Made by a program: the position numbers and the translations under genes. A stretch of DNA of 64,000 nucleotides, taken from Marinobacter similis. GTDB lineage: Bacteria; Pseudomonadota; Gammaproteobacteria; Pseudomonadales; Oleiphilaceae. The notes under the pieces were generated by a model that was not told where the DNA came from, made no database searches, and saw only the letters and a program-made list of their open reading frames with translations. This document shows positions 1 through 64,000 of this stretch, one piece after another. Where the stretch lies: assembly GCF_000830985.1 (NCBI RefSeq), contig NZ_CP007151.1, positions 496,001 to 560,000 of the forward strand, read 5' to 3'. How positions within the stretch are numbered: the first letter of the stretch is position 1; each line of letters starts with the position of its first letter.

Positions 1-81
1 TTGTCCTGAAACCATACAACCATCAGAACCGGTTTCCTATGCTGATTCCATCCGATTCTTGCCCGATTCCTCGAGGCACAA

Positions 82-204
82 ATGCGCGAACCCGTCGCCA
101 TTGTTGGCACACTGTGTGGTGGTGCACCGAATACAGTAGAGATCTGTTCGATACTCAGCCAATTCACACAACCCCATCACATCCAGGGAGGGTTACCCGC
201 ATGA
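82..204 (+). CDS. Possible small upstream ORF, 40 aa, unrecognised
   Basis: A 40-codon ATG reading frame whose TGA overlaps the ATG of the next gene (ATGA at 201-204), an arrangement often seen with translational coupling. The peptide is not a family I recognise and has no signal peptide or clear motif. No ribosome-binding site is obvious before its ATG. It may be a leader peptide, or chance. Confidence 0.2.
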   Translation: MREPVAIVGTLCGGAPNTVEICSILSQFTQPHHIQGGLPA

Positions 205-1075
205 ATTCCGCCAAACTCAGCATCGTCAGCAAGGGCCTGTTTTTGTCCGCTGCCCTCGCCGCCAGTTCTCACGCCCAGGCCCAGACCGACAGCGTTAATG
301 TCATTTTTGCGGCTGAAAACGCCCTTTACGGCGCCGGCTATAACGTTGGCCGGGCCGATGGCTGGATGGACAAAGCCCTGCAACAGGCCGTTCGCGATTA
401 CCAGGCTCGCAATGGCGCACTGAAAGTCTCCGGAAGTCTGGACGCAGAGACGCTTTCCGCACTCGGAGTTTCGCACGGCTCAGGCCGGGCAGTGTCAGGC
501 AATGTTGTTGCCAGCAAAACCGACGCCCTGGCGGCGCTGGGTATCTCTGAAACACGAACCAAGCTCAGACCCAGGCACAGACCCAACCCAAGGCTCAACC
601 TCAGCGCCGTCTGCAACCCAAGCCACAGGTTCAACCCCAGAGCCGGCCCAGCAAACAGACAGAACCTGCTACTCCGGAAGCGACTCCCAAAGTGGCCTCC
701 CAAACCAGCGTTACCCCGCCAGCCAAAGTAGTGAAAGAGTCGGCCCCAGTGCCCAAGGCAGAATCGGCACCTCAGTCCGTCGATAAGCCTGCGCCCAGTG
801 CCGATATCGCAAAGGTGAAGTCCCCAGCCCCCGCAACTGCGGAGCCAACCAGCGCTGAAACCGTCGCCTGGATGAAGCAATTGCCAAACGAGGCCACTGC
901 TTCCGAAAAGCCGGAAGACACGATAGAAAACGAGCCGGTTGCACAAGCTCCGAAAGCCGAAGCGCCGGAAACGGCAACCGCTGAGACCGCCCAGAAAGAA
1001 CAACCCGCAAAGTCAGAGAATGACCGGAATATCTTCGGCAGCCTGTTCCACTTTTTGTTCGGTTGGATGGTTTAA
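201..1075 (+). CDS. Exported peptidoglycan-binding (PG_binding_1) protein, frame-disrupted
   Basis: The protein starts at ATG 201 behind a strong GGGAGGG ribosome-binding site. Residues 1-30 form a Sec signal peptide ending near SSHAQAQ. Residues about 30-85 match a PG_binding_1 fold (NVGRADGWMDKALQQAVRDY, then GSLDAETLSALG), which in known families binds cell-wall peptidoglycan. The rest is a long low-complexity Gln/Pro/Ala/Lys/Glu linker and a hydrophobic C-terminus (FGSLFHFLFGWMV). The frame changes once near 548-556; from about 551 the Q/P-rich linker is read one frame back, consistent with one missing base. The role is probably in the periplasm or cell wall, but the actual function is unknown. 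Confidence 0.7.
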
Positions 1076-1203
1076 CGGTTTTGGTTTGTTCTGACGTACA
1101 GAGGTAGCACTTCAGGCTGACGATTTATCTGGCCTATCTCCTTCAGTTTGGTTCTAATCGGCCGTTAAGTTAGCAATCATTAGAAAAACTAGAAGGTAAA
1201 AAA

Positions 1204-3199
1204 ATGGCTACCTCTGCCCTGGAATCTATTGAGCGAAAACTGGGTGTTCCCGGAAAGCTTCTCATTGCTCCCGTCTTCATTTTGTTGCTGTTTGCGTTCG
1301 TTACGTATTATTGCGTCCGTGAATTTCAAATACTTGATGAACGCATGAACACCGTAGCGAGAGATCTTGCTCCCGATACCGCCACTGCAACGGAAGCTTT
1401 GATTGATCTTTATCGCATGAGACTGCGAGTGTTCGACTACTACTCCACTGGCAATAGCGCGCTCCTTTCCTCTTTTGACGAGCTTGAAGAAGACTTTTCG
1501 GCCCGTATAGACGCAGCTCAGAAAAACATACAGAACCTGAGCGTGCCCAACTCGTTGATGACATTGACAGCTCGATGCGCCAGTACATTGCAGCCTTCAA
1601 AAATGAACTGGTACCTGCAAAAAAACAGGTCCTCTCCATTATCAGAGATGAGCTGGATGTATCCGGCCCTAACGCATCGAACGCGCTAAGGAGAGCGCTC
1701 GATGGTGTCGCTAACCGAGACCCGGAAAGCCGATTAAGAGCCGTGCTTGAGCAACTGATGGGCGATGCTCTAATGATGCGTATGGCCGCCCAACGATATT
1801 TTGCTGATGGTAACGAGTCTTCGCGCAAAGCTCTGGGCTACGCTATTGAGGACACCCAGGACGCGCTGGGGTTGATCGACAGCTCCGATGTTCCGGGTTT
1901 TGTCAGGGACTATTTTGACACTGCGGTGGCAGAATTGCGGAACTATCAGGCGTCGGTGGAGAAACTGTTGGTCCAGCAGGCAAGGGTCGTTCAGGTAAAA
2001 ACCCAAACATTGGATACGCTTGGACCAGAAATCGCCGCCATGGCTCGGGATCTTGAGCACAGCGTTTTTGGCTCGCTGGAAGCAGTTGCAGATGACGCCG
2101 ATGCTGAAACCGATAAGGCCCTGCAATTTACCGTCACTGCATTTGCAATTTCGGTTGTCCTAGGCTAATCGTCGCAGCACTAATGAGCAGATTAATGGGA
2201 TCAAGCGTTAAACGCGCGCGCTCAGAAATCCTCGGATACCTTCAGGACATCGGAAATAATAAAGGTGATCTGTCCACCCGGCTGACCTCAGGCCGTCCTG
2301 ACGAGGTTGGAGATTTCATTAACGCTGTCAATTCCTTCCTTGAAACACTTGAAGGCACGATTTCCAAAATCGTCACATCGTCGCGCCAGTTAACAAGCGA
2401 GTCCGAATCTCTCTCCAACATTACCGAGAGAACAACCGCCAACTCTGAGCAACAGAGGGACCAGATTACGCAAGTCTCAGCCGCAATGCAGGAGATGGTG
2501 TCCACATCTGAAGAGATTGCGTCAAACACCAACGATACGGACGAATCTGCGCGCAAGGCGGCGTCTTTGGCCGAAACAGGCCAAGAGACCGTGACAACTG
2601 CCATAAATGCCGTCTCCAACCTGGCAAGCCAAGTGGAAGAGGCGTCCAAACGCATACAAAAGCTGGAAAACGAATCCGGAGAAATCGGGAGCGTTCTCGA
2701 GGTCATTCAAAATATTGCAGAGCAGACCAATCTCTTGGCGTTGAACGCTGCCATTGAGGCCGCTCGTGCAGGTGAAGCAGGTCGCGGCTTTGCGGTTGTA
2801 GCCGACGAAGTGCGCGGACTGGCCAAACGGGTGCAGGATTCCACGGTTGATATCGAGCGAATTGTCTCTAACATCCAGCAAGGTGCAGCTGGGGCTGTCG
2901 TGGACATGAGCAGAGCCAAACAAATGGCAGGTGATGCATCGGAAGAGGCTGGTCAATCGGGTAAAGCGCTATCGGATATCTTGTCAGCTGTTCACCGGAT
3001 TGTAGAGATGACCACACAGATCGCCAGCGCTACAGAACAACAACGCGCAACTGCTGCTGAAATGACCCAGAACGTTGAGGTTAGTAGTGGTGCGATTGAT
3101 AAGCTCGCCGACGATATTGCGCAAGTAAACCAGTCCAGCACGTCGCTTGCAGATATGGCTGAAGATCTGACTGAATTGGTTCGTCGTTTCAAAGTCTGA
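1204..3199 (+). CDS. Methyl-accepting chemotaxis protein, frame-disrupted
   Basis: This is a transmembrane chemoreceptor that should signal to CheA/CheW. A first membrane segment lies at residues about 19-38. A long helical periplasmic sensor of about 270 residues follows, then a second membrane segment around nucleotides 2130-2190, a HAMP region, and a full cytoplasmic signalling domain with the diagnostic hairpin tip ([19 protein letters not shown] at about 2719-2775). The receptor length, about 665 aa, is normal for the class. The frame changes twice, near 1552-1560 inside the sensor and near 2160 in the second membrane segment. Each is explained by one missing base, and the protein reads through correctly in all three parts. 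The ligand is unknown; the all-helical sensor could be a HBM or 4HB type. Confidence 0.9.
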
Positions 3200-3228
3200 G
3201 GGAGGAAGGCCGGAACTTTAGTTCCAAA

Positions 3229-3263
3229 TCACGAATTCAAAGTCACGAATTCAAAGTCACGAG
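3229..3263. repeat. 14-bp tandem repeat downstream of the chemoreceptor
   Basis: Two perfect head-to-tail copies of TCACGAATTCAAAG (3229-3242 and 3243-3256) are followed by a 6-base partial third copy. They lie just after the receptor stop codon, in non-coding DNA. Function unknown; it may reflect replication slippage. Confidence 0.7.
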
Positions 3264-3292
3264 GCTGCCAAGCGTATCTGGCTTACCTAAAA

Positions 3293-3345
3293 GCGCCCGG
3301 AGCTGACTGAGGCTGTTGCCTCAAGTCCACTGAGTCCCCGGGCGC
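3293..3345 (-). terminator. Rho-independent-like terminator for the DUF1127-like gene
   Basis: An 8-bp GC stem (GCGCCCGG / CCGGGCGC) encloses a loop with extra internal pairing. Read on the minus strand the hairpin is followed directly by TTTT. It lies 12 bases past the stop codon of the minus-strand small gene. It also faces the end of the plus-strand chemoreceptor and may act on both. Confidence 0.55.
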
Positions 3346-3357
3346 GACTGTCAGGGA

Positions 3358-3510
3358 TTAAAACTTCCAGAAAGGTGTGTTCAACTTTTGATGAACCACG
3401 TCAGGTGAGAAGCCAACGTCATTCAGCAGGCGACGGTCAGTGGTCATCACCAAGTGAACGAAGTTGCGTTTCATGCGCCAGCCTTTGTAGAAAGAAGCAG
3501 CTCTTTTCAT
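3358..3510 (-). CDS. DUF1127-like small protein, 50 aa
   Basis: A 50-codon frame from ATG 3510 to TAA 3358, with a clear GGAG ribosome-binding site eight bases upstream. The sequence is basic at the N-terminus and contains TTDRRLLNDVGFS, resembling the core of DUF1127 proteins (a pattern like LDDRLLADIGL). Some members in alphaproteobacteria are small RNA-binding regulators; whether that applies here is unknown. It is monocistronic, with its own palindromic upstream region and downstream hairpin. The C-terminus (NTPFWKF) is aromatic, as is common in marine gammaproteobacterial members. Confidence 0.65.
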   Translation of the reverse strand: MKRAASFYKGWRMKRNFVHLVMTTDRRLLNDVGFSPDVVHQKLNTPFWKF

Positions 3511-3562
3511 ATCGTATCTCCAGTTTCAGTAGTCATGAGTTTCGAAATTTGAAACCCTATTT

Positions 3563-3578
3563 GAATAGGCACCTATTC
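3563..3578. promoter_or_regulatory. 16-bp palindrome upstream of the DUF1127-like gene
   Basis: GAATAGGCACCTATTC has perfect 7-bp arms around two central bases and lies 53 bases before the ATG at 3510. Its position and symmetry fit a dimeric repressor operator near the promoter. No regulator gene is adjacent, so the binding protein is unknown. Confidence 0.45.
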
Positions 3579-3657
3579 TAATGACTTGACATTACAGTCT
3601 GAATACTTGGAAACACTTATCAGAGCCGTTTTACGGCCGTTTTTACCGCAATTTAAT

Positions 3658-3684
3658 AAAAAAACCGGGCCTGAAATGGCCCGG
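3658..3684 (-). terminator. Rho-independent terminator of the ydcH-like gene
   Basis: A perfect 7-bp stem CCGGGCC / GGCCCGG with loop TGAAAT is followed, on the minus strand, by seven T residues. It sits about 25 bases past the stop codon of the minus-strand DUF465 gene. Confidence 0.85.
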
Positions 3685-3708
3685 CTTTACAGTGTTCGTG
3701 AGTATTCC

Positions 3709-3960
3709 TCAGGAAGCGTGTCCATTCTGCACCAGAGTCTGGTAAATCTGATCTTTCAGGTGTGCCCGTTTTTGCTTCAAACGATGGAGTTTGTCATCTC
3801 CAATTGGCGCATCACGCCTTTCCAGTCCCTCTATTTCCTGGTCCAGCTCTGAGTACTCCTTGAACTTGTCCCCGAACTTGGGGTCGTTGGCTTTCAGTTG
3901 GTCAATCAGATCGCTGTACTGAGGAAACTCTTCGTGAAGCTCGTGACTGGAAATTCCCAT
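3709..3960 (-). CDS. YdcH/DUF465 family protein
   Basis: An 83-aa cytosolic, highly charged helical protein. It has the typical YdcH/DUF465 layout: N-terminal HELHEEFPQYSDLIDQLK, a middle segment DPKFGDKFKEYSELDQEIEGLE, and a C-terminal KLHRLKQKRAHLKDQIY. The family forms short coiled coils and its function is not established. It is transcribed alone, with its own terminator at 3658-3684 and a T/A-rich possible -10 (TATTAT on the minus strand near 4008-4013). The length is usual for the family, and no frame problem is seen. Confidence 0.85.
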   Translation of the reverse strand: MGISSHELHEEFPQYSDLIDQLKANDPKFGDKFKEYSELDQEIEGLERRDAPIGDDKLHRLKQKRAHLKDQIYQTLVQNGHAS

Positions 3961-4123
3961 AACGGTTCTCTCCTCTCCGATTCTGAGTTTGGTTCGGTGG
4001 CTTCTTTATAATAGCTGAGGCTGCCATTTTCGGGGGGCCTTTGACAAATCGCTAATAACGCTCTGTGCTTGGTGGGTATAGCATGGGTTTACGAAATACA
4101 GCCATAGCTCGGGACACGCACGA

Positions 4124-5091
4124 ATGACGTTTGCACGAATTGCCGGCACTGGTTCTTACCTGCCTGAGAATATCGTTACTAATCAGGACCTCGAAAAGAT
4201 GGTCGATACCACCGACCAATGGATTCGGGAGCGCACCGGCATTGAACGTCGACACATTGCCGTGGAGGGTCAGACCACTGTTGATCTGGCCGAGCCAGCC
4301 GCCCGTCGCGCAATTGAAGCCGCCGGCATTGAGCCTGGCGATATCGATCTGATCATCTTTGCCACCTCGACGCCCGACAAAATCTTTCCCAGCTGCGCAT
4401 GCATTCTGCAGGCCCGCCTCGGCATCCGTGGCTGCCCTGCCTTTGATATCCAGGCGGTGTGCAGTGGCTTTGTCTATGCATTAGCCACCGCGGAAAAGTT
4501 CATCAAGAGCGGAAGCAGTAAAAAAGCCCTGGTGATTGGCGCCGAAGTGTTCTCCCGCATTATCAACTGGGAAGACCGCGGCACCTGCGTACTGTTCGGC
4601 GATGGCGCTGGCGCGGTGGTTCTGGAAGCCAATGAGGAAACCGGCATTCTGTCCACCCATATCCACGCCGACGGCCAATACGAAGACTTGCTCCATGTGC
4701 CCTGCGGCATTGCCGATGGCTATGACCAGGTCAAAGCCGGAAAGGCCTTTGTAGAGATGAAAGGCAACGAAGTCTTCAAGGTAGCCGTAAACACTCTCGG
4801 GAAGATTGTCGACGAGACCCTCAGCGCAAATCAGATGCAGAAATCCGACGTTGACTGGCTGGTGCCCCACCAGGCCAATCTGAGGATTATCTCGCGACTG
4901 CCAAGAAGCTCAACATGTCGATGGATCGCGTGGTGGTGACCGTCCACGAACACGGCAACACCTCGGCCGCCTCGATTCCGCTGGCACTCGACGTTGCGGT
5001 TCGGGATGGCCGCATCCAGCGCAATGAAGTCCTGCTGCTGGAAGCCTTCGGCGGCGGATTCACCTGGGGTTCGGCACTGCTGCGTTACTGA
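4124..5091 (+). CDS. fabH: 3-oxoacyl-ACP synthase III (FabH-type ketosynthase), frame-disrupted
   Basis: A condensing enzyme of the KAS III family, which starts fatty acid synthesis by joining acetyl-CoA (or another acyl-CoA) to malonyl-ACP in the cytosol. The catalytic triad is visible: Cys113 in DIQAVCSGF, His in the PHQAN motif, and Asn in HGNTSAAS. The glycine-rich C-terminus ([16 protein letters not shown]) is typical. One frame change near 4885-4896 splits the ORF just after PHQANLRI; adding one base restores the family sequence to TGA 5089-5091, giving about 322 aa. The gene stands outside any fab cluster, so it could be the housekeeping FabH or a second KAS III paralogue. It converges on the diguanylate cyclase gene with only one base between the stops. 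Confidence 0.88.
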
Positions 5092-5092
5092 G

Positions 5093-6631
5093 TTACGCCC
5101 GGCAAACCTGGTTTCGACCGGACTCCTTGGCCTCGTACAGCGCCTCATCAGCACGGTGCAAAAGGTCAGTCACATTCTGGTGCCAGGTCTGGGGGGTTAA
5201 TACGGCAATACCAACACTGATGGTCACCACATCCGCAACCGTCGATGCCTCGTGTTGAATTCTGAGAGCTTCAATTGCCTGACGGCAAGACTCGGCAACC
5301 TCCGTACCATCGGCGGTGTCTGGCAGCACCAGGGCGAATTCTTCACCACCGTATCTAGCCGGCAAGTCGGCTGGCCGATGCACAACCTTAGCCAAGGCAT
5401 CCGCAACCTGTTTCAAACAGGCATCACCGGTCGGGTGTCCGTAGTAATCGTTGTATTCCTTGAACTGGTCGATATCCAGCATCACCAGTGTCAGCGCCGT
5501 ACCTTGCCTTACGGCTCGGCGATATTCCCGCTCCAGATAGGCATCAAACTGGCGACGGTTGGCAAGCCCGGTCAGTGAGTCTGTCAAAGAGATTTTCTCC
5601 AACTTCGCCTTGGCGTCACGCAGCTCAGCATTCCTGCGGTCGCTCAGCAGGACATACCCGAACACCAGTCCCGATAGCACGATACCCACCGAGCTGACGA
5701 AAAATGGAAAGACACCTCGCCTGCTTTGATAAAAGCTGATCGACGGCACTGCCCCAACTACCCACTGGCGACCGGCGATATCAAACACCGGTGATTCGTA
5801 CCTTCCCTCTGAATGCCAGTTTTTATCCAATAGATTTTCGGTACTGAAAAGCAAAACATTATCGGAGCCTGAGCGATCATAGACTTCAAACAGAATGTCC
5901 TCGTGCAGCTCCTCACCGATCGCCTGGTCCACTAGCTCGCCGACCCGGAAGACACCGTTAATAAATCCGTAGTGCTGCACGCCGTCACTAAGCCCGCGAA
6001 TGTCGGCTGGTTCCCGGTAAAGCGGTGCAAACACCAGGAAACCTTTCTGGTTATCCGGTTCCTGTACAAGGCGGATACCTGCGGTTGCCGCAATGTTACC
6101 CGAATCCCTGGCGGCGAGAAGCGCCGCTAGGCGCAGGGTTTCGCTGGCAAGGTCAAAACCCAGGGCGGAACGATTTTCGGACAGGGGTTCGATGTACTGA
6201 ACAGGAACGTACCAGGGGCGTTCCTGTGCCTGCCGCAAGCCGGACCCAGAGACTTCCATGATGACAAAGTTCACGAATTCATCACGCTGGCGAAGCGTAA
6301 ACGCGGGCACATCGTCATTCAGAACCAGTGGCGCCCATGCAAAGGCCTGAATCGCAGGCGAACGCTCAAGAATTCTGCGCGTGAGCAGTGCAAAGCGCTG
6401 GGAAGTCATCTCGGGCAGTACGGCGACTGCATCCTTGAGAGCATTCAGGATCTCAAGGTTGAGCAGCACTTCACGCTCGAAAACCGCTGACAGCTGGTTG
6501 ATGTCGGCCTTGAACTCCTGGTTAATGGCGCGGGATTCTTCCGTGTACAAAGTGCGGCCCAATATGAGGCTCAGGCCAATTCCCGCAACAAGAGCAATTA
6601 GAGCCCACCATAGCTTGCTCGATTTCGTCAT
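5093..6631 (-). CDS. CHASE-domain diguanylate cyclase
   Basis: A 512-aa membrane-bound GGDEF protein that should make cyclic di-GMP from two GTP. A membrane anchor spans residues about 8-28. A periplasmic CHASE sensor follows (about 50-290), then a second membrane segment (about 307-330, [18 protein letters not shown]), and a complete GGDEF domain with the active-site signature RYGGEEF. An inhibitory I-site RPAD lies five residues before GGEEF, so product feedback is expected. There is no EAL domain. The reading frame is intact. The periplasmic signal is not known; CHASE domains bind small molecules such as cytokinin-like compounds or peptides in other proteins. Confidence 0.93.
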
Positions 6632-6815
6632 CGCACGATCACTTCATAGAACAGATTAAGCGCCAAAACCATAAATAGCCGAGCCCCCGCCCAACATTGA
6701 ATTCAACCGAGCTCTGTACGTTTTAACTCTAGAACGGGATGTGAAATTTTGTAACTTCTAAATGACGACTTCAGCTCCAAAACTTTATTGTCGGGACCGC
6801 CCAGCTTCCTGTACA

Positions 6816-6831
6816 CTGTATTTTTATACAG
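6816..6831. promoter_or_regulatory. LexA (SOS) box of yebG
   Basis: CTGTATTTTTATACAG fits the gammaproteobacterial LexA consensus CTGT-N8-ACAG exactly and lies 29 bases before the yebG start. A possible -35 (TTGTCG at 6788) and -10 (TACACT at 6812-6817) overlap it, so LexA binding would block transcription. Confidence 0.88.
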
Positions 6832-6859
6832 CATTACGCATTCACTGCGAGGAGTGACC

Positions 6860-7135
6860 ATGGCGGTACAAGCAGTCTATTTTTCCGAGAGGGACGGCCT
6901 TGATATGGCGCTTAAACATCCTGACACCATGCTCTTTACGTCTAAAGCCGATGCAGATGCTCGGGATAAGATTCTGGAGCTGGCGGAAGAAATACAGGTA
7001 TTTCTGAGCCGGAAGGTTGAAGGATTGAGCGATGACCAGGCAGAGCAATGCGCCATGGCCATCGCCGAAGAGCGGGATTTGTTTCAGAAAGCCCTGAAAA
7101 AGCCGGAACTACTGAACGCGGCCGAACAGGACTAA
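6860..7135 (+). CDS. yebG: YebG family SOS-induced protein
   Basis: A 91-aa small cytosolic protein with the YebG signature: MAVQAVYFSERDG at the start, then FTSKADADARDKILELAEE. In E. coli yebG belongs to the LexA regulon; its biochemical role is unclear. The start at ATG 6860 is chosen because it has a GAGGAG ribosome-binding site and matches the MAV- start of known members. It is transcribed alone from a promoter covered by a perfect LexA box, which supports the identification. Confidence 0.9.
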   Translation: MAVQAVYFSERDGLDMALKHPDTMLFTSKADADARDKILELAEEIQVFLSRKVEGLSDDQAEQCAMAIAEERDLFQKALKKPELLNAAEQD

Positions 7136-7144
7136 AAAACAAAC

Positions 7145-7175
7145 GGCGGCCTTTTCCCTTTCCCAAAAGGCTGCC
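7145..7175 (+). terminator. Hairpin after yebG
   Basis: An 11-bp stem (GGCGGCCTTTT / AAAAGGCTGCC, one G-U pair) has a loop CCCTTTCCC and begins nine bases after the yebG stop. There is no T-run after it on the plus strand. On the minus strand it is followed by a T-rich stretch. It probably ends transcription, but is not a textbook terminator. The remaining bases to 7354 are C/T-rich and show no gene. Confidence 0.45.
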
Positions 7176-7354
7176 CACTAATCTCTCCCCATAGCCTCTC
7201 CCCCAGAATAGTCTCTCCCCAAATTTACTGCCGATCCGTCCCCATTGGTCGATCTGACTACCCTCGCTGGTACAAGAAGTCATCCAACCAATCTGAACAG
7301 CCCCGTATACTCAAGATCAAACAATTCCAACAAGAAACGTATCGGGCCCCTTAC

Positions 7355-8839
7355 ATGACCAGATCCAACACCGCGTCGTACCCATCCATTATTATCATTG
7401 GTGCCGGTTTTGGCGGGCTCGGAATGGCCATTAAGCTCAAAAAAGCGGGGATCGATTCGTTCACGGTGCTTGAGAAAGGCTCAAGTGTAGGTGGCACCTG
7501 GCGCGATAACACCTATCCGGGCGCAGCTGCGATGTTCAGTCCCACCTCTACTCTTACTCCTTTGAACCCAAACACGACTGGACCAGAAAATTCGGACTTC
7601 AGCACGAAATTCTCGGGTACATGGAGCATTGCGTTGAAAAATACGCACTGTCGAACCACATCCGCTTCAGCTGCCCGGTCCATAAGGCCCGTTTCGACGA
7701 TACCCGCAATCAATGGAAAGTCGAGTTAGCCAATGGCGAGGAACTGACGGCGAATGTGGTGATCACGGCCACGGGGCAACTGAATCAGCCCGCCTGGCCC
7801 CGGATTGAAGGCATAGATCGATTTGCAGGAAAGCTGTTTCATTCCGCCCGCTGGGATCACAGTTACAACTTTGCCAACAAACGCGTCGCGGTAATCGGCA
7901 CCGGCGCCAGTGCCATCCAGTTTGTGCCGGAACTGGCGAAAACCGTTAAATCCCTGAATCTGTTTCAACGTTCGGCCCCCTGGGTGCTCCCCAAACCAGA
8001 CCGGCCTTTCAGACCGTGGGAGCAATCACTGTTCCGCGCCCTACCGGCCTGGGATCGCCTCTACCGTTATCTGATTTACTGGAAGAACGAAAGCCGGGCC
8101 CTGGCCTTTACCAAGTTCAACGGCATGTTAGAAATCTTCGCCCACCAGGCCCGTCGAGAGGCTAAAAATACGTCACCGATCCTCACAAACTGAAGCACGT
8201 AATTCCGGATTACCAGATCGGCTGCAAACGCATCCTGATTTCCAATGATTGGTATCCAGCCATCAACCAGACCAATGTCAGACTCGTGACCGATGCTATC
8301 GATCATATTGATACCGACGGTGTCGTCACCCGCGACGGCGAGCACTACCCGGTCGACGCCATTGTTTGCGGCACCGGATTCAAGGCCTCAGATTTTCTGG
8401 CGCCGATGGAAATCACCGGTCGCGCTGGAATCAACCTGAACGAGACCTGGGAAGCCGGTGCGTCGGCTTTCAAAGGCATTACCGTGAGCGGCTTTCCTAA
8501 CCTGTTCATGCTCTATGGCCCGAACACCAACCTTGCCCACAACTCGATTGTGTTCATGCTGGAATCACAGATTCGCTATGTTGTGGACGCCATGGAGGCG
8601 CTGAAAAAATATCCCGGTTCCGCCATGGATGTGCGACAGGATCGGCAAGAGCGGTTTTCGTCAGTCGTGCAGGAAGGCTGGAGCACAGTGTCTGGAGCTC
8701 TGGCTGTACCTCCTGGTATCTCGATGCCAACGGTAAGAACACCGTGAACTGGCCCGGATTCACCTTCACCTACCGGCTGGCCACCCGCCGTGTGGACACC
8801 GCCGATTACCAGTTTATCGACCCGCCCCGAAACGCCTGA
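7355..8839 (+). CDS. Flavin-dependent monooxygenase, Baeyer-Villiger type, frame-disrupted
   Basis: A class B flavoprotein monooxygenase that should use FAD and NADPH to oxygenate ketones or related substrates. Visible parts in order: FAD Rossmann motif [13 protein letters not shown] followed (in the next frame) by [12 protein letters not shown]; the Baeyer-Villiger fingerprint [13 protein letters not shown] (F-x-G-x3-H-x3-W-D); a second Rossmann motif [10 protein letters not shown]; and C-terminal [14 protein letters not shown]. The length, about 495 aa, suits the family. Three frame changes (near 7535, 8175 and 8695) are each repaired by one base, giving a complete protein ending at TGA 8837-8839. 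It is upstream of the GntR regulator but 100 bases away; a shared pathway is possible but unproven. Confidence 0.88.
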
Positions 8840-8903
8840 GCACGCGCACTGGTCTCATTGTTCCGATTCAGCATAAACGGCGGCTTGCAGACTCATATAA
8901 TTC

Positions 8904-8938
8904 ATAGGATGATTGGGCTATTGGTTATAGGATGATTG
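8904..8938. promoter_or_regulatory. Paired ATAGGATGATTG direct repeats, likely operator of the GntR gene
   Basis: Two perfect 12-bp copies of ATAGGATGATTG (8904-8915 and 8927-8938) are spaced 23 bases apart and lie immediately before the GntR start codon. Two turns of helix between copies puts both on the same face of the DNA. This fits an autoregulatory operator, but binding is inferred. Confidence 0.55.
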
Positions 8939-8942
8939 ACAC

Positions 8943-9619
8943 ATGCTCGAAAAGATACGCAAAGGCTCGCTGGTTGATACCGCCATCGAAAGCCTCAGAC
9001 AAGCCATTGAATCTGAGCACTGGCCCCTTGGCAGCAAGCTGCCGGTGGAGTCCGAGCTCTCCGAAGCGCTGGGTGTAAGCAGAAACACCGTGCGTGAAGC
9101 GGTTCGGGTTCTGGTTCATGTGGGAATACTGGAGACACGGCAGGGCGATGGCACCTACGTTCGCTCTACCCGCGATGCAGGCGAAACCCTGAGAAGGATT
9201 AGCAGGACTCACCTTGCCGACCAGCTGGAAGTGCGCCTGATGCTCGAGACCGAGGCTGCCAAACTCGCAGCTACGCGACGAACCGATCGGGACTTGCGTG
9301 TGATGGAAGAAGCGCTGGATGCCCGCGCGAAAGCGGGTGCATCGGTGGCGGACCGGGTTCGACACGATCAAGCGTTTCACCATGGCCTGGTGGCGGCATC
9401 CCATAACTCCGCCCTTTCTGAACTCTACGATTACTTTTCCCATGGCATCCGGGAAACCATCGAGCGCACGGAAACCGAAGCCGATTTGCCAGAGCCTCCC
9501 AGGAAGACCACGAACTCTTGCTGGCCGCTGTTCGTCGCCGGGATCCAGTAAAAGCAGAACAATTGGCCAGAGCCCTACTCCAACCCAGCCTTCAAGCATT
9601 GCAAGACCGGGAATCCTGA
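8943..9619 (+). CDS. GntR-family (FadR subfamily) transcriptional regulator, frame-disrupted
   Basis: A DNA-binding repressor or activator with an N-terminal winged helix (residues about 10-75: GSKLPVESELSEALGVSRNT, then VREAVRVLVHVGILETRQGDGTYV) and an all-helical FCD ligand domain (about 90-220; RHDQAFHHGLVAASHN carries likely metal-binding Asp/His residues). Such proteins usually sense organic acids or sugar acids. One frame change near 9495-9505 is repaired by one base, giving a natural C-terminus (HELLLAAVRRRDPVKAEQLA) ending at TGA 9617-9619. The transporter gene starts three bases later, so the regulator and its likely transport target form an operon. Repeated 12-mers in front of it are the probable operator. 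Confidence 0.87.
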
Positions 9620-9622
9620 TTC

Positions 9623-10617
9623 ATGAAATTCAAGATCGACACCTTCACCCTACTGCTGCTTGGCGCCATCGTTCTTGCCTCAGTGCTGCCAGCCACGGGT
9701 GACTTCGGTGACGGGCTGGCAATTGCCGGAACCGTCGCCGTTGCCCTGCTCTTCTTCTTCCACGGTGCTGCGCTATCGCGGGAGCAAATTATTGCCGGAG
9801 CCATGCACTGGCGGCTCCACATTCTCATCACTGCCATGACCTTTGTATTTTTCCCGTTGGTGGTTCTGCCGATCAACGGCCTGAGTGACCTGGCACCGTC
9901 CTGGATGCCTAAAGATCTGGGACTTGGATTCTTGTACCTGGGCGTGCTGCCCTCGGCGGTTTCGTCTTCCATCGCCTATACCGCTTTGGCCAAGGGTAAT
10001 GTTCCTGCCGCCATCTGCAGTGCTGCGGCGTCCAACGTGTTCGGGATGATGCTGACGCCGTTCCTGTTGTTATTGCTCGTCAGCACATCAGGCGCAGGTG
10101 ATTTTTCTATTGCGGAGGCGTTCAAAGACATCATGCTGCAGTTGTTACTGCCCTTCGCCGTAGGCCACGCTATGCGGCCGTGGCTAGGTGGCTTTCTGGG
10201 GCGCAATGAGGGACTGATGGCTCGTTATGATAAATGCGTTATCTGGCTGATTGTCTATTCAGCGTTTTCATATTCCGTGGAAAGTGGGCTCTGGCAGAAC
10301 CTGCCGGCGAAAGCATCATCCTGACGATTGTTCTCTGTGTCGCTCTGCTGACTTTATTCATGATCATAGCGAGGCTGCTTGTCCGCTATTTTGGGTTCAG
10401 CTTGCAAGATGAGGCGGCGGTTGTTTTTTGCGGGTCTAAGAAGAGTCTGGCTTCTGGTTTGCCGATGGCGAAAGTGCTTTTCTCCGGCCATCCGGGTTTT
10501 GGAATGATCGTGCTGCCGATCATGTGCTACAACCAGATCCAGGTGATTCTTGGAGCTATTCTGGCCCAGCGCTACCGGGCCAAAATGGATGCGCTGAACG
10601 GCACTGTGGAGGATTAA
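9623..10617 (+). CDS. Bile acid:sodium symporter-like transporter (SBF_like), frame-disrupted
   Basis: An inner-membrane transporter of the bile-acid/arsenite-resistance fold, YfeH-like (SBF_like). About ten membrane segments are visible, beginning with FTLLLLGAIVLASVLPATG. The family's conserved segments are present: FHGAALSREQIIAGAMHWR, LPSAVSSSIAYTALAKGN, and FCGSKKSLASGLPMAK with nearby PIMCYNQIQ. One frame change near 10300 is repaired by one base, giving about 331 aa. The substrate is unknown; being three bases behind the GntR gene suggests an organic anion recognised by that regulator. It overlaps the convergent J-domain-like gene by four bases. Confidence 0.85.
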
Positions 10618-11237
10618 CCTCCTCCACCTATGCCACCAAACAGACTGGCAAGGATAGCCAGACCAACAATCCAGCCGATCACCGCAGGCCAGAAGTTAAC
10701 CAGTTGAGGGGGCTGATCTGCTTCCTCGGCATTCATCTCTGACTGTTCGGCTTGTGGCTCATCGGCTTGCTCAACCATGTCCTGAAGACTGGTCCAATCA
10801 AACCAGTCACCCAGAAACTGAGCTACCGGTGCCGGCAAGCTCCCATTTTCAGCCATAGGGCGAACCTGCGGCTCAAGTTGACGGGCAATTTCACGGCGCA
10901 CCGGCGCCTGGTCTGCAGGTGGTTCACAGAGGATTGCCTTCCAGATCCCCACATCCCGACTTCGTCCTGAATCATTCAGCAGAGCGTTGATCTGAATCAC
11001 AACCTCGCGAACAATCTGGCCCTCATTGGCATCCAGTGTGCGATCAGATTCCGGTATTTGATCGCTCACCGGAGCTTGCGGGGCTTCAGGCTTCGGCGCG
11101 CCTCCGGTGGCTTCCCGAAATGCGCGGTCCAGTTTTTCAGCTTCCTCGCCCGAGGCAAACTTCAGCTGCTGCTCGTAGGCAAGCTGTATTCTTTGGTGGT
11201 CTTCCGTCGGTTCAATTCCCAATACTTCCCAGCAATT
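10614..11237 (-). CDS. J-domain-like protein with C-terminal membrane anchor
   Basis: Residues 1-50 resemble a shortened DnaJ domain (CWEVLGIEPTEDHQRIQLAY, with later EEAEKLDRAFREA), but the HPD triplet needed to stimulate DnaK is not seen; the loop reads EPTED. A Pro/Ala/Glu-rich linker follows. A helical middle region contains WKAILCEPPADQ and FLGDWFDWTSLQDMV. The acidic tail ends in a single C-terminal membrane segment (WPAVIGWIVGLAILASLFGG). The start at 11237 (MNCWEVLG) fits the domain better than the further upstream ATG at 11288. The topology suggests a tail-anchored cytosolic protein. The function is unknown; a cochaperone role is doubtful without HPD. Confidence 0.6.
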   Translation of the reverse strand, partial: NCWEVLGIEPTEDHQRIQLAYEQQLKFASGEEAEKLDRAFREATGGAPKPEAPQAPVSDQIPESDRTLDANEGQIVREVVIQINALLNDSGRSRDVGIWKAILCEPPADQAPVRREIARQLEPQVRPMAENGSLPAPVAQFLGDWFDWTSLQDMVEQADEPQAEQSEMNAEEADQPPQLVNFWPAVIGWIVGLAILASLFGGIGGGG

Positions 11238-11371
11238 CATAAAGCTGCAGCTCCCAGCTCTCAGATTCATTACATTTTTGAGAGACAAACCGTGTGTAGT
11301 CCCCTACGATAGACCAAAACATGATCACGGTGTGCCCCCTCTTTGGCTTGGCAGAGTATAGATCCTCACCC

Positions 11372-13511
11372 ATGACCAGTTCGACAACAACGTCACCAAA
11401 AAAGCTATTCCTGGCTGCCAGCGCCGCCAGTTGCACGCTTTTCCTGTCTTTAAGCCTACCCGCCCTGGCCTGGGGACAGACTGAAGAACCCGAGTTGTAC
11501 CCGGAATTACTGACCAAGGAAGGCGAGCAATCGCAGATCCCGGAGGTGCTGACAACGACCCGACTGCGCCAATCGAAGCTTAAAGTACCGGGCACCACAA
11601 CCATTATCACCGGCGACATGATTCGTGATCTTGGCATCATGAATCTGGTGGAAGTGTTCCGACTTGTACCCGGCATGGTGGTCGGCGAGTACGGTAGCAA
11701 CAATCAGGTGACCAGCTACCACGGAACCTCCCAATACGAACAACGACGGCTTCAAGTTCAGATTGACGGCCGAACAGCCTACCGCGCAAGCCTGTCTGAC
11801 GTTGACTGGATTGCAATGCCGGTTGCGCTCGAAAACATTGAGCGAATCGAGGTTAGCCGCGGTCCGAATGCTGCTGCCTATGGTATCAATGCCTTTCTCG
11901 GCAGTATAAACATTATAACTCGCTCCCCATACGACACCGCGGGTGCCGAGGCATACACCTCAATAGCTCCCGGGGCCACCTGCGCACCTTTACCTCAGTC
12001 AGTGACAGCACTGAAGATGGCGCCTGGCGCCTATCCTATGAGAAACGCAAATCTGACGGGTTCGACCGGCAGAAGGATGAGGAGAAAGAGAAGTTTCACG
12101 ACGGCTTCGACATCAACAATTTCAACTTTGACAGCATGCTGGCCATCGACAACATCCATTCAATCGACGTTCGGGCCGGCGTGGTCGACGGCGTAAATGA
12201 AGAGGACAGTGCGAAGTCGGGCAAGCTGCAAGCTACCACCAATCCAGACATCATTCTCGACAACTACTATCTGCAAACCCGTTTCAACGGCGCCATTTCT
12301 GACAACCACTTTTATCACCTCCAGGCCACCTATCAGAACCAGCGGCGGCGACAGCGATGGTCGGTCTCAGTGCCTGCCGACGAGTTTATCCAATTGCTGC
12401 CCCCGGGAGCACCATTCCCGACCGATCAGGGCCCCTTTGTGGCTGACCTCAATGAGGATGCCGAAGAATCGCGTCTCGAGTTCGAGCTGCAAAACACCGT
12501 CATTATCAACCTGAGTTCAAACTGGTGTCAGGCCTTGGCTATCGCAAAGACACTTTTGACTCCGAGACCTACTTCAACGGCCGCGGCAACAATTATCAGA
12601 GCCGGGTATTCGCCAATGCCGAGTACTCGCCGTTTAATTGGGTCACTTTTAACGCCGGCGGCAACTGGGAGACCACCACCACGACCGATGAAAGTTATTT
12701 TTCACCGAGGGTGGCGACCAATTTCATCATCAATGACAACCACGCCATTCGCTTTGTGTTCTCCCGAGCCGTGCGAACACCGGATGCCTTTGAGCAAGAC
12801 CCGGATTGGTCCTACCGACCCCGCAATGTGCAGCCGCCATTCGAGGCCTTGGAGGGCGTCCGTTTCGAGGTTAAGGACCTTGTAGACCAGACCACCTCCA
12901 CATTTGGCGAAGAACTGGAAGAAGAAACCATTACCTCTCGCGAGATCAGTTATTTCGGGCAGTATCATCTGGACTCGGCATTGATGAGCGTTGAAGTGCG
13001 GTATTTCAATGACTATCTTCGAGATATGATCAGCGGAGTGATCAACGAAGAGGACTGGTACATCGACAACAACGTCGCAGTGGATCAGGAAGGAGTCGAG
13101 CTCGAAGGTTCACTGGAGTTCTCAGGTACGCTGTTGCGCGCTACCTACGCCTATCTCGATCAGGAAAGCCGCTACACTGGCGATCCTGATAAGCTTCCCC
13201 CCAGCACCCAATCCCGAGCCGTAGCTTTGATGGGGCGACTTTCCGCTCGCCATTCAGGGAGCGTGGCATGGATCCAGGAGCTACCCTGGTCGCTGACTTC
13301 CTCCGCAGCGTTCTATCTCACACATGAGGTACGCAAAACCCGGTTCAAGCGCGCTGATTTCCGACTAGCCCGCCGGATAGACCGGCCCAATTTCAGCTAT
13401 GTACTGGCATTCACCATGCAGCACTACATCAATATGGAGCCGTGGATGAGCCCCGACAACATCATTGATGAATCCAATCAGTATTTCGTTGAGGCCGGAA
13501 TTCGCTTCTGA
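11372..13511 (+). CDS. TonB-dependent outer membrane receptor, frame-disrupted
   Basis: An outer-membrane beta-barrel receptor. A signal peptide (LFLSLSLPALAWGQ) is followed by a plug domain (residues about 45-190: EVLTTTRLRQSKLKVPGTTT; VQIDGRTAYR; RIEVSRGPNAAAYGINAFLG) and a long barrel ending in an aromatic C-terminal strand (QYFVEAGIRF). A classic N-terminal TonB box is not obvious. Two frame changes, near 11975 and 12515, are each repaired by one base, giving about 713 aa. The plug resembles the VirB/cobalamin-type receptors that keep a TTT/NAAAYG motif. The next genes encode a periplasmic binding-type protein and a hybrid sensor kinase; together they suggest a receptor whose substrate is also sensed. 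The substrate is unknown. Confidence 0.9.
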
Positions 13512-13546
13512 ACATTGACCAAGGAAAGTATGTAACCCAGGATGGT

Positions 13547-14520
13547 ATGACACCACACAGCAGATTCAGATGGCGAAGCTTGCTACACATGACCCGCTCT
13601 ATTTACAGGCGGGCCGTGGGTACTCTTTTCGGCCTCGTTTTCCTGGTATCGGCACACGGCCAGGAAACGCCCAACCGCCTCGTATATCTAGCCGGATCTG
13701 GTAGTACCGCCCTTGATCAGCACATTCAATCGTTACTCACCGACCAATTAAGGAGTGATATCACCCTTACCCCGATTTCTCACGATCAGATCCCGATGAT
13801 CAAGAATACCCCCATTATTTCCATTGGCCCTGCGGCATTCTCCCGAGTGCGCCAGGCCAATCGCTCGATACCCATTCTGGCCATGCTGGTGAACAAATCC
13901 TTCATCGACGGGTTTGCGGCCAGAAGCCCGGGCCAAATCTCCGGCGTCCTTTACGATGTCCCGCTACTGCGCCAGGCCCTGACGGGGAAGGCGATATTAC
14001 CGCAATCGAACACAGTAGCAATCCTCGCCACCACGGCTCTGTCGAACTTTACGAACCCCTGATTGATGAACTTCCAGCACACGGCATGCGTGCACGGGTT
14101 TTCGTCGTAGACAACGAAGACGATCTGATTCCAACGCTGGTGAGAGCACTTGGCTACGGTGACTTCCTGCTTGCCGCGCCTGACGATGCCATCTATAACC
14201 CTCGCACTATCAAACACATACTTCTGACTGCTTATCGGCGTAACAAGATCGTTATTGGCCCGAGTCAGGCTTATGTCAAGGCGGGTTCATTGGCCTCAAG
14301 CTACGCGCCCTTTGCGGAAATGGCGGCCCTGGGCGCCAATATGATTGAACAGTATTTTTCTGCGGGTGAATTGCCCGCCCCGTCATACCCGCAAATCTAT
14401 CGCGTTGAAGTTAACGATCAGGTTGCCCGCTCGATGAATATCCCGCTTCCTGAGCGAGCGTTTTTGAGCCGGACCATACAGCAGGAACTTACCGGACATG
14501 GGGGGCCATTGAATGAATAG
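13547..14520 (+). CDS. Periplasmic ABC-type substrate-binding-like protein (PF04392 type), frame-disrupted
   Basis: An exported protein with a hydrophobic signal segment (GTLFGLVFLVSAHGQ) behind either ATG 13547 or the internal ATG 13589. The mature part looks like the two-lobed ABC_sub_bind family: a first lobe ending TPIISIGPAAFSRVRQ, a hinge with SPGQISGVLYDVP, and a second lobe with VFVVDNEDDLIPTLVRALG. One frame change near 14040 is repaired by one base, giving about 325 aa. There is no permease or ATPase gene nearby. Instead it sits between an outer-membrane receptor and a sensor kinase, overlapping the kinase gene by eight bases. I infer a role as the periplasmic ligand-binding partner of the kinase. 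Confidence 0.75.
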
Positions 14521-16453
14521 TCCAGCGGTGACCCGACCGACCCTGACTCGCAAGCTCCTGCTACTCGGCGCTCTTCCTGCGATCGTCATGTTTATAGTGT
14601 TGATTGCATTTTTTACTTCGGCTCGACTGCAGGATGCCCGCCAGCAGTTGTCCGACAGCAGTCAGATGTTTGCCGACAATCTGGCCCCGGTTTTGGAGTA
14701 CGCTGTGGTTTCGGGCAATAGTCAGGCCCTTGAGGAGGTTTTATCCAAGGCACTGAAACAGAGCAAAGCAGACTGGATTGAGGTGACCAACGTCTCGGGT
14801 GATCCAATCGGCTTTGTCGCAACCGATTCAACCAGCATCCCGATTAATCCGTATTTACGAGGTTTTTGACACGGAGATATTGCAACAACCGCTGGATCTG
14901 GATTCCGGGCGGACTACCGAGTGGTTCACGCCGGAGTCGGGGTTGCGGGCAAGTGCGTTGCGAGTGGGTACGGTTCACGTTGGGGTCAGCCGGGATCTGT
15001 TGGCGGACCGGCAAAGGGACATTCTCTGGACCTCTCTGGCGGTAGGAGCCTCGCTCCTACTGTTCACAATGCTGATAATTCAGCATCACCTGAACACCAT
15101 ACTCTACCCCGTTCGACAGATATCTAGCCGAGTTTCGCGCTTGATCAACCGGGACTATACCAAAGGGCCTACCGGCAACAGGAGTAGCGCGCAGGAAGTT
15201 GTCGACATTGAGCGACAGCTGAATGAACTGGCAACCCACCTGGCAAACCTGGAGACTTCCCGGGAGCAAACCCTGGCTGCCTCAGAGAGCGCGCGCCAGA
15301 AAGCGGAATCAGCCAATCAAGCGAAGTCGGAATTCCTGGCAACCATGAGCCATGAACTGCGCACCCCGCTCAATGGTGTGCTAGGTATGATCGACCTGAT
15401 TCAGGAGGACCCCCTTACACCTCGTCAGCGGGATTACCTGACCACCGCCCGTCAATCTACCGAGGATCTCCTCACGGTTATCAGTGACATCCTTGATTTC
15501 TCCCGTATGGAAAGCGGCGTTCTTAAACTATCCAACCAGGAATTCGACCTTCAAAATCTGATCCGCAACTGCACTGCGACCTACCGTCAGGTCGCGGAGG
15601 AACGGGGATTATCACTCAGCGTGAAATTCTTTGGCGATTGGCCCGACAAACCTCTGGTGATAGGGGACGCCCCCAGACTGCGCCAAATCATCGCCTGTTT
15701 GATCGACAACGCCATCAAATTCACCAGCGACGGTTCTATTATCATTCAGGCAGGCTGCTTTGGGCTGGAAGACCACTGCATCGTGCTTAATTGCGCGGTG
15801 AGTGATTCAGGATCGGGCATTCCCATAGAAAGACTGCCAGATATCTTCAACTCCTTTGAACAGCTGCAGCACGGCGACGACCGGAGCATGGCGGAACCGG
15901 GCTCGGGCTGGCCCTGGTGCAGCGGCTCGTGGAGCTGATGGGTGGCCACATTAAAGTTGAAACAGACCTTGGAAGAGGGTCGTCTTTCCGGTTTGAATTA
16001 CCATTTGAACTTGCAGCCAGTAAGGACGCCCCGTCCCATGACAGCCAGCCAACCATAGAGCGAAGGTCTGGTGTGGCCCACGCCCTGGTTGTAGAGGACA
16101 ACCTTGTTAACCAACGCGTAGCAAAAGCCATCTTAACCAAATTGGGTTACCAGGCCGATTCGGCGAACAATGGAAAAGATGCCCTTAATATGATTCGCAA
16201 CAATCATAGGGGTTACGACGTGATTTTGATGGACTGCCAGATGCCTGTGATGGACGGCTACGAAACCACCCGTCACATTCGTGAGTGGGAGCAGAGCAGC
16301 GGGCGGTCGGGCACTCCCATCATTGCACTTACCGCCGACGTATTGCCGGGTACTGACAGAAGCTGCCTGGAGAGTGGCATGAACGATTACGTAGCCAAGC
16401 CGGTAAGAAAAGAAATGCTAAAAACAGTTTTGGGACGCTGGATCCCGAACTGA
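14513..16453 (+). CDS. Hybrid sensor histidine kinase/response regulator, frame-disrupted
   Basis: A membrane-bound hybrid kinase. A first membrane helix (LLLLGALPAIVMFIVLIAFF) leads a periplasmic segment of about 120 residues, a second membrane helix (LAVGASLLLFTMLIIQ) and a coiled linker. The kinase has the H-box FLATMSHELRTPLNG, N-box DNAIKFTSDG and G-box DSGSGIP. A C-terminal receiver has the phospho-acceptor Asp in VILMDCQMPVMDG and Lys in VAKPVR. There is no HPt domain, so a separate phosphotransfer protein or output regulator must lie elsewhere. Two frame changes (near 14850, needing one base removed or two added; and near 15890, one base) interrupt it; about 647 aa when repaired. Its ATG overlaps the binding-protein stop, indicating coupled expression. 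Confidence 0.88.
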
Positions 16454-16479
16454 GGCCGAGAGTACCCACAAAGAGAAGC

Positions 16480-16499
16480 AGCGCCCTTCCCTGGGCGCT
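16480..16499. terminator. Hairpin between convergent kinase and gor genes
   Basis: AGCGCCC / GGGCGCT forms a 7-bp stem with a small TTCCCT loop, placed between two convergent stop codons (16453 and 16508). No long T-run follows on either strand, so it is a modest bidirectional terminator candidate. Confidence 0.5.
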
Positions 16500-16507
16500 T
16501 GAAGTTG

Positions 16508-17869
16508 TCAGCCCACAGCTTCTCTCATGGTCACAAATTCCTCGGCAGAGGTCGGATGAATCCCCAGGGTTGAGTCGAACTGAGCCTTGGTCGCACCGGC
16601 CTTGATAGCCACTGCCAGGCCTTGGGTAATTTCGCCAGCGTCCGGTCCCACCATGTGAGCCCCCAGCACTTTGTCGGTCTGGTCATCCACCACGAGCTTC
16701 ATCAAGCTGCGCTCGTCACGACCACTCAGGGTGTATTTCATCGGCCGGAATTCGGAACGATAGATACGCAGCGAGTGACCGGCAGCACGGGCCTCATCTT
16801 CCGTCCAACCCACGGTGCCGATATTGGGCTGGCAGAACACCGCCGTCGGAATAGCCGAATAGTCCATATCGCCCTGGCCATCACCGAACAACCGGCGCGA
16901 CAGGACCATACCCTGGGCCAGAGCCACCGGCGTCAGCTGCGGTGTGCCAATTACGTCGCCCAGTGCAGTGATGGAGGGTACTGCGGTCTGAAAATGATCA
17001 TCCACGACCACATGCCCGGATTCACTCAGCTCCACGCCCAGCTCGGTTAATCCAAGCCCTTCCACCAGCGCTTTGCGGCCGGTTGCCGCCATCACCAGAC
17101 CCGTCTCCAGGGTTTCGCCGTTGTTCAGATGCACCCGGTACTGATTGCCTTCAGGCTCCACCGAATCGATGTTGACCCCAAACTGAAGATTGATGCCCTT
17201 CTTGCGCATCTCCTGTTCGGTAAAGTTCCGGATGTCGGTGTCAAAGCCTCTGAGGAACAATTCTCCGCGATACAGCAGCGTTGTCTCAACGCCAAGCCCG
17301 GCCAGAATGCCCGCAAACTCAACGGCAATGTAACCACCGCCCCAGATCACGGCGCGCTTCGGCAGTTGCGGCAGGTAGAACATTTCATTGGAGGTAACCA
17401 CACATTCCTTGCCGGGAATGTCCGGAACCACCGGCCAGCTTCCGGTGGCAACGGTTACATGTCTTGCGGTGTAGGAGGTATCGCCAACCACGACTGTATT
17501 GGCATCGGAGAACGACGCCGTGCCTTCAATGATGGTTACGCCCGCGTTCTGCAGCATGCGGCCGTAAATTCCGTTCAGCCGTTCGATTTCCGCGTTCTTG
17601 TTAGCCACCAGTGTCGGCCAATCAAACGTCACGTCTGAAGTGGGCACGTTCCAACCGTAACCGGCGGCGTCTTCGAGCTCGTCGTGGACATGGGCGCCAT
17701 ACACGAACAGTTTTTTGGGGACACAACCCACATTGACGCAAGTGCCGCCCAGATACCGTGATTCAATCACGGCAACCCGTGCACCCCGCTGGGCCGACAT
17801 TCTCGCCAGGCGAACGCCGCCTGAGCCGGCTCCAATTACAATCAGATCAAAATCGTGGTGTTCAGACAC
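16508..17869 (-). CDS. gor: Glutathione-disulfide reductase
   Basis: A cytosolic FAD flavoenzyme reducing oxidised glutathione with NADPH. At 453 aa it has the family's usual length and an intact frame. Visible motifs: FAD Rossmann VIGAGSGGVRLAR; redox-active disulfide GGTCVNVGCVPKK (Cys pair CVNVGC); NADPH Rossmann VIWGGGYIAVEFAG; and the C-terminal catalytic His in LGIHPTSAEEFVT. The GIHPT/SAEEFVTMR ending separates it from dihydrolipoamide dehydrogenase. It starts 15 bases after the GNAT gene, and 29 bases separate that from gspM, so it may be read through from the gsp operon. Confidence 0.95.
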   Translation of the reverse strand: MSEHHDFDLIVIGAGSGGVRLARMSAQRGARVAVIESRYLGGTCVNVGCVPKKLFVYGAHVHDELEDAAGYGWNVPTSDVTFDWPTLVANKNAEIERLNGIYGRMLQNAGVTIIEGTASFSDANTVVVGDTSYTARHVTVATGSWPVVPDIPGKECVVTSNEMFYLPQLPKRAVIWGGGYIAVEFAGILAGLGVETTLLYRGELFLRGFDTDIRNFTEQEMRKKGINLQFGVNIDSVEPEGNQYRVHLNNGETLETGLVMAATGRKALVEGLGLTELGVELSESGHVVVDDHFQTAVPSITALGDVIGTPQLTPVALAQGMVLSRRLFGDGQGDMDYSAIPTAVFCQPNIGTVGWTEDEARAAGHSLRIYRSEFRPMKYTLSGRDERSLMKLVVDDQTDKVLGAHMVGPDAGEITQGLAVAIKAGATKAQFDSTLGIHPTSAEEFVTMREAVG

Positions 17870-17884
17870 AGTGTCTCCTGTAAG

Positions 17885-18568
17885 TCATTCAGATTCGGTG
17901 GCAGCCTTCCCAGTGGCTAATTTGGTCTCAGGATGTACTTCGCGGAACAGAACATGGTCCTCGAAGTCACCGAGCCTAATTTTGCCCAGACTGCGAAACC
18001 CCTCGGACTCGTAAAACGGCAGGTACCGGCTGTTTCCGGTGTCGAGTACCAACCCACTGCCGCGAGGATTCTCCGAGCAGAGTTTTTCGACGGTTTTCAG
18101 AAGCAGGCGGCCGTAGCCACGGTTCTGGTATTTCGGGTTTACTCCCATCAGGGGCAATTGGTGCGCCAATGGCTGCGGCAGCATATTCCGGATTTTCTCG
18201 TGATAATCGAGGTAACGCCGAGTGGACGCAAACCCCGTTGTCAGAACCATACGAATGCGCCAGCTAAACTGATCTGCCAGATTCATCCGTAATTCAGGGT
18301 CGCCGATGAAGGCCACGGCGACCAGGGTATCATCGACCATGACGCCAATGGCTTCCTGATCAAGGTCGAAATACAGATCAATCAGCTCCCGGATGGTGGC
18401 CCGAATTCGCTGATCGTAACCCGGGCGCCGGTAATCAAACAGATACTGAAACGTGGGCTCATTCCGGTAAGCATGATACAGAATAGAGCGCGCCTCGTTG
18501 GTCGCGGAGCCATCAAGACGCACAATCACGGGTTCTGATTGACTGCTGTTGCCACTGCCGTTAGCCAT
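17885..18568 (-). CDS. GNAT-family N-acetyltransferase
   Basis: A 227-aa cytosolic acyl-CoA-dependent acetyltransferase of unknown substrate. The acetyl-CoA-binding motif A is clear: LMGVNPKYQNRGYGRLLLKT, with the Q/R-x-x-G-x-G/A loop NRGYGR. The later segment NSRYLPFYESEGFRSLG is the usual GNAT motif B. The ATG at 18568 is preferred over a GTG two codons earlier because GGAG stands at good spacing before it. It lies between gspM and gor on the same strand with short gaps. Confidence 0.85.
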   Translation of the reverse strand: MANGSGNSSQSEPVIVRLDGSATNEARSILYHAYRNEPTFQYLFDYRRPGYDQRIRATIRELIDLYFDLDQEAIGVMVDDTLVAVAFIGDPELRMNLADQFSWRIRMVLTTGFASTRRYLDYHEKIRNMLPQPLAHQLPLMGVNPKYQNRGYGRLLLKTVEKLCSENPRGSGLVLDTGNSRYLPFYESEGFRSLGKIRLGDFEDHVLFREVHPETKLATGKAATESE

Positions 18569-18597
18569 TCTCACACTCTCCTGCCGGAACTACCCAT

Positions 18598-19125
18598 TCA
18601 GATGGTCAGTGTTAAACGAACAGAAACCCGGCCTGGTTCATCGGCCCGGTCCATGGCCGCCTGATCAATGATGACGCCATTGCCGGATTTCAGCTGCTCC
18701 AACCAGGCCGCAACTTCAGCAAAGGGGGCATCCTCAAGCCAGACCCGGATTGCGTTTTCTCCACTCGGCTCAAACCTTTGCAGCGCCAGCCCGGATTCCC
18801 GTGCTGATCGAGTGACCAGCGCCATAAGCGCTCGGCCATCTGGCAGATCGGAGGTGCCCGCGGAGCCATCGCTACTAGCGCTGCTCAGGCGTTTGATGGT
18901 GGATTCATTGGCCTGCATCCAGGCCAGAAGCTCAGCCGCATTTTCACGATCAGCAACCGCCGAATCATGGAAGGTGGTGGCCGGGCGCCAAATCGCGAAA
19001 TAAAGCAGGCCAACCAAGACTGCCACTATCAGCACCAGCAATGCCTGCTGATCACGCTTTGCCAGCTGGTCGTATTGGGCGATCAGTTTGCCAACCGAGG
19101 GTTGGTCCTTAAGTTTCTCAAACAT
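18598..19125 (-). CDS. gspM: Type II secretion protein GspM
   Basis: A 175-aa bitopic inner-membrane protein of the type II secretion platform. A short cytosolic N-terminus (RDQQALL) leads into one membrane helix (VLIVAVLVGLLYFAIW), a coiled segment, and a periplasmic ferredoxin-like domain ending RVSVRLTLTI. In known systems it binds GspL and stabilises the GspE-L-M complex. It is the last gsp gene, 21 bases after gspL. The frame is intact. Confidence 0.88.
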   Translation of the reverse strand: MFEKLKDQPSVGKLIAQYDQLAKRDQQALLVLIVAVLVGLLYFAIWRPATTFHDSAVADRENAAELLAWMQANESTIKRLSSASSDGSAGTSDLPDGRALMALVTRSARESGLALQRFEPSGENAIRVWLEDAPFAEVAAWLEQLKSGNGVIIDQAAMDRADEPGRVSVRLTLTI

Positions 19126-19146
19126 TGCCTTAACCTCCGGAAACCG

Positions 19147-20433
19147 TCAGTCGGCCACGGGCGCCACTGGACTCATTAACCACCGAACCGATCTGGCTTC
19201 AAGCCCCTGATTGGCTAACCCATTGCGTAGCGCACTCAGGCGGTCATAACTGTCGGCCCTGACATCCACCACCAGTTCGCCCCGAGACTGGCTGAAATTC
19301 ACCGAATTGAAGGTCACCGACTGGCCTCCCGGAAGCTCCGCGTATTCCTGACCGGTGTATTTCATCAGGGTGATAAAATCCAGATCCGGGCCATCGGAGC
19401 CCGCGACCCGCAGCTGACCCTGGATAACCCGCCGGACATTGCCCGCATGGGTGCGCCGATCGCCAGGAAACGCTTCCTGGTAGATTGCCATTGCCCGCTC
19501 CTGCAAATCACTGGCTTTGCGCTCGTGATACATCCCCATACCCACTTCCAGCGCAATCTGGACGCCGAACCAGACCGCCGCAACAGCGATCAAAGGCTTC
19601 CAAGGCTTGAACGGGCTCGCCGTGTCTGACCGGTTGGAAAACCGGCTCTGGCAGAGATTAATCGGGTGTGAGAGATGGTGATGATGAGCATGAGCCAGCA
19701 ATTCCAACGGCATCAATTCAAGAGTCTCGCGACGCACCAGCAATCGCCCTGGCGCCTTGAATTCGCTCACGATGGTCTGCTGCGCATCAAACTCCTGCTC
19801 GGTGGCATAGAGAGTCACCGGCACCTCTGGGACCACTTCCTCTGAGGGCGGGACGGCAAGCGTGTGAGCGAACATGCCCAGATTGACGGAGTGCATACTT
19901 AGCCACTCACCACGATCACTGACCATCAGCGCAATTTCGCCATCCAGACAGGCGGTCCAACCGCCTTCGGTGACCGGCAGCAACGACGCATCCGGGTAAA
20001 TCGCGTCCAGACGAACGTGTTCCCAGTTGCTGAACAGACTGACCCAATTGCGCATTCGCTCTTCATCAATGGCAGCCACACGATAGCCATCGTCGGTGTG
20101 CCGGCCCAGGGCCAAGTGCACCGAATCAATGTCTTGGGCAATCTGCTCTTCCACGGCGTAAGGCAGGGCCTGCTGGATGTATCGGCTTTGCTTGGCCGGG
20201 ATGTCCGCCAGGCAAAACAAGGCCTCATCGCCAGGAATCAGACCAATCAGCAAGACGTTGTCGAGGGCGTTCTGCCCCAGTGTTTGCTCAATTTCCCGCT
20301 GGGTATCCCCGGTGCCGCGCGCCTGGGTATCGCCGCTGGCATCATGCAGCACCCAGTTATACGAGAACGCCTCAGGGTTCTGCGCGGGGTCGGCCAGTGG
20401 TGGTACTGGCCGCACGTATAGGCGATAAGACAT
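19147..20433 (-). CDS. gspL: Type II secretion protein GspL
   Basis: A 428-aa platform protein linking the GspE ATPase to the inner membrane. The N-terminal two-thirds is the actin-like cytosolic GspL domain (VLLIGLIPGDEALFCLADIP; VEEQIAQDIDSVHLALG). One membrane helix follows (about 275-295, WKPLIAVAAVWFGVQIALE), then the periplasmic ferredoxin-like domain. A run of histidines (HAHHHHLSHP) before the membrane helix is unusual and may be chance. It overlaps nothing; two bases separate it from gspK. The frame is intact. Confidence 0.9.
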   Translation of the reverse strand: MSYRLYVRPVPPLADPAQNPEAFSYNWVLHDASGDTQARGTGDTQREIEQTLGQNALDNVLLIGLIPGDEALFCLADIPAKQSRYIQQALPYAVEEQIAQDIDSVHLALGRHTDDGYRVAAIDEERMRNWVSLFSNWEHVRLDAIYPDASLLPVTEGGWTACLDGEIALMVSDRGEWLSMHSVNLGMFAHTLAVPPSEEVVPEVPVTLYATEQEFDAQQTIVSEFKAPGRLLVRRETLELMPLELLAHAHHHHLSHPINLCQSRFSNRSDTASPFKPWKPLIAVAAVWFGVQIALEVGMGMYHERKASDLQERAMAIYQEAFPGDRRTHAGNVRRVIQGQLRVAGSDGPDLDFITLMKYTGQEYAELPGGQSVTFNSVNFSQSRGELVVDVRADSYDRLSALRNGLANQGLEARSVRWLMSPVAPVAD

Positions 20434-20435
20434 GG

Positions 20436-21445
20436 CTATCCTTCTGAAATGGTGAACGGCTCTTTGGTAATTCGGTTTTTTTGGCCGGTATCCCGTCGAA
20501 CCGTCCGAATTTCGCCTTCCGGGTTTCTGAAAACAGTGCTGACCATGTTCACAACCCGGTCATCGTAGGTAATCCTGGAAACGACTTCAAAAAAGCGCGT
20601 TTGCAGCCCAAGCCCTGCTGAGGTTAACCCTAGCCCGGCAAATTCTGGTAGCGCGAGAAAGTCCTGGAGGTTCACAAATGGCTCCTCCTCTCTCTTTTCC
20701 AGAATAGCGGCCGCCTGCGCATCCGTCAGCTCTTCACTGAGCGAACGTAACACCGCAGCGGTGGCAGTGTTCACGTTTATCCCCAGCCCGGAAACCGGAA
20801 GTGTCGCCACATGGGGGCGTAGTGCCTGGTAGATCTCTTCCGTCATCCCTTCCAGCAGCCGCAGCTCGGTCACACTAACGAAAGGCTGGTTGCCAGCCCG
20901 ATAAGCGGGTTCGGCCGATAGATATTGGCCATCTTCTGCCCCAGAGACACTGATAGTCTGGTCATTACCATCTATCCAGTCGACCAGCACGTCGACGTTG
21001 ATCGCTGAAACATCGAGGGCAGCGAAGAGCCGGGTCAAGCGTTCTTTGGTCAGGGTGTTAACCTGACCATTACCAGTCACCAGATCGTTCAGGTTAATTC
21101 GACCACCCAAATCATCGATCTGAACCTCGACTACGCCATTCTCATCTAATGGCAATATTGCCGCGTTCATGGCCCAGAACTCATCGAGACTGTCGATCAT
21201 CTCGCTTTCTTCTTTATCGTCCTCGTAATCTCTGACCAGAATCTGTCGGGCAAAGGCTTCCGCACCGAGCGCGATGCTCGTTCCCTGTTGCTGGGCCAGG
21301 TAATGCCCGGCCTTGAACACCCGGATGCTCTGTTGCTGGGTCATCCCGGAGGTCAGCATTACTACCAGCGCCATCGCCAGCAATACCATGATCAGGCCAC
21401 GCCACGCTCTCTGAACGGGAATCGGCTAGCACGGACTTGTTTCAT
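20436..21445 (-). CDS. gspK: Type II secretion minor pseudopilin GspK, frame-disrupted
   Basis: The large minor pseudopilin that caps the pseudopilus tip. The prepilin leader lies at the start (RERGVA, then LIMVLLAMALVVMLTSGM), followed by the GspK helix-hairpin-helix and saposin-like region (VNTATAAVLRSLSEELTDAQ; INLNDLV). The start is ATG 21445, which overlaps the TGA of gspJ. One missing base near 21397 (GCC-TGATC instead of GCC-CTG-ATC) breaks the frame inside the leader. The downstream ATG at 21389 alone would lose the cleavage site. Repaired length is about 336 aa. Confidence 0.88.
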
Positions 21446-22200
21446 CAGCCACCCTGCCCCTGAGTACCGGGATCCGCCGAATCGTCAGCGCCCTCTTCGG
21501 CTTCTGTTTCGCTCGCCGCTTCGTTGGCCTGATTCACCACGCCCTGCGCGTCTTCCGCATTAAAGTCCGGCAGCACAAAGGTGCGCACCAGTTCGCCGTA
21601 GCGTTCATGCTCCAGGGTTATCTCGATCCCCATGGGAAGTGACGTCTCTGGGCGGCTGCCGGGCGACAGGCCCGCCATGGTTTCATCACTCGGCCATTCC
21701 GGTTGCCAGGCGCGTTGATCGTTGAGAAAACGCACTTCAAAGTCCAGAACACCTTCCAACAACAACACGTCTCTACTATTGTCTTCCTGCCCCTGATCGA
21801 CCAGCGGCCAGTATCGGCGCCGGAGTTCCTCACCGGTGTATTCCCAGGCTACCCGTTGCAGTCCACTGCGGCGTGACCCCAGAGGGTTCCGCCAACCCTG
21901 CCGGGTCAGCATGAGGGCAAAATCGTCCTCCCGACTGGTCAACGCAACCTTATAATCGCCATACACATCTCGCGCCGGTCGATTTACCACCTGCATCAGA
22001 TCGCGCTCGAGCAGCAACATGGCCCGCTGGAGTCCATCGAACTCTTCAGCCAGTTCGTTCACCCGATCCCGGGACGTGATCACACCGCTTAACACTTGCC
22101 ACACGCCCAGACCAATCACCGCCGTGATGGTAACGGCAATGAGAACCTCAAGCAGCGTGAAGCCACTCTGCGACCGGGTTGGGTGCGGGCGAAGGCTCAT
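21445..22200 (-). CDS. gspJ: Type II secretion minor pseudopilin GspJ
   Basis: A 251-aa minor pseudopilin of the tip complex with GspK and GspI. The prepilin cleavage site and helix (QSGFTLLEVLIAVTITAVIG) are at residues about 11-32, preceded by a basic leader. A beta-rich globular domain follows and ends in an acidic tail (SETEAEEGADDSADPG). The stop overlaps the gspK start and the start overlaps the gspI stop by one base. The frame is intact. Confidence 0.92.
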   Translation of the reverse strand: MSLRPHPTRSQSGFTLLEVLIAVTITAVIGLGVWQVLSGVITSRDRVNELAEEFDGLQRAMLLLERDLMQVVNRPARDVYGDYKVALTSREDDFALMLTRQGWRNPLGSRRSGLQRVAWEYTGEELRRRYWPLVDQGQEDNSRDVLLLEGVLDFEVRFLNDQRAWQPEWPSDETMAGLSPGSRPETSLPMGIEITLEHERYGELVRTFVLPDFNAEDAQGVVNQANEAASETEAEEGADDSADPGTQGQGG

Positions 22201-22574
22201 CAGTTTTGCCCCAGGAACGCTGACAGAGAATGCACCGGCGCGGGCTCCGCCCCCTCACTGCGATAGCGAGACACCGTCACTTCAACGCGTCTCATGGTGG
22301 GCTCTTGGGTGGCCAGCACCGCAGTGGTCACCTGCCACCTGAAAGGACCGTAATCAGTATCGCGGGAATTTTCGGAGATTCCAGGCAGGTTCTCGGCCAG
22401 ACGCAGCTCATTGATCCGGTTATCCGCCAACCAGGCGGCCAGGGTTTTATCGCGGACTCGTTCGTAGCTGGAGATGTACTGACTCCCCACTTCCGCCGCC
22501 GCCGTGGCAATCAGGCCAAACACCAGCAACGCAACCAGAACCTCAATGAGCGTGAAGCCTCTGTGATTGTTCAC
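22200..22574 (-). CDS. gspI: Type II secretion minor pseudopilin GspI
   Basis: A 124-aa minor pseudopilin with the cleavage site HRGFTLIEVLVALLVFG at residues 4-20 and a short globular domain (KTLAAWLADNRINELRL is the family's conserved segment). It nucleates the tip complex in known systems. It overlaps gspH by four bases. The frame is intact. Confidence 0.92.
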   Translation of the reverse strand: MNNHRGFTLIEVLVALLVFGLIATAAAEVGSQYISSYERVRDKTLAAWLADNRINELRLAENLPGISENSRDTDYGPFRWQVTTAVLATQEPTMRRVEVTVSRYRSEGAEPAPVHSLSAFLGQN

Positions 22575-23107
22575 AAATCTTCCTCGTCATCACCGGGCTT
22601 GCGCCATTCCAGCTCCGATACACCATCGGACGCAAGGATATGCAGGTAGTCGCTGTTTTTACCGGCGGTAAACTCAATCTCAAAAGGCGTGGTTTCGCCG
22701 CTGGAGAAAAACACGACGTCTGGGCGCAACTTGTCTTCGGTCGAGGCCAGTCTCGGGGAATCGCTTTCGATGAACTTGGTCACGACCAGCCACTCCGGAA
22801 AACTGCCCGGACGGAACAAACGTTCTCCGGAAGCTGCCCAGTCACCGGATTCATCTTCATAGGCGACGAACTGGTAACCCTCCTCCATCACCTGCACACC
22901 CAATTCGCGATTATTGAGAATCGCTTGCTCGGAGGCGGTTTGCATCAACAGGTACAGGTCGCGCACTTCGTTCTTAAGCTCCCGTTGCTGGGAGCTTCCG
23001 CCAAAGCTGAATACGGCCAGGGATGCCAGCAGTCCGACGATAATCAAGACAACCAGGATTTCCAGCAGCGTAAAGCCGGCTTGCCGCGTCCCGAGGCGCA
23101 CAATCAC
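22571..23107 (-). CDS. gspH: Type II secretion minor pseudopilin GspH
   Basis: A 178-aa minor pseudopilin linking the tip complex to the main GspG filament. The prepilin site is QAGFTLLEILVVLIIVGLLA near residue 10; the GspH domain follows (DLYLLMQTASEQAILNNREL; GVQVMEEGYQFVAYED). The start is directly next to the gspG stop. The frame is intact. Confidence 0.92.
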   Translation of the reverse strand: MIVRLGTRQAGFTLLEILVVLIIVGLLASLAVFSFGGSSQQRELKNEVRDLYLLMQTASEQAILNNRELGVQVMEEGYQFVAYEDESGDWAASGERLFRPGSFPEWLVVTKFIESDSPRLASTEDKLRPDVVFFSSGETTPFEIEFTAGKNSDYLHILASDGVSELEWRKPGDDEEDL

Positions 23108-23574
23108 TTATTCCTTGGTGTTCCAGGCGCTGATGTCCGCCGCGTCGCCTTCACCGCCTTCCTGGCCATCGGAACCGTAGGAATACAGATCGTAAGGCCC
23201 CTCAGTACCCGGGCTCACGTACTGGTACTCGGCACCCCAGGGATCTTCCGGAACACTTTTCAGGTAACCATCGGCGTTCCAGTTTTTGGGCTCGGGGCTG
23301 CCGCTAGGTTTGGACACCAGCGCTTCCAGACCTTGCTGGGTGGACGGGTACTGGCTGTTATCCAGCCGGTACAGGTCCAGCGCGTTGGCAATATTGCTGA
23401 GCTGGGTTTCGGCAACCGTGACTTTGGCTGATCACTCCGGCCCATGATGTTTGGCGCAACAATCGCCACCAGAAGCCCAAGAATTACCATCACCACCATG
23501 ATCTCGATCAGGGTGAAGCCGCGACTGTTGGTCCGCAGGTTCCTATTTCGATTCGTCATTGTTTCACTCGTCAT
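23108..23574 (-). CDS. gspG: Type II secretion major pseudopilin GspG, frame-disrupted
   Basis: The major subunit of the pseudopilus. The leader and helix read SRGFTLIEIMVVMVILGLLV, and the conserved C-terminal region is present (KNWNADGYLKSVPEDPWG; YQYVSPG; YDLYSYGSDGQEGGEG, the calcium-binding loop). One missing base near 23433, after GRSDQ, breaks the frame; restored, the sequence continues AKVTVAETQLSNIANALDLY as in the family, giving about 155 aa. The first or second in-frame ATG (23574 or 23559) may be the true start. Confidence 0.92.
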
Positions 23575-23624
23575 TGGAATGGAATTCCTTCGTTTTAAGT
23601 GGCATTCACGAGCACCTGCCGGGC

Positions 23625-24836
23625 CTAGCCCACCAGATTGCTCATGTTCAGAATTGGCAGCATGATGGCCAAGACAATAATCAGCACCACCACGCCCATT
23701 ATCAGCAGCATCATTGGCTCAAACAAACCAACAATGGCCGCAATCTTTGATTGCAGGGTGTTTTCCTGCATCCGGGCCGTTCGCTCCAGCATACTGTCCA
23801 GCTCACCGCTGGCCTCACCGCTTGCAATCATATGCAGCATCATCGGTGGGAAGTACCCGGTTTGGTCCAGCGAGCGATGCAGCGACCCGCCCTCACTGAC
23901 CTTTCGCGCCGCGTCCCGCAGTTCGCCCCGCAAATAATCGTTGGACAAGACCTCGCCCGCAATGCGCATAGCCTCCACCAACGGCACGCCACTGGTGGTC
24001 AGAATGCTCAGGGTACTGGCGTACCGGGCCGTGCTCACACCCCGCACCATGCCGGAAAATAACGGCAGGTGCAGCAGGCGTTTATGGAACTTCAGCCGGA
24101 ACGCCGGCCTGCTGAGCGCTAGCCGGAACGCGATCACCGCAATGATCAGGAGAACCAGAAGGTAGATACCGTAGCTGCCGAGGAAGTCCGATACGTTCAG
24201 CATGGCCTGGGTCAGGGTCGGCAATTCCTGCCCTTGCTTGAGGAACACGTCAATGATGTCCGGCACCACGTAGGTCAGCAGGAACACCACGATAGAAATC
24301 GCAACCACACTGAGAATGATGGGATAAATGGCGGCAAGCTGGATCTTTTGGCGGGCTTCCTGCCGGCTTTCCGTGTAATCAGCCAATCGGTTCAATACCA
24401 GATCCAGGTGGCCTGCGTGCTCGCCCGCAGACACAGTGGAGCGGTACAGGCGCGGAAAGGCGTTAGGAAATTCACCCAGACTTTCAGCCAGACCGTAGCC
24501 TTCCATTACCTTGGCCCGAATGGCAATGAGCATGCTGCGGATACGCGGCTTGGAGGACTGTTGTGCGGCTGCAGAAAGAGCCTGTTCCACCGGGATGCCA
24601 GACTGAATCAGTGTGGAGAGTTGGCGGGTCACCAGGGCAAGATCGGCCGCTGCCAATGAACCACGACGGCTTAGAGGGTTGGAGCGTACCTGTTTTTCCG
24701 TCGACGGCTCGACAGCCAACGGGGTCAAGCCTTTCTCTCGGAGCTGCTGGCGAACCGCGCGCGGCGCATCCGCCTCCATCACGCCGGTTTTCTGCTTGCC
24801 CCGGGTATCAAGTGCCTTGTAATCGTAAGCAGGCAT
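23625..24836 (-). CDS. gspF: Type II secretion platform protein GspF
   Basis: A 403-aa polytopic inner-membrane platform protein with two GspF domains (about 70-190 and 270-395) and three membrane helices (IILSVVAISIVVFLLTYVV; IYLLVLLIIAVIAF; LIMGVVVLIIVLAIMLPI). The conserved LSTLIQSGIPVEQALSA and LSILTTSGVPLVEAMRIAG repeats are present. The frame is intact and the length is standard. Confidence 0.95.
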   Translation of the reverse strand: MPAYDYKALDTRGKQKTGVMEADAPRAVRQQLREKGLTPLAVEPSTEKQVRSNPLSRRGSLAAADLALVTRQLSTLIQSGIPVEQALSAAAQQSSKPRIRSMLIAIRAKVMEGYGLAESLGEFPNAFPRLYRSTVSAGEHAGHLDLVLNRLADYTESRQEARQKIQLAAIYPIILSVVAISIVVFLLTYVVPDIIDVFLKQGQELPTLTQAMLNVSDFLGSYGIYLLVLLIIAVIAFRLALSRPAFRLKFHKRLLHLPLFSGMVRGVSTARYASTLSILTTSGVPLVEAMRIAGEVLSNDYLRGELRDAARKVSEGGSLHRSLDQTGYFPPMMLHMIASGEASGELDSMLERTARMQENTLQSKIAAIVGLFEPMMLLIMGVVVLIIVLAIMLPILNMSNLVG

Positions 24837-24839
24837 GGT

Positions 24840-26348
24840 TTATCGACCCCGGTAGGTAACGCGCAGAACTTCTTCCACACTGGTCACGCCGTCGAGTATC
24901 TTCTGCACGCCGTCTGCGTGGATGCTCGGCCCCCGCCTGCGGGCTGCCTTTTCCAAGTCCAGTTCACCGCCCCGTTTATCGATCAGCCCGCTGATCTCAT
25001 CGGTGATCTCCACCACTTCATAAATACCAATACGGCCGCGATAACCCAGATCGTTACAGTGCTCGCAGCCTTTCGCGCGGTAGAGAGTCGGCGGCAATGA
25101 CGGGTCCAGTTGCAGGAACTCACAGTGCTCCTCCGTGGGCGTGTATGCCTCACGACATTCGGTGCACAGCACCCGAACCAGGCGCTGAGCCAAAATACCC
25201 ACCAGACTCGACGAAATCAGGAACGGCTCGATGCCCATGTCCATCAAGCGGGTAATCGCGCCCACCGCCGTGTTGGTGTGCAGGGTGGAGAGCACCAGGT
25301 GGCCAGTCAAACTGGCCTGTACCGCGATTTCAGCTGTTTCGAGATCCCGGATCTCACCAATCATCACCACGTCCGGATCCTGACGCAGAATGGCCCGCAG
25401 GCCGCGAGCAAAGGTCATGTCGACCTTGGTGTTGACCTGGGTTTGACCAATACCGGGCAAGTCGTATTCGATCGGGTCTTCCACCGTGAGGATGTTGCGG
25501 CTGCGATCGTTGATTTCCTGCAGGGAGGCGTACAGCGTGGTCGATTTACCGGAACCCGTCGGGCCGGTGACCAGTAAAATGCCGTAGGGCCGATGAATCA
25601 GCTTCCGCAGCACCTTCAGATCGTCACCAGACATGCCCAGTGATTCCAGACGAATGGCGCCGGCCTGCTTGTCCAGCAGACGCAGCACTACCCTCTCGCC
25701 ACTGGACGATGGCATGGTCGACACCCGGATATCCACTTCCCGGCCGGCAACTCTCAGGGCAATCCGGCCGTCCTGGGGTACCCGTTTTTCAGCGATATCC
25801 AGCTTGGCCATAACCTTGATACGGGACACCAGCAGCGGCGCCAACGCCCGCTTGGGTTGCACTACCTCACGCAGGACACCATCAACGCGGAACCGCACCA
25901 CCAATCGCTTTTCATAGGTTTCGATATGCACGTCCGACGCGCTGGTCTTCACCGCTTCGGTCAGGATGGCATTGATCAGGCGAATGATCGGAGCGTCGTC
26001 TTCCTGCTCCAGAAGATCCTCGGTCTCGGGAACGGAATCCGCCAATGAGGCAAGATCCATATCGTCACCGATTCCCTCCACCATCTGCATGGCTTCAGCA
26101 GAATCGTTCTGATAGGCAGCGTTCAGGGCGTGGTCGAACCGGTCGGGATCAATGGTAGAGAACCGTGCTCGGCCACCGCTCACGCGGTTAGCTTCCGCGA
26201 GGGCAGAATGCGAGGCACCGGGCCGAATCAGGATGATCGGGTCCCCTTCCTCCGAGCGCGTCAGGATGACCCCATTGCGCTTGGCAAATGTAAAAGGAAG
26301 ACGGCCCAGCGGAGCATCCTGCTGCTGAAATTCAGATTCTGTAGTCAA
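24840..26348 (-). CDS. gspE: Type II secretion ATPase GspE
   Basis: A 502-aa hexameric cytosolic ATPase driving pseudopilus assembly. It has an N-terminal GspL-binding part, the Walker A loop GPTGSGKST, an Asp box (VEDPIEY), a Walker B region (LRQDPDVVMIGEIRD), a His box (LTGHLVLSTLHTNTA) and a CXXC zinc motif (CTEC...CEHC). The C-terminal segment RRRGPSIHADGVQKI is slightly unusual compared with the common MRSLREDGxxKV. It is the first gene of gspEFGHIJKLM and is divergent from gspC across 163 bases. The frame is intact. Confidence 0.95.
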   Translation of the reverse strand: MTTESEFQQQDAPLGRLPFTFAKRNGVILTRSEEGDPIILIRPGASHSALAEANRVSGGRARFSTIDPDRFDHALNAAYQNDSAEAMQMVEGIGDDMDLASLADSVPETEDLLEQEDDAPIIRLINAILTEAVKTSASDVHIETYEKRLVVRFRVDGVLREVVQPKRALAPLLVSRIKVMAKLDIAEKRVPQDGRIALRVAGREVDIRVSTMPSSSGERVVLRLLDKQAGAIRLESLGMSGDDLKVLRKLIHRPYGILLVTGPTGSGKSTTLYASLQEINDRSRNILTVEDPIEYDLPGIGQTQVNTKVDMTFARGLRAILRQDPDVVMIGEIRDLETAEIAVQASLTGHLVLSTLHTNTAVGAITRLMDMGIEPFLISSSLVGILAQRLVRVLCTECREAYTPTEEHCEFLQLDPSLPPTLYRAKGCEHCNDLGYRGRIGIYEVVEITDEISGLIDKRGGELDLEKAARRRGPSIHADGVQKILDGVTSVEEVLRVTYRGR

Positions 26349-26511
26349 GGTCTTCCCCGTCCCGAAATTCTTTTTTATTCAATCAATTCAGAAAGGCTAC
26401 CACAGGATATGGACCCGCTGAATAACTCTATACACTATACTGCCAATAATTCATTGCCGTCTGATAACCTGTGGACTTTTTCCGCCCACACAATTGCATC
26501 CAGGAAGATCA

Positions 26512-27159
26512 ATGCCTTTTAACAACCAACGGCTTCCTCTCCTCCTCACCGTTATCGCGGGCGCGGTCATGGTGGGTGTGACAGCCTGGCAGGTTTATAG
26601 TTTCTCCCAGGCCGAACGCCAGGGTGCGTCTTCATCAGACGCTCAGCAACTGGTCCGGGAAGGCAGAATTTGAGCCAGGCGCCGGAAGTGGATCTGACTA
26701 CGTTGGCCCTGTTTGGAACGGCCAGCCCGGAGGGCAGCGCGGGGCCGGTGGAAACTGAAAACCTGCCGGAAACCAACCTGCGCCTGTTTTTGAGGGGCGT
26801 TATGGCAGCAGACGGCGAATTTCCCGGCAGTGCCTGATTGAAGACCAGAAAGGCAACACCGAGGCATACCCTGTGGGCGATGAATTGCCCGGTAACGCCA
26901 AGCTTCGGTCCGTGCACGCTAACCGGGTGGTCATTGAGCGCGGTGGGAAGCTTGAAAATCTGTTCTTCCCTGAAGAAAAAAACCGTTCCGGCATGACCAT
27001 AGCGTCTGACAATCAAGATGAACCGCAACGGTCCGCGCCGGAACCCCAAATACCAACGTCCACACAGGCACCCTCACCTGCCGCTGATGAGCAGCGCAGA
27101 GAGGAAATTCGCCGACGCTTGAACAACTCAGGGAACGGCTGCGAAACAACAGTAACTGA
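26512..27159 (+). CDS. gspC: Type II secretion protein GspC, frame-disrupted
   Basis: The inner-membrane protein that connects the platform to the secretin. One membrane helix near the N-terminus (LLLTVIAGAVMVGVTAWQV) is followed by the homology region (LTTLALFGTAS; NLRLFLRGVMAADGEFPGSA; YPVGDELPGNAKLRSVHANR). The C-terminal part is short and helical (EIRRRLEQLRERLRNN), a coiled coil rather than a PDZ domain, as in XcpP-like members. Three missing bases (near 26668, 26835 and 27122) break it into four frames; repaired length about 216 aa. It is divergent from gspE. Normally gspD follows, but here a LapG-like gene does. Confidence 0.8.
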
Positions 27160-27167
27160 GGCCGCCA

Positions 27168-27832
27168 ATGGGCACTGCCGCTCGTACGCTCGGGTACCCT
27201 GCATCGCTGTTACCGGCACTTGTGCTGGCGACAGCCTTGGTCGGTGCCCTCGAGCTCAGCAGCCGCCTGATGAACTACGTGCAGCAGGAGTTCGGTACCG
27301 AGCTTTCGAACGCCTCGAGAACTGGCAGCGCCTGCACAAGCTCGCCGCCAATGCGCCGGTCGAGCGCCAGCTCGAGCTTGTGAACCGCTTTTTCAACCGC
27401 GTTAAATTTGTCAGCGATATTCGTCACTGGGGCGAGGAGGATTACTGGGCCACGCCGGTGGAATTGCTCACCACCAACGCCGGCGACTGCGAGGACTTCT
27501 CCATCGCCAAGTACCTGACCCTGAAATCCATGGGCGTACCGGATGACCAACTGCGTGTGGTGTATGTAAAAGCGCTGGAGCTGAACCAGGCCCACATGGT
27601 TCTGGCCTGGTACTCGGAACCCAATGCCGATCCGTTGATCCTCGACAACCTTATAAATGAGATAAAGGTTGCTTCCCAACGCACTGATCTTGAACCTGTT
27701 TACAGCTTTAATGGTGAAGGTCTTTGGCTAAACAACTCATCCGGCGGCGAAGGAGAGCGCATCGGCGAGGCGCAGAAGCTTTCCCGCTGGCAGGAATTGA
27801 ACGAGCGCCTGACCGACTCCCTACAGCAATGA
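27168..27832 (+). CDS. LapG-like transglutaminase-like cysteine protease, frame-disrupted
   Basis: An exported bacterial transglutaminase-like cysteine proteinase (BTLCP), the family of LapG, which cuts large surface adhesins and releases biofilm. An N-terminal hydrophobic segment (LLPALVLATALVGALELSS) exports or anchors it. The catalytic triad is visible: Cys in GDCEDFSIAKY, His in NQAHMVLAWY, Asp in LILDNLINEI. The family motifs WGEEDYWATPVELL and LRVVYVKAL are present. One missing base near 27300 breaks the frame after QQEFGTE; repaired length about 221 aa. It starts eight bases after gspC. No LapD or adhesin gene is in the window, so the link to biofilm release is by family only. Confidence 0.85.
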
Positions 27833-27856
27833 TAATCCCCATCTCTGGATGCTCAT

Positions 27857-27893
27857 CGATTTTCACAAAAATGCTTTATACTGTGAAAAATCG
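27857..27893. promoter_or_regulatory. Inverted repeat and -10 of the Xre-RES operon
   Basis: TTTTCACA (27860-27867) and TGTGAAAA (27882-27889) form a perfect 8-bp inverted repeat with near-matching flanks (CGAT / ATCG). The spacer contains a possible -10, TATACT (27877-27882). It lies 17 bases before the antitoxin start, where autorepression by the Xre protein is expected. Confidence 0.65.
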
Positions 27894-27909
27894 ACAAAGG
27901 AGCTCCATC

Positions 27910-28275
27910 ATGAGTACCGCACAGCTCCCCAACGAGCAAACACAAGACAAAGCACTGCTTGCAAAAGCCCTGCTCAACGCCGGGAAGGCCTTCGGCTTCA
28001 ACCAGACCGAACTGGCCGACATTGTGGGCCGGAACCGGACCGGGCTGGTGCGGGACGGCATTGATCCCGCCAGCAAGTCCGGTGAGCTCGCCCTGCTCTT
28101 CATTCGGCTTTACCGCAGCGTATTTGCGCTGACCGGCGGCGAACCTGCGGCCATGAAGCACTGGATAAACACCGAAAACCGTTACTTTGATGAAGTGCCG
28201 CGGCAGCTAATCAAATCGGCGGAAGGGCTGGTTCGGGTGAATCACTACCTGGATGCCATGCGAGGTAAGGTGTGA
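27910..28275 (+). CDS. Xre/MbcA/ParS-type antitoxin (DUF2384)
   Basis: A 121-aa antitoxin of the Xre-RES class. The N-terminal helix-turn-helix (AFGFNQTELADIVGRNRTGL) should bind the operator. The C-terminal toxin-binding domain (residues about 75-121) has MKHWINTENRYFDEVPRQLI, characteristic of the family. ATG 27910 has a good AAAGGAG site. Its stop overlaps the toxin start by four bases (GTGA), the usual order of antitoxin first. The frame is intact. Confidence 0.9.
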   Translation: MSTAQLPNEQTQDKALLAKALLNAGKAFGFNQTELADIVGRNRTGLVRDGIDPASKSGELALLFIRLYRSVFALTGGEPAAMKHWINTENRYFDEVPRQLIKSAEGLVRVNHYLDAMRGKV

Positions 28276-29066
28276 GTTATGAAGAGCGCATCTATAGAGC
28301 CCTCGAACCGCTGCAGGGAACAGCGTATCGGGTGGTGGAGTCTCAGGAGGAAATAGCCACCACGCGGCTGGTGGATAACATACCGGAACAAGCCCGCCTG
28401 GAAGAGCTACTGGAGGCTACCAAACCGGCTCGCGCGAAGAGCACCGACAAGCTTCATTACCTGCTGGCCACCCCATTTCGCTACCCACCACTGAAACACG
28501 GGTCACGGTTCGGCCGCGCGTTCGAAAAAAGCCTGTTCTACGGCGCCATGACTATCAACACCGCGCTGGCCGAAACCGCTTTTTACCGTTTTGTGTTCGT
28601 CAGCCATGTGAGTGCGCCATTCCCAAAGCCCCTGCAAACCCTTCACACGGTATTCGGCGCCAGGGTTCGGAGCGAGCACGGCGTGCGCCTGCAGGATTCC
28701 GCCTGGCAGGATCTCCACGAGCCGCTTACCCATCCTTCGAGCTATGCCCTGACCCAATCCCTGGGCACCCAGATGCGGACGTGCGGCGTGCACTGCTTTC
28801 AGTTCCTGTCCGCCAGAGCGCGACAGGCAGAACTGTACCGCCTGCCCTACGATGCCGGAGATGGCATGGAAGGCATCAATGTTGCGTTGTTCGAGCCGAG
28901 TGCGCTTAAAGACCGGAAACCCCGAGAATCCTCCCGCCTGATAATCGTGACTGGACCGGAATCCGTGTCCATGAGCCTGACGTTGGCGGATGGCTCTCGA
29001 CAGGTTTCGGAGTTTGCTCTGAGCAGCTTTTTAATTGATGGCCGGCTGCCTGATCCTGCGGCGTAA
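28272..29066 (+). CDS. RES-domain toxin
   Basis: A 264-aa protein with a RES domain; characterised members degrade cellular NAD+ and stop growth. Visible conserved parts are YRALEPLQGTAYRVV near the N-terminus, RFGRAFEKSLFYGA (with the Arg and Tyr of the RES pocket), ALAETAFYRFVF, and a late AELYRLPYDAGDG region. It starts with GTG inside the antitoxin stop, so translation is coupled. It is longer than minimal RES toxins, with an extra N-terminal segment of about 60 residues. No frame problem is seen. Confidence 0.88.
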   Translation: MSYEERIYRALEPLQGTAYRVVESQEEIATTRLVDNIPEQARLEELLEATKPARAKSTDKLHYLLATPFRYPPLKHGSRFGRAFEKSLFYGAMTINTALAETAFYRFVFVSHVSAPFPKPLQTLHTVFGARVRSEHGVRLQDSAWQDLHEPLTHPSSYALTQSLGTQMRTCGVHCFQFLSARARQAELYRLPYDAGDGMEGINVALFEPSALKDRKPRESSRLIIVTGPESVSMSLTLADGSRQVSEFALSSFLIDGRLPDPAA

Positions 29067-29184
29067 AACCCAGCTCACTACACGCAATATACTTTGATAT
29101 ACGGATTAAGAAACATCCGTAGACTGTTGACATTAAACAAAACATGCTCCCCGGATAGATCACATGTCAGAAGGTATTTACGAC

Positions 29185-30018
29185 CTATTCTTCGGGAGCG
29201 CTATAGGCCACCTGAGCATAATTCACAGCGGCTACCATCATTACCCCGCCAACCATGTTGCCCAGCAGCGTAGGCGTGAAAAACTGAAAGAGAAACTCCC
29301 AGATACCATAAGAACCATGGAAAACCCCATAGAGCGCCGCCACGGAGCCAGCGATGATGTGGGGGAAATGTGCGAGGCCAATGACGTAGGTGACCAGAAT
29401 AATCACGACCACCCGTGCAGACTCGGCAAACGGCAATAGCCAGAGCATCAGCGCCACCAGCCAGCCGGCAAAGATTGCCCTGACGAACATGGAGCCAAAA
29501 CCATGGCCATATTCCGTAGCCGCGATCGCTGCCAGGGCATCGTCGATTTTAGGGTCGAGCACGTCAAACCAGCTCAACGCTGCTGCGAAAATTGCCGTAC
29601 CCAGTATGTTGAAACAAAGTACAACGGCCCATAATTTCAACGTGCCCGAAATGGTGGGCAGGTTCCTGACCCTCAGTACCTCAAGCACCGGCGTTAGCGT
29701 GTTTTCAGTGAACAGTTGCTGTCGCCCCAGAATGACAAACAGAAAACCGATGGAATAACCGAAGCTACTTATAATCGGGCGCCAAGGCGCCTCTGGCGTG
29801 TAACTATAAAGAAGAGCCTGTGCAATCAGGGAGAAGCCCATCGACAAGCCTGCGGCCAGAGCAGACCAGGCTAAAGCAACTAACGGCCGATTCAGCTCTG
29901 ATTCGGCCTCACGCCGAATTGCCTCATAGACCACCGCGGCACTCGGTGCTTCCCTACGACGAGCATCCTTTTTCTCAGTTGAGTTCAAAGCCTCAGTCGT
30001 CGGGTCGTCCTGATCCAT
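29185..30018 (-). CDS. Formate/nitrite transporter family channel (YfdC-like)
   Basis: A 277-aa inner-membrane protein of the FNT family, pentameric channels for formate, nitrite or related anions. Six membrane helices follow a charged N-terminus of about 45 residues. Family segments are LGRQQLFTENTLTPVLEV (the omega loop TENT), LWAVVLCFNILGTAIFAAAL, and a C-terminal TPTLLGNMVGGVMMVAA (the second loop and GN-x-x-GG). The closest described type is YfdC. It is monocistronic on the minus strand and converges on the RES gene. The 173 bases beyond its start (30019-30191) show no gene. Confidence 0.88.
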   Translation of the reverse strand: MDQDDPTTEALNSTEKKDARRREAPSAAVVYEAIRREAESELNRPLVALAWSALAAGLSMGFSLIAQALLYSYTPEAPWRPIISSFGYSIGFLFVILGRQQLFTENTLTPVLEVLRVRNLPTISGTLKLWAVVLCFNILGTAIFAAALSWFDVLDPKIDDALAAIAATEYGHGFGSMFVRAIFAGWLVALMLWLLPFAESARVVVIILVTYVIGLAHFPHIIAGSVAALYGVFHGSYGIWEFLFQFFTPTLLGNMVGGVMMVAAVNYAQVAYSAPEE

Positions 30019-30191
30019 AAAGAAATATGCTCGCTAGTTGGTGGCGTTTTAGGTTGCGGTGCACGTACACGAGAGTCAACTAGCGATCTTCAGAAAACTC
30101 TCCGTCACGACTCTTTGGTAGCAGCCCTACAGACTAACCAAAGGAATCCAAAACGATCTGATTGGCAAGCCTTCATACTGTAGATCCGACC

Positions 30192-30818
30192 CTAACCTTG
30201 CTCATACTCCCGAACCAGCTCCTGCAAAAAGTAGAAACCGGCGGAACTCAGGAAGCAGCGGCTGGCTCCGGAACGAAACAGCAGGTTGCGTTTATCGAGA
30301 TAGTCCAGGGCCTCCGAGAAACCTTTCTCGAAGCGCGCAGCCCGGAGAATTTCCTGATATTCCTCATCGCCTGCCAAGGCAGTAAGGTCGTTCTCATTCA
30401 GTCCGGCATCCGGACGACCAAGGTATTCCAGATCCCGCCCGCTACGAGCGAAATAACGCCCGATCAACAGCAGTATGACCTGCACCCGGAAGGCGTTCTC
30501 GTCGTGCTCCTCGTTTTCGTCATCACTGCTTTCCTTGAGAAAGAAAAACGCGCCGGTTTCGTTAAACGCCAGCTCGCTGCCCAGGTGTTCGTAAAATGTC
30601 CTGAAATGGGACAAATGGTTATACAGCAGATTGTAGAGCGGATTGGCTCGCAGCTCGGAACGGTTGTTGTCCCAGACGTCACGCACAATCACCCGGCCGG
30701 CCTGAAATTCCCGGTAGATCGCAGCGCTCCGGGCCGGCAGGATCTGCTCGAAGCTGCTCGAAGTTTGTGAATGGTCCACGGATTCGTTGGTTTCCATCGC
30801 GTCAGTGATGTCAGGCAT
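30192..30818 (-). CDS. KITE-like subunit (JetB/MksE-like) of an SMC cassette
   Basis: A 208-aa cytosolic protein, last gene of the four-gene cassette. Two winged-helix-like halves are suggested: ANPLYNLLYNHLSHFRTFYE with LGSELAFNETGAFFFLKE, then FRVQVILLLIGRYF and ALDYLDKRNLLFRSGASR. This layout, small size and place next to an SMC gene resemble MksE/JetB (DUF4194). The start ATG 30818 overlaps the preceding stop by eight bases. In characterised systems the KITE subunit binds the kleisin and holds the SMC ring. The assignment is by pattern and context, not by a close match. Confidence 0.65.
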   Translation of the reverse strand: MPDITDAMETNESVDHSQTSSSFEQILPARSAAIYREFQAGRVIVRDVWDNNRSELRANPLYNLLYNHLSHFRTFYEHLGSELAFNETGAFFFLKESSDDENEEHDENAFRVQVILLLIGRYFARSGRDLEYLGRPDAGLNENDLTALAGDEEYQEILRAARFEKGFSEALDYLDKRNLLFRSGASRCFLSSAGFYFLQELVREYEQG

Positions 30819-32255
30819 GCTGTTGCTCTTCTTGATTGGCCGGGGCGTTGCTTTGAATAGTTTCCAGGTTTTCCAGGCGACGCTTCCGGTAGACAAACTG
30901 TTCGCCGTCCGATGACTGGTCCAGGATTCGGAAGCGGTTGGTGGTAACCACCTGCAGACCCTCCGGCGGCGAGTTGACCAGACGGTTCAGCGCTGCCAGC
31001 AAATCCGGAAAGCGATAGCCCGGTATGAAGCCATCCAGCCGGCCGTGCAGCTCCCGCACAAGATCGTTGGTAGGCCGCAGCTCCAGGGTTTCCAGCCATT
31101 GATAAAGCTGGTTGATACGCTGTACATCAATCCGGGTATGGCGTCCGCTGACGTCGACCTGCTGCAGTACCGGCACCTCGGCCTTGCGGCGGAGGTCGTT
31201 CAGGCGCAGCTCCAGTTCGCTAAACAACAGCTGGTAATAGCTGGACGATTCACCGAAGGCGTAGTGTTTCGGGCGCTGCTGGGCCCGCAAGCCCACGAGG
31301 AAGCCAGTACTGCGGGCAAAATCACCGCCCTCCAGCCATTTTCTCTTGAGGCTGAGGGTCTCGGTTTCGCTCTTGAGCTCCTGAAGCTTGCCGTAGAAAT
31401 GCTCCATTGCGTTGTACTGGACCATGCCCTGACGGGTCTTGCGCAGAAAGTGCTCCACCTCCTGAGCCACCGCCTGAATGGGTTTGTACAAGGCGTTAAG
31501 GCTAATGGAGGAACGGAACAGCTGATCGGCCAGGCTATGGTCATCATGCTTTCCAGTAGCCTAACCATGGCTTCCAGGGTCTCAAACAGGTTACTGCCAT
31601 CGGGCAGTCGGGTATCCGGATTCAGGAACACCAGAGTCGGCTTTATGTGGCGTTCGTAGAGAGTAACGATCTGCTCAAACAGGTTCTGGCGGAACTCCAG
31701 ATATTTCTCAGGCGCCCGACTGGCGTCTCCGGAAAGATCCGCAAGCTGGGCACTGATAGTCTGCATGCGCAGGACATTCTGACGCAGCAAACCAATGAGC
31801 TGGCTGACCCGCTCGTTCAGATCGTCCCTCAGTTCGGTGTAGTCCAGGTCGGCAGCGCTGAAGCTGCTGGTTTCCAAGCGGTTACGCACGTCCCGAAGGG
31901 TCACCAGATGGCCCCGCAGACGGGCATCCGTCAGTTCCTGATAGAGCGAAGCGTTACAGGCTCGCATCAGGTTGATCAGGGCATCCTGGAACACCAGTCG
32001 CCGCTCGCCTTCGGCCTTGATGATGTCGATCACCAGGCCGCTCCGGAACAGATTGTCAGTATTCAATGCAAGCCGCACCCGGTCCCGGTCGGCATTGCCA
32101 AGGGTGCGGGTATAGTCCATCACCTCAGCCACCAAATCACTCTCGCGAATATACCGGGCTTCGTTTCGGTCCATCCGTTCGATCATCCGGAACAGAATCT
32201 TCGGGTGCTCGAACAACAGCCGGGTGGTGTCCAGGGTGCTGAAGCGTTTACTCAT
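30811..32255 (-). CDS. Kleisin-like subunit (JetA/MksF-like) of an SMC cassette, frame-disrupted
   Basis: About 481 aa when one base is restored near 31535 (after LLESMMT). The N-terminal winged helix (residues 1-80: TRLLFEHPKILFRMIERMD; VRLALNTDNLFRSGLVI) is followed by a long helical region (LNERVSQLIGLLRQNVLRMQ; AVAQEVEHFLRKTRQGMVQY). A C-terminal winged-helix-like part has RINQLYQWLETLELRP and FRILDQSSDGEQFVYRKRR. This order matches MukF/MksF kleisins, which bridge the SMC heads. The start overlaps the SMC stop by eight bases. Confidence 0.65.
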
Positions 32256-35185
32256 CCGCCGGCTCCAGCAGGCTGCTCTGGGACTGATCGGCCCATTGGC
32301 TCAAGGATTCGCCGTTGGTAAAACCCTCAGCCCCGCCCCAGAACACCAGGGTGCGCTGCGGGCTGTAAGGCCGCGCCGTGCGCATCTGCCCCACTTCCAG
32401 GTGCCTGCCGATCAGGTAGATCACTTCCGCGCTGGCACTGTGAGTAGCGGCAGAGAACAAATTGAAGCCCTGCTTGCGCAACCGTTCCAGCAGCGAGGGC
32501 ATCTGGCTGATGTCCACGCTGGCCAGCTCGTCCAGCACCATGGGGAACGACAGCTGCACGCCGGGATACAACACGCGCTTCAACAGCCGGTACACCAGCT
32601 CTAGATTGATCAATGCCGTGGTGGAGGTGGACTGGCCTTTCTTGTCCAAGCTCGCAGCGTTTTCCTTACGAGTGCGGTAGGAAATGCCGGTGATCACTCT
32701 GTCCATGGTCAGGCGCTTGCTACCGCTCTCACCGAAAAAGTCCGCCACGAAGACCCGCAACCGGTCATAGAACGCGTCCGACTGCAGCTGGTTGCCATAG
32801 GGATCGATGTTGTTGGCTTCTTCCACCAGATTGCGGAATTTCGGATCGGTGTGGATATCCACCCGGATTTCCACCAGATCGTTGATGCACACCCCATCCA
32901 GCTCGCGGTTCAGCTGCGCTTCAAACCGGGCAATGTGCTCATGGTTGGATTTCAGGGCCTGCCGGTAGCTGGCGACTGTCTCATTATGGATTCCAACCTG
33001 CTGCTCCAGCACATTCCATTGCTCGACCATGCCGGCAAACAGGTCCGACAGGCTTTTGAACGTTTCCCGGATGACCGATGAGGCCGGGCTGTCTTTCTGC
33101 AATTCGCCTTCGGTATCTTCGTGGATGCCGAGATAAACAAATTGGCGAAGGTGGTCGAGAATACTGCGACGGCGCTCTTCCAGGTCGTCCAGCTGGGTTT
33201 GAAGGTCGTCGAACGCGGCGACAGACACCTGCTCAATAGCCAGCGGCTGCTCGACTTCCACGGTTCTCAGATGCGGAAAGCGGTGCTCCACGGTTCCGAC
33301 GCTTCGGCTCAGACCCGTCAGTTCCCGCTCCCGCTCCTCAATACGCTCTTTTTCGGCCCTGGCTTTGGCGGCCTTCTGCTGAACCGCATCCTGCTTCTCC
33401 TGCTCCAGACGGGCCTGCTCTTCCAGCTTGGCCAGCTGCTCCTCCGCCGCCTGTTTCTCCTCAGTAGCGTCCCTCAGTGTGGTTGCAGCTCCCGGGTAAC
33501 GGCTCAGGGTATCCAGATCCTTTACGATGGCGCGGATCTCTTTTTCCGTGCGTTCGATCAACCGTGGCCGGTCATGTTCCTGGTTGGCGGTATCTGCCAG
33601 TTCAGCCCGCTCCTTTTCCAGGCCCTGGAGCTCACCTTCAATATGCCGGCGCTGCTCTGCAAAGTCAGTCTGCCGAGCTGGCTGGGCCACGTATTCGGCA
33701 TCGAACCAGTCGAAGCCTTTATCATTAGGCACGAACAGCCGGGCAAAAGCTTCTATGGCCGCCTTGCTGTCGGCATCCAGATCCTGGCCCGGGCTGGCCA
33801 TAACCAACCGTGGGTCCACGGCCCGTAGCGGTGCCGCGGTGGCTTCATCCAACTGGTTCTGCAGCTGCCACTGCTGTTTGCTTTCCCGATCCTTCAAGGA
33901 TTCCAGCTTGCGCTCAAGCTCCTGCTTCTTGTTCTGGATCTGCACCAGCCGGATTTCCGCTTGGGCGGCACTCTTTAGCGCAGCCAGATGACCTTTCTTG
34001 CTATCGAGTTCCTCTTTCTGGATGTCCTCGATTTCCTGAAGGGTCATCTCCCGTATTGGGACACCAGCAAATCGCCATCTTTCTGGCTCTGCTCTGCCTG
34101 CTTGATGCGCCGATCGGCTGAACGGATCTCGCCCTTCAGGCCGCTGGATTCTTGCTCCAGCTTTTTCAGAACCTGGAGCACATGGCGCAGAGTCTCGTTC
34201 TGTTCATTGAACGCCTCTACTGCGGCTTTGCGCTTGGCACCAATGTCCTGCAAGGCATTGCTGACGCCATCCCGGAAAGCGGCAAAATCGTGCTGGCTGC
34301 GAAGCAGGGTTTGGTAGGCCTGATAATCCCCTTGCAGCTTCTCGAACCGTGAACGCTCTTTTTCAATCTGGTTCAGCTGGATTTGCTGTTGCTTAAGTTG
34401 ATCATGCCGATTGAGGAACTCATCGATGTTGAAATCGAAGGCATCGTCGGCAAACTTCTTGTCCGCCTCGATGATGCTGGCCACCGCATTAGACATGGCC
34501 TGATCGTCTGCCTTCATTTCAAACAGCAGCAGGATCAACGTGCGCAGCGACTGCACCCGGCGCTCGTCGGACTCACCCAACGGCAGCACCGAATAACGCA
34601 CGGCATCGGCGTTCATCAACTCGCTGCTGTACAGCATCTGTTTGAGTTTCGCCGGGTCATTCACCAGCCGGGTATCTTTGGAAAACTTCTTCAGGGTCTC
34701 GGACAAGCGGCTGAACGACAGCTCCGGCACCGCCTGGCCGATTCCGTCCTCGTCGTCACCATTCCAGAACAGCGGCCGCAGCTGGTCGTAGCCCACCGGC
34801 ACGAAAGCGCGGCCATAGCTGAGCTGACTGGCGCTGTCCCGGTACAGAATTTGGCAATGCACCCCTGCCGGGTTCTCAGCTCCATGATCAGGAAACTGAA
34901 CTGGCTCGGAAAGTAGTGCTGGTAGCTTTCCTCGTTAGTGTAAAAGCTGCCGGCACTGGCGTTGCGGAACGCAAATTTCTTGCGGCTGTTCTTGAAGTTG
35001 TTTTCCGGCAGCAGGAACAGACGCAGGCTGTTTAAAAGGCTGGACTTGCCCAGATTGCCCGGGCCAAGGATCAGGCCATGGTTGTCCACCGGAATTTCCA
35101 CGTAACAGAAGCCGGCGGAATCCACCAATACCAGACGGCGAATACCAAAATTGAAATTGCCTGGGCTCCCCTGGGAGTCACTCAT
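32248..35185 (-). CDS. SMC-like ATPase (JetC/MksB-like), frame-disrupted
   Basis: About 979 aa once two bases are restored (near 34880 in a G-run, and near 34045). The N-terminal head has an unusual Walker A, GPGNLGKSS, at residues 41-49. Long coiled coils occupy the middle (for example EELDSKKGHLAALKSAAQAE and REREREL-like segments around 33300-33450). The C-terminal head has a signature-like GQSTSTTALINLELV and a Walker B, LSFPMVLDELASVD. The arrangement is that of SMC/MukB/MksB/JetC loop-extruding ATPases. The sequence is distant from textbook JetC: it begins FNFGIRRLVLVDSAGFCYVE rather than the usual N-W-G-T-F head. Overlaps of eight bases tie it to both neighbours. Confidence 0.75.
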
Positions 35186-35960
35186 CCAGAATCATCTCCT
35201 GTTCCATGAATTTTCCGGTTGCCCGGAAGGCCTCTTTTAGGGATGTAAATCCCAGCCTCTCCGCCAGGGAAACTGCCTTTGTGAAGCGTTCAGTGCTGTC
35301 CGGTATTTTGTGAAACCGGTATAGCCAGGGCTGCCAGTCAGGTGGCTGCACAAAACTGGTTTTATCGCCGATAAACGCGGTCATCGTCGAATACATTTGC
35401 AGGCCACCAGCATCATAATCGAATGCGCAGAATACTTCTTCGTAACCCTTCAACCACTCGAGAATCGCGCCCCGGGTAATCCGGTTGCCACCGCCCAATA
35501 CCACATCACACTCCGCCAACGTCACGCGGTTGCCCAGTGCCTCACTGACAAAGTTCAGCATCTGTGAGTATTGGAAGAAATTACGCTCGTTCTCCACCAC
35601 CAGTACCGAACGTCCCCGGCGAAAACCGATATCAACAGATTCGTTGCCTACAACGACCACATCCGGGCGGCTGGATGTCAGCCCCTGATGGTAAACCAGC
35701 AGAAAACTTACCTCAGTACCGTGGCGATGGGAGTCACCTTTTTTGGCGGCATCTACCCGGCTTACCGGAACCTCCGCGACATTCTGCAGCTCCGCGAAAC
35801 CGGTTTCATCCCGCACCGTGACCATCCACCGATTGGCCCCGACTTTCTCTGTTGCAAACATCTCCCTGTGACGGCGGCGAAACGCCTCCGGGAGCTTTTT
35901 CACGAACGATTCATAGTTGATCGGCAGACCGCGCAGGATTTTTTTTAGGTAGTCGTTCAA
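35178..35960 (-). CDS. Toprim nuclease subunit (JetD/MksG-like, DUF2220)
   Basis: A 260-aa protein and first gene of the cassette. The C-terminal half is a Toprim/DUF2220 fold: catalytic Glu123 in LVVENERNFF, a glycine turn VLGGGNRITRGAILEWL, and the DxD pair Asp181/Asp183 in CAFDYDAGGLQMY. In Wadjet and MksBEFG systems this subunit cuts the plasmid caught by the SMC complex. It is shorter than typical JetD, with an N-terminal part of only about 115 residues. It starts at TTG 35960 behind a GGTG site, and its stop overlaps the SMC start by eight bases. Gene order Toprim-SMC-kleisin-KITE differs from the usual jetABCD. Confidence 0.75.
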   Translation of the reverse strand: MNDYLKKILRGLPINYESFVKKLPEAFRRRHREMFATEKVGANRWMVTVRDETGFAELQNVAEVPVSRVDAAKKGDSHRHGTEVSFLLVYHQGLTSSRPDVVVVGNESVDIGFRRGRSVLVVENERNFFQYSQMLNFVSEALGNRVTLAECDVVLGGGNRITRGAILEWLKGYEEVFCAFDYDAGGLQMYSTMTAFIGDKTSFVQPPDWQPWLYRFHKIPDSTERFTKAVSLAERLGFTSLKEAFRATGKFMEQEMILDE

Positions 35961-36101
35961 CAGGTCACCACAATTACTCTGAAGTGTGTTTTAGAACGTA
36001 TGTTTAAGAGTTAGTGTAACGCTATCAGGCGCTTACTGTATCGGCTGTTTTTGATTCAGAATGCTGGCCTGGACCTCGAGAAAGCACTGTAAGGTAAACC
36101 C

Positions 36102-36635
36102 ATGAAAGAAACCCACTGTACCAGCCACTCCAGCCAAGGCCCCACGCTGGTCACTTTCGACGGCGAGAAGAATCACCTTGAGTGGGAATCCCTCGGCGAT
36201 CAAGTCATGGGCGGGCAATCTGATGGTAAGGTTGTTTGCTCTGAGGAAGGCGTCGGCCACTTTCATGGCACGGTTCGATTGGATAACGGCGGCGGCTTTG
36301 CCTCTGCTAAATCTGACCTTCAGCCCCCCGCGGATGCTTCCGGTTACACAGGCATCGAATTAGTCGCCCGCGGTGATGGTAAAACTTACAAGATCGGACT
36401 TCGCAACAGCACCAATCGGCGCAGCATCGTCTACCAGCAGAGCTTTACACCAGATGTGGACCAATGGTGCCGCATACAGCTTCCCTTCAGCGACTTCGTA
36501 CCGACCTGGCGAGGCCGAACCGTGACGGATGCGGAGCCACTGGACATCCGCCAGCTGGCGTCAGTGAGCCTGTTTGTGTCTGGGCGCCAGGTTGGTGAGT
36601 TTCACCTGAGGATGCAGGACTGGGCTCTTTTTTAG
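36102..36635 (+). CDS. CIA30-family protein
   Basis: A 177-aa protein with a complete CIA30 (NDUFAF1-like) beta-sandwich: LVTFDGEKNHLEWESLGDQV near the start, MGGQSDGKV, LDNGGGFASAKSDL, YTGIELVARGDGKTYKIGLR, and FSDFVPTWRGR with ASVSLFVSGRQVGEFHLRM. In eukaryotes the fold helps assemble respiratory complex I; bacterial members are poorly studied and may bind sugars or electron carriers. It is divergent from the Toprim gene across 141 bases that hold promoters for both. The frame is intact. Confidence 0.85.
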   Translation: MKETHCTSHSSQGPTLVTFDGEKNHLEWESLGDQVMGGQSDGKVVCSEEGVGHFHGTVRLDNGGGFASAKSDLQPPADASGYTGIELVARGDGKTYKIGLRNSTNRRSIVYQQSFTPDVDQWCRIQLPFSDFVPTWRGRTVTDAEPLDIRQLASVSLFVSGRQVGEFHLRMQDWALF

Positions 36636-36724
36636 AACCAGTTGTGGCTGATCTTTGCTTGACCACTCCACGTACTCCCTAACTCGTGAACCGATTTGCC
36701 CACAAAGCCAAAGGAATCAGAACG

Positions 36725-37107
36725 ATGGATAAAAATCAGAAAGCGAACGGCCTCCAGACAACCTTGATCGCCGCTCTCACCTCAGCGGCACTGCTCGCTT
36801 CAGGTGTCGCGACGGCTGAGGATTCACTCAGTGCAGAAGCCATCTCGGCCGCGGTTAGCGACCACTCTTACCAAGGCAGCATGAGCTCCCCAAACTCGGG
36901 GTTCAATGAATACTATGCACCCGATGGCACCATCTACGGCAAAGACTACGAAGGGAAATGGACCACTCAGGAGGGCAAAATGTGTTTTGCCTACGGCGAC
37001 GAGCAACTTGCTACGAAGTCAGTATTGACGGGCCATCCATGGTGTTGCGGCAGAATGGTGCGATCAAAGGCAACGGCATGCTAATTCAGGGCAATACCGT
37101 TCGATAG
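36725..37107 (+). CDS. Small exported protein of unknown function, frame-disrupted
   Basis: About 127 aa. ATG 36725 is chosen because AAGGA stands 12 bases before it and a signal peptide follows directly (LIAALTSAALLASGVATAED). The mature part is beta-rich (YQGSMSSPNSGFNEYYAPDG; TIYGKDYEGKWTTQEGKMCF) and ends CYEVSIDGPSMVLRQNGAIK when one base is restored near 37005. Two cysteines remain and could form a disulfide. It resembles DUF995-like periplasmic proteins only loosely; function unknown. The SDR gene starts 12 bases later. Confidence 0.6.
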
Positions 37108-37119
37108 GTGGACCAGTAA

Positions 37120-37938
37120 GTGACGAAACTAGCTCTAGTAACCGGTGCCAGCGCCGGCATTGGCCGTGAAGCCTGCGCCCTTTTTGCCCGGAAAGGCTAT
37201 AGAGTGATCGCCCTGTCCCGACAGCCAACCGGCGTCGAGTCAGCCGATCTGGAGCTGGCGCTGGATCTCGAATCCTTTGAGCAGATTGAAGGGCTTGCGG
37301 GCGCTCTGGACACCGAAATCGCGAGCGCCGAGCGGGTTATTCTGGTCAACAACTCCGGTTACGGCCAATTCGGCGCGCTTCGAGACCTTTCCGAATCCAT
37401 GTGGCAAAAGCAGTTCAGCACCCACGTATTCGGCCCCATCAAGCTGGCTACCGTCTGCCTGAGACTCTGCGAACAACACGGCATACTCTTGCGGGTCATT
37501 GCGGTTAGCTCTGTTCTATCCATCGCCCCCCAGAAAATGAAAGGCACCTACTGCGCCGCGAAGGCCGCAATGAACGCGGCTCACGACAGCTTTTGGTTTG
37601 ATGAGCAGGGCAGCGAAAGCCTGGAAAGCGTCTCACTGGTGCTTCCGGGGCCGGTGGTCACCCGGTTCAGAGAACACGCCCTGGCCGCTTTAAAACCGGT
37701 GATTGACCGGGGAAGCGCAATTCATCAGGAGAAGTACAAAGCAATGGAAGCCGCGCTTGCCCCCGGCGCGAAAATAAAGCCGTTCACAGCGAGTGCCTCG
37801 GACGTGGCCAATAAGATCTTCCGGGCTGCGGAAGCGGCGCGACCCAAGCCACGATATCTGGTCACGCCACAAACCTACATGGCCACCTTTATCACCCGAT
37901 TTATGCCCCACTCTGTGCAACGAGCGCTTTTTAAGTAA
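37120..37938 (+). CDS. Short-chain dehydrogenase/reductase
   Basis: A 272-aa NAD(P)-dependent oxidoreductase. Cofactor motif TGASAGIGREAC at residues 8-19, NNSG at about 77 (the NNAG variant), catalytic Ser in IAVSSVLS, and YCAAK with the catalytic Tyr and Lys. The C-terminal extension (FITRFMPHSVQRALFK) is hydrophobic, as in membrane-associated members acting on lipids. The start is GTG 37120 with AGGTGG before it. The substrate is unknown. Confidence 0.85.
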   Translation: MTKLALVTGASAGIGREACALFARKGYRVIALSRQPTGVESADLELALDLESFEQIEGLAGALDTEIASAERVILVNNSGYGQFGALRDLSESMWQKQFSTHVFGPIKLATVCLRLCEQHGILLRVIAVSSVLSIAPQKMKGTYCAAKAAMNAAHDSFWFDEQGSESLESVSLVLPGPVVTRFREHALAALKPVIDRGSAIHQEKYKAMEAALAPGAKIKPFTASASDVANKIFRAAEAARPKPRYLVTPQTYMATFITRFMPHSVQRALFK

Positions 37939-38022
37939 GGCCCGTTCTGACGGTTGAGAACTATTCATTCTTTTGCTCGTAAAATCTTCTCTAGGAGTTA
38001 CGAGCAGACAAACAGCGATCTT

Positions 38023-38541
38023 ATGAGCCTGATATCCAAACCTTTCGATGACAGTGGCGTTGACATGGTCGACGATATCGCCCGCTACGGCCTGTGCATA
38101 TCGAAACGGATCGAACAGTTTCGCCAGCGCAACCGGCTAAAAACGGTCACAGCGAATCCGTTGTCTGGCCTGGACGTTACCCTTGTGCTTTGCGACACCC
38201 TGTGTGGAATCATCGACACAACATCCCACGAGCCATACCGCACAGAATGCGCCCGCGCGGCCGACACCATCTACTTCGAATCCGTGTCCCCAGACTACCT
38301 CCCCCGGCAGGAGCCGTCGAACAATCACCCGCTGGCCTCGGCGCTCATCCAGGAAATCAGCTCTATCCTGACTGATGACCAGATCGTGCCGGCAGACGGC
38401 AGGATTCCCCTTCAGAAGGTAATGCTGGCGCTGGTCTGGTCGGCCCTGAGCTTTGCCATTGAGTCGATACCGGCTGACCAGGCGCGTGTCTGGGTCCGGG
38501 AGCGAATCATGGGTTCTGCACCCTCGCGACCCTACCACTGA
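38023..38541 (+). CDS. Hypothetical protein
   Basis: About 172 aa from ATG 38023; the frame is open to a TTG at 37954 but that N-terminus is not convincing. An AGGAG at 37994 is rather far from this ATG, so the start is uncertain. The protein is soluble and helical, with segments FDDSGVDMVDDIARYGLCIS, GLDVTLVLCDTLCGIIDTTS and VMLALVWSALSFAIESI. I do not recognise a family. It converges on the flavin oxidoreductase gene. Confidence 0.55.
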   Translation: MSLISKPFDDSGVDMVDDIARYGLCISKRIEQFRQRNRLKTVTANPLSGLDVTLVLCDTLCGIIDTTSHEPYRTECARAADTIYFESVSPDYLPRQEPSNNHPLASALIQEISSILTDDQIVPADGRIPLQKVMLALVWSALSFAIESIPADQARVWVRERIMGSAPSRPYH

Positions 38542-38565
38542 ACGCCAGGCCCAAACTCAAATACT

Positions 38566-39895
38566 TTAACCCGCACGCCCGCGACGCGCCTTTTTTACCG
38601 CCCTGGACCGGCTGAACTCATCCTTCACAAAGGCACCAACCGCCTTGAGGATGCTCAACTCCGGATCCACTGCCTGGTCATCCGCCAGCCTAAAAATCTG
38701 CTGGTAATACCAGGCCTGACCGCCCAATACGTTGATGATTTTAAGCGGCATCAGCGGACTGACCGGCGAGAAAAATCCCCGCTGCGCGAGCTTCACGTGA
38801 TCTTCGTGGCAAACGGTTTTATCAATGCGCGCGTCAAGCAAATCCCTGGGTGTATCGGGATCCGTGCAAAGCGGTCGGCCAAGGCCAATTACGTCGGTTT
38901 CGCCGCTGGCAATCGCCTCTTCCATAAACGTGCGCGTGCGGAATCCACCGGTAACCATCAGCGGGCAATCGCACACCTCTCGAATCGTTTGGGCGTAATC
39001 CAGGAAGTAAGCTCCCGCTTGCGAGTGCTTTCCCGCATGGCCGGGCCATCGCTCGCCGTGTCGGCATCACCGCTGTACCCGAGCAGCCGCGGCTGCTCGT
39101 AGGTGCCGCCGGACACCTCCAGCAGATCAACACCCTCCTCATTGAGCCAGCGCACCACGCTCACAGACTCATCAAGCGTAAACCCGCCCTTGCGGAAATC
39201 GTCGGAATTCAGCTTTACCGCTACCGGAAATTCCGGCCCCACGGCAGCGCGCGTCGCCCGCACCACCTCGAGCAGGAAGCGGGCGCGATTCTCCAGCGAC
39301 CCACCCCAGCGATCAGTGCGCTGGTTGGTGACCGGCGACAGAAAAGACGACAACAGATACCCATGAGCCCCATGCACCTGAACGCCAGTGAAGCCCGCAT
39401 CTTTCGCGATCCGCGCCACGTTGGCAAAGCGCTGGATAAAATCGAGTATCTCTGGCTCCGTGAGTGCCCGTGGGCGGGCGTAGTTGCCCATCAGCGATAA
39501 CTGCACCGCCGATGGCCCCATTGGGCGCGTAGTAACGTAACGCGGCGACTGGCGACCGGCATGGGAGATCTGCATCCACAAGTGATTGCCGTTACGTGTG
39601 CCTGCTTCCGCCCAGGCACGCAACTGCGCCATACCCTCCGGCTCTCCATCCTCAGGCACCGGATCAATCGCCACGTTACCCGGCCGCTCCAACACCCGGT
39701 GATCAATCATCACGTTGCCGGTAATCAACAGCCCCGCCCCGCCATCGGACCAACGCCGATACAGGGTTTCATGGCGGTGGGTGGCGTGGAGCTGATCGTC
39801 TGCTAGCCCTTCGGTCATGGCAGCTTGGCAATGCGGTTGGGCAGTACTGCTCCGCAGGGGAGTTTCAGGGGTTGGGCGAGGGGCGATTGGGGCAC
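38566..39895 (-). CDS. NADH:flavin oxidoreductase (old yellow enzyme family), frame-disrupted
   Basis: An FMN-dependent ene-reductase-type TIM barrel of about 443 aa. Family parts in order: LPNRIAK at the start of the barrel, ISHAGRQSPRYV, GFTGVQVHGAHGYLLSSFLS with NQRTDRWGGSLENRARF, VAVKLNSDDF, LLEVSGGTYEQP, and the FMN phosphate region MVTGGFRTR with DVIGLGRPLC. Two missing bases break it: near 39822 (the frame really begins upstream, probably at GTG 39895, giving RIAKAAMTEGLADD) and near 39010. There is no C-terminal Fe-S or FAD module. The substrate is unknown. It ends next to the defence-like fusion gene. Confidence 0.85.
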
Positions 39896-39902
39896 GGTAG
39901 TC

Positions 39903-42900
39903 TTAATCCGTCGAATTTAGTCTGAAAATTACGCTCATTGGGCCGCTTCCTTCATGGCTTTGATACTCGACGGGGCCGAAATAGGTAAAGGGCGCCGCTT
40001 TACCATTACGCAGCTTATTATCGCGGACAAATAGGTGCACTGAGAGTCCCAGCTTTCTGTGTTCGATCAGTTCCCGACCGCGTTTGTTTTGGGGCGTGGT
40101 TGAGTTCTGACTCTGCCAATGAAATGTTTGCTCATCAATCCAATGATCGACATACCGATGCTCGACGCCCTTACCCTGCTTGTTTAACGTCACAAGCAAA
40201 ACATGTGCATTGGCATCTTTCAGGAAGACATGGCCACTTTGCCAATTGCCAGGATTAAAAGTCGCTCCGAATAGCTCCGGAATCTCCTCTCTCGGGATTT
40301 CCTGTCCGAGAGCCATTTCCAATGGATCGATAACCTCACAAAAGCGTGCGAACGTTCGAAACTGTTCGAGAAGCTCTGGCGTGACAATAATGTCTTCATA
40401 CTCCGAGTTAGCGGCTTCGAGAACATATTCACCGACCGGGGATTTACGAACTGTCCGCAGAAGATACTGGGTGTCACCAGTCTCATCGAGCCGCTCAATA
40501 GCGAGCGTATTGTCTGTGATGGACCCGGCCTGACCAGGGTTCATTTGCTCAAGCAATAGATAATCCCCATCTTGGATCGGCTGCTTGCCGCCATTCATAG
40601 AGTTACCCGATGCTCTAGCAATGAAATGCCGAGTTGGCTCTATTCGCCCACGCCCCAATCCGATGGACCTGTACTCCGGTTCTTCAGCGTTACTGCTTCT
40701 AAAGTGGCCACAAGCGATCTTCAAGGATGGAAAGTAAGGCAACTCCGTTCCAGAAGGAGTGATCGGGACTACATTTTCAGACGAAGACTGCACTAGCTTA
40801 GAAGACTCGCGTGCTTCGTAGGAAGCCAGACGGTAATCAATTAACTCCTGCACCATCTCCTCGAAAGGCGGTATCTGCGCACCTTCCAGCCCAATAACAG
40901 GCTTAAATTGATCGTTCTCGATCTCAAAAACAGCTGGCGACTTATTGGTCCAATGATCGACTGGGTTCTTCTTCCAGTATTGCTGCCATTGCGCCGAGGA
41001 ACCATCCGCGTCTTTCACTGAAGTAGCAATTTCTTGATAAAGCCTGGGACGGCGTTTCAGTGTCTCCCAGGATGTTTGGGCCAGTTTTGAGAGCTTTGGT
41101 GGACTACGCCATCCGCCTAACTGCTGGAACGCGTCCAGCAATATCATTTTGAACGATTTACTCATGGCCGTCGTTTCAACTTCCAGCAGAAACGTCTCGT
41201 AGCGGGACAATAGTTCTGCCTTAATCTTAGTGAGATCCTCCATATCCCGAACCAATCCAAACCAGCTTCCGTGCAATTTGCGAGTCTTGGCGATACTGGC
41301 ACCGAAACGGTAGTACTCTGTGAGGGTTGGGCGACGACCCAACGTATCTTTCAATACCTGATAGTCTTTTTCAGCGCCCTGATGATCAAGGCCCTTAAGG
41401 AAGTCGATCACCGCCAGATCGTAATTGATAAAGCATCCGTCTGGCAGGTCCAGCTGGTTCTTTTCAGCTTTCCTGGCAAACTCCGCTAACTGTCGGTGAT
41501 TCATTGCCTGGCCAATAAGCGCCTGAGGTTTGTGCAGGAAACTCTGGTGGTTCCCAACAAAATCCAGAATCACCAGCTTGTCTTTGCCAGTGGCCGCGCT
41601 TTTCCGTAGGCCCCGACCGATCTGCTGGAGGAAAAGGATCTTGGATTCCGTTGGGCGCAAGAGCAGCACCGTATCAATAGCGGGCAGATCGACACCCTCG
41701 TTGAACAGATCAACGGAAAAAATCACTTCGAGCTGACCGTTCTCCAACTTCTCCAAAGCCTCGCCACGGGACATCTCTGATTCACCGTGGACGGCTGCAG
41801 ACCTTACGCCCTTTCTAGAGAATTGGTCTGCCATGAAATCGGCATGAGCCCGCGAAACACAAAACGCCAAAGTCCTGCTTTGCTTCTGCTCGCCCCATAC
41901 CCTAAGCACGTGTTTGGCACGTCCGTATGTAGCCAGCTTATTCGCGAGCAGATTGGGATCGAACTTTCCGTTACGCCAGGGGATCTCGGTGTAATCGACA
42001 GTCTCGTCGTAGATGCCATAGTAGTGAAACGGCACCAGGAATTGTCCCTTGACACCCTCGAACAACGGATACTCGAATACCAGGTTGTCATCGCATAACG
42101 ACAAGATATCGGAGCGGTCCGTGCGATCTGGCGTCGCCGTTAAACCCAGCAGAAACTGGGGCGCGAAATAATTCAGAAGCCGATGATAGACAGGCGCGGC
42201 GGCATGGTGGAATTCATCGACAACGATGTAATCGAAATGGCGTGGGTCGAATCGTTCCAGATGGGTTTCTTTGCCGAGTGTCTGTACCGAAGCACAAAGG
42301 ATATCCACCGTCCGATCTCGCTGCTTACCCATGAAAAAGCCAACACGGCTATTCGGCTTGATCCGCAAGTAGGTTTCAGCCGCCTGATAAAGAATTTCTT
42401 CGCGGTGGGCGACAAAAAGAATCCGACGCGCACCCATTTGAACGGCATCAAACGCAGATAGCCAGGTTTTACCTAAGCCCGTTGCTAACACGACCAAACC
42501 TCTGCGGTAACCTTCTACGCGGGTCAGTTCCAGTGACTCTAGCGCTTCCTGTTGCACTTCATTAGGTTTTGGAACTTCCTGCTTCTCGTCACTGCCCGGT
42601 TCCAATGACTGTTCTGGTGGTTTCCTCCTTTTCTCGTACTCATCAATCCAGTTGTCTGTGAGCGGCACAACATTTGGGTGCTGAAACAGTTCATCGAACC
42701 TGCTGGCAGCCTCGAGGTACCCAGAGTCGGGCGGGAAATCCACCTGATAATTCCATTCCAACCCGTCCTGCAGCGCTTGTCGGCTGATATTGCTAGAGCC
42801 GATGAACGCCCTGCCCCACATTTGCTGATTCTCAACATGGCCAGCGAACAAGTAAGCTTTCAAATGAAAGCTACTCCCTTTGCTTTGATAGACACGCACC

Positions 42901-43750
42901 TGAGCGCCATGGTCATGCAACAGAACAAGCTTTCGAAGGGCCTCTGTGTCGGTAATGTCCAAATAATCACTGGTGAGAATGCGGATACGAGTCGGATCAG
43001 GAGTTCGCTGCAGCGCGCTCACCAAATCCGGGAACAATAGATTTAGGCCGGTGGTTTTAACAAAAGCTACCGCCATATCTACCTGATCAGCAGCTTTAAT
43101 TGCCTGGCAAAGCTTGGGTAAGAAATGATGTTCTTTCCCGCCCGTCGTCAGCTTTTCGTGGGAAGCCGGCGCCTTGGTCAGAAGAATGTTCAACCACTGC
43201 TCATCCCTATCAGGACGCTGATCATCAGTGCGCCACATCTGGCAAGCTTCATAGTCTGTCAGGTCCTGAATCCACTGCTCGGCAATCGACTCGTCAGCGT
43301 CAGTAAAGTGCCGGCCATTGTGGTCACGTTCCCCCTGGCCAACCTTGAAACTCATGTAGAAAACGCCATCCGGTTTCAGGGCATTCCATAACCGTTCAAT
43401 AGCTCTGGGTACTTCAGCGAGAGGCAAATGCAAAAGGCTGGCACAAGCCAGATGCCGTCATACGTAATGGATTCTTGAACGTCTGAAAAAGACCTGTGCT
43501 GAATTGGCAACCCGGTCTTTTGGCGGGCAAGAGAGGTGATGGCTTTTGAGCCATCGAAAGCAGAAACGCGGTAGCCATTCTGTTTGAAGTACAAAGCATC
43601 TCGACCAGAACCACAGCCCGCATCCAGAATGTGTCCACCTTCGGGAACTTGTGGCAAGAACTCTCGGTAAAGGTCTTCCATGCTGACCTCAAAAGTAGAC
43701 TCCACAAAGTCGTCGGCATTACTGTCGTAATAGCTCAGCGTATCCTGCAT
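39903..43750 (-). CDS. Methyltransferase-PLD-SF2 helicase-S24-DUF3427 fusion, frame-disrupted
   Basis: A giant protein of about 1282 aa. Residues 1-205: class I SAM methyltransferase (motif I ILDAGCGSGRDALYF). About 215-390: phospholipase-D-like nuclease (HLKAYLF and IGSSNIS). About 400-800: SF2 helicase with Walker A LATGLGKTW, DEFH box VVDEFHH, LTATPDR and IGRGLRKS. Near 1040-1110: an S24/LexA-like segment with ASGNSMNGGKQPIQDGDYLL. The C-terminus is DUF3427 (HWQSQNS-type motif; LFVRDNK; TYFGPVEYQSHEG). One missing base near 43435 inside the methyltransferase splits the ORF. The S24 Ser is kept, but the Lys position seems to be Arg or Leu. It follows the DUF2075 gene after 140 bases on the same strand. 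Probably nucleic-acid defence; the exact role is unknown. Confidence 0.85.
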
Positions 43751-43890
43751 TGAATAGTTCCCTTGCGACTAATTAGCCTGAAGTCGATCTAGACCAGGCT
43801 ACCAGGCGGACAGGTCGTCGCCAACAAACTCGGGAGATCTACTCCAGAACTTCCCTTCAAGATACAGGAGTGTTTTTTGAATCACTGGTC

Positions 43891-46275
43891 TCAGGCCAAC
43901 ACCGCAACAAACTCTCCAACGACCCTCAAGTCGTGAAGATCATCGTCTTCAATCACGATATCTCGATAACCATGAGCGCTAGTAACCGGCATCAAGATGA
44001 CTTTTTCGTTAACGAGTTCATCGCCGGACATCGTTTTTTCACTGCGATACAGTTTAATGGTGAGGCAACTGCCGTTATCAGGGTCTTCAATAGCCCGATG
44101 TTGCACTAGGACTATCTTGCCATTTCGCGTTCCTCCAGGGTTGGCACTAAAGAGGCACCATGCGCCGTTCGGAATCCGCTTGTTCATGGACTCACCAATA
44201 ACCTGAGCGACAAACTGGCCTGGTCTCGTGGCAAAATGCTCGGGCAATTTCACCCACTCAAAATCTTCAACGGGAGACTGAAATTCACTGAATTCGCCGG
44301 CCACCGCCTGTAGGTCGTAGAGGGGCACAAAGCCTTCATAAGGAAGTGCTGATTCGTAATTAACTACCTCGTACGGGACTTGCATAGCGGAAACATCATT
44401 CCTTTGTTCCGTTATCTGGGTCTCTGAAAAGCTACGAAAGTGTTCTCTGGTTTCTGCATCTGCAGAGTAGATGTAACACCCTTTCATACCCCGCGTCATC
44501 AACGTCCGATAAGTGTTCTTGATGATCATGTCAGCATCCGCGAGGGCGCTCTCTCGATCCTCTTTCAGCCTCTTCTTGTAGCCACGCACAGAACGATCAG
44601 ACTTTGAGCGAGCGCCGGCGTTTGTGACAGCAACTCCATCTCGGATTACTAAATCATCTCCGATAATCACGCCTACATAGTCGAGCTCTAAGCCTTGGCA
44701 TGTATGGATACAGCCAATCTCACTGATAGAGTCCTCGGCAATCAGCCATTTTGAGCCGTGCTTGTCGAGATTCCACCTTGCTCTGAAATCATGCTCAGGG
44801 AGCTCAATATCAAACCTGGCTGGATCCTTCTTGCTGTTCCAGTCCCAGCAATACCCTGCCACCAACCGCGCTTTATTGGCCCGGCGATTTTTCTGTTCAA
44901 TAACATTCCGCAGCTCGTTAGGGTCGTCAAAGACCCGAAAATCATAGTCGATGCCGTCCAGACTTATATTGGCTGTTTCCCTGATCTGCAGGACATGATC
45001 AATCCATGCCAGATAGCCATCAGAACCGTTGCAACGAAATTGTGAGCTCAGCTCCAAGACAGTGACTTCTGAACCCAATTGCTTGGCAAAATGCCGGATC
45101 TCTTCCACCGTGCCGATATCCGAAAGAGTCACGCGCTGGTCTTCATCAATAAAAAAAACAGAGGTTCGGGCGCTATTGATCAGTTCTTTTATCTGGTTCT
45201 CACCGAGATTCCCGTACAGGCCAGACTTCTCGTTTAGCCTGTGGGCCTCATCAACGACCAATAAATCAAAAAAGTTGTTCTCAGTTTCGGTATAACCACC
45301 AGAACCGCGAAACAGGTTATCGATGTGGGTTTTGCGCATAGTGCCTGTCAGGCGGGCTTTGAAGACTTCCCGCGGCGCGGCATTCTTGCTGACAAACTGA
45401 GTCAGCATCTCTCTATTGGTTGCTTCAACGATAAGGTTAATTGCGACGACCGATTTCCCCGTGCCCGGGCCACCCTTTACAATGAAAGTCTGCTTTGGAT
45501 TTTTGCGCCCTTTTTCCGCTAGATCCAGCGCGGTCTCGTAAACCAGTTTTTGCTCATCTAGCAAAATGAATTCCCTGTTTCCGCGAAGCATCGAAGCAAG
45601 GCTGTCAGCGAGTCCTTTTGACGGTTTGATTACACCATGTTCAATTCGGTACATGATGTTGTCGCTGTCGCCATAGCGGATATTTCGCCTGAGGAAATCC
45701 GACAACTTTTTCGCATCGCTCGAAATAAACACCGGCGCCCTGTCGGTATGCTCTTGATAACGGGAGTCGTTGATAGCCACTCCACTATCCATGTTGTGCA
45801 GATAGGCGCATGGTTGAAGGTCAATCCGTTCTTCCCGGACCGTTTCGTTATAGTCTTCAATCAGTGCTGAGTATGACCAGGCTTGATAGGAAGGATGGTT
45901 AACTTCACGGATGGACCCGTTCAGGAATGTTCGAACGATTGCGTCTTTATCCGTAACTTCTGCTTCGGACCACTGCTTTAGTTCAACGATGATTGCGGTG
46001 TCATTGCGCGCTGCATCTTTGCCCGTCAGGATAAAATCCACTCTGCGACTGGTCAGCGGAATCGTATATTCAATGGCAACACCGGCCGACGGGGGTATGC
46101 CCTGATCCAGCAGCGCGTTAAACATGTATTGAAGCGAATTTTTCCAGGACGCAATTTCAGATTTTGGGGTTCGTCGTTTGAGCTTCCTCCAGACTTCTTC
46201 CTCGATAACTTTCTCAATCTGATTGAACTTCACATGCTCAACAAATTCCGCCTTGGAAGCCGAATAGACGATCAC
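43891..46275 (-). CDS. Nuclease-DUF2075 helicase with C-terminal S24 peptidase domain
   Basis: A 794-aa protein with an intact frame. The N-terminal 115 residues carry a PD-(D/E)XK nuclease pattern: Glu69 in AIEY, Asp80 in RRVDFIL, and Glu98-x-Lys100 in IIVELKQW. Residues about 235-600 form a DUF2075 (Schlafen-like group) P-loop ATPase: Walker A GGPGTGKS at 267-274, Walker B LLVVDEAHRL, sensor FFIDEDQRV, and IHTCQGLELDYVGVIIG. The last 110 residues are an S24/LexA-type peptidase with Ser696 in IGESMNKRIPNG and Lys741 in LTIKLY, an intact Ser-Lys dyad. There is no helix-turn-helix. It starts nine bases after the MazG-like gene. I infer a damage- or invasion-responsive nuclease-helicase. Confidence 0.88.
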   Translation of the reverse strand: MIVYSASKAEFVEHVKFNQIEKVIEEEVWRKLKRRTPKSEIASWKNSLQYMFNALLDQGIPPSAGVAIEYTIPLTSRRVDFILTGKDAARNDTAIIVELKQWSEAEVTDKDAIVRTFLNGSIREVNHPSYQAWSYSALIEDYNETVREERIDLQPCAYLHNMDSGVAINDSRYQEHTDRAPVFISSDAKKLSDFLRRNIRYGDSDNIMYRIEHGVIKPSKGLADSLASMLRGNREFILLDEQKLVYETALDLAEKGRKNPKQTFIVKGGPGTGKSVVAINLIVEATNREMLTQFVSKNAAPREVFKARLTGTMRKTHIDNLFRGSGGYTETENNFFDLLVVDEAHRLNEKSGLYGNLGENQIKELINSARTSVFFIDEDQRVTLSDIGTVEEIRHFAKQLGSEVTVLELSSQFRCNGSDGYLAWIDHVLQIRETANISLDGIDYDFRVFDDPNELRNVIEQKNRRANKARLVAGYCWDWNSKKDPARFDIELPEHDFRARWNLDKHGSKWLIAEDSISEIGCIHTCQGLELDYVGVIIGDDLVIRDGVAVTNAGARSKSDRSVRGYKKRLKEDRESALADADMIIKNTYRTLMTRGMKGCYIYSADAETREHFRSFSETQITEQRNDVSAMQVPYEVVNYESALPYEGFVPLYDLQAVAGEFSEFQSPVEDFEWVKLPEHFATRPGQFVAQVIGESMNKRIPNGAWCLFSANPGGTRNGKIVLVQHRAIEDPDNGSCLTIKLYRSEKTMSGDELVNEKVILMPVTSAHGYRDIVIEDDDLHDLRVVGEFVAVLA

Positions 46276-46284
46276 GAATAACCC

Positions 46285-46632
46285 CTACAGTTCGTTATAT
46301 TTATTGGATCTGCCTTTAGCTTTGGCAACAGGATATTTGAGCGCATTTGCCTCTATTTTTCGGGCGGATTCTTCAGCAATATCGACGCCCAAAGAATCTG
46401 CCAAGAGAACAAGGTACAGCTGAATGTCCGCAATTTCGTCTTTCACTGCTGCCAAACGTTTTTCGCTGAGGTTTTTCGAGTCGTCTTCGCTAAGCCACTG
46501 GAATTGCTCCGACAACTCACCCGCCTCACCACAAAGAGCCATGGTCAGGTTTTTCGGTGAGTGGAACTGGCGCCAATCGCGTTCTTCAGCAAATTGCTTC
46601 AATTTCAGGCGCAACTCTTCAAGCGAATCCAT
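46285..46632 (-). CDS. MazG-like nucleotide pyrophosphohydrolase
   Basis: A 115-aa all-alpha NTP pyrophosphohydrolase. The metal-binding motif is visible: the first half CGEAGELSEQFQWL (E-x-x-E) and the second half KDEIADIQLYLVLLADSLGV (E-x-x-D). Family members hydrolyse (d)NTPs or modified nucleotides to NMP and pyrophosphate. It is single-domain, closer to iMazG/RS21-C6-like proteins than to full MazG. It is the first gene of the cassette, with GGGGAG before ATG 46632, and is followed after nine bases by the DUF2075 gene. Pairing with nuclease-helicase genes suggests nucleotide-signal or nucleotide-pool control in defence. Confidence 0.9.
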   Translation of the reverse strand: MDSLEELRLKLKQFAEERDWRQFHSPKNLTMALCGEAGELSEQFQWLSEDDSKNLSEKRLAAVKDEIADIQLYLVLLADSLGVDIAEESARKIEANALKYPVAKAKGRSNKYNEL

Positions 46633-46740
46633 TTTGGCTAAACTCCCCTTTCTCGTGACAAAACCATTTGCTTTCGATCTATTTGCACATTAACCAAACT
46701 CAAGTGCACCGGTCCACATAATCCATCATGAACACACCAG

Positions 46741-49378
46741 CTAAGCGCTCAGCTCCTTCGATGCCTGAATATCCACAGGCGGGACCCCGAGGTCCTGCCA
46801 CTTCTCCGGATGGCAGGTAAACAGCAATATCTGATGCCGGCTGGCCGCATCGAACAGGATGCGTTTCATGTCTTCCAGGCGATCGCTGTCACTGTGCACC
46901 AGGGTGTCGTCCAGGATGACCAGCGTTGGCCTTCCTGCTTCCCGCAGCAGATCGGCATAGGCCAGGCGGCTGATGAGGCCCATCTGTTCCCGGGCGCCAA
47001 AGCTCAGTTCAGTGATCTGCCCCAGTTCGCTGCCCCGGCTGAAGGTGCCCGGGCGTAGCTGTTCGTCGACTTCCAGCGACGCTTCCGGAAACAGCACTGA
47101 AAGGTAGTGGTTCAGGTGCTTTTGCAGCGGCGCCTGCAGACGGCGCGTCAGGGCCTGGCGCTTTTCGGTGAGCAGGGTCAGCAACAGGTCCAGTGCCTGG
47201 GCGCGGCGGTGCAATTCCTGATAGCGGCGATTGCACTGATCGTACTCCGCCTCTTTCTCGTTGAGCTGTTCTTCCAGCCTTCCGCGCCCCAGGCCTCCAG
47301 CCTGACTTTGATATCCCGGAGTTCGCGGCCCCGGTTCTCCTGGGTCTGGCGCAGCTGATTGACCGCATTCTGGTAGCGTTCGATATCCTGCCGGAGAAAC
47401 TCAGGGCGGGCATCGCGGATTTCCCGTTCCCGACGTTCGAGGCTGGCTTCCAGTTCGGCCTGCTGTTTTTCGAGGTTCGCCAAGTCGGTGGTTATCTGGC
47501 GGAGTTGCTGTTGCCGTTCCGGGCTCTTTTCTTCATCCGCCAGCCGCTGCCATTCGGTTTGGGCGTTGTCACGAGCCTGTTTTAGCGCAGACAGACTGGA
47601 CTGATGCGCGCGCTCATCGGATTCGGCTTTGTCCAGTGCGGTGCCAGCTCGGGCGAACGCCGCCTCCGCTTCTTCCGGGGCCGGCACATTCTCTTGCGAA
47701 TCCGGTTTGGGAGTGGCTTCCAGTTGTTTTTTGGCTTTCTCCAGCTCGCCCTCCGCCTCGCTCTGGTCCGCGGCAAGTTGCTCAAGGCCTGCCGGCGCCA
47801 GAGATTTAAACAGCTCGTCGGCATGCTTCACAGCTCGTCCAGCACTTTCAAAGGCAGAAAGACGATCCTCCGCCTGTTCCACGGATTCCACGCCAAGAGT
47901 CTTCAGCTGTTCGTCCAGATCTTCCTCAAGGGCTTTTAGCTTCCTCCGGGTGCTGGCCAGCTCTTCCCCGCCTGGCGTGATGCCCAAGGTGCCAACGCCC
48001 GGAATCACCAGGGTCGATTCTTCCAGAAGCTGTTGCTCACCTTGTCCGGTAAGCGATTCTTCGTTCAGCGTCAGTGAGGCGCCAGCATCCAACTGCCAGT
48101 TCAATCGGGTGGCGATGGTCCGTGAGCGAATAGTCTCTTCGTTCAGCTGGTTCCCCGTTGCTCGCAGTTTCTTGACCAACGCTGAATCGATACGATTTTC
48201 CCGGGCCTGCTGCCTGGCTTGCTCCAACTGCTGGTGGTATTCCTTTGCCTTGGCAAGGTTCTGGGTCAGCACCTGTTTTTGCTGTTCAAGCCGGCGGACA
48301 TCCTGCTCAAGCCGCTCCCGGGTTTGCAGTAAACCCGCCAGTTTGCGTTGCTTTTCGGCTTGCTCATAGGCGATTCTGGCTTCGGTTAAACGGCCTGTGA
48401 CCACGGGCGTTTGTGCTTCTGCCACGGAAAGGTCGCGCTCGGCACGATCCAGTTCTGCCTTTCGGCTCTCAAGCTGGCGACTGAGCCTTCCAGGTGTTCC
48501 TTGTTCTGCTGCAACAGGCGGTGGTTTTGCTGTAGCTGGCTGAGCGTGGCTTTCTCCTGGTTCTGTTGCTGCTCCAGGCGCTCAACCTGCTGATAACGTG
48601 CGCGGGCCTCCTCCAGCTGGCGCTGGGCGTCTTCCCATGGGCGCTCGGCCTCGGCCTGATCATAGTCCTGCGCCAGTTTGCCAAGCCGGTCGACCTGCTC
48701 CTGGTATTTATGCACCCGCTCCTTCAGCTCTTCAGTTTCGAGTTCATATTGGGTGCGGTCTTTTTCCAGTTTCAGGTAATCGCCCCGGGGCTTGCCGGTG
48801 CCGGTCAGCAGGGTGTCTCGTTGGCTGCGGACCGTCTCGATCAGGTCGTCGCCCCCAGAACTGGCCACCTCTCCCACCATGGAATTCAGGGCAGACTTCA
48901 GATGATCACCGGCATGCTCTATGGCCTGTTCGATGTCCTGCCCGGTGCCCTGCTCCACCCACAGCAGTCCCGGTATGCCCCAGTGTTCAGCTTTGCTGGC
49001 GCCACGTTTTGGGTACTGGTAGCCCAGCAATTCAGCCAGCTTTTCTTCGGCGTCGTCTTCACTGTAGGTCTCGGTGCCCACAGCCAGGTCGCAGCGTTTG
49101 CGCTGGAGAAAGCTTTTGGTGAGTCGCCAGGTTCGGTCGTCCTGCTCAAACTCCAGCTCAATGGTGGGCGCAGCGGCAGAGTCGCCCCACGGGCGCAGGT
49201 CGTCTACGGCCGTTGAACGGTAGCGCTCGAAAAACGCCGCACGGATGGCGCGTACTAGGGTGCTTTTGCCGGACTCATTTGGGCCGTGAATCAGGTTGAG
49301 GCCGGGTTGCAGGTTGTCCAGAACGAAGGGTTTGCGGAACTGGCGCAGCTGTTCAATACGCATTCGCTGCAGTTTCAT
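46741..49378 (-). CDS. SbcC/YhaN-like AAA ATPase, frame-disrupted
   Basis: About 880 aa after restoring bases near 48470 and 47280. The N-terminal head has the Rad50-type Walker A HGPNESGKSTL at residues about 31-41. A Trp/Gly-rich YhaN-like segment GIPGLLWVEQGTGQDIEQA follows, then long coiled coils. The C-terminal head has a signature-like LSFGAREQMGLISRLAYADL and Walker B PTLVILDDTLVHSD. It should work with the phosphoesterase encoded just upstream in cutting or processing DNA ends. Its ATG overlaps the nuclease stop (ATGA). It is similar to the YhaN-YhaO pair, not the canonical SbcC, as it has no clear zinc-hook CxxC. Confidence 0.85.
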
Positions 49379-50496
49379 TGGCTGGCCTCCTGTTCCCGCT
49401 CTCTGAGCAAGCCCGCCAGAATGGCCAGCGCGTCACGGGCGGCGTCATCCTGCGCGCCTTCCTGCTGTTCACGCAGACTCTCAACCACCTCGCCCACATA
49501 ACCATCGGCTTTCAGGGCCGCAATGTCGTCGTCCGTTGGCGCAAGCTGAAGCCCGCTGCGTTCGCAACGAAGGCTGCGGAATCTGGCTTCAGCGACCGAC
49601 AAGGCCTTCAACAGCGTCTCCTCGCCGGCCAGGGTTACCGAGCCTTCAAGGCGCAGATCGACAACAGCGGAGTCGGGCAAGGCGTTCAAACGCTCCAGCA
49701 ACTGCTCAAGATCAGACTGCACAGCCAGGGTTTCCCGCCACTGGTCCCACTGATACCGCCCCGTTGGAACTCGGGTGACTGTCGGCGTTGCACCTGCCTC
49801 GGGCACTTCAACGATCAGGGCATTGCCGGCTTCGTTATTCTTAAAGCGTTCTGGCTCGGGGGTGCCGCTGTACCAGGTGCGTTCATCAATCTGTTTGGTG
49901 CCGTGCCAGTCGCCCAGGGCGAGGTAATCGACCCTGCTGGCTTTCGCCCGGTCTGGTGCAATCGGATTGGTTGAATCAATCTCGTCCGGCAGCAGGCCCT
50001 GTACACTGCCATGGGCCAAGCCGACTCTGAGAAAACCTTCCGGTGTTTCGTAGCTGCTGAATGGCTCGGTCAGGTCGCCGTAGGTATGGCGTTGGGTCAA
50101 CGGCGCGCAGAGAATGCTGAGGCCCTGGGGTTCCAGATCAATCACGCCGGGCTGAAGCGCCAGATGTACATTCTCCGGCACTGCACCAAGGCGTTCCGCT
50201 CGTGTCCACACGCTCTCTGCCAAGGCGGCGTCGTGGTTGCCTGGCAGCATGACCCAGGGGCCGGTAAACGCTTTCGTGGCGTTGAATACCCTCCTGATAG
50301 TGCGATCGGAAACCGTTTGGGCATCGAAGACGTCGCCGGCGACCAATACCGCATCGCACTGATGCTCATTGGCCAGTTGGGCAAGCGTTTCAATGGCCTC
50401 GAACCGAGCCTCGACCAGGGCCGCACCGTCTTCGGTCTCGAAACGGGTAAAGGCCCGGCCCATCTGCCAGTCTGCCGTATGTAAAAACTTAGGCAT
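49375..50496 (-). CDS. SbcD/YhaO-like DNA exonuclease (metallophosphoesterase)
   Basis: A 373-aa calcineurin-like phosphoesterase of the Mre11/SbcD/YhaO type. Metal-binding motifs: HTADWQMGRAF at the N-terminus (D-x-H is replaced by D-x-Q), AGDVFDAQ, LPGNHDAALA, and later LAHGSVQG with ALGDWHGT. The first motif DWQ in place of DxH is also common in YhaO-like proteins. Four-base overlap with the ATPase gene downstream gives one transcription unit. The frame is intact. Confidence 0.88.
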   Translation of the reverse strand: MPKFLHTADWQMGRAFTRFETEDGAALVEARFEAIETLAQLANEHQCDAVLVAGDVFDAQTVSDRTIRRVFNATKAFTGPWVMLPGNHDAALAESVWTRAERLGAVPENVHLALQPGVIDLEPQGLSILCAPLTQRHTYGDLTEPFSSYETPEGFLRVGLAHGSVQGLLPDEIDSTNPIAPDRAKASRVDYLALGDWHGTKQIDERTWYSGTPEPERFKNNEAGNALIVEVPEAGATPTVTRVPTGRYQWDQWRETLAVQSDLEQLLERLNALPDSAVVDLRLEGSVTLAGEETLLKALSVAEARFRSLRCERSGLQLAPTDDDIAALKADGYVGEVVESLREQQEGAQDDAARDALAILAGLLREREQEASQ

Positions 50497-50611
50497 TTTA
50501 TCTACCTGAAAGATCTGGAAATTTTGGCGTTATTCTAAACTACTCGCGCCTGTTTTACAGATGCGGTAGGGCAATGAACGGCGTTCGAAAGGAGCTTGTT
50601 TGCTAGGGAAG

Positions 50612-53482
50612 CTACGCCGGGCTCAGCCTGCAGGCTGCATACTTGAACTCCGGGATCTTTCCGAACGGATCCAGTGCCGGATTGGTGAGTAAGTTCGCCG
50701 CCGCCTCAACAAAGGCGAAGGGAACGAACACCATGCCCTCCGGCATGGTCTGATCGACCCGCGCTGTCAGGGTGATGGTGCCGCGGCGGGTGGTAATTTG
50801 AATGTCATTACCCGAGGTTACGCCTATGCGATCCAGCTCCGCTGGTGCCAGATAGGCTGCAGCTTCGGGTTCCCGCTCATCCAGCACCCGGCTGCGACGG
50901 GTCATGGCACCCGTATGCCAGTGTTCAAGCAAACGCCCGGTGGTCAGCACAATGGGATAGGCCCCATCCACCGGCTCATCCGGTGGCAGCGGGCTGGCCG
51001 GTGAGAACCTGGCACGGCCTCCTGCGCGCGGGAAGGCATCGGAGAAGACAACGTCCTGGCCTGGGGCGCCATCCGCGGGGCATGGATAGGTTACGGACCC
51101 TTCGCGCTCCAGGCGAGACCAGGAGATATGATCGAGTGAATGCATGCCCTGCTTCATCTCTTCAAACACTTGCTCGGGGCCGACGTAGTTCCAGGCCAGC
51201 CCGAAACGCCGGGCGATTTCCTGAATAACCCACCAGTCGGGCTTTGCCTCTCCCGGCGGCGGTAATGCGGCACGGCCCATTTGCACCTGGCGGTTGGTGT
51301 TGGTAACGGTGCCAGACTTTTCCGACCAGGCTGCGGCAGGCAGGATAACGTCGGCAAACTGGGCGGTCTCTGTGACAAACAGGTCCTGAACCACCAGGTG
51401 TTCCAGGGCAGCGAGCGCGGCCCGGGCGTGGGTCAGGTCCGGATCGGACATCGCGGGGTTTTCCCCGAGGATGTACATGCCCTTGATGGTGCCCGCCTTG
51501 ATGGCGTCCATAATCTCTACAACGGTGAGGCCCGGCTCCGGGTCCAGCTCGGTGTTCCAGAGTTCTTCGAAGGCGGCGCGCAACTGCGCATCACCGACCG
51601 GTTGGTAATCGGGCAGCACCATGGGAATCAAACCGGCATCGGAGGCACCCTGCACGTTGTTCTGCCCCCGCAATGGGTGCAGGCCGGTACCGGGCCGGCC
51701 GGTGTGGCCGCATGTGAGCGCCAGGGAAATCAGGCATCGGGCGTTGTCGGTGCCGTGCACATGTTGGGAGATGCCCATGCCCCAGAAAATCATCGCGCGC
51801 TCCGCACCCGCATAGGCTCGGGCCACTTCACGAATGGTGTCGGGCGCCACGCCGCAGACCGGGCTCATCACTTCCGGGGTCATACCTTCGACACTCGCTG
51901 CCAACGCCTCGAAGCCTTCGGTGTGGGTATCGATGTAATCCTTGTCGACAAGCCCCTCGCTGATAATCACATTGAGCATGGCGTTGAAGAGCGACACGTC
52001 GCCACCCGGCGAGAAGCGCAGGCTGCGCCAGGCATAGGCATCCAGCGCCTGGCCCCGGGGGTCGATGATGATCAGTTTGGTGCCATTTCGTGCCGCCTGT
52101 TTGAAGTAGGTGGCGGCCACCGGGTGGTTTACCGCCGGGTTGCAGCCGGTGAGGATGACCACATCCGCCTCAAGCGCCTGCATGAAGGAAGCGGTCACGG
52201 CGCCAGAACCCAGGCACTCCATCAACGCGGCCACGGAGCTGGCGTGGCAAAGCCGCGTGCAATGGTCAACGTGATTGGAACCGAAACCGGTGCGCACGAG
52301 CTTCTGGAACAGCCAGGCTTCTTCGTTGGAGCACTTGGCGCTGCCGAAGCCGGCGAGCGCATCTGGACCGTGTTGGGCTTTAAGTTTAGTCAGTCCACTT
52401 GCAGCAAGATCCAGCGCTTCGTCCCAGCTTGCCTCTCGAAAGTGCGTTAACGGGTTGGCGGGATCAAAGTCGGGGTCGAGCCCCTTGGGGACGCCCTCTC
52501 GTCGAATCAGCGGACGGGTGAGCCTTGCCGGGTGAGACGGATAATCGAAGCCGAAACGGCCTTTCACGCATAGGCGGCCCTGGTTTGACGGGCCGTCTTT
52601 GCCTTCAACAAACAGGATGCGTCCTCGTTGCTCGCCTGTTTCTGATTCGGCAGGCGCGGGTTCGTCTTTCACGTGATAGGTCAGTTGGCAGCCCACCCCG
52701 CAATAGGGGCAAACAGAGTCCACAGTGCGATCGGCCGTGGCGGAGTCTCCGCAGCCCTGGGCATCAATGAGGGTGGCGGGCATGAGCGCGCCCGTCGGGC
52801 AGGCCTGCACGCATTCGCCACAGGCAACGCAGGTGCTGTCGCCCATGGGATCATCGAAATCGAAGACCACTTTGGAGGCGGCACCGCGATGCGCCAGGCC
52901 GATGACATCGTTGCCCTGCACTTCGCGGCAGGCGCGCTCGCACAGGCCGCAGGTGATGCAGGCGTCCAGATTCACGTTCATGGCAGAGTGAGTAGCGTCA
53001 TGGCCACGGGCGTGGGCCAGTGAATCAGAGCGTGGCTCAACATGGTGAACCGTAGGCACGTTGCGCTCTGAATGAGCCGGGATACGACGGCGCACTTCAC
53101 TGGCATCAATGGCCAGTTGATCCGCCGTACGCCACAGATGGCTGGACCGGTCCGGGCTCTCCCCTCGCTCAGGCTGATCGGCCAGCAGTAATTCAAGCAC
53201 GCTTTTCCGGGCCGCCTGAACACGTGAGGAGCCTGCGCTTCGCACTACCATGCCGGGCAATGCCTCGCGGATACAGCTTGCAGCGAGCACCCGCTCACCC
53301 TCCACTTCCACCATGCAGGCACGACAATTGCCATCCGCTCGATACCCAGGGGCGTCTTTGAAGCACAAGTGCGGGATGGTCTCGCCTGCGCGCTTGGCTA
53401 CCTGCCATAGGGTTTCGCCGGGGAAGGCCTGAACCTCGATATCGTCCAGGGTCAGGGTAAAACTGGTGGTTGCACCGTCCAT
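50612..53482 (-). CDS. fdsA: NAD-dependent formate dehydrogenase alpha subunit
   Basis: A 956-aa molybdo- or tungsto-enzyme subunit oxidising formate to CO2. In order: an N-terminal 2Fe-2S ferredoxin domain (Cys in PHLCFKDAPGYRADGNCRAC), two 4Fe-4S clusters (CITCGLCERACREV; CVACGECVQACPTG), the catalytic-domain cluster VCPYCGVGCQLTYHV, and the active-site Mo ligand in RLCHASS, a cysteine rather than selenocysteine. The C-terminal molybdopterin-dinucleotide domain (TTGRLLEHWHTGAMTRRS) is complete. It follows fdsB by 11 bases. The frame is intact. Confidence 0.94.
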   Translation of the reverse strand: MDGATTSFTLTLDDIEVQAFPGETLWQVAKRAGETIPHLCFKDAPGYRADGNCRACMVEVEGERVLAASCIREALPGMVVRSAGSSRVQAARKSVLELLLADQPERGESPDRSSHLWRTADQLAIDASEVRRRIPAHSERNVPTVHHVEPRSDSLAHARGHDATHSAMNVNLDACITCGLCERACREVQGNDVIGLAHRGAASKVVFDFDDPMGDSTCVACGECVQACPTGALMPATLIDAQGCGDSATADRTVDSVCPYCGVGCQLTYHVKDEPAPAESETGEQRGRILFVEGKDGPSNQGRLCVKGRFGFDYPSHPARLTRPLIRREGVPKGLDPDFDPANPLTHFREASWDEALDLAASGLTKLKAQHGPDALAGFGSAKCSNEEAWLFQKLVRTGFGSNHVDHCTRLCHASSVAALMECLGSGAVTASFMQALEADVVILTGCNPAVNHPVAATYFKQAARNGTKLIIIDPRGQALDAYAWRSLRFSPGGDVSLFNAMLNVIISEGLVDKDYIDTHTEGFEALAASVEGMTPEVMSPVCGVAPDTIREVARAYAGAERAMIFWGMGISQHVHGTDNARCLISLALTCGHTGRPGTGLHPLRGQNNVQGASDAGLIPMVLPDYQPVGDAQLRAAFEELWNTELDPEPGLTVVEIMDAIKAGTIKGMYILGENPAMSDPDLTHARAALAALEHLVVQDLFVTETAQFADVILPAAAWSEKSGTVTNTNRQVQMGRAALPPPGEAKPDWWVIQEIARRFGLAWNYVGPEQVFEEMKQGMHSLDHISWSRLEREGSVTYPCPADGAPGQDVVFSDAFPRAGGRARFSPASPLPPDEPVDGAYPIVLTTGRLLEHWHTGAMTRRSRVLDEREPEAAAYLAPAELDRIGVTSGNDIQITTRRGTITLTARVDQTMPEGMVFVPFAFVEAAANLLTNPALDPFGKIPEFKYAACRLSPA

Positions 53483-53493
53483 GGCTGCCTCCC

Positions 53494-55209
53494 CTAACCT
53501 TTCGCGATCAGGTTGCTGCTGGCAAGTTCGCTGCGGAAGTCTCGCAGCAGACTCAGCACAGGATTGGGTGCGGCCTGGCCGAGACCGCAGATGGACGCAT
53601 CCGCCATCACTCTGGCCAACTGTTGGAGCGTCTGCTCATCCCAGGTATTGCGCTCCAGCAAGGTAAGCATTTTCTCGGTGCCCATACGACAAGGCGTGCA
53701 CTGGCCGCAGGATTCATCCGCAAAGAAGCCCAACAGGTTGGCTGCCGCAGCCTGCAAATCGTCCTGATCAGACAGAACGATCACGGCAGCGGAGCCGATG
53801 AAGCAGCCGTGCTCCTGGAGAGTGTCGAAATCAAGCGGGATGTCCGCTTTGTTGGCCGGCAGTATGCCGCCGGACGCCCCACCGGGCAGATAGGCCAGCA
53901 GGCGATGACCTTCGGCCATGCCGCCGCAATACTCCTCGATCAATTCATTGAGGGTGATGCCTGCGGGTGCGAGATGAACCCCAGGCCGCGCGACCCGGCC
54001 GGACACCGAAAAGCTACGAAGCCCCTTGCGACCATGCCGCCCCTGGCTGGCGAACCAGTCGGCGCCCTGGGCGTGAATGCGCGGAATCCAGTAAACGGTC
54101 TCGACGTTGTTAACCAGGGTGGGCTGGTTAAACAATCCCTTCTGGGCCACAAACGGCGGGCGATGGCGTGGTTTGCCGGGTTTGCCCTCCAGAGACTCGA
54201 TCAGGGCGGATTCTTCGCCGCAGATATAGGCGCCCGCGCCACGGCGCAAAATTACGAAGCCCCGCTCAACGATTCCGGCTGATTCCAGCTCGGCTATGGC
54301 CTCTTGCAGCACACGGTGCAGGCAGGGATATTCATCCCGCAGATATATGTAGAGGGCCTTCGCCTCAACCGCCCAGGCGCTAACCAGCGCACCTTCCAGA
54401 AAAACATGGGGTTCGCGTTCCAGGTAATAGCGATCCTTGAACGTACCCGGTTCCCCCTCGTCGGCATTGATCACCGCGTAGCGTGGCCCGGGTTCGGCTC
54501 TCACGGCCTGCCATTTGCGATAGGTGGGGAAACCCGCGCCGCCGAGGCCGCGCAAGCCGGCCTGCTCAAGTTCTTCCGCAAGGGACTCGACCGCAACCCG
54601 GCCGTCGCGGCAATCCTTCAGCAACTGATAACCACCCGCGGACCGATAATCCGCCAGCTTCTGCCAGTGGATGTCGTCGGGTTGAACCTGCTTTTGTTCC
54701 ACTGCCGCGCCAACCGCCTGGGCAGTGGCGTTGCATACATGATGTTGCCCCACGGCCACCACGGGTGGTGTATCACAGCGCCCCATACAGGGCGCGTGGA
54801 CCACACGCACCTGGCTCGGGTCAGTCCCATCAGCCAGTGCCTCATGCAGTGCGCCTGCTCCCGCCAGTTGGCACGAAAGCGAGTCGCATACCCGAAGTGT
54901 TATTGCCGGTGGTGGCGATTGCTCGTCATGAACAACATCGAAATGGGCATAAAACGTGGCCGTTTCATAAATGGCGGCCATGGGCAGGTTCATGAATGAA
55001 GAGAGGGCCCGGAGACGGGGCATGGAGAGGTAGCCCTCGGCATCCTGAAGTACATGCAGGTGCTCGATCAGTCGATCGCGGTGGCGCAACGACGAATCAG
55101 TACGTTCGTCACCGATCAGGTGCCGCAGCGCTGACAGTACCGACGGTTCCAGTTGTCGGCCACGAAGGCCGGAACGCCGGCGTTTGACCTTCTGTTCGTC
55201 TGTTTTCAT
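53494..55209 (-). CDS. fdsB: NAD-dependent formate dehydrogenase FdsG-FdsB fusion subunit
   Basis: A 571-aa fusion. The first part (residues about 15-165) is the thioredoxin-like FdsG/NuoE domain with a 2Fe-2S cluster (VCDSLSCQLAG; HAPCMGRC). The second part is FdsB/NuoF: FMN- and NADH-binding LRGLGGAGFPTYRKW, INADEGEPGTFKDRYY, ICGEESALIESLEG, and the 4Fe-4S motif CGQCTPCRMGTEK. It passes formate electrons to NAD+. ATG 55209 is preferred over the earlier ATG 55236, whose extra residues have no counterpart in the family. No fdsC/fdhD or fdsD is in the window. The frame is intact. Confidence 0.9.
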   Translation of the reverse strand: MKTDEQKVKRRRSGLRGRQLEPSVLSALRHLIGDERTDSSLRHRDRLIEHLHVLQDAEGYLSMPRLRALSSFMNLPMAAIYETATFYAHFDVVHDEQSPPPAITLRVCDSLSCQLAGAGALHEALADGTDPSQVRVVHAPCMGRCDTPPVVAVGQHHVCNATAQAVGAAVEQKQVQPDDIHWQKLADYRSAGGYQLLKDCRDGRVAVESLAEELEQAGLRGLGGAGFPTYRKWQAVRAEPGPRYAVINADEGEPGTFKDRYYLEREPHVFLEGALVSAWAVEAKALYIYLRDEYPCLHRVLQEAIAELESAGIVERGFVILRRGAGAYICGEESALIESLEGKPGKPRHRPPFVAQKGLFNQPTLVNNVETVYWIPRIHAQGADWFASQGRHGRKGLRSFSVSGRVARPGVHLAPAGITLNELIEEYCGGMAEGHRLLAYLPGGASGGILPANKADIPLDFDTLQEHGCFIGSAAVIVLSDQDDLQAAAANLLGFFADESCGQCTPCRMGTEKMLTLLERNTWDEQTLQQLARVMADASICGLGQAAPNPVLSLLRDFRSELASSNLIAKG

Positions 55210-55377
55210 TATTTTCGACCACGCACCGAAGCACAACAGACAGCATTTTCTGCTGGTCTGGCAGTTTACAAGTCATTGAAGCATAGCAGTGTGTCGAGGC
55301 ACCAGAAGATCGGGAATTAGCTGCACAGCGAGACGAATCTGGCTTGGAGCTTGAATCTTGATAAGAGGGGGTAAAAA

Positions 55378-55451
55378 TGGAGGCGCGGGTCGGAATCGAA
55401 CCGGCGTACACGGAGTTGCAGTCCGCTGCATAACCACTCTGCCACCGCGCC
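55378..55451 (-). tRNA. tRNA-Cys (GCA)
   Basis: A full cloverleaf on the minus strand: acceptor GGCGCGG / CCGCGCC, D arm GTGGTTA, anticodon loop with GCA, T arm GGTTCGATTCC, and encoded TCCA end. It is about 66 bases past tRNA-Gly and probably transcribed with it. Confidence 0.95.
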
Positions 55452-55517
55452 GGGTAAAAGTCCGTATAGGAGGAGGACTTTCATGCTCTCAGGTGGGCAT
55501 TGAGAGACTGTGTTAAC

Positions 55518-55593
55518 TGGAGCGGGAAACGAGATTCGAACTCGCGACCCCAACCTTGGCAAGGTTGTGCTCTACCAACTGAGCTATTCCCGC
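55518..55593 (-). tRNA. tRNA-Gly (GCC)
   Basis: A full cloverleaf on the minus strand: acceptor GCGGGAA / TTCCCGC, D arm AGCTCAGTTGGTAGAGC, anticodon loop TTGCCAA with GCC, T arm GAGTTCGAATCTC, and encoded TCCA end. First gene of a tRNA-Gly/tRNA-Cys unit matching glyW-cysT of other gammaproteobacteria. Confidence 0.97.
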
Positions 55594-55610
55594 TTGGTCA
55601 ACGAGGGCGT

Positions 55611-55638
55611 ATTCTACGGATTCGGCCGATTCCGTCAA
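55611..55638 (-). promoter_or_regulatory. Sigma-70 promoter of the tRNA-Gly/tRNA-Cys unit
   Basis: On the minus strand TTGACG and TAGAAT are separated by 16 bases, with a GC-rich discriminator (ACGCCCTCG) just before tRNA-Gly. That discriminator is typical of stringently controlled stable-RNA promoters. Confidence 0.8.
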
Positions 55639-55737
55639 CCTCTTTTTTCAACTTTTTGTTTTATAATGATTTCTGGACAATTTTTAGCCGCCTTCCGTCA
55701 GAATGCCCGGCTTCAGACAGACCAAATAGCAGCATGA

Positions 55738-55743
55738 TATACT
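55738..55743 (+). promoter_or_regulatory. Probable -10 element of the thi riboswitch transcript
   Basis: TATACT lies eight bases before the riboswitch P1 stem, so transcription would start at its 5' edge. A weak -35 (GACAGA, 55715-55720) is 17 bases upstream. Confidence 0.4.
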
Positions 55744-55751
55744 TCGGCCAA

Positions 55752-55833
55752 CTCAACGGGGTGCCCTCCTAGACACAGGGCTGAGACCAGACCCGCGGAA
55801 CCTGATCCGGATTATGCCGGCGAAGGGATTGAG
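55752..55833 (+). ncRNA. TPP riboswitch (THI element)
   Basis: P1 pairs CTCAA with TTGAG. The conserved thi-box cores are present: GGGGTGCCC, then GGGCTGAGA, ACCCGCGGAACCTGATCCGG, and TGCCGGCGAAGGGA. It lies 67 bases before thiB, so the thiamine transporter operon should be shut down by thiamine pyrophosphate. The non-coding stretch 55594-55899 thus holds the tRNA promoter, the thi promoter and this riboswitch. A GC hairpin near 55845-55890 (CCGCGCCATGG; TTTTCCCGGAGG) could carry the expression platform at the thiB ribosome-binding site. Confidence 0.95.
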
Positions 55834-55899
55834 TGCTCACCAAGGTTGGTGGCCCGCGCCATGGTTGCTCCCCCAGTTTTCCCGGAGGAATCTACAACC

Positions 55900-56902
55900 A
55901 TGCACTTACCTGCTGCACGCTTACTGCTTGCCCTGCTTCTGCCGCTAACTGCCGCAGCTCAGGCGGCCAGCGAACTGACTGTTTATACCTATTCTTCCTT
56001 TGCCTCAGACTGGCCCCGGCCCTGCCGTAAAAGCCGCGTTTGAGGAGCAATGCAGCTGCCGCGTGAACTTCGTGGTTCTGGAAAGCGGCGGCGACATCCT
56101 CCAGCGGCTTCGCCTTGAAGGCGATAGCAGTGAGGCGGACGTGGTTCTGGGACTGGATACCGGCACAATGGATACTGCCCGAAAGGCCGGATTTCTGGCT
56201 GCCCATCAGATTGACACCAGTTCTCTAAACCTGCCCATTGACTGGGCCGACGACCTGTTCGTGCCCTTCGACTGGGGCTATTTTGCGTTTGTCTACGACA
56301 CTGAGCAATTGCCCAATCCGCCAGCCAGCCTGGAAGAATTGATTGCTGCGCCGGATGATTTGAAGATCATCGTCCAGGACCCGCGCACCAGCACCCCGGG
56401 TCTGGGACTTTTATTGTGGCTGCGCCATGTCTACGGAGACCAGGCGCCAGAGAAATGGACACAGCTCAAGGACAAGATTCTGACCACCACCAAGAGCTGG
56501 AGCGATGGCTACTTTTCGCTGTTCATGAATGGCGAAGCACCGATGATCTTGTCCTACAGCACCTCGCCCGCCTATCACATGGCGATCGATAAAACCGACC
56601 GTTATCAGGCGGCGAATTTTGCCGAGGGGCACTACCTGCAAGTGGAAGTAGCTGCTCTGGTAGATTCCTCTGATCAGAAAGAGCTGGGCCGAGAGTTTCT
56701 GCAGTTTATGCTGACCGACGAGTTCCAGCGTCACATCCCCCTGAAGAACGCGATGTATCCGGCCATCAACCTTGGCCCTGAATTGCCCGATGTCTTCAAT
56801 AAACTGATCACTCCAAGCGAAACCCGGTACTTTGAGCCCGCGGAAGTGGCCGAAAATCGGCGCGCCTGGCTGGACGAATGGCTGAACGCCATGACCCGAT
56901 AA
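55900..56902 (+). CDS. thiB: Thiamine ABC transporter periplasmic binding protein, frame-disrupted
   Basis: Periplasmic receptor for thiamine and its phosphates. Signal peptide at residues 1-23 (LLLALLLPLTAAAQAA), then the ThiB sequence LTVYTYSSFASDW, followed in the next frame by GPGPAVKAAFEEQCSCRVNF, VVLGLDTGTMD, FVPFDWGYFAFVYD, VQDPRTSTPGLGLLLWLRH and LSYSTSPAYHM. The frame change near 56011 is repaired by two extra Gs in a G-run (TGGGGC reduced to TGGC), a telling homopolymer deletion. About 334 aa. GGAGG stands before ATG 55900. Controlled by the TPP riboswitch. Confidence 0.94.
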
Positions 56903-56917
56903 CCGGGCCAGAAGTTT

Positions 56918-58597
56918 ATGTCTAAGCTTACTCGCGCCCCTCTCAGTCAACCGGGCTGGCAACACTGGCCAGGTTGCCTGTTTGCGCTGGCGATTGTCTT
57001 GCTGACAGTCAGTGGTGCTGGGGCCTTGTTCTGGCAGGCGCCGGCATTGGACATAGGCGACTTGTGGGCTAGCCGGTATCTGCGCAGCGTGGTGCTGTTC
57101 ACACTCTGGCAGGCGCTCCTGTCGGTCTCTATCAGTGTCTTGCTCGCCCTTCCCATTGCCCGAGCACTGGACCGCCACCGGAACTTTGTCGGGCGCGCCC
57201 TGCTGTTAAGGCTGATGGAGCTCAGCCTGGTGGTACCTACCATCGTTGCCGTGTCCGGGCTGGTCAGTATGTATGGTCGGCAAGGCTGGCTGACCGTTGC
57301 GATTCAAGAGTGGCTGCCGTCCTTGAGCTGGAACCTGTATGGACTCAACGGCATTGTGCTGGCCCATGTTTTCTTCAATGCCCCTCTGGCTGCGCGCATT
57401 TTGCTGCAAGCCTTGGAAAGCGCTCCATCAACAGCGCCGCATTGCCAGCCAACTGGGCCTTGGATCCTTTTGGCTCTGGCGCAGCCTGGAATGGCCCAGT
57501 ATCCGGCCGGTTTTACCCGGGATCGTGGCCTTGGTATTCACTCTCTGCTTCACCAGTTTCGCCATTGTCATGACCTTGGGTGGCGGGCCGGCGACTTCCA
57601 CTATTGAAGTCGCCATTTACCAGGCGCTGCGCTTCGAATTTGATGCTGGCCGGGCGGCATTGTTGGCACTGATACAGCTGCTAATTTGCGGAACGCTCTG
57701 GTGGCTGGTGTTGCGCAAGGGGCTGAACACCGCCCTGGTACCCGATCGACAACTTTTCATTAGCCATGCCCGTCCTGATGCACAAGGCGTCAGGAAACTG
57801 CTGGATAGCGCCCTGCTTGCGGCGTTTGTACTGTTTCTGACCCTCCCTCTGCTCGCCGTACTGACCCGAGGCTTGCCAGGGCTGGCCGATGCGCTGATGC
57901 CGTCCGGCTTTGCGAATCAGGGCCTGCAACTCTTGAAGCAACTGCACTCAGCCTCGGCATTGCCCTGCCCGCCGGTGTGGTCTCGGTGGTCACGTCACTG
58001 CTGATACTCGGGGCTAAACCGGGCAACACCAACACGCCTATTTCGCGGCTGCTTGAGACTTCCGCCTATCTACCGCTGATCATTCCTCCGCTGGTGCTGG
58101 CCACCGGTCTGTTTCTGTTGCTGCGGCCAAAACTCGGTATCGCCAGCGAAGGGCTGGCCTTGGTCGCTCTTATCAATGCCATGATGGCCCTGCCCTTTGT
58201 CATGCAGCTCCTCCGCGGACCGCTCCGCAACCTGGACCCGGCGAGTATCCGCCTGGCAGACCAGCTAGGCATCCGAGGCTGGTATCGCTGGCGCTGGTTA
58301 CACTGGCCGAGGCTCAGGCGCCCCCTGGCCCTCGGGCTTGCCTACGGCACTGGGTTGTCACTTGGCGATTTCGGCGTGATTGCGCTGTTTGGATCACCCG
58401 GCAATCCGACACTGCCGGTGCTGCTATACCAGCAACTAGGCAGCTATCAGATCAACGCGGCGGCCGGCACCGGGCTTTGGTTAATGATGGTGTTACTAGC
58501 CTTGTTCGGTCTGTTCAATTTGGTGGGGAGACCACCCACAAAGTCACAGGGGCTTCAGGTCCCAAAGCCAAATCAACTGGAGACCTCGGATGCTTGA
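56918..58597 (+). CDS. thiP: Thiamine ABC transporter permease, frame-disrupted
   Basis: A two-module permease with about twelve membrane helices, like ThiP. First EAA-type loop HVFFNAPLAARILLQALE, then (next frame) HQQRRIASQLGLGS; LCFTSFAIVMTLGGGPATST; second module LETSAYLPLIIPPLVLATGL and DPASIRLADQLGIRGW, LSLGDFGVIALFGSP. Two frame changes, near 57430 (two bases missing or one extra) and near 57960 (one missing), separate three ORFs; about 560 aa when joined. It overlaps thiQ by eight bases. Confidence 0.92.
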
Positions 58598-59203
58598 GGT
58601 TCGCAACCTGACCTTCACTTACCCGTCGAATGACCGTACCTGGTGCTTTGATTTCCAAGTTAGTCCAGGCCAGTGCATTGCCATCGACGGCCCCAGCGGG
58701 TCTGGCAAATCCACCCTGCTGGGACTGCTCGCCGGATTTCTTTCACCCGCTGCCGGCACAATCACCTGGCAAGGACAAAACGTTGATCAGCTCGCGCCGT
58801 GGCAACGGCCTATGACCAGCGTATTCCAGGAACACAACCTGTTTGAGCACCTGGATGTGCAGACCAATATTGGCCTTGGCATTCACCCCGGCATGAAGCT
58901 GTCCCGAGAACAGAAGCAGGCGATACAAGAGGGACTGACGCGGGTTGGTCTTGCCGGGTATGGCGAGCGGATGCCATCGGCCTGTCGGGCGGGCAGCGCC
59001 AGAGAGTGGCCTTGCTGCGGGCACTGCTGCGGAACCAACCTTTGCTGCTACTCGACGAGCCCTTGACCGGGCTGGATGAGGATACCCGAAATACGCTTCG
59101 GGCAATGCTGGTGGAACACAAAACCCAGGGCATCACCATAGTCCTGGCTAGCCACGATGAAGAGGACCGGCAAGTGCTGGCGGATAGCCGATGGAACCTC
59201 TAA
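58590..59203 (+). CDS. thiQ: Thiamine ABC transporter ATPase, frame-disrupted
   Basis: A short ABC ATPase of about 205 aa, ThiQ length. Walker A GPSGSGKST, Q-loop SVFQEHNLFEHLDV, signature LSGGQRQRVALLRALL (visible after restoring one C near 58982), Walker B LLLLDEPLTGLDED and the H-loop SHDEEDR. It completes thiBPQ and is followed 30 bases later by a lipid-transport-like operon on the same strand. Confidence 0.93.
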
Positions 59204-59235
59204 GCTTGTGATTAACCAACAAAACAATCAATGGA

Positions 59236-60405
59236 TTGTCGTCCAACGTGACCAGCACCGCGAGCAAGAGAGGGTCGGTTTTCGCGGCGAACGCTTCGTC
59301 GCCTGGCGAAGCTATTGTCACTGACACTTCATTGCAGATCCGTGGCGACTGGACGCTACAAAATTACCCCCTGCTTCAGCAAACCGTTGCCGAGGCGTCA
59401 GCTCAGGCATTTAAGGACGTAGATCTTTCTCATCTGGAACGTCTCGATACCGCGGGAGCGTCCCAGCTGATAACCCTGCTCGGCCCTGAGCGCCTGCACG
59501 CCCTGGCGTCCGAACCCGATGCACTTCCTGCCGCGCGATCGGCACTGCTCTGCGCCGTGTGCGACGCCCTGATAAACCGCCCCGAGCCAGAACCGCCTGC
59601 CATCCCCGTGATCACCCGATTCCTGGCCGAAACCGGTCAGCGCACCGATGGCATCTATCAATTGCTCAAGGCACTCAACGTTCATCGGGCAGACCCTTGC
59701 CGTCCTGTTTTCGGTACTTCTACGGCCCTGGCGATGGCGTGTGACGCCCTTCGTCGCCGCAATCCAGGAAACCGGCCTGAACGCCCTGCCCATCGTGGCA
59801 CTGCTCACCTTCCTGGTGGGTGCCGTGGTCGCCTTTCTTGGGGCAACGGTGCTTGAGAGCTTCGGTGCAACTATTTATACGGTCAACCTGGTGGCGTTTT
59901 CCTTCCTGCGGGAGTTTGGCGTATTACTCGCGGCTATTCTGCTGGCTGGCCGCACCGCCAGTGCGTTTACCGCGCACATAGGCGCTATGAAGGTTAACCA
60001 GGAACTGGATGCCATCCGGACTCTGGGCCTGAACCCCATTGAACTGCTGGTGATCCCACGGGTATTGGCGATGATGATCAGCCTGCCCATTCTGGCGTTT
60101 GTCGGCATGATTGCCGGCATGGCAGGTGGCGCCACGGTGTGCGCCCTGGTGCTGGACATCTACCCGCCGCAGTTCATAGCGATTGTCGAGCGTAGCGTTG
60201 AGCTCAGACACTACCTGGTCGGGCTTTCCAAGCGCCGATTTTTGCCTTTCTGATTGCCGTTATCGGCTGCCTGGAGGGGTTTAAAGTCAGTGGCAGTGCG
60301 CAATCGGTTGGCGAGCACACCACCTCGAGTGTGGTTCAGTCGATCTTCATGGTGATTCTGATCGATTCGATTGCGGCCCTGTTCTTCATGGAAATGGGGG
60401 TGTAG
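59236..60405 (+). CDS. MlaE-like ABC permease with N-terminal STAS domain, frame-disrupted
   Basis: An inner-membrane permease of the Mla/MCE type. Residues about 30-110 form a STAS domain (LQIRGDWTLQNYPLLQQTV; VDLSHLERLDTAGASQLITL), the equivalent of MlaB fused to MlaE. The permease has ALPIVALLTFLVGAVVAFLG, EFGVLLAAILLAGRTASAFT, IGAMKVNQELDAIRTLGLNP and IFMVILIDSIAALFFMEMGV. Two frame changes, near 59670 (one extra or two missing) and 60225 (one missing), are repaired. The start is uncertain; TTG 59236 is the first possible. About 390 aa. Confidence 0.85.
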
Positions 60406-60408
60406 GCC

Positions 60409-61239
60409 ATGCCTAAACACCATCAACTTGCCCCCCATCCTGACCTACAGAGCCAGACCGTGATTCAGGTTCGCGAACTCTGCAACCGGTTTGGCAGCCA
60501 GGTGATTCATGAAAACCTGGACCTCGACGTAATGACCGGGGAAATCCTTGGCGTGGTCGGTGGATCCGGTACCGGTAAAACGGTATTACTGCGAACCATT
60601 GTTGGCCTGAACCGACCCACGTCGGGACACATTCGGGTGTTTGGGCAGGATCTCCAGGAGCTCTCGGCCGGCGATCGCTCTCTTATAGAACAGCGGCTTG
60701 GCGTGCTGTTTCAGGGCGGAGCGCTGTTTTCGTCATTAAACTTGCAGGAAAACGTGGCAGTGCCACTGATTGAGCATGCCGGTCTGAGCAGGCCAGACGC
60801 AGAGCACCTGGCCCGGGTGAAGCTGGCGCTGACCGGATTGCCGCCGGAAGCTGCACTGAAATACCCGGCAGAGCTTTCGGGTGGCATGGTTAAGCGGGCG
60901 GCCCTGGCACGGGCGCTGGCGCTGGATCCGGAAATTCTGTTTCTGGATGAACCGACCGCGGGCCTCGACCCCATTGGCGCCGCCGCGTTTGATCGCCTGA
61001 TCCTGACCTTGCGGGACGCGCTCGGTTTTACGGTGTTCCTGGTCACCCACGACCTGGACACGCTTTACGCCACCTGCGATCGCATTGCGGTATTGGCAAA
61101 GAAACGGGTTCTGGTTGCCGACCGGTTGGAACGTGTTGCCACCATCGACGATCCCTGGATTCAGGACTATTTTAACGGCCCGCGTGGGCGCGCTGCGAGC
61201 AGCGCCACCGGGGCAAACACACTGAGGCCACAGGAGTAG
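60409..61239 (+). CDS. MlaF-like ABC ATPase
   Basis: A 276-aa ATPase of the Mla/MCE lipid transporter class. Walker A GGSGTGKTVLL (the S-G-T-G-K-T form common in MlaF), Q-loop VLFQGGALFSSLNLQENV, signature LSGGMVKRAALARAL, Walker B ILFLDEPTAGLDP, H-loop VTHDLD, and a C-terminal extension IDDPWIQDYFNGPRGR. It starts three bases after the permease stop. The frame is intact. Confidence 0.92.
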   Translation: MPKHHQLAPHPDLQSQTVIQVRELCNRFGSQVIHENLDLDVMTGEILGVVGGSGTGKTVLLRTIVGLNRPTSGHIRVFGQDLQELSAGDRSLIEQRLGVLFQGGALFSSLNLQENVAVPLIEHAGLSRPDAEHLARVKLALTGLPPEAALKYPAELSGGMVKRAALARALALDPEILFLDEPTAGLDPIGAAAFDRLILTLRDALGFTVFLVTHDLDTLYATCDRIAVLAKKRVLVADRLERVATIDDPWIQDYFNGPRGRAASSATGANTLRPQE

Positions 61240-61244
61240 TCACC

Positions 61245-62181
61245 ATGGAACCCAAGGCCCATCACGTTATTATTGGACTATTTACGCTTCTGGCGTTTGT
61301 GGCGGCATTGCTGTTTGCCCTGTGGCTCGCGAAAACAACCACTGATCGGGACTGGTCCTACTATCAGATCGGATTCAATCAACCGGTCAGCGGTCTCTCA
61401 AAGGGCAACCCGGTGTTATACAGCGGCGTGCAGGTTGGTGATGTGGTGGAGTTGAAGCTCAATCCCCGCGATCCCAGTCAGGTGCGTGTGCTGATTCGAG
61501 TCGATAAGAACATTCCGATTCGGGAAAACACCCAGGCCTCGCTTGTGCTCGCCAACATCACCGGCAGCATGAGCGTGCAATTCAGTGGCGGCACCCCGGA
61601 CAGCCCCGAGCTAATTGGCGACATCAACGATCCCCCCTGATCATGGCCAAACCCTCCGCCCTCGATAGTCTGCTGGCTAACGGCCAGAGCCTGCTGCAAA
61701 AAGCCGAGATTCTGCTGGGTGACGCCAACAAGATGTTCTCGGACAAGAACATAGAGAACCTGACTGCCGTTCTCGACAACACCCGGGAAGTATCCGATGC
61801 TCTGCTGGAACAGCGCAGCCGCCTGGACGATTTGCTCGCACGGCTGGATTCCGCCAGCCAGCGAGCCGGTGAAGCAGCAGTGAAGGTCTCCAAGGTATCA
61901 GACAACGCCAATGCCTTGCTGGAAAACGAGGGACGTGCAGTACTCGGTTCCCTGAATGCAGCGCTGAAAACCATCGAAACAACGTCGGCGCGCATTGACC
62001 AGCTAACCCAGAACAATCAGGCGCGATCGAATCAGGCCTGCAGGGTATGGGCGACCTGTCACCGGCGTTGCGCGAATTGCGCAACACTCTGCGTAATCTC
62101 AACCAGCTCACCCGCAAGCTGGGTGAAGACCCGACGCGTGCCATCTGGGGCGGCGAAACAATACAGGAGCTAGGACAGTGA
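61245..62181 (+). CDS. MCE-family lipid transport protein (MlaD/PqiB-like), frame-disrupted
   Basis: A periplasmic lipid-binding protein anchored by one N-terminal membrane helix (VIIGLFTLLAFVAALLFALWL), followed by one MCE domain (YYQIGFNQPVSGLSKGNPVLYSGVQVGDVVELKL). A long coiled-coil-like helical tail completes it (VLDNTREVSDALLEQRSRL; LRELRNTLRNLNQLTRKLGE). Two missing bases, in a C-run near 61638 and near 62030, break it; about 312 aa. It overlaps the lipoprotein gene by four bases. Confidence 0.88.
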
Positions 62182-62792
62182 GCTTGAGGCGAGTGGTCTT
62201 CGTAGCCAACGCGGTGCTTCTGGGCACGATCACAGGATGCACGGTGTATCCAACCCTGGAGGCGCCGCGAGTCATGGATTTTGCAGCGCCCTCCTCGGCC
62301 ATCCGCGCGGATCAAACACGCCCGCTGAGTTTGCGGGTGGATACGCCCTACGCCTCGGATCCTCTGGGCACCAACCGAATTCTGGCGAAACCTACGCCTT
62401 TGGAATTTCAAATCTACCCATCAGTGCGTTGGCGGGACGCCGCGCCCGTGGTCATGCGCGACCTATTGGTTGAAACGTTCCGGCACAGCCAAGGATTCAG
62501 TTCGGTGATCAGCGACACCAACCCGGCCAACGCAGACTGGACCCTGGTGAGCGAATTGACTGCTTTTCACACCGAGTATCAGACCGAAGACATACAGGCT
62601 GTAATTGAATTGCATGGCCAGTTGGTGGACAACCAGAGTCGCAAGACCCTGTGCGCGACCAGTTTTAAGGTGCAGGAGCGCTCGGAGAGTGAGGCCATTG
62701 AACAGGTGGTGGAGGCGTTTAGCCGCGCCGGTCAGGAACTATCGGAGTCCGTCGTGCGCTGGGCTGGTGAGTGCCACCAGCCCAAACCCTAG
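62178..62792 (+). CDS. ABC-type transport auxiliary lipoprotein (PqiC-like)
   Basis: A 204-aa lipoprotein with lipobox LGTITGC (Cys at residue about 21), probably placed in the outer membrane. The C-terminal region has the ABC_trans_aux features: LVSELTAFHTEYQ, VIELHGQLVDNQSRKTL, and ATSFKVQERSESEAIEQVVE. Starts with GTG inside the MCE stop codon, so it belongs to the same operon. The role is likely to be the outer-membrane partner of the MCE transporter. Confidence 0.85.
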   Translation: MSLRRVVFVANAVLLGTITGCTVYPTLEAPRVMDFAAPSSAIRADQTRPLSLRVDTPYASDPLGTNRILAKPTPLEFQIYPSVRWRDAAPVVMRDLLVETFRHSQGFSSVISDTNPANADWTLVSELTAFHTEYQTEDIQAVIELHGQLVDNQSRKTLCATSFKVQERSESEAIEQVVEAFSRAGQELSESVVRWAGECHQPKP

Positions 62793-62815
62793 CCCGCCGG
62801 GGGTTATTTGGCGGG
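62793..62815. terminator. Hairpin between convergent lipoprotein and pgsA genes
   Basis: CCCGCC / GGCGGG forms a 6-bp stem around an 11-base loop, straddling the ends of the two convergent genes. There is no T-run on either side, so this is a weak terminator candidate. Confidence 0.35.
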
Positions 62816-63352
62816 AAACAAGTCAGCCCAGGCAGCCTTCAGATAGAGGCCCATGGACCAGAGCGTTAGGCCGGCAGCGATATACAGCAGAGCGATCGCA
62901 ATGTTCGATCCCAGCACGCCCGGCGGGAATGCCAGCAAGCCCACGATGGCTGCCATCTGCGCGGTCGTCTTGATCTTGCCGATGTAGGAAACCGCAACGC
63001 TGGCGCGACTGCCCATTTCAGCCATCCATTCCCTCAGCGCGGAAATGACAATCTCACGACCAATAATAACGGTAGCCGGAATGGTCAGCAGAATCGCCGC
63101 GTGCTCTTCAATCAGCACAGCCAAGGCGACCGCCACCATCAGCTTATCCGCCACCGGATCCAGAAACGCCCCGAATGGGGTGCTCTGGTCAAGTTTGCGG
63201 GCCAGGTATCCATCCAGCCAGTCGGTCACACCGGCCAAAGCAAAAATACCGGCACTTACCAGGTAACTCCACTCCACCGGCAAATAAAAGATCACCACAA
63301 ACACCGGAATCATGATGATGCGTGAGAGCGTGAGTATGTTGGGTAAATTCAT
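62804..63352 (-). CDS. pgsA: CDP-diacylglycerol--glycerol-3-phosphate 3-phosphatidyltransferase
   Basis: An inner-membrane enzyme of phosphatidylglycerol synthesis, 182 aa with several membrane helices. The CDP-alcohol phosphotransferase motif is present (DWLDGYLARKLDQSTPFGAFLDPVADK, D-G-x2-A-R-x8-G-x3-D-x3-D). It follows uvrC by seven bases, the common order uvrC-pgsA. The frame is intact. Confidence 0.96.
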   Translation of the reverse strand: MNLPNILTLSRIIMIPVFVVIFYLPVEWSYLVSAGIFALAGVTDWLDGYLARKLDQSTPFGAFLDPVADKLMVAVALAVLIEEHAAILLTIPATVIIGREIVISALREWMAEMGSRASVAVSYIGKIKTTAQMAAIVGLLAFPPGVLGSNIAIALLYIAAGLTLWSMGLYLKAAWADLFPAK

Positions 63353-63359
63353 GCTGTCC

Positions 63360-64000
63360 TTACTCGTCGTGCAATGCTGCGTAGATGTTTTCCGCCAATG
63401 ACTTGCTGATGCCCGTTACCTTGGCCATCTCATCCACACTGGCTTTGCGGATTCCCTGTATCCCGCCAAAATAGCGAATCAAATCGCGACGGCGCTTGGG
63501 ACCCACCCCTTCGATGCCCTCCAGGGTGGACTGCCGGCGTTTTTTATCCCGACGTGCCCGGTGGCCGGTAATGGCGAACCGGTGCGATTCATCCCGGATG
63601 TGCTGAATCAGGTGCAGGGCCGGCGAATCGGCCGGTATCCGGAACACATCACCGGTCATCGCGTCGATCAGCTGTTCCATCCCTGCCCGTCGGGTCACGC
63701 CTTTGGCAACACCAATCAGCGGGATTTCGGAGATCTCCAGTTCATCAAAGACCTCTCGCGCTATATTCAGCTGGCCCTTACCACCGTCGATAAACACCAG
63801 ATCCGGGCGCTTACCCTCGCCGGCCACCATACGCTTATAACGCCGGGTTAACACCTGGCGCATGGCGGCATAGTCATCGCCAGCGGTTACGCCCTCGATG
63901 TTATACAGGCGATAGTCGCTTTTCAGCGGGCCATTCTCGTCGAAAACAACGCAGGATGCGACGGTATTTTCACCGTGGCTGTGGCTGATGTCGAAACACT
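63360..64000 (-). CDS. uvrC: Excinuclease ABC subunit C, 3' part, partial
   Basis: The C-terminal half of UvrC, the nuclease that makes both cuts in nucleotide excision repair. The reading frame runs off the window at 64000. Visible: the RNase-H-like C-terminal nuclease ([49 protein letters not shown]) and a helix-hairpin-helix ([18 protein letters not shown]). The DGGKGQ and HR motifs are catalytic. Confidence 0.95.

What the first reader, a model, noticed from the sequence alone, without database searches (positions are those of the whole stretch)
30192..35960. Divergent Wadjet/MksBEFG-like cassette with order Toprim-SMC-kleisin-KITE
Four tightly coupled genes encode a DUF2220/Toprim protein (Glu123, Asp181, Asp183), an SMC-like ATPase of about 979 aa, a winged-helix kleisin-like protein and a small KITE-like protein. 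This is the subunit set of Wadjet (JetABCD), which traps and cuts plasmids. Differences: the Toprim gene is first, it is short (260 aa), and the SMC head motif (GPGNLGKSS; no N-W-G-T-F start) is unlike textbook JetC. It may be a distinct subtype.
Basis: partly seen in the sequence, partly recalled or inferred. Interest (0 to 1): 0.75.

Follow-up and report, generated by a model that had tools for sequence, protein, structure and literature searches.

The report
Uncatalogued Mks-type SMC–Toprim nuclease cassette
A four-gene bacterial machine, probably one that reels in small circular DNA and cuts it, belongs to a little-known branch of a known plasmid-defence family; it has its own gene order, and some relatives have dropped the cutting part or moved it elsewhere while keeping the rest.

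Summary
The four genes are real: Toprim (260 aa), SMC, kleisin-like, KITE. In this assembly the SMC and kleisin frames are broken by three one-base frame changes; the assembly's housekeeping smc and an OYE gene are broken likewise and relatives have intact copies, so assembly error is likelier than decay. It is not textbook Wadjet: PADLOC Jet models score at most 27.7 bits, against 734-1627 for five type I SMC controls. By profile, SMC, KITE and (weakly) kleisin lie closest to MksBEF; the Toprim is about equally near a short Toprim of MksBEF operons and JetD. The SMC-head tree puts it with MksB, apart from JetC and MukB (99.1/100). The order Toprim-SMC-kleisin-KITE holds in all 37 cassettes read. 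The Toprim core models like C. glutamicum MksG (Z 13.5), with a much shorter N-terminal part. Most likely a Wadjet-like anti-plasmid nuclease on the Mks branch; the function is inferred. Extra: among 21 Marinobacter genomes with this SMC, 4 lack the Toprim and 2 keep it at another locus, while the core stays under strong purifying selection, as expected of a Wadjet-to-condensin transition. A 2025 Wadjet-group census may already contain this clade; its supplement could not be read.

The parts
35178..35960 (-). Toprim nuclease gene (JetD/MksG-like), 260 aa, TTG start, intact
   Evidence: ORF; Pfam JetD_C 19 bits, below its cut-off of 22; AF2 pLDDT 88; best VIA-align match MksG 8b7f Z 13.5 over residues 81-260; E123, D181, D183, E253-Q-E255 invariant in 13 of 13
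34691..35185 (-). SMC gene, first frame piece: residues 1-102 of the SMC with Walker A; overlaps the Toprim stop
   Evidence: Walker A GPGNLGKS
34044..34862 (-). SMC gene, second frame piece: about residues 103-379, coiled coil
32248..34047 (-). SMC gene, third frame piece: about residues 380-979, coiled coil and C-terminal head with Walker B
31200..32255 (-). kleisin-like gene, first frame piece (residues 1-236; the rest of this frame is out of register)
   Evidence: weak profile match to MksF 65.8%, E=5.7e-5
30811..31491 (-). kleisin-like gene, second frame piece (about residues 236-481 match from 31511 on)
30192..30896 (-). KITE (MksE-like) gene; as listed from a TTG it is 234 aa; an ATG at 30818 that overlaps the kleisin stop is a plausible true start
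   Evidence: Pfam MksE 78.6 bits, E=9.3e-22; sequence

Best explanation
The cassette encodes an MksB-E-F type SMC complex with its own Toprim nuclease, written in the order G-B-F-E (Toprim, SMC, kleisin, KITE). It most likely works like Wadjet: an SMC dimer bridged by kleisin and KITE loads on DNA and reels it in with ATP; on a small circle extrusion runs to completion, and the stalled complex hands the DNA to a Toprim dimer that cuts both strands. Shown here: gene content, a fixed order, homology of SMC, KITE and Toprim (kleisin weakly), conserved ATPase and Toprim residues, a MksG-like Toprim model, and repeated loss or relocation of the nuclease gene beside an intact core. Inferred from characterised relatives: extrusion, plasmid recognition, cleavage. 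The N-terminal part before the Toprim is about 80 residues, against about 214 in MksG, so docking and autoinhibition of the nuclease must differ. In some Marinobacter the core persists without the nuclease, so it may also have a chromosome-directed role.
For: Subunit profiles against MksBEF with short Toprim: SMC 100% E=2.7e-40 over 847 columns, KITE 95.9% E=5.7e-9, Toprim 96.7% E=4.2e-10, kleisin 65.8% E=5.7e-5; 14 mismatched controls E>=0.026. SMC-head split {JetC1, JetC2, MukB} against {MksB, DUF7281 class, window type} 99.1/100; window-type clade 94.4/91. Pfam MksE on KITE 78.6 bits. Toprim model nearest MksG. Order Toprim-SMC-kleisin-KITE in 37 of 37 cassettes read. Divergent members beside Gabija and type III restriction genes (L058), a candidate defence ATPase (L057), an integrase (L059), WYL regulators (L171, L172, L182; L115 by similarity). 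A Toprim of this kind was found in no Marinobacter genome lacking an SMC of this kind.
Against: No functional test. Four of 21 Marinobacter genomes keep the core without the Toprim, which a purely defensive unit does not predict. The kleisin rests on a weak match and position; its AF2 model failed (pLDDT 46), and single comparisons gave 0.4% to one MksF and 13% to JetA. The MksBEF profiles hold only 3-4 sequences. The Toprim is nearly tied between MksBEF Toprims and JetD. Foldseek alone had one match under E=0.001, topoisomerase VI A.
Confidence: 0.62

Rival explanations
1. It is chiefly a chromosome-organising condensin (MksBEF-like). The Toprim is an accessory enzyme acting on chromosomal DNA and not an anti-plasmid weapon.
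For: SMC and KITE lie on the MksB side. Core intact in four genomes without the Toprim; SMC plus kleisin omega 0.03-0.08 in six pairs with a Toprim-less member, as in eight pairs with the gene in place (0.04-0.07).
Against: The Toprim keeps all catalytic acids and tracks the SMC. 16 of 37 Marinobacter genomes lack the SMC, so it is not essential in the genus. The genome has an ordinary smc gene. Divergent members lie in defence or mobile contexts.
Confidence: 0.22
2. It is simply a diverged member of Wadjet type I, II or III.
For: Toprim profile matches JetD (96.3%, E=1.9e-9), SMC C-head matches JetC1 (99.4%). From memory, DefenseFinder lists some types with JetD first; not checked.
Against: PADLOC Jet models at most 27.7 bits on window-type proteins against 734-1627 bits for five type I controls. 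Tree split 99.1/100. The 12 type I loci read have kleisin-KITE-SMC-Toprim order and a Toprim of about 375-440 aa. The one type II SMC is 1392 aa and groups with JetC1.
Confidence: 0.09
3. In this strain the cassette is a decaying pseudo-operon.
For: Three frame changes in two of four genes.
Against: The broken pieces are still 93-99% identical to L004 proteins. The housekeeping smc and an OYE gene of the same assembly are broken likewise. The genome is one contig at only 94.86% estimated completeness.
Confidence: 0.07

Closest known systems
MksBEF condensin operons with a short Toprim gene at the end (L060, L180, L181; L061 without)
   Same: SMC of 923-950 aa with the same head start, MksE-type KITE, kleisin of similar size, short Toprim (277-303 aa) with E, DxD and [ED]QE
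   Different: Order kleisin-KITE-SMC-(Toprim) against Toprim-SMC-kleisin-KITE; separate clade in the head tree; NCBIfam condensin models fit L060 but not the window type
Wadjet type I (JetABCD / MksBEFG of C. glutamicum)
   Same: Four-subunit composition; Toprim with E...DxD...EQE; Toprim core model like MksG 8b7f and JetD 7til
   Different: Order, SMC length and head motifs, Toprim without the long N-terminal part, S-H in place of S-K before the Toprim core; PADLOC models do not recognise it
DUF7281 class (L174-L176, L178): SMC-KITE-kleisin-Toprim
   Same: Same side of the SMC tree; short Toprim (282-289 aa; profile 93.9%)
   Different: Order, SMC of 1220-1237 aa; no convincing kleisin or KITE profile match (1.2% and 2.6%)
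MukBEF (E. coli)
   Same: SMC-kleisin-KITE core; weak KITE profile match (55%)
   Different: SMC groups with JetC in the head tree; no nuclease gene annotated beside it

Membership tests
Wadjet/Mks group (broad) | SMC ATPase with Walker A and Walker B, in an operon with kleisin and KITE genes | tested here: met
   Walker motifs, MksE on KITE, gene order; the kleisin only weakly
Wadjet/Mks group (broad) | JetD/MksG-type Toprim nuclease gene in the operon | tested here: met
   lost or moved in 6 of 30 loci
Wadjet/Mks group (broad) | Restriction of small circular plasmids | not testable with these tools
   Only a hint: 2 of 72,556 plasmid records had a full-length SMC match (320 and 599 kb) and 2 more a head-only match (380 and 859 kb)
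Wadjet type I (PADLOC JetA1-D1) | Recognised by the JetA1-D1 profile models | tested here: not met
   At most 27.7 bits (JetC1, coiled coil of L004), 25.8 (JetD1, L113), 21.9 (JetB1, window); no JetA hit
Wadjet type I (PADLOC JetA1-D1) | Order kleisin-KITE-SMC-Toprim | tested here: not met
   12 of 12 type I loci read have it; 37 of 37 window-type cassettes do not
Wadjet type II / III | Recognised by type II / III profile models | tested here: inconclusive
   Best JetC2 15.6 bits and JetD3 17.2 bits; no type III locus was found as a control
MksBEF condensin | SMC and KITE of the MksB and MksE families | tested here: met
   but NCBIfam equivalog cut-offs are not reached
MksBEF condensin | Order kleisin-KITE-SMC | tested here: not met
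   SMC-kleisin-KITE here
MksBEF condensin | Role in chromosome organisation | not testable with these tools
   No assay; core conserved without the Toprim in some species

The most novel reading that the evidence does not exclude
This clade shows a plasmid-cutting SMC machine in the act of becoming a condensin. The same MksB-type core is kept intact while the nuclease gene is lost on at least three separate branches of one genus (4 of 21 genomes lack it) or kept as a lone gene elsewhere. Together with the short Toprim genes at the end of several MksBEF operons, this suggests that the Mks branch as a whole descends from nuclease-bearing systems and that nuclease-free MksBEF condensins are its disarmed tips.
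Probability: 0.35. Interest if true: 0.8.

Novelty: new variant of a known kind. Interest (0 to 1): 0.58.

Why it matters
Whether MksBEF condensins descend from plasmid-defence machines by losing the nuclease is an open proposal (PMC10586767, passages read). Here is one genus in which close relatives carry the same core with the nuclease beside it, at a distance, or gone, so the proposal can be tested by gene swaps. The clade is also missed by the PADLOC models used, and its four genes are labelled 'hypothetical protein' on the two megaplasmids looked at, so it adds a likely barrier to transforming marine bacteria that annotation does not show.

Tried and rejected
Pseudogene in this strain: not the main reading, because unrelated genes of the assembly are broken in the same way. 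Textbook Wadjet: PADLOC scores, order and tree speak against it. Lamassu, Gabija or AriA-like ATPase: PADLOC matches of at most 19.5 bits, to the P-loop or coiled coil. Solved-structure sequence searches with the four profiles gave no Jet, Muk or Mks chain, which says only that sequence similarity is low. The AF2 model of the kleisin failed and was not searched. The phylum sample held no clear type III system. A search with the NCBIfam SMC model of Mks gave 1 of 114 genomes, so the MksB sample stayed small. Phage records: no match with the L057 SMC; other members were not tried there. DUF7281 occurs in no paper of the library; 'Marinobacter' with 'MksB' likewise. Whether the proposed plasmid target depletes plasmids in Marinobacter was not tested.

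Rows dropped before counts: of the 35 loci, L002, L010, L011, L020 (cut by contig ends) and L033 (Toprim cut, SMC in two frames) are not among the 30 with full SMC. L031's kleisin has a stop in its frame; it was left out of alignment A6 and entered the tree truncated (359 codons). G025's Toprim is cut by a contig start and counted as present. L115 (truncated) is not among the 37 cassettes. mksB_L180 was listed but not used in the tree. Some support labels printed had shifted on rerooting; one search gives the true ones and is what I quote. PADLOC scans covered the window's seven ORFs, L057, L059, L113 (four proteins each), two of L004 and one of L114, not every member.

Full report
OBSERVATION. 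On the minus strand of 30192-35960 lie four overlapping genes. The Toprim gene is intact; the SMC gene is read in three frames and the kleisin-like gene in two. tblastn with proteins of Marinobacter lipolyticus AESS41 (L004) places the breaks at SMC residues 102/103 and 379/380 and kleisin residue 236, each a shift by one base. Relatives have an open SMC of 979-980 codons. The window's genome is one contig of 3.98 Mb, 94.86% complete. Its housekeeping smc is broken too: the TIGR02168 match is spread over three frames and the main frame has 19 stops in the middle. An OYE gene at 38.6-39.9 kb changes frame twice. I take the breaks as assembly errors.

WHAT THE SUBUNITS ARE. Toprim: Pfam JetD_C at 19 bits, below its cut-off of 22. 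The AF2 model has pLDDT 88. Foldseek gave one match under E=0.001, topoisomerase VI A, with JetD 7til at rank 3. The second look by VIA-align ranks C. glutamicum MksG first (Z 13.5, rmsd 2.9, 152 residues), then topoisomerase VI A (Z 10.4-11.1) and JetD (Z 10.7); these matches cover about residues 72-260. E123, D181, D183 and the final E-Q-E are invariant in the 13 aligned proteins. A motif R-x8-S-H precedes the Toprim core in 16 of 17 window-type proteins (not L172); the type I JetD alignment has an invariant K at the matching distance from a nearly invariant R (R184, K194). KITE: Pfam MksE, 78.6 bits. SMC: Walker A GPGNLGKS, Walker B PMVLDE, and a head that begins like MksB ('LVLVDSAGFCYVEIPVD' against 'LVLLNSAGYERAELPLD') and not like JetC ('N-W-G'). 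Kleisin: no family match; profile match to MksF 65.8% (E=5.7e-5), to JetA 27.6% (E=6.5e-4).

WHICH BRANCH. Subunit profiles were compared in one script. Window type against MksBEF with short Toprim: Toprim 96.7%, kleisin 65.8%, KITE 95.9%, SMC 100% (847 columns). Against Wadjet type I: 93.9, 27.6, 16.6 and 99.0% (SMC C-head only). The 14 mismatched-subunit controls gave E of 0.026 or worse. Against this reading: the MksBEF sets hold only 3-4 sequences; with another alignment the Toprim-JetD match was 96.3%, E=1.9e-9, so the Toprim is nearly tied; earlier kleisin comparisons were 0.4% to a single MksF and 13% to JetA. A maximum-likelihood tree of 36 SMC heads (336 columns, LG+F+R4, unrooted) separates JetC1, JetC2 and MukB from MksB, the DUF7281 class and the window type at 99.1/100; the window-type clade of 14 has 94.4/91; which of the other two is its sister is unresolved (24.5/63).

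HOW COMMON AND HOW ARRANGED. One scan of genome contigs with the KITE protein gave 35 loci: 33 labelled Marinobacter, one Oleiphilaceae, one Halomonas. Profile searches with the SMC matched 5 of 369 genomes of the class (own genome counted; one of the five, G336, only over the first 107 positions) and 7 of 398 of the phylum (own counted). Divergent members L057, L058, L059, L113 and L114 have 20-25% SMC identity to L004. The order Toprim-SMC-kleisin-KITE holds in 37 of 37 cassettes that could be read: 24 of the 30 loci with full SMC (the other six lack a full Toprim there), and 13 others, L057, L058, L059, L062, L113, L114, L169-L173, L182, L183 (KITE cut in L169, two extra genes between SMC and kleisin in L183). 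In the 12 loci with JetD_C where four co-directional genes were read (L100-L111), the order was kleisin-KITE-SMC-Toprim; the five SMCs tested were PADLOC JetC1.

CONTEXT. L058 stands beside GajA, GajB and a type III restriction gene; L057 beside a PADLOC candidate (PDC-S46); L059 beside an integrase and a primase-like gene. WYL-domain genes flank L171, L172 and L182, and also the MksBEF locus L181; a similar protein flanks L115. Two megaplasmids (320 and 599 kb) carry full cassettes, the four genes annotated as hypothetical proteins. In Marinobacter the upstream flank is shared in part and the downstream flank hardly.

NUCLEASE LOSS AND RELOCATION. Of 37 Marinobacter genomes (own plus 36 of the same genus), 21 have this SMC at 60% identity or more. 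Of these, 17 have the Toprim (one, G025, cut by a contig start; one, G035, broken near its end) and 4 do not: G011, G023 and G031 hold remnants, G029 no match. Of the other 16 genomes only G026 has a Toprim of this kind, with its own divergent cassette. All this is one genus, so the genomes are not independent. In two of the 17 the Toprim lies on another contig than the SMC (G015, G035). In one search's set, 6 of 30 loci lack the full upstream Toprim. In the genomes of three of them (L003, L022, L024) a Toprim lies elsewhere, complete in two and broken near its end in that of L022; in those of L008, L015 and L016 there is none or only remnants. Beside the lone Toprim of L003's genome lie fragments of SMC (residues 4-50) and kleisin (233-270), so two cassette copies have decayed in a complementary way. 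On a tree of SMC and kleisin no split unites two of the three Toprim-less loci without loci that have the gene: L016 pairs with L025 (98), L008 with L021 (81), and L015 is separated by splits of 100; L003 lies apart from L022+L024 (100). G031 is not in that tree. SMC plus kleisin omega is 0.034-0.079 in six pairs with a Toprim-less member (highest for L015) and 0.038-0.068 in eight pairs with the gene in place; Toprim omega is 0.09-0.21 in 15 pairs. This does not date the losses; recent losses would give the same numbers.

LITERATURE. Seen as passages only: PMC10586767 (review; suggests that P. [quoted passage not shown]), PMC10123090 (mksFEBG order said to be conserved), PMC12287153 (C. cellulovorans Wadjet acts against conjugated plasmids), PMC7617805 (methods of a Wadjet-group census that allows an optional flanking MksG, and a remark that several members lack it), PMC8954581, PMC11680222 (S. 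maltophilia Wadjet I without jetD but with highly conserved jetABC, there taken as probably inactive), PMC9252829. So nuclease loss as such has precedents. I could not read the census supplement, nor Petrushenko 2011 or Deep 2022 (not held); DefenseFinder gene orders are from memory. In the ten searches made I saw no description of this gene order, but no search could ask for it exactly.

JUDGEMENT. Membership of the Mks side of the Wadjet/Mks group, with a Toprim, is well supported. Wadjet-like plasmid cutting is the most likely function, by analogy. A second, nuclease-free role of the core in some species is a reasonable inference from the losses and not shown.

Noticed in passing
L060:10838-11749, L180:9995-10876, L149:6005-6916, L181:1174-2007: MksBEF operons of Marinobacter and of another gammaproteobacterium end with a short Toprim gene (277-303 aa, DUF7281-like, with E, DxD and [ED]QE). 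The review read calls such MksBEF nuclease-free in P. aeruginosa, which was not examined here. L061 has no such gene.
   Followed up: partly
L174:3739-10152, L175:6279-12691, L176:1626-7961, L178:513-6845: A further SMC-nuclease arrangement, SMC (1220-1237 aa)-KITE-kleisin-DUF7281 Toprim, seen in four loci.
   Followed up: partly
L146:9618-10649: A lone intact Toprim with fragments of SMC and kleisin beside it, in the genome whose other cassette copy (L003) has lost its Toprim.
   Followed up: yes
window 27724-29066: RES-domain gene with an Xre/MbcA/ParS-type antitoxin gene before it: a likely toxin-antitoxin pair close to the cassette.
   Followed up: no
window 39903-43433: Large gene with PLD-like, helicase, S24 peptidase-like and DUF3427 domains; PADLOC type IV restriction model E=4e-113.
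   Followed up: no
NCBIfam NF040857 and NF040859: The names look exchanged: the 926-position model called MksF matches the SMC ATPase and the 412-position model called MksB matches the kleisin-sized protein.
   Followed up: no
L183:7929-8703: Two genes, one a DUF5406 protein, inserted between SMC and kleisin in the Photobacterium megaplasmid cassette.
   Followed up: no
window 38581-39895 and G000:C1:606850-610314: Frame changes in an OYE gene and in the housekeeping smc gene; the assembly seems to carry many one-base indels.
   Followed up: yes
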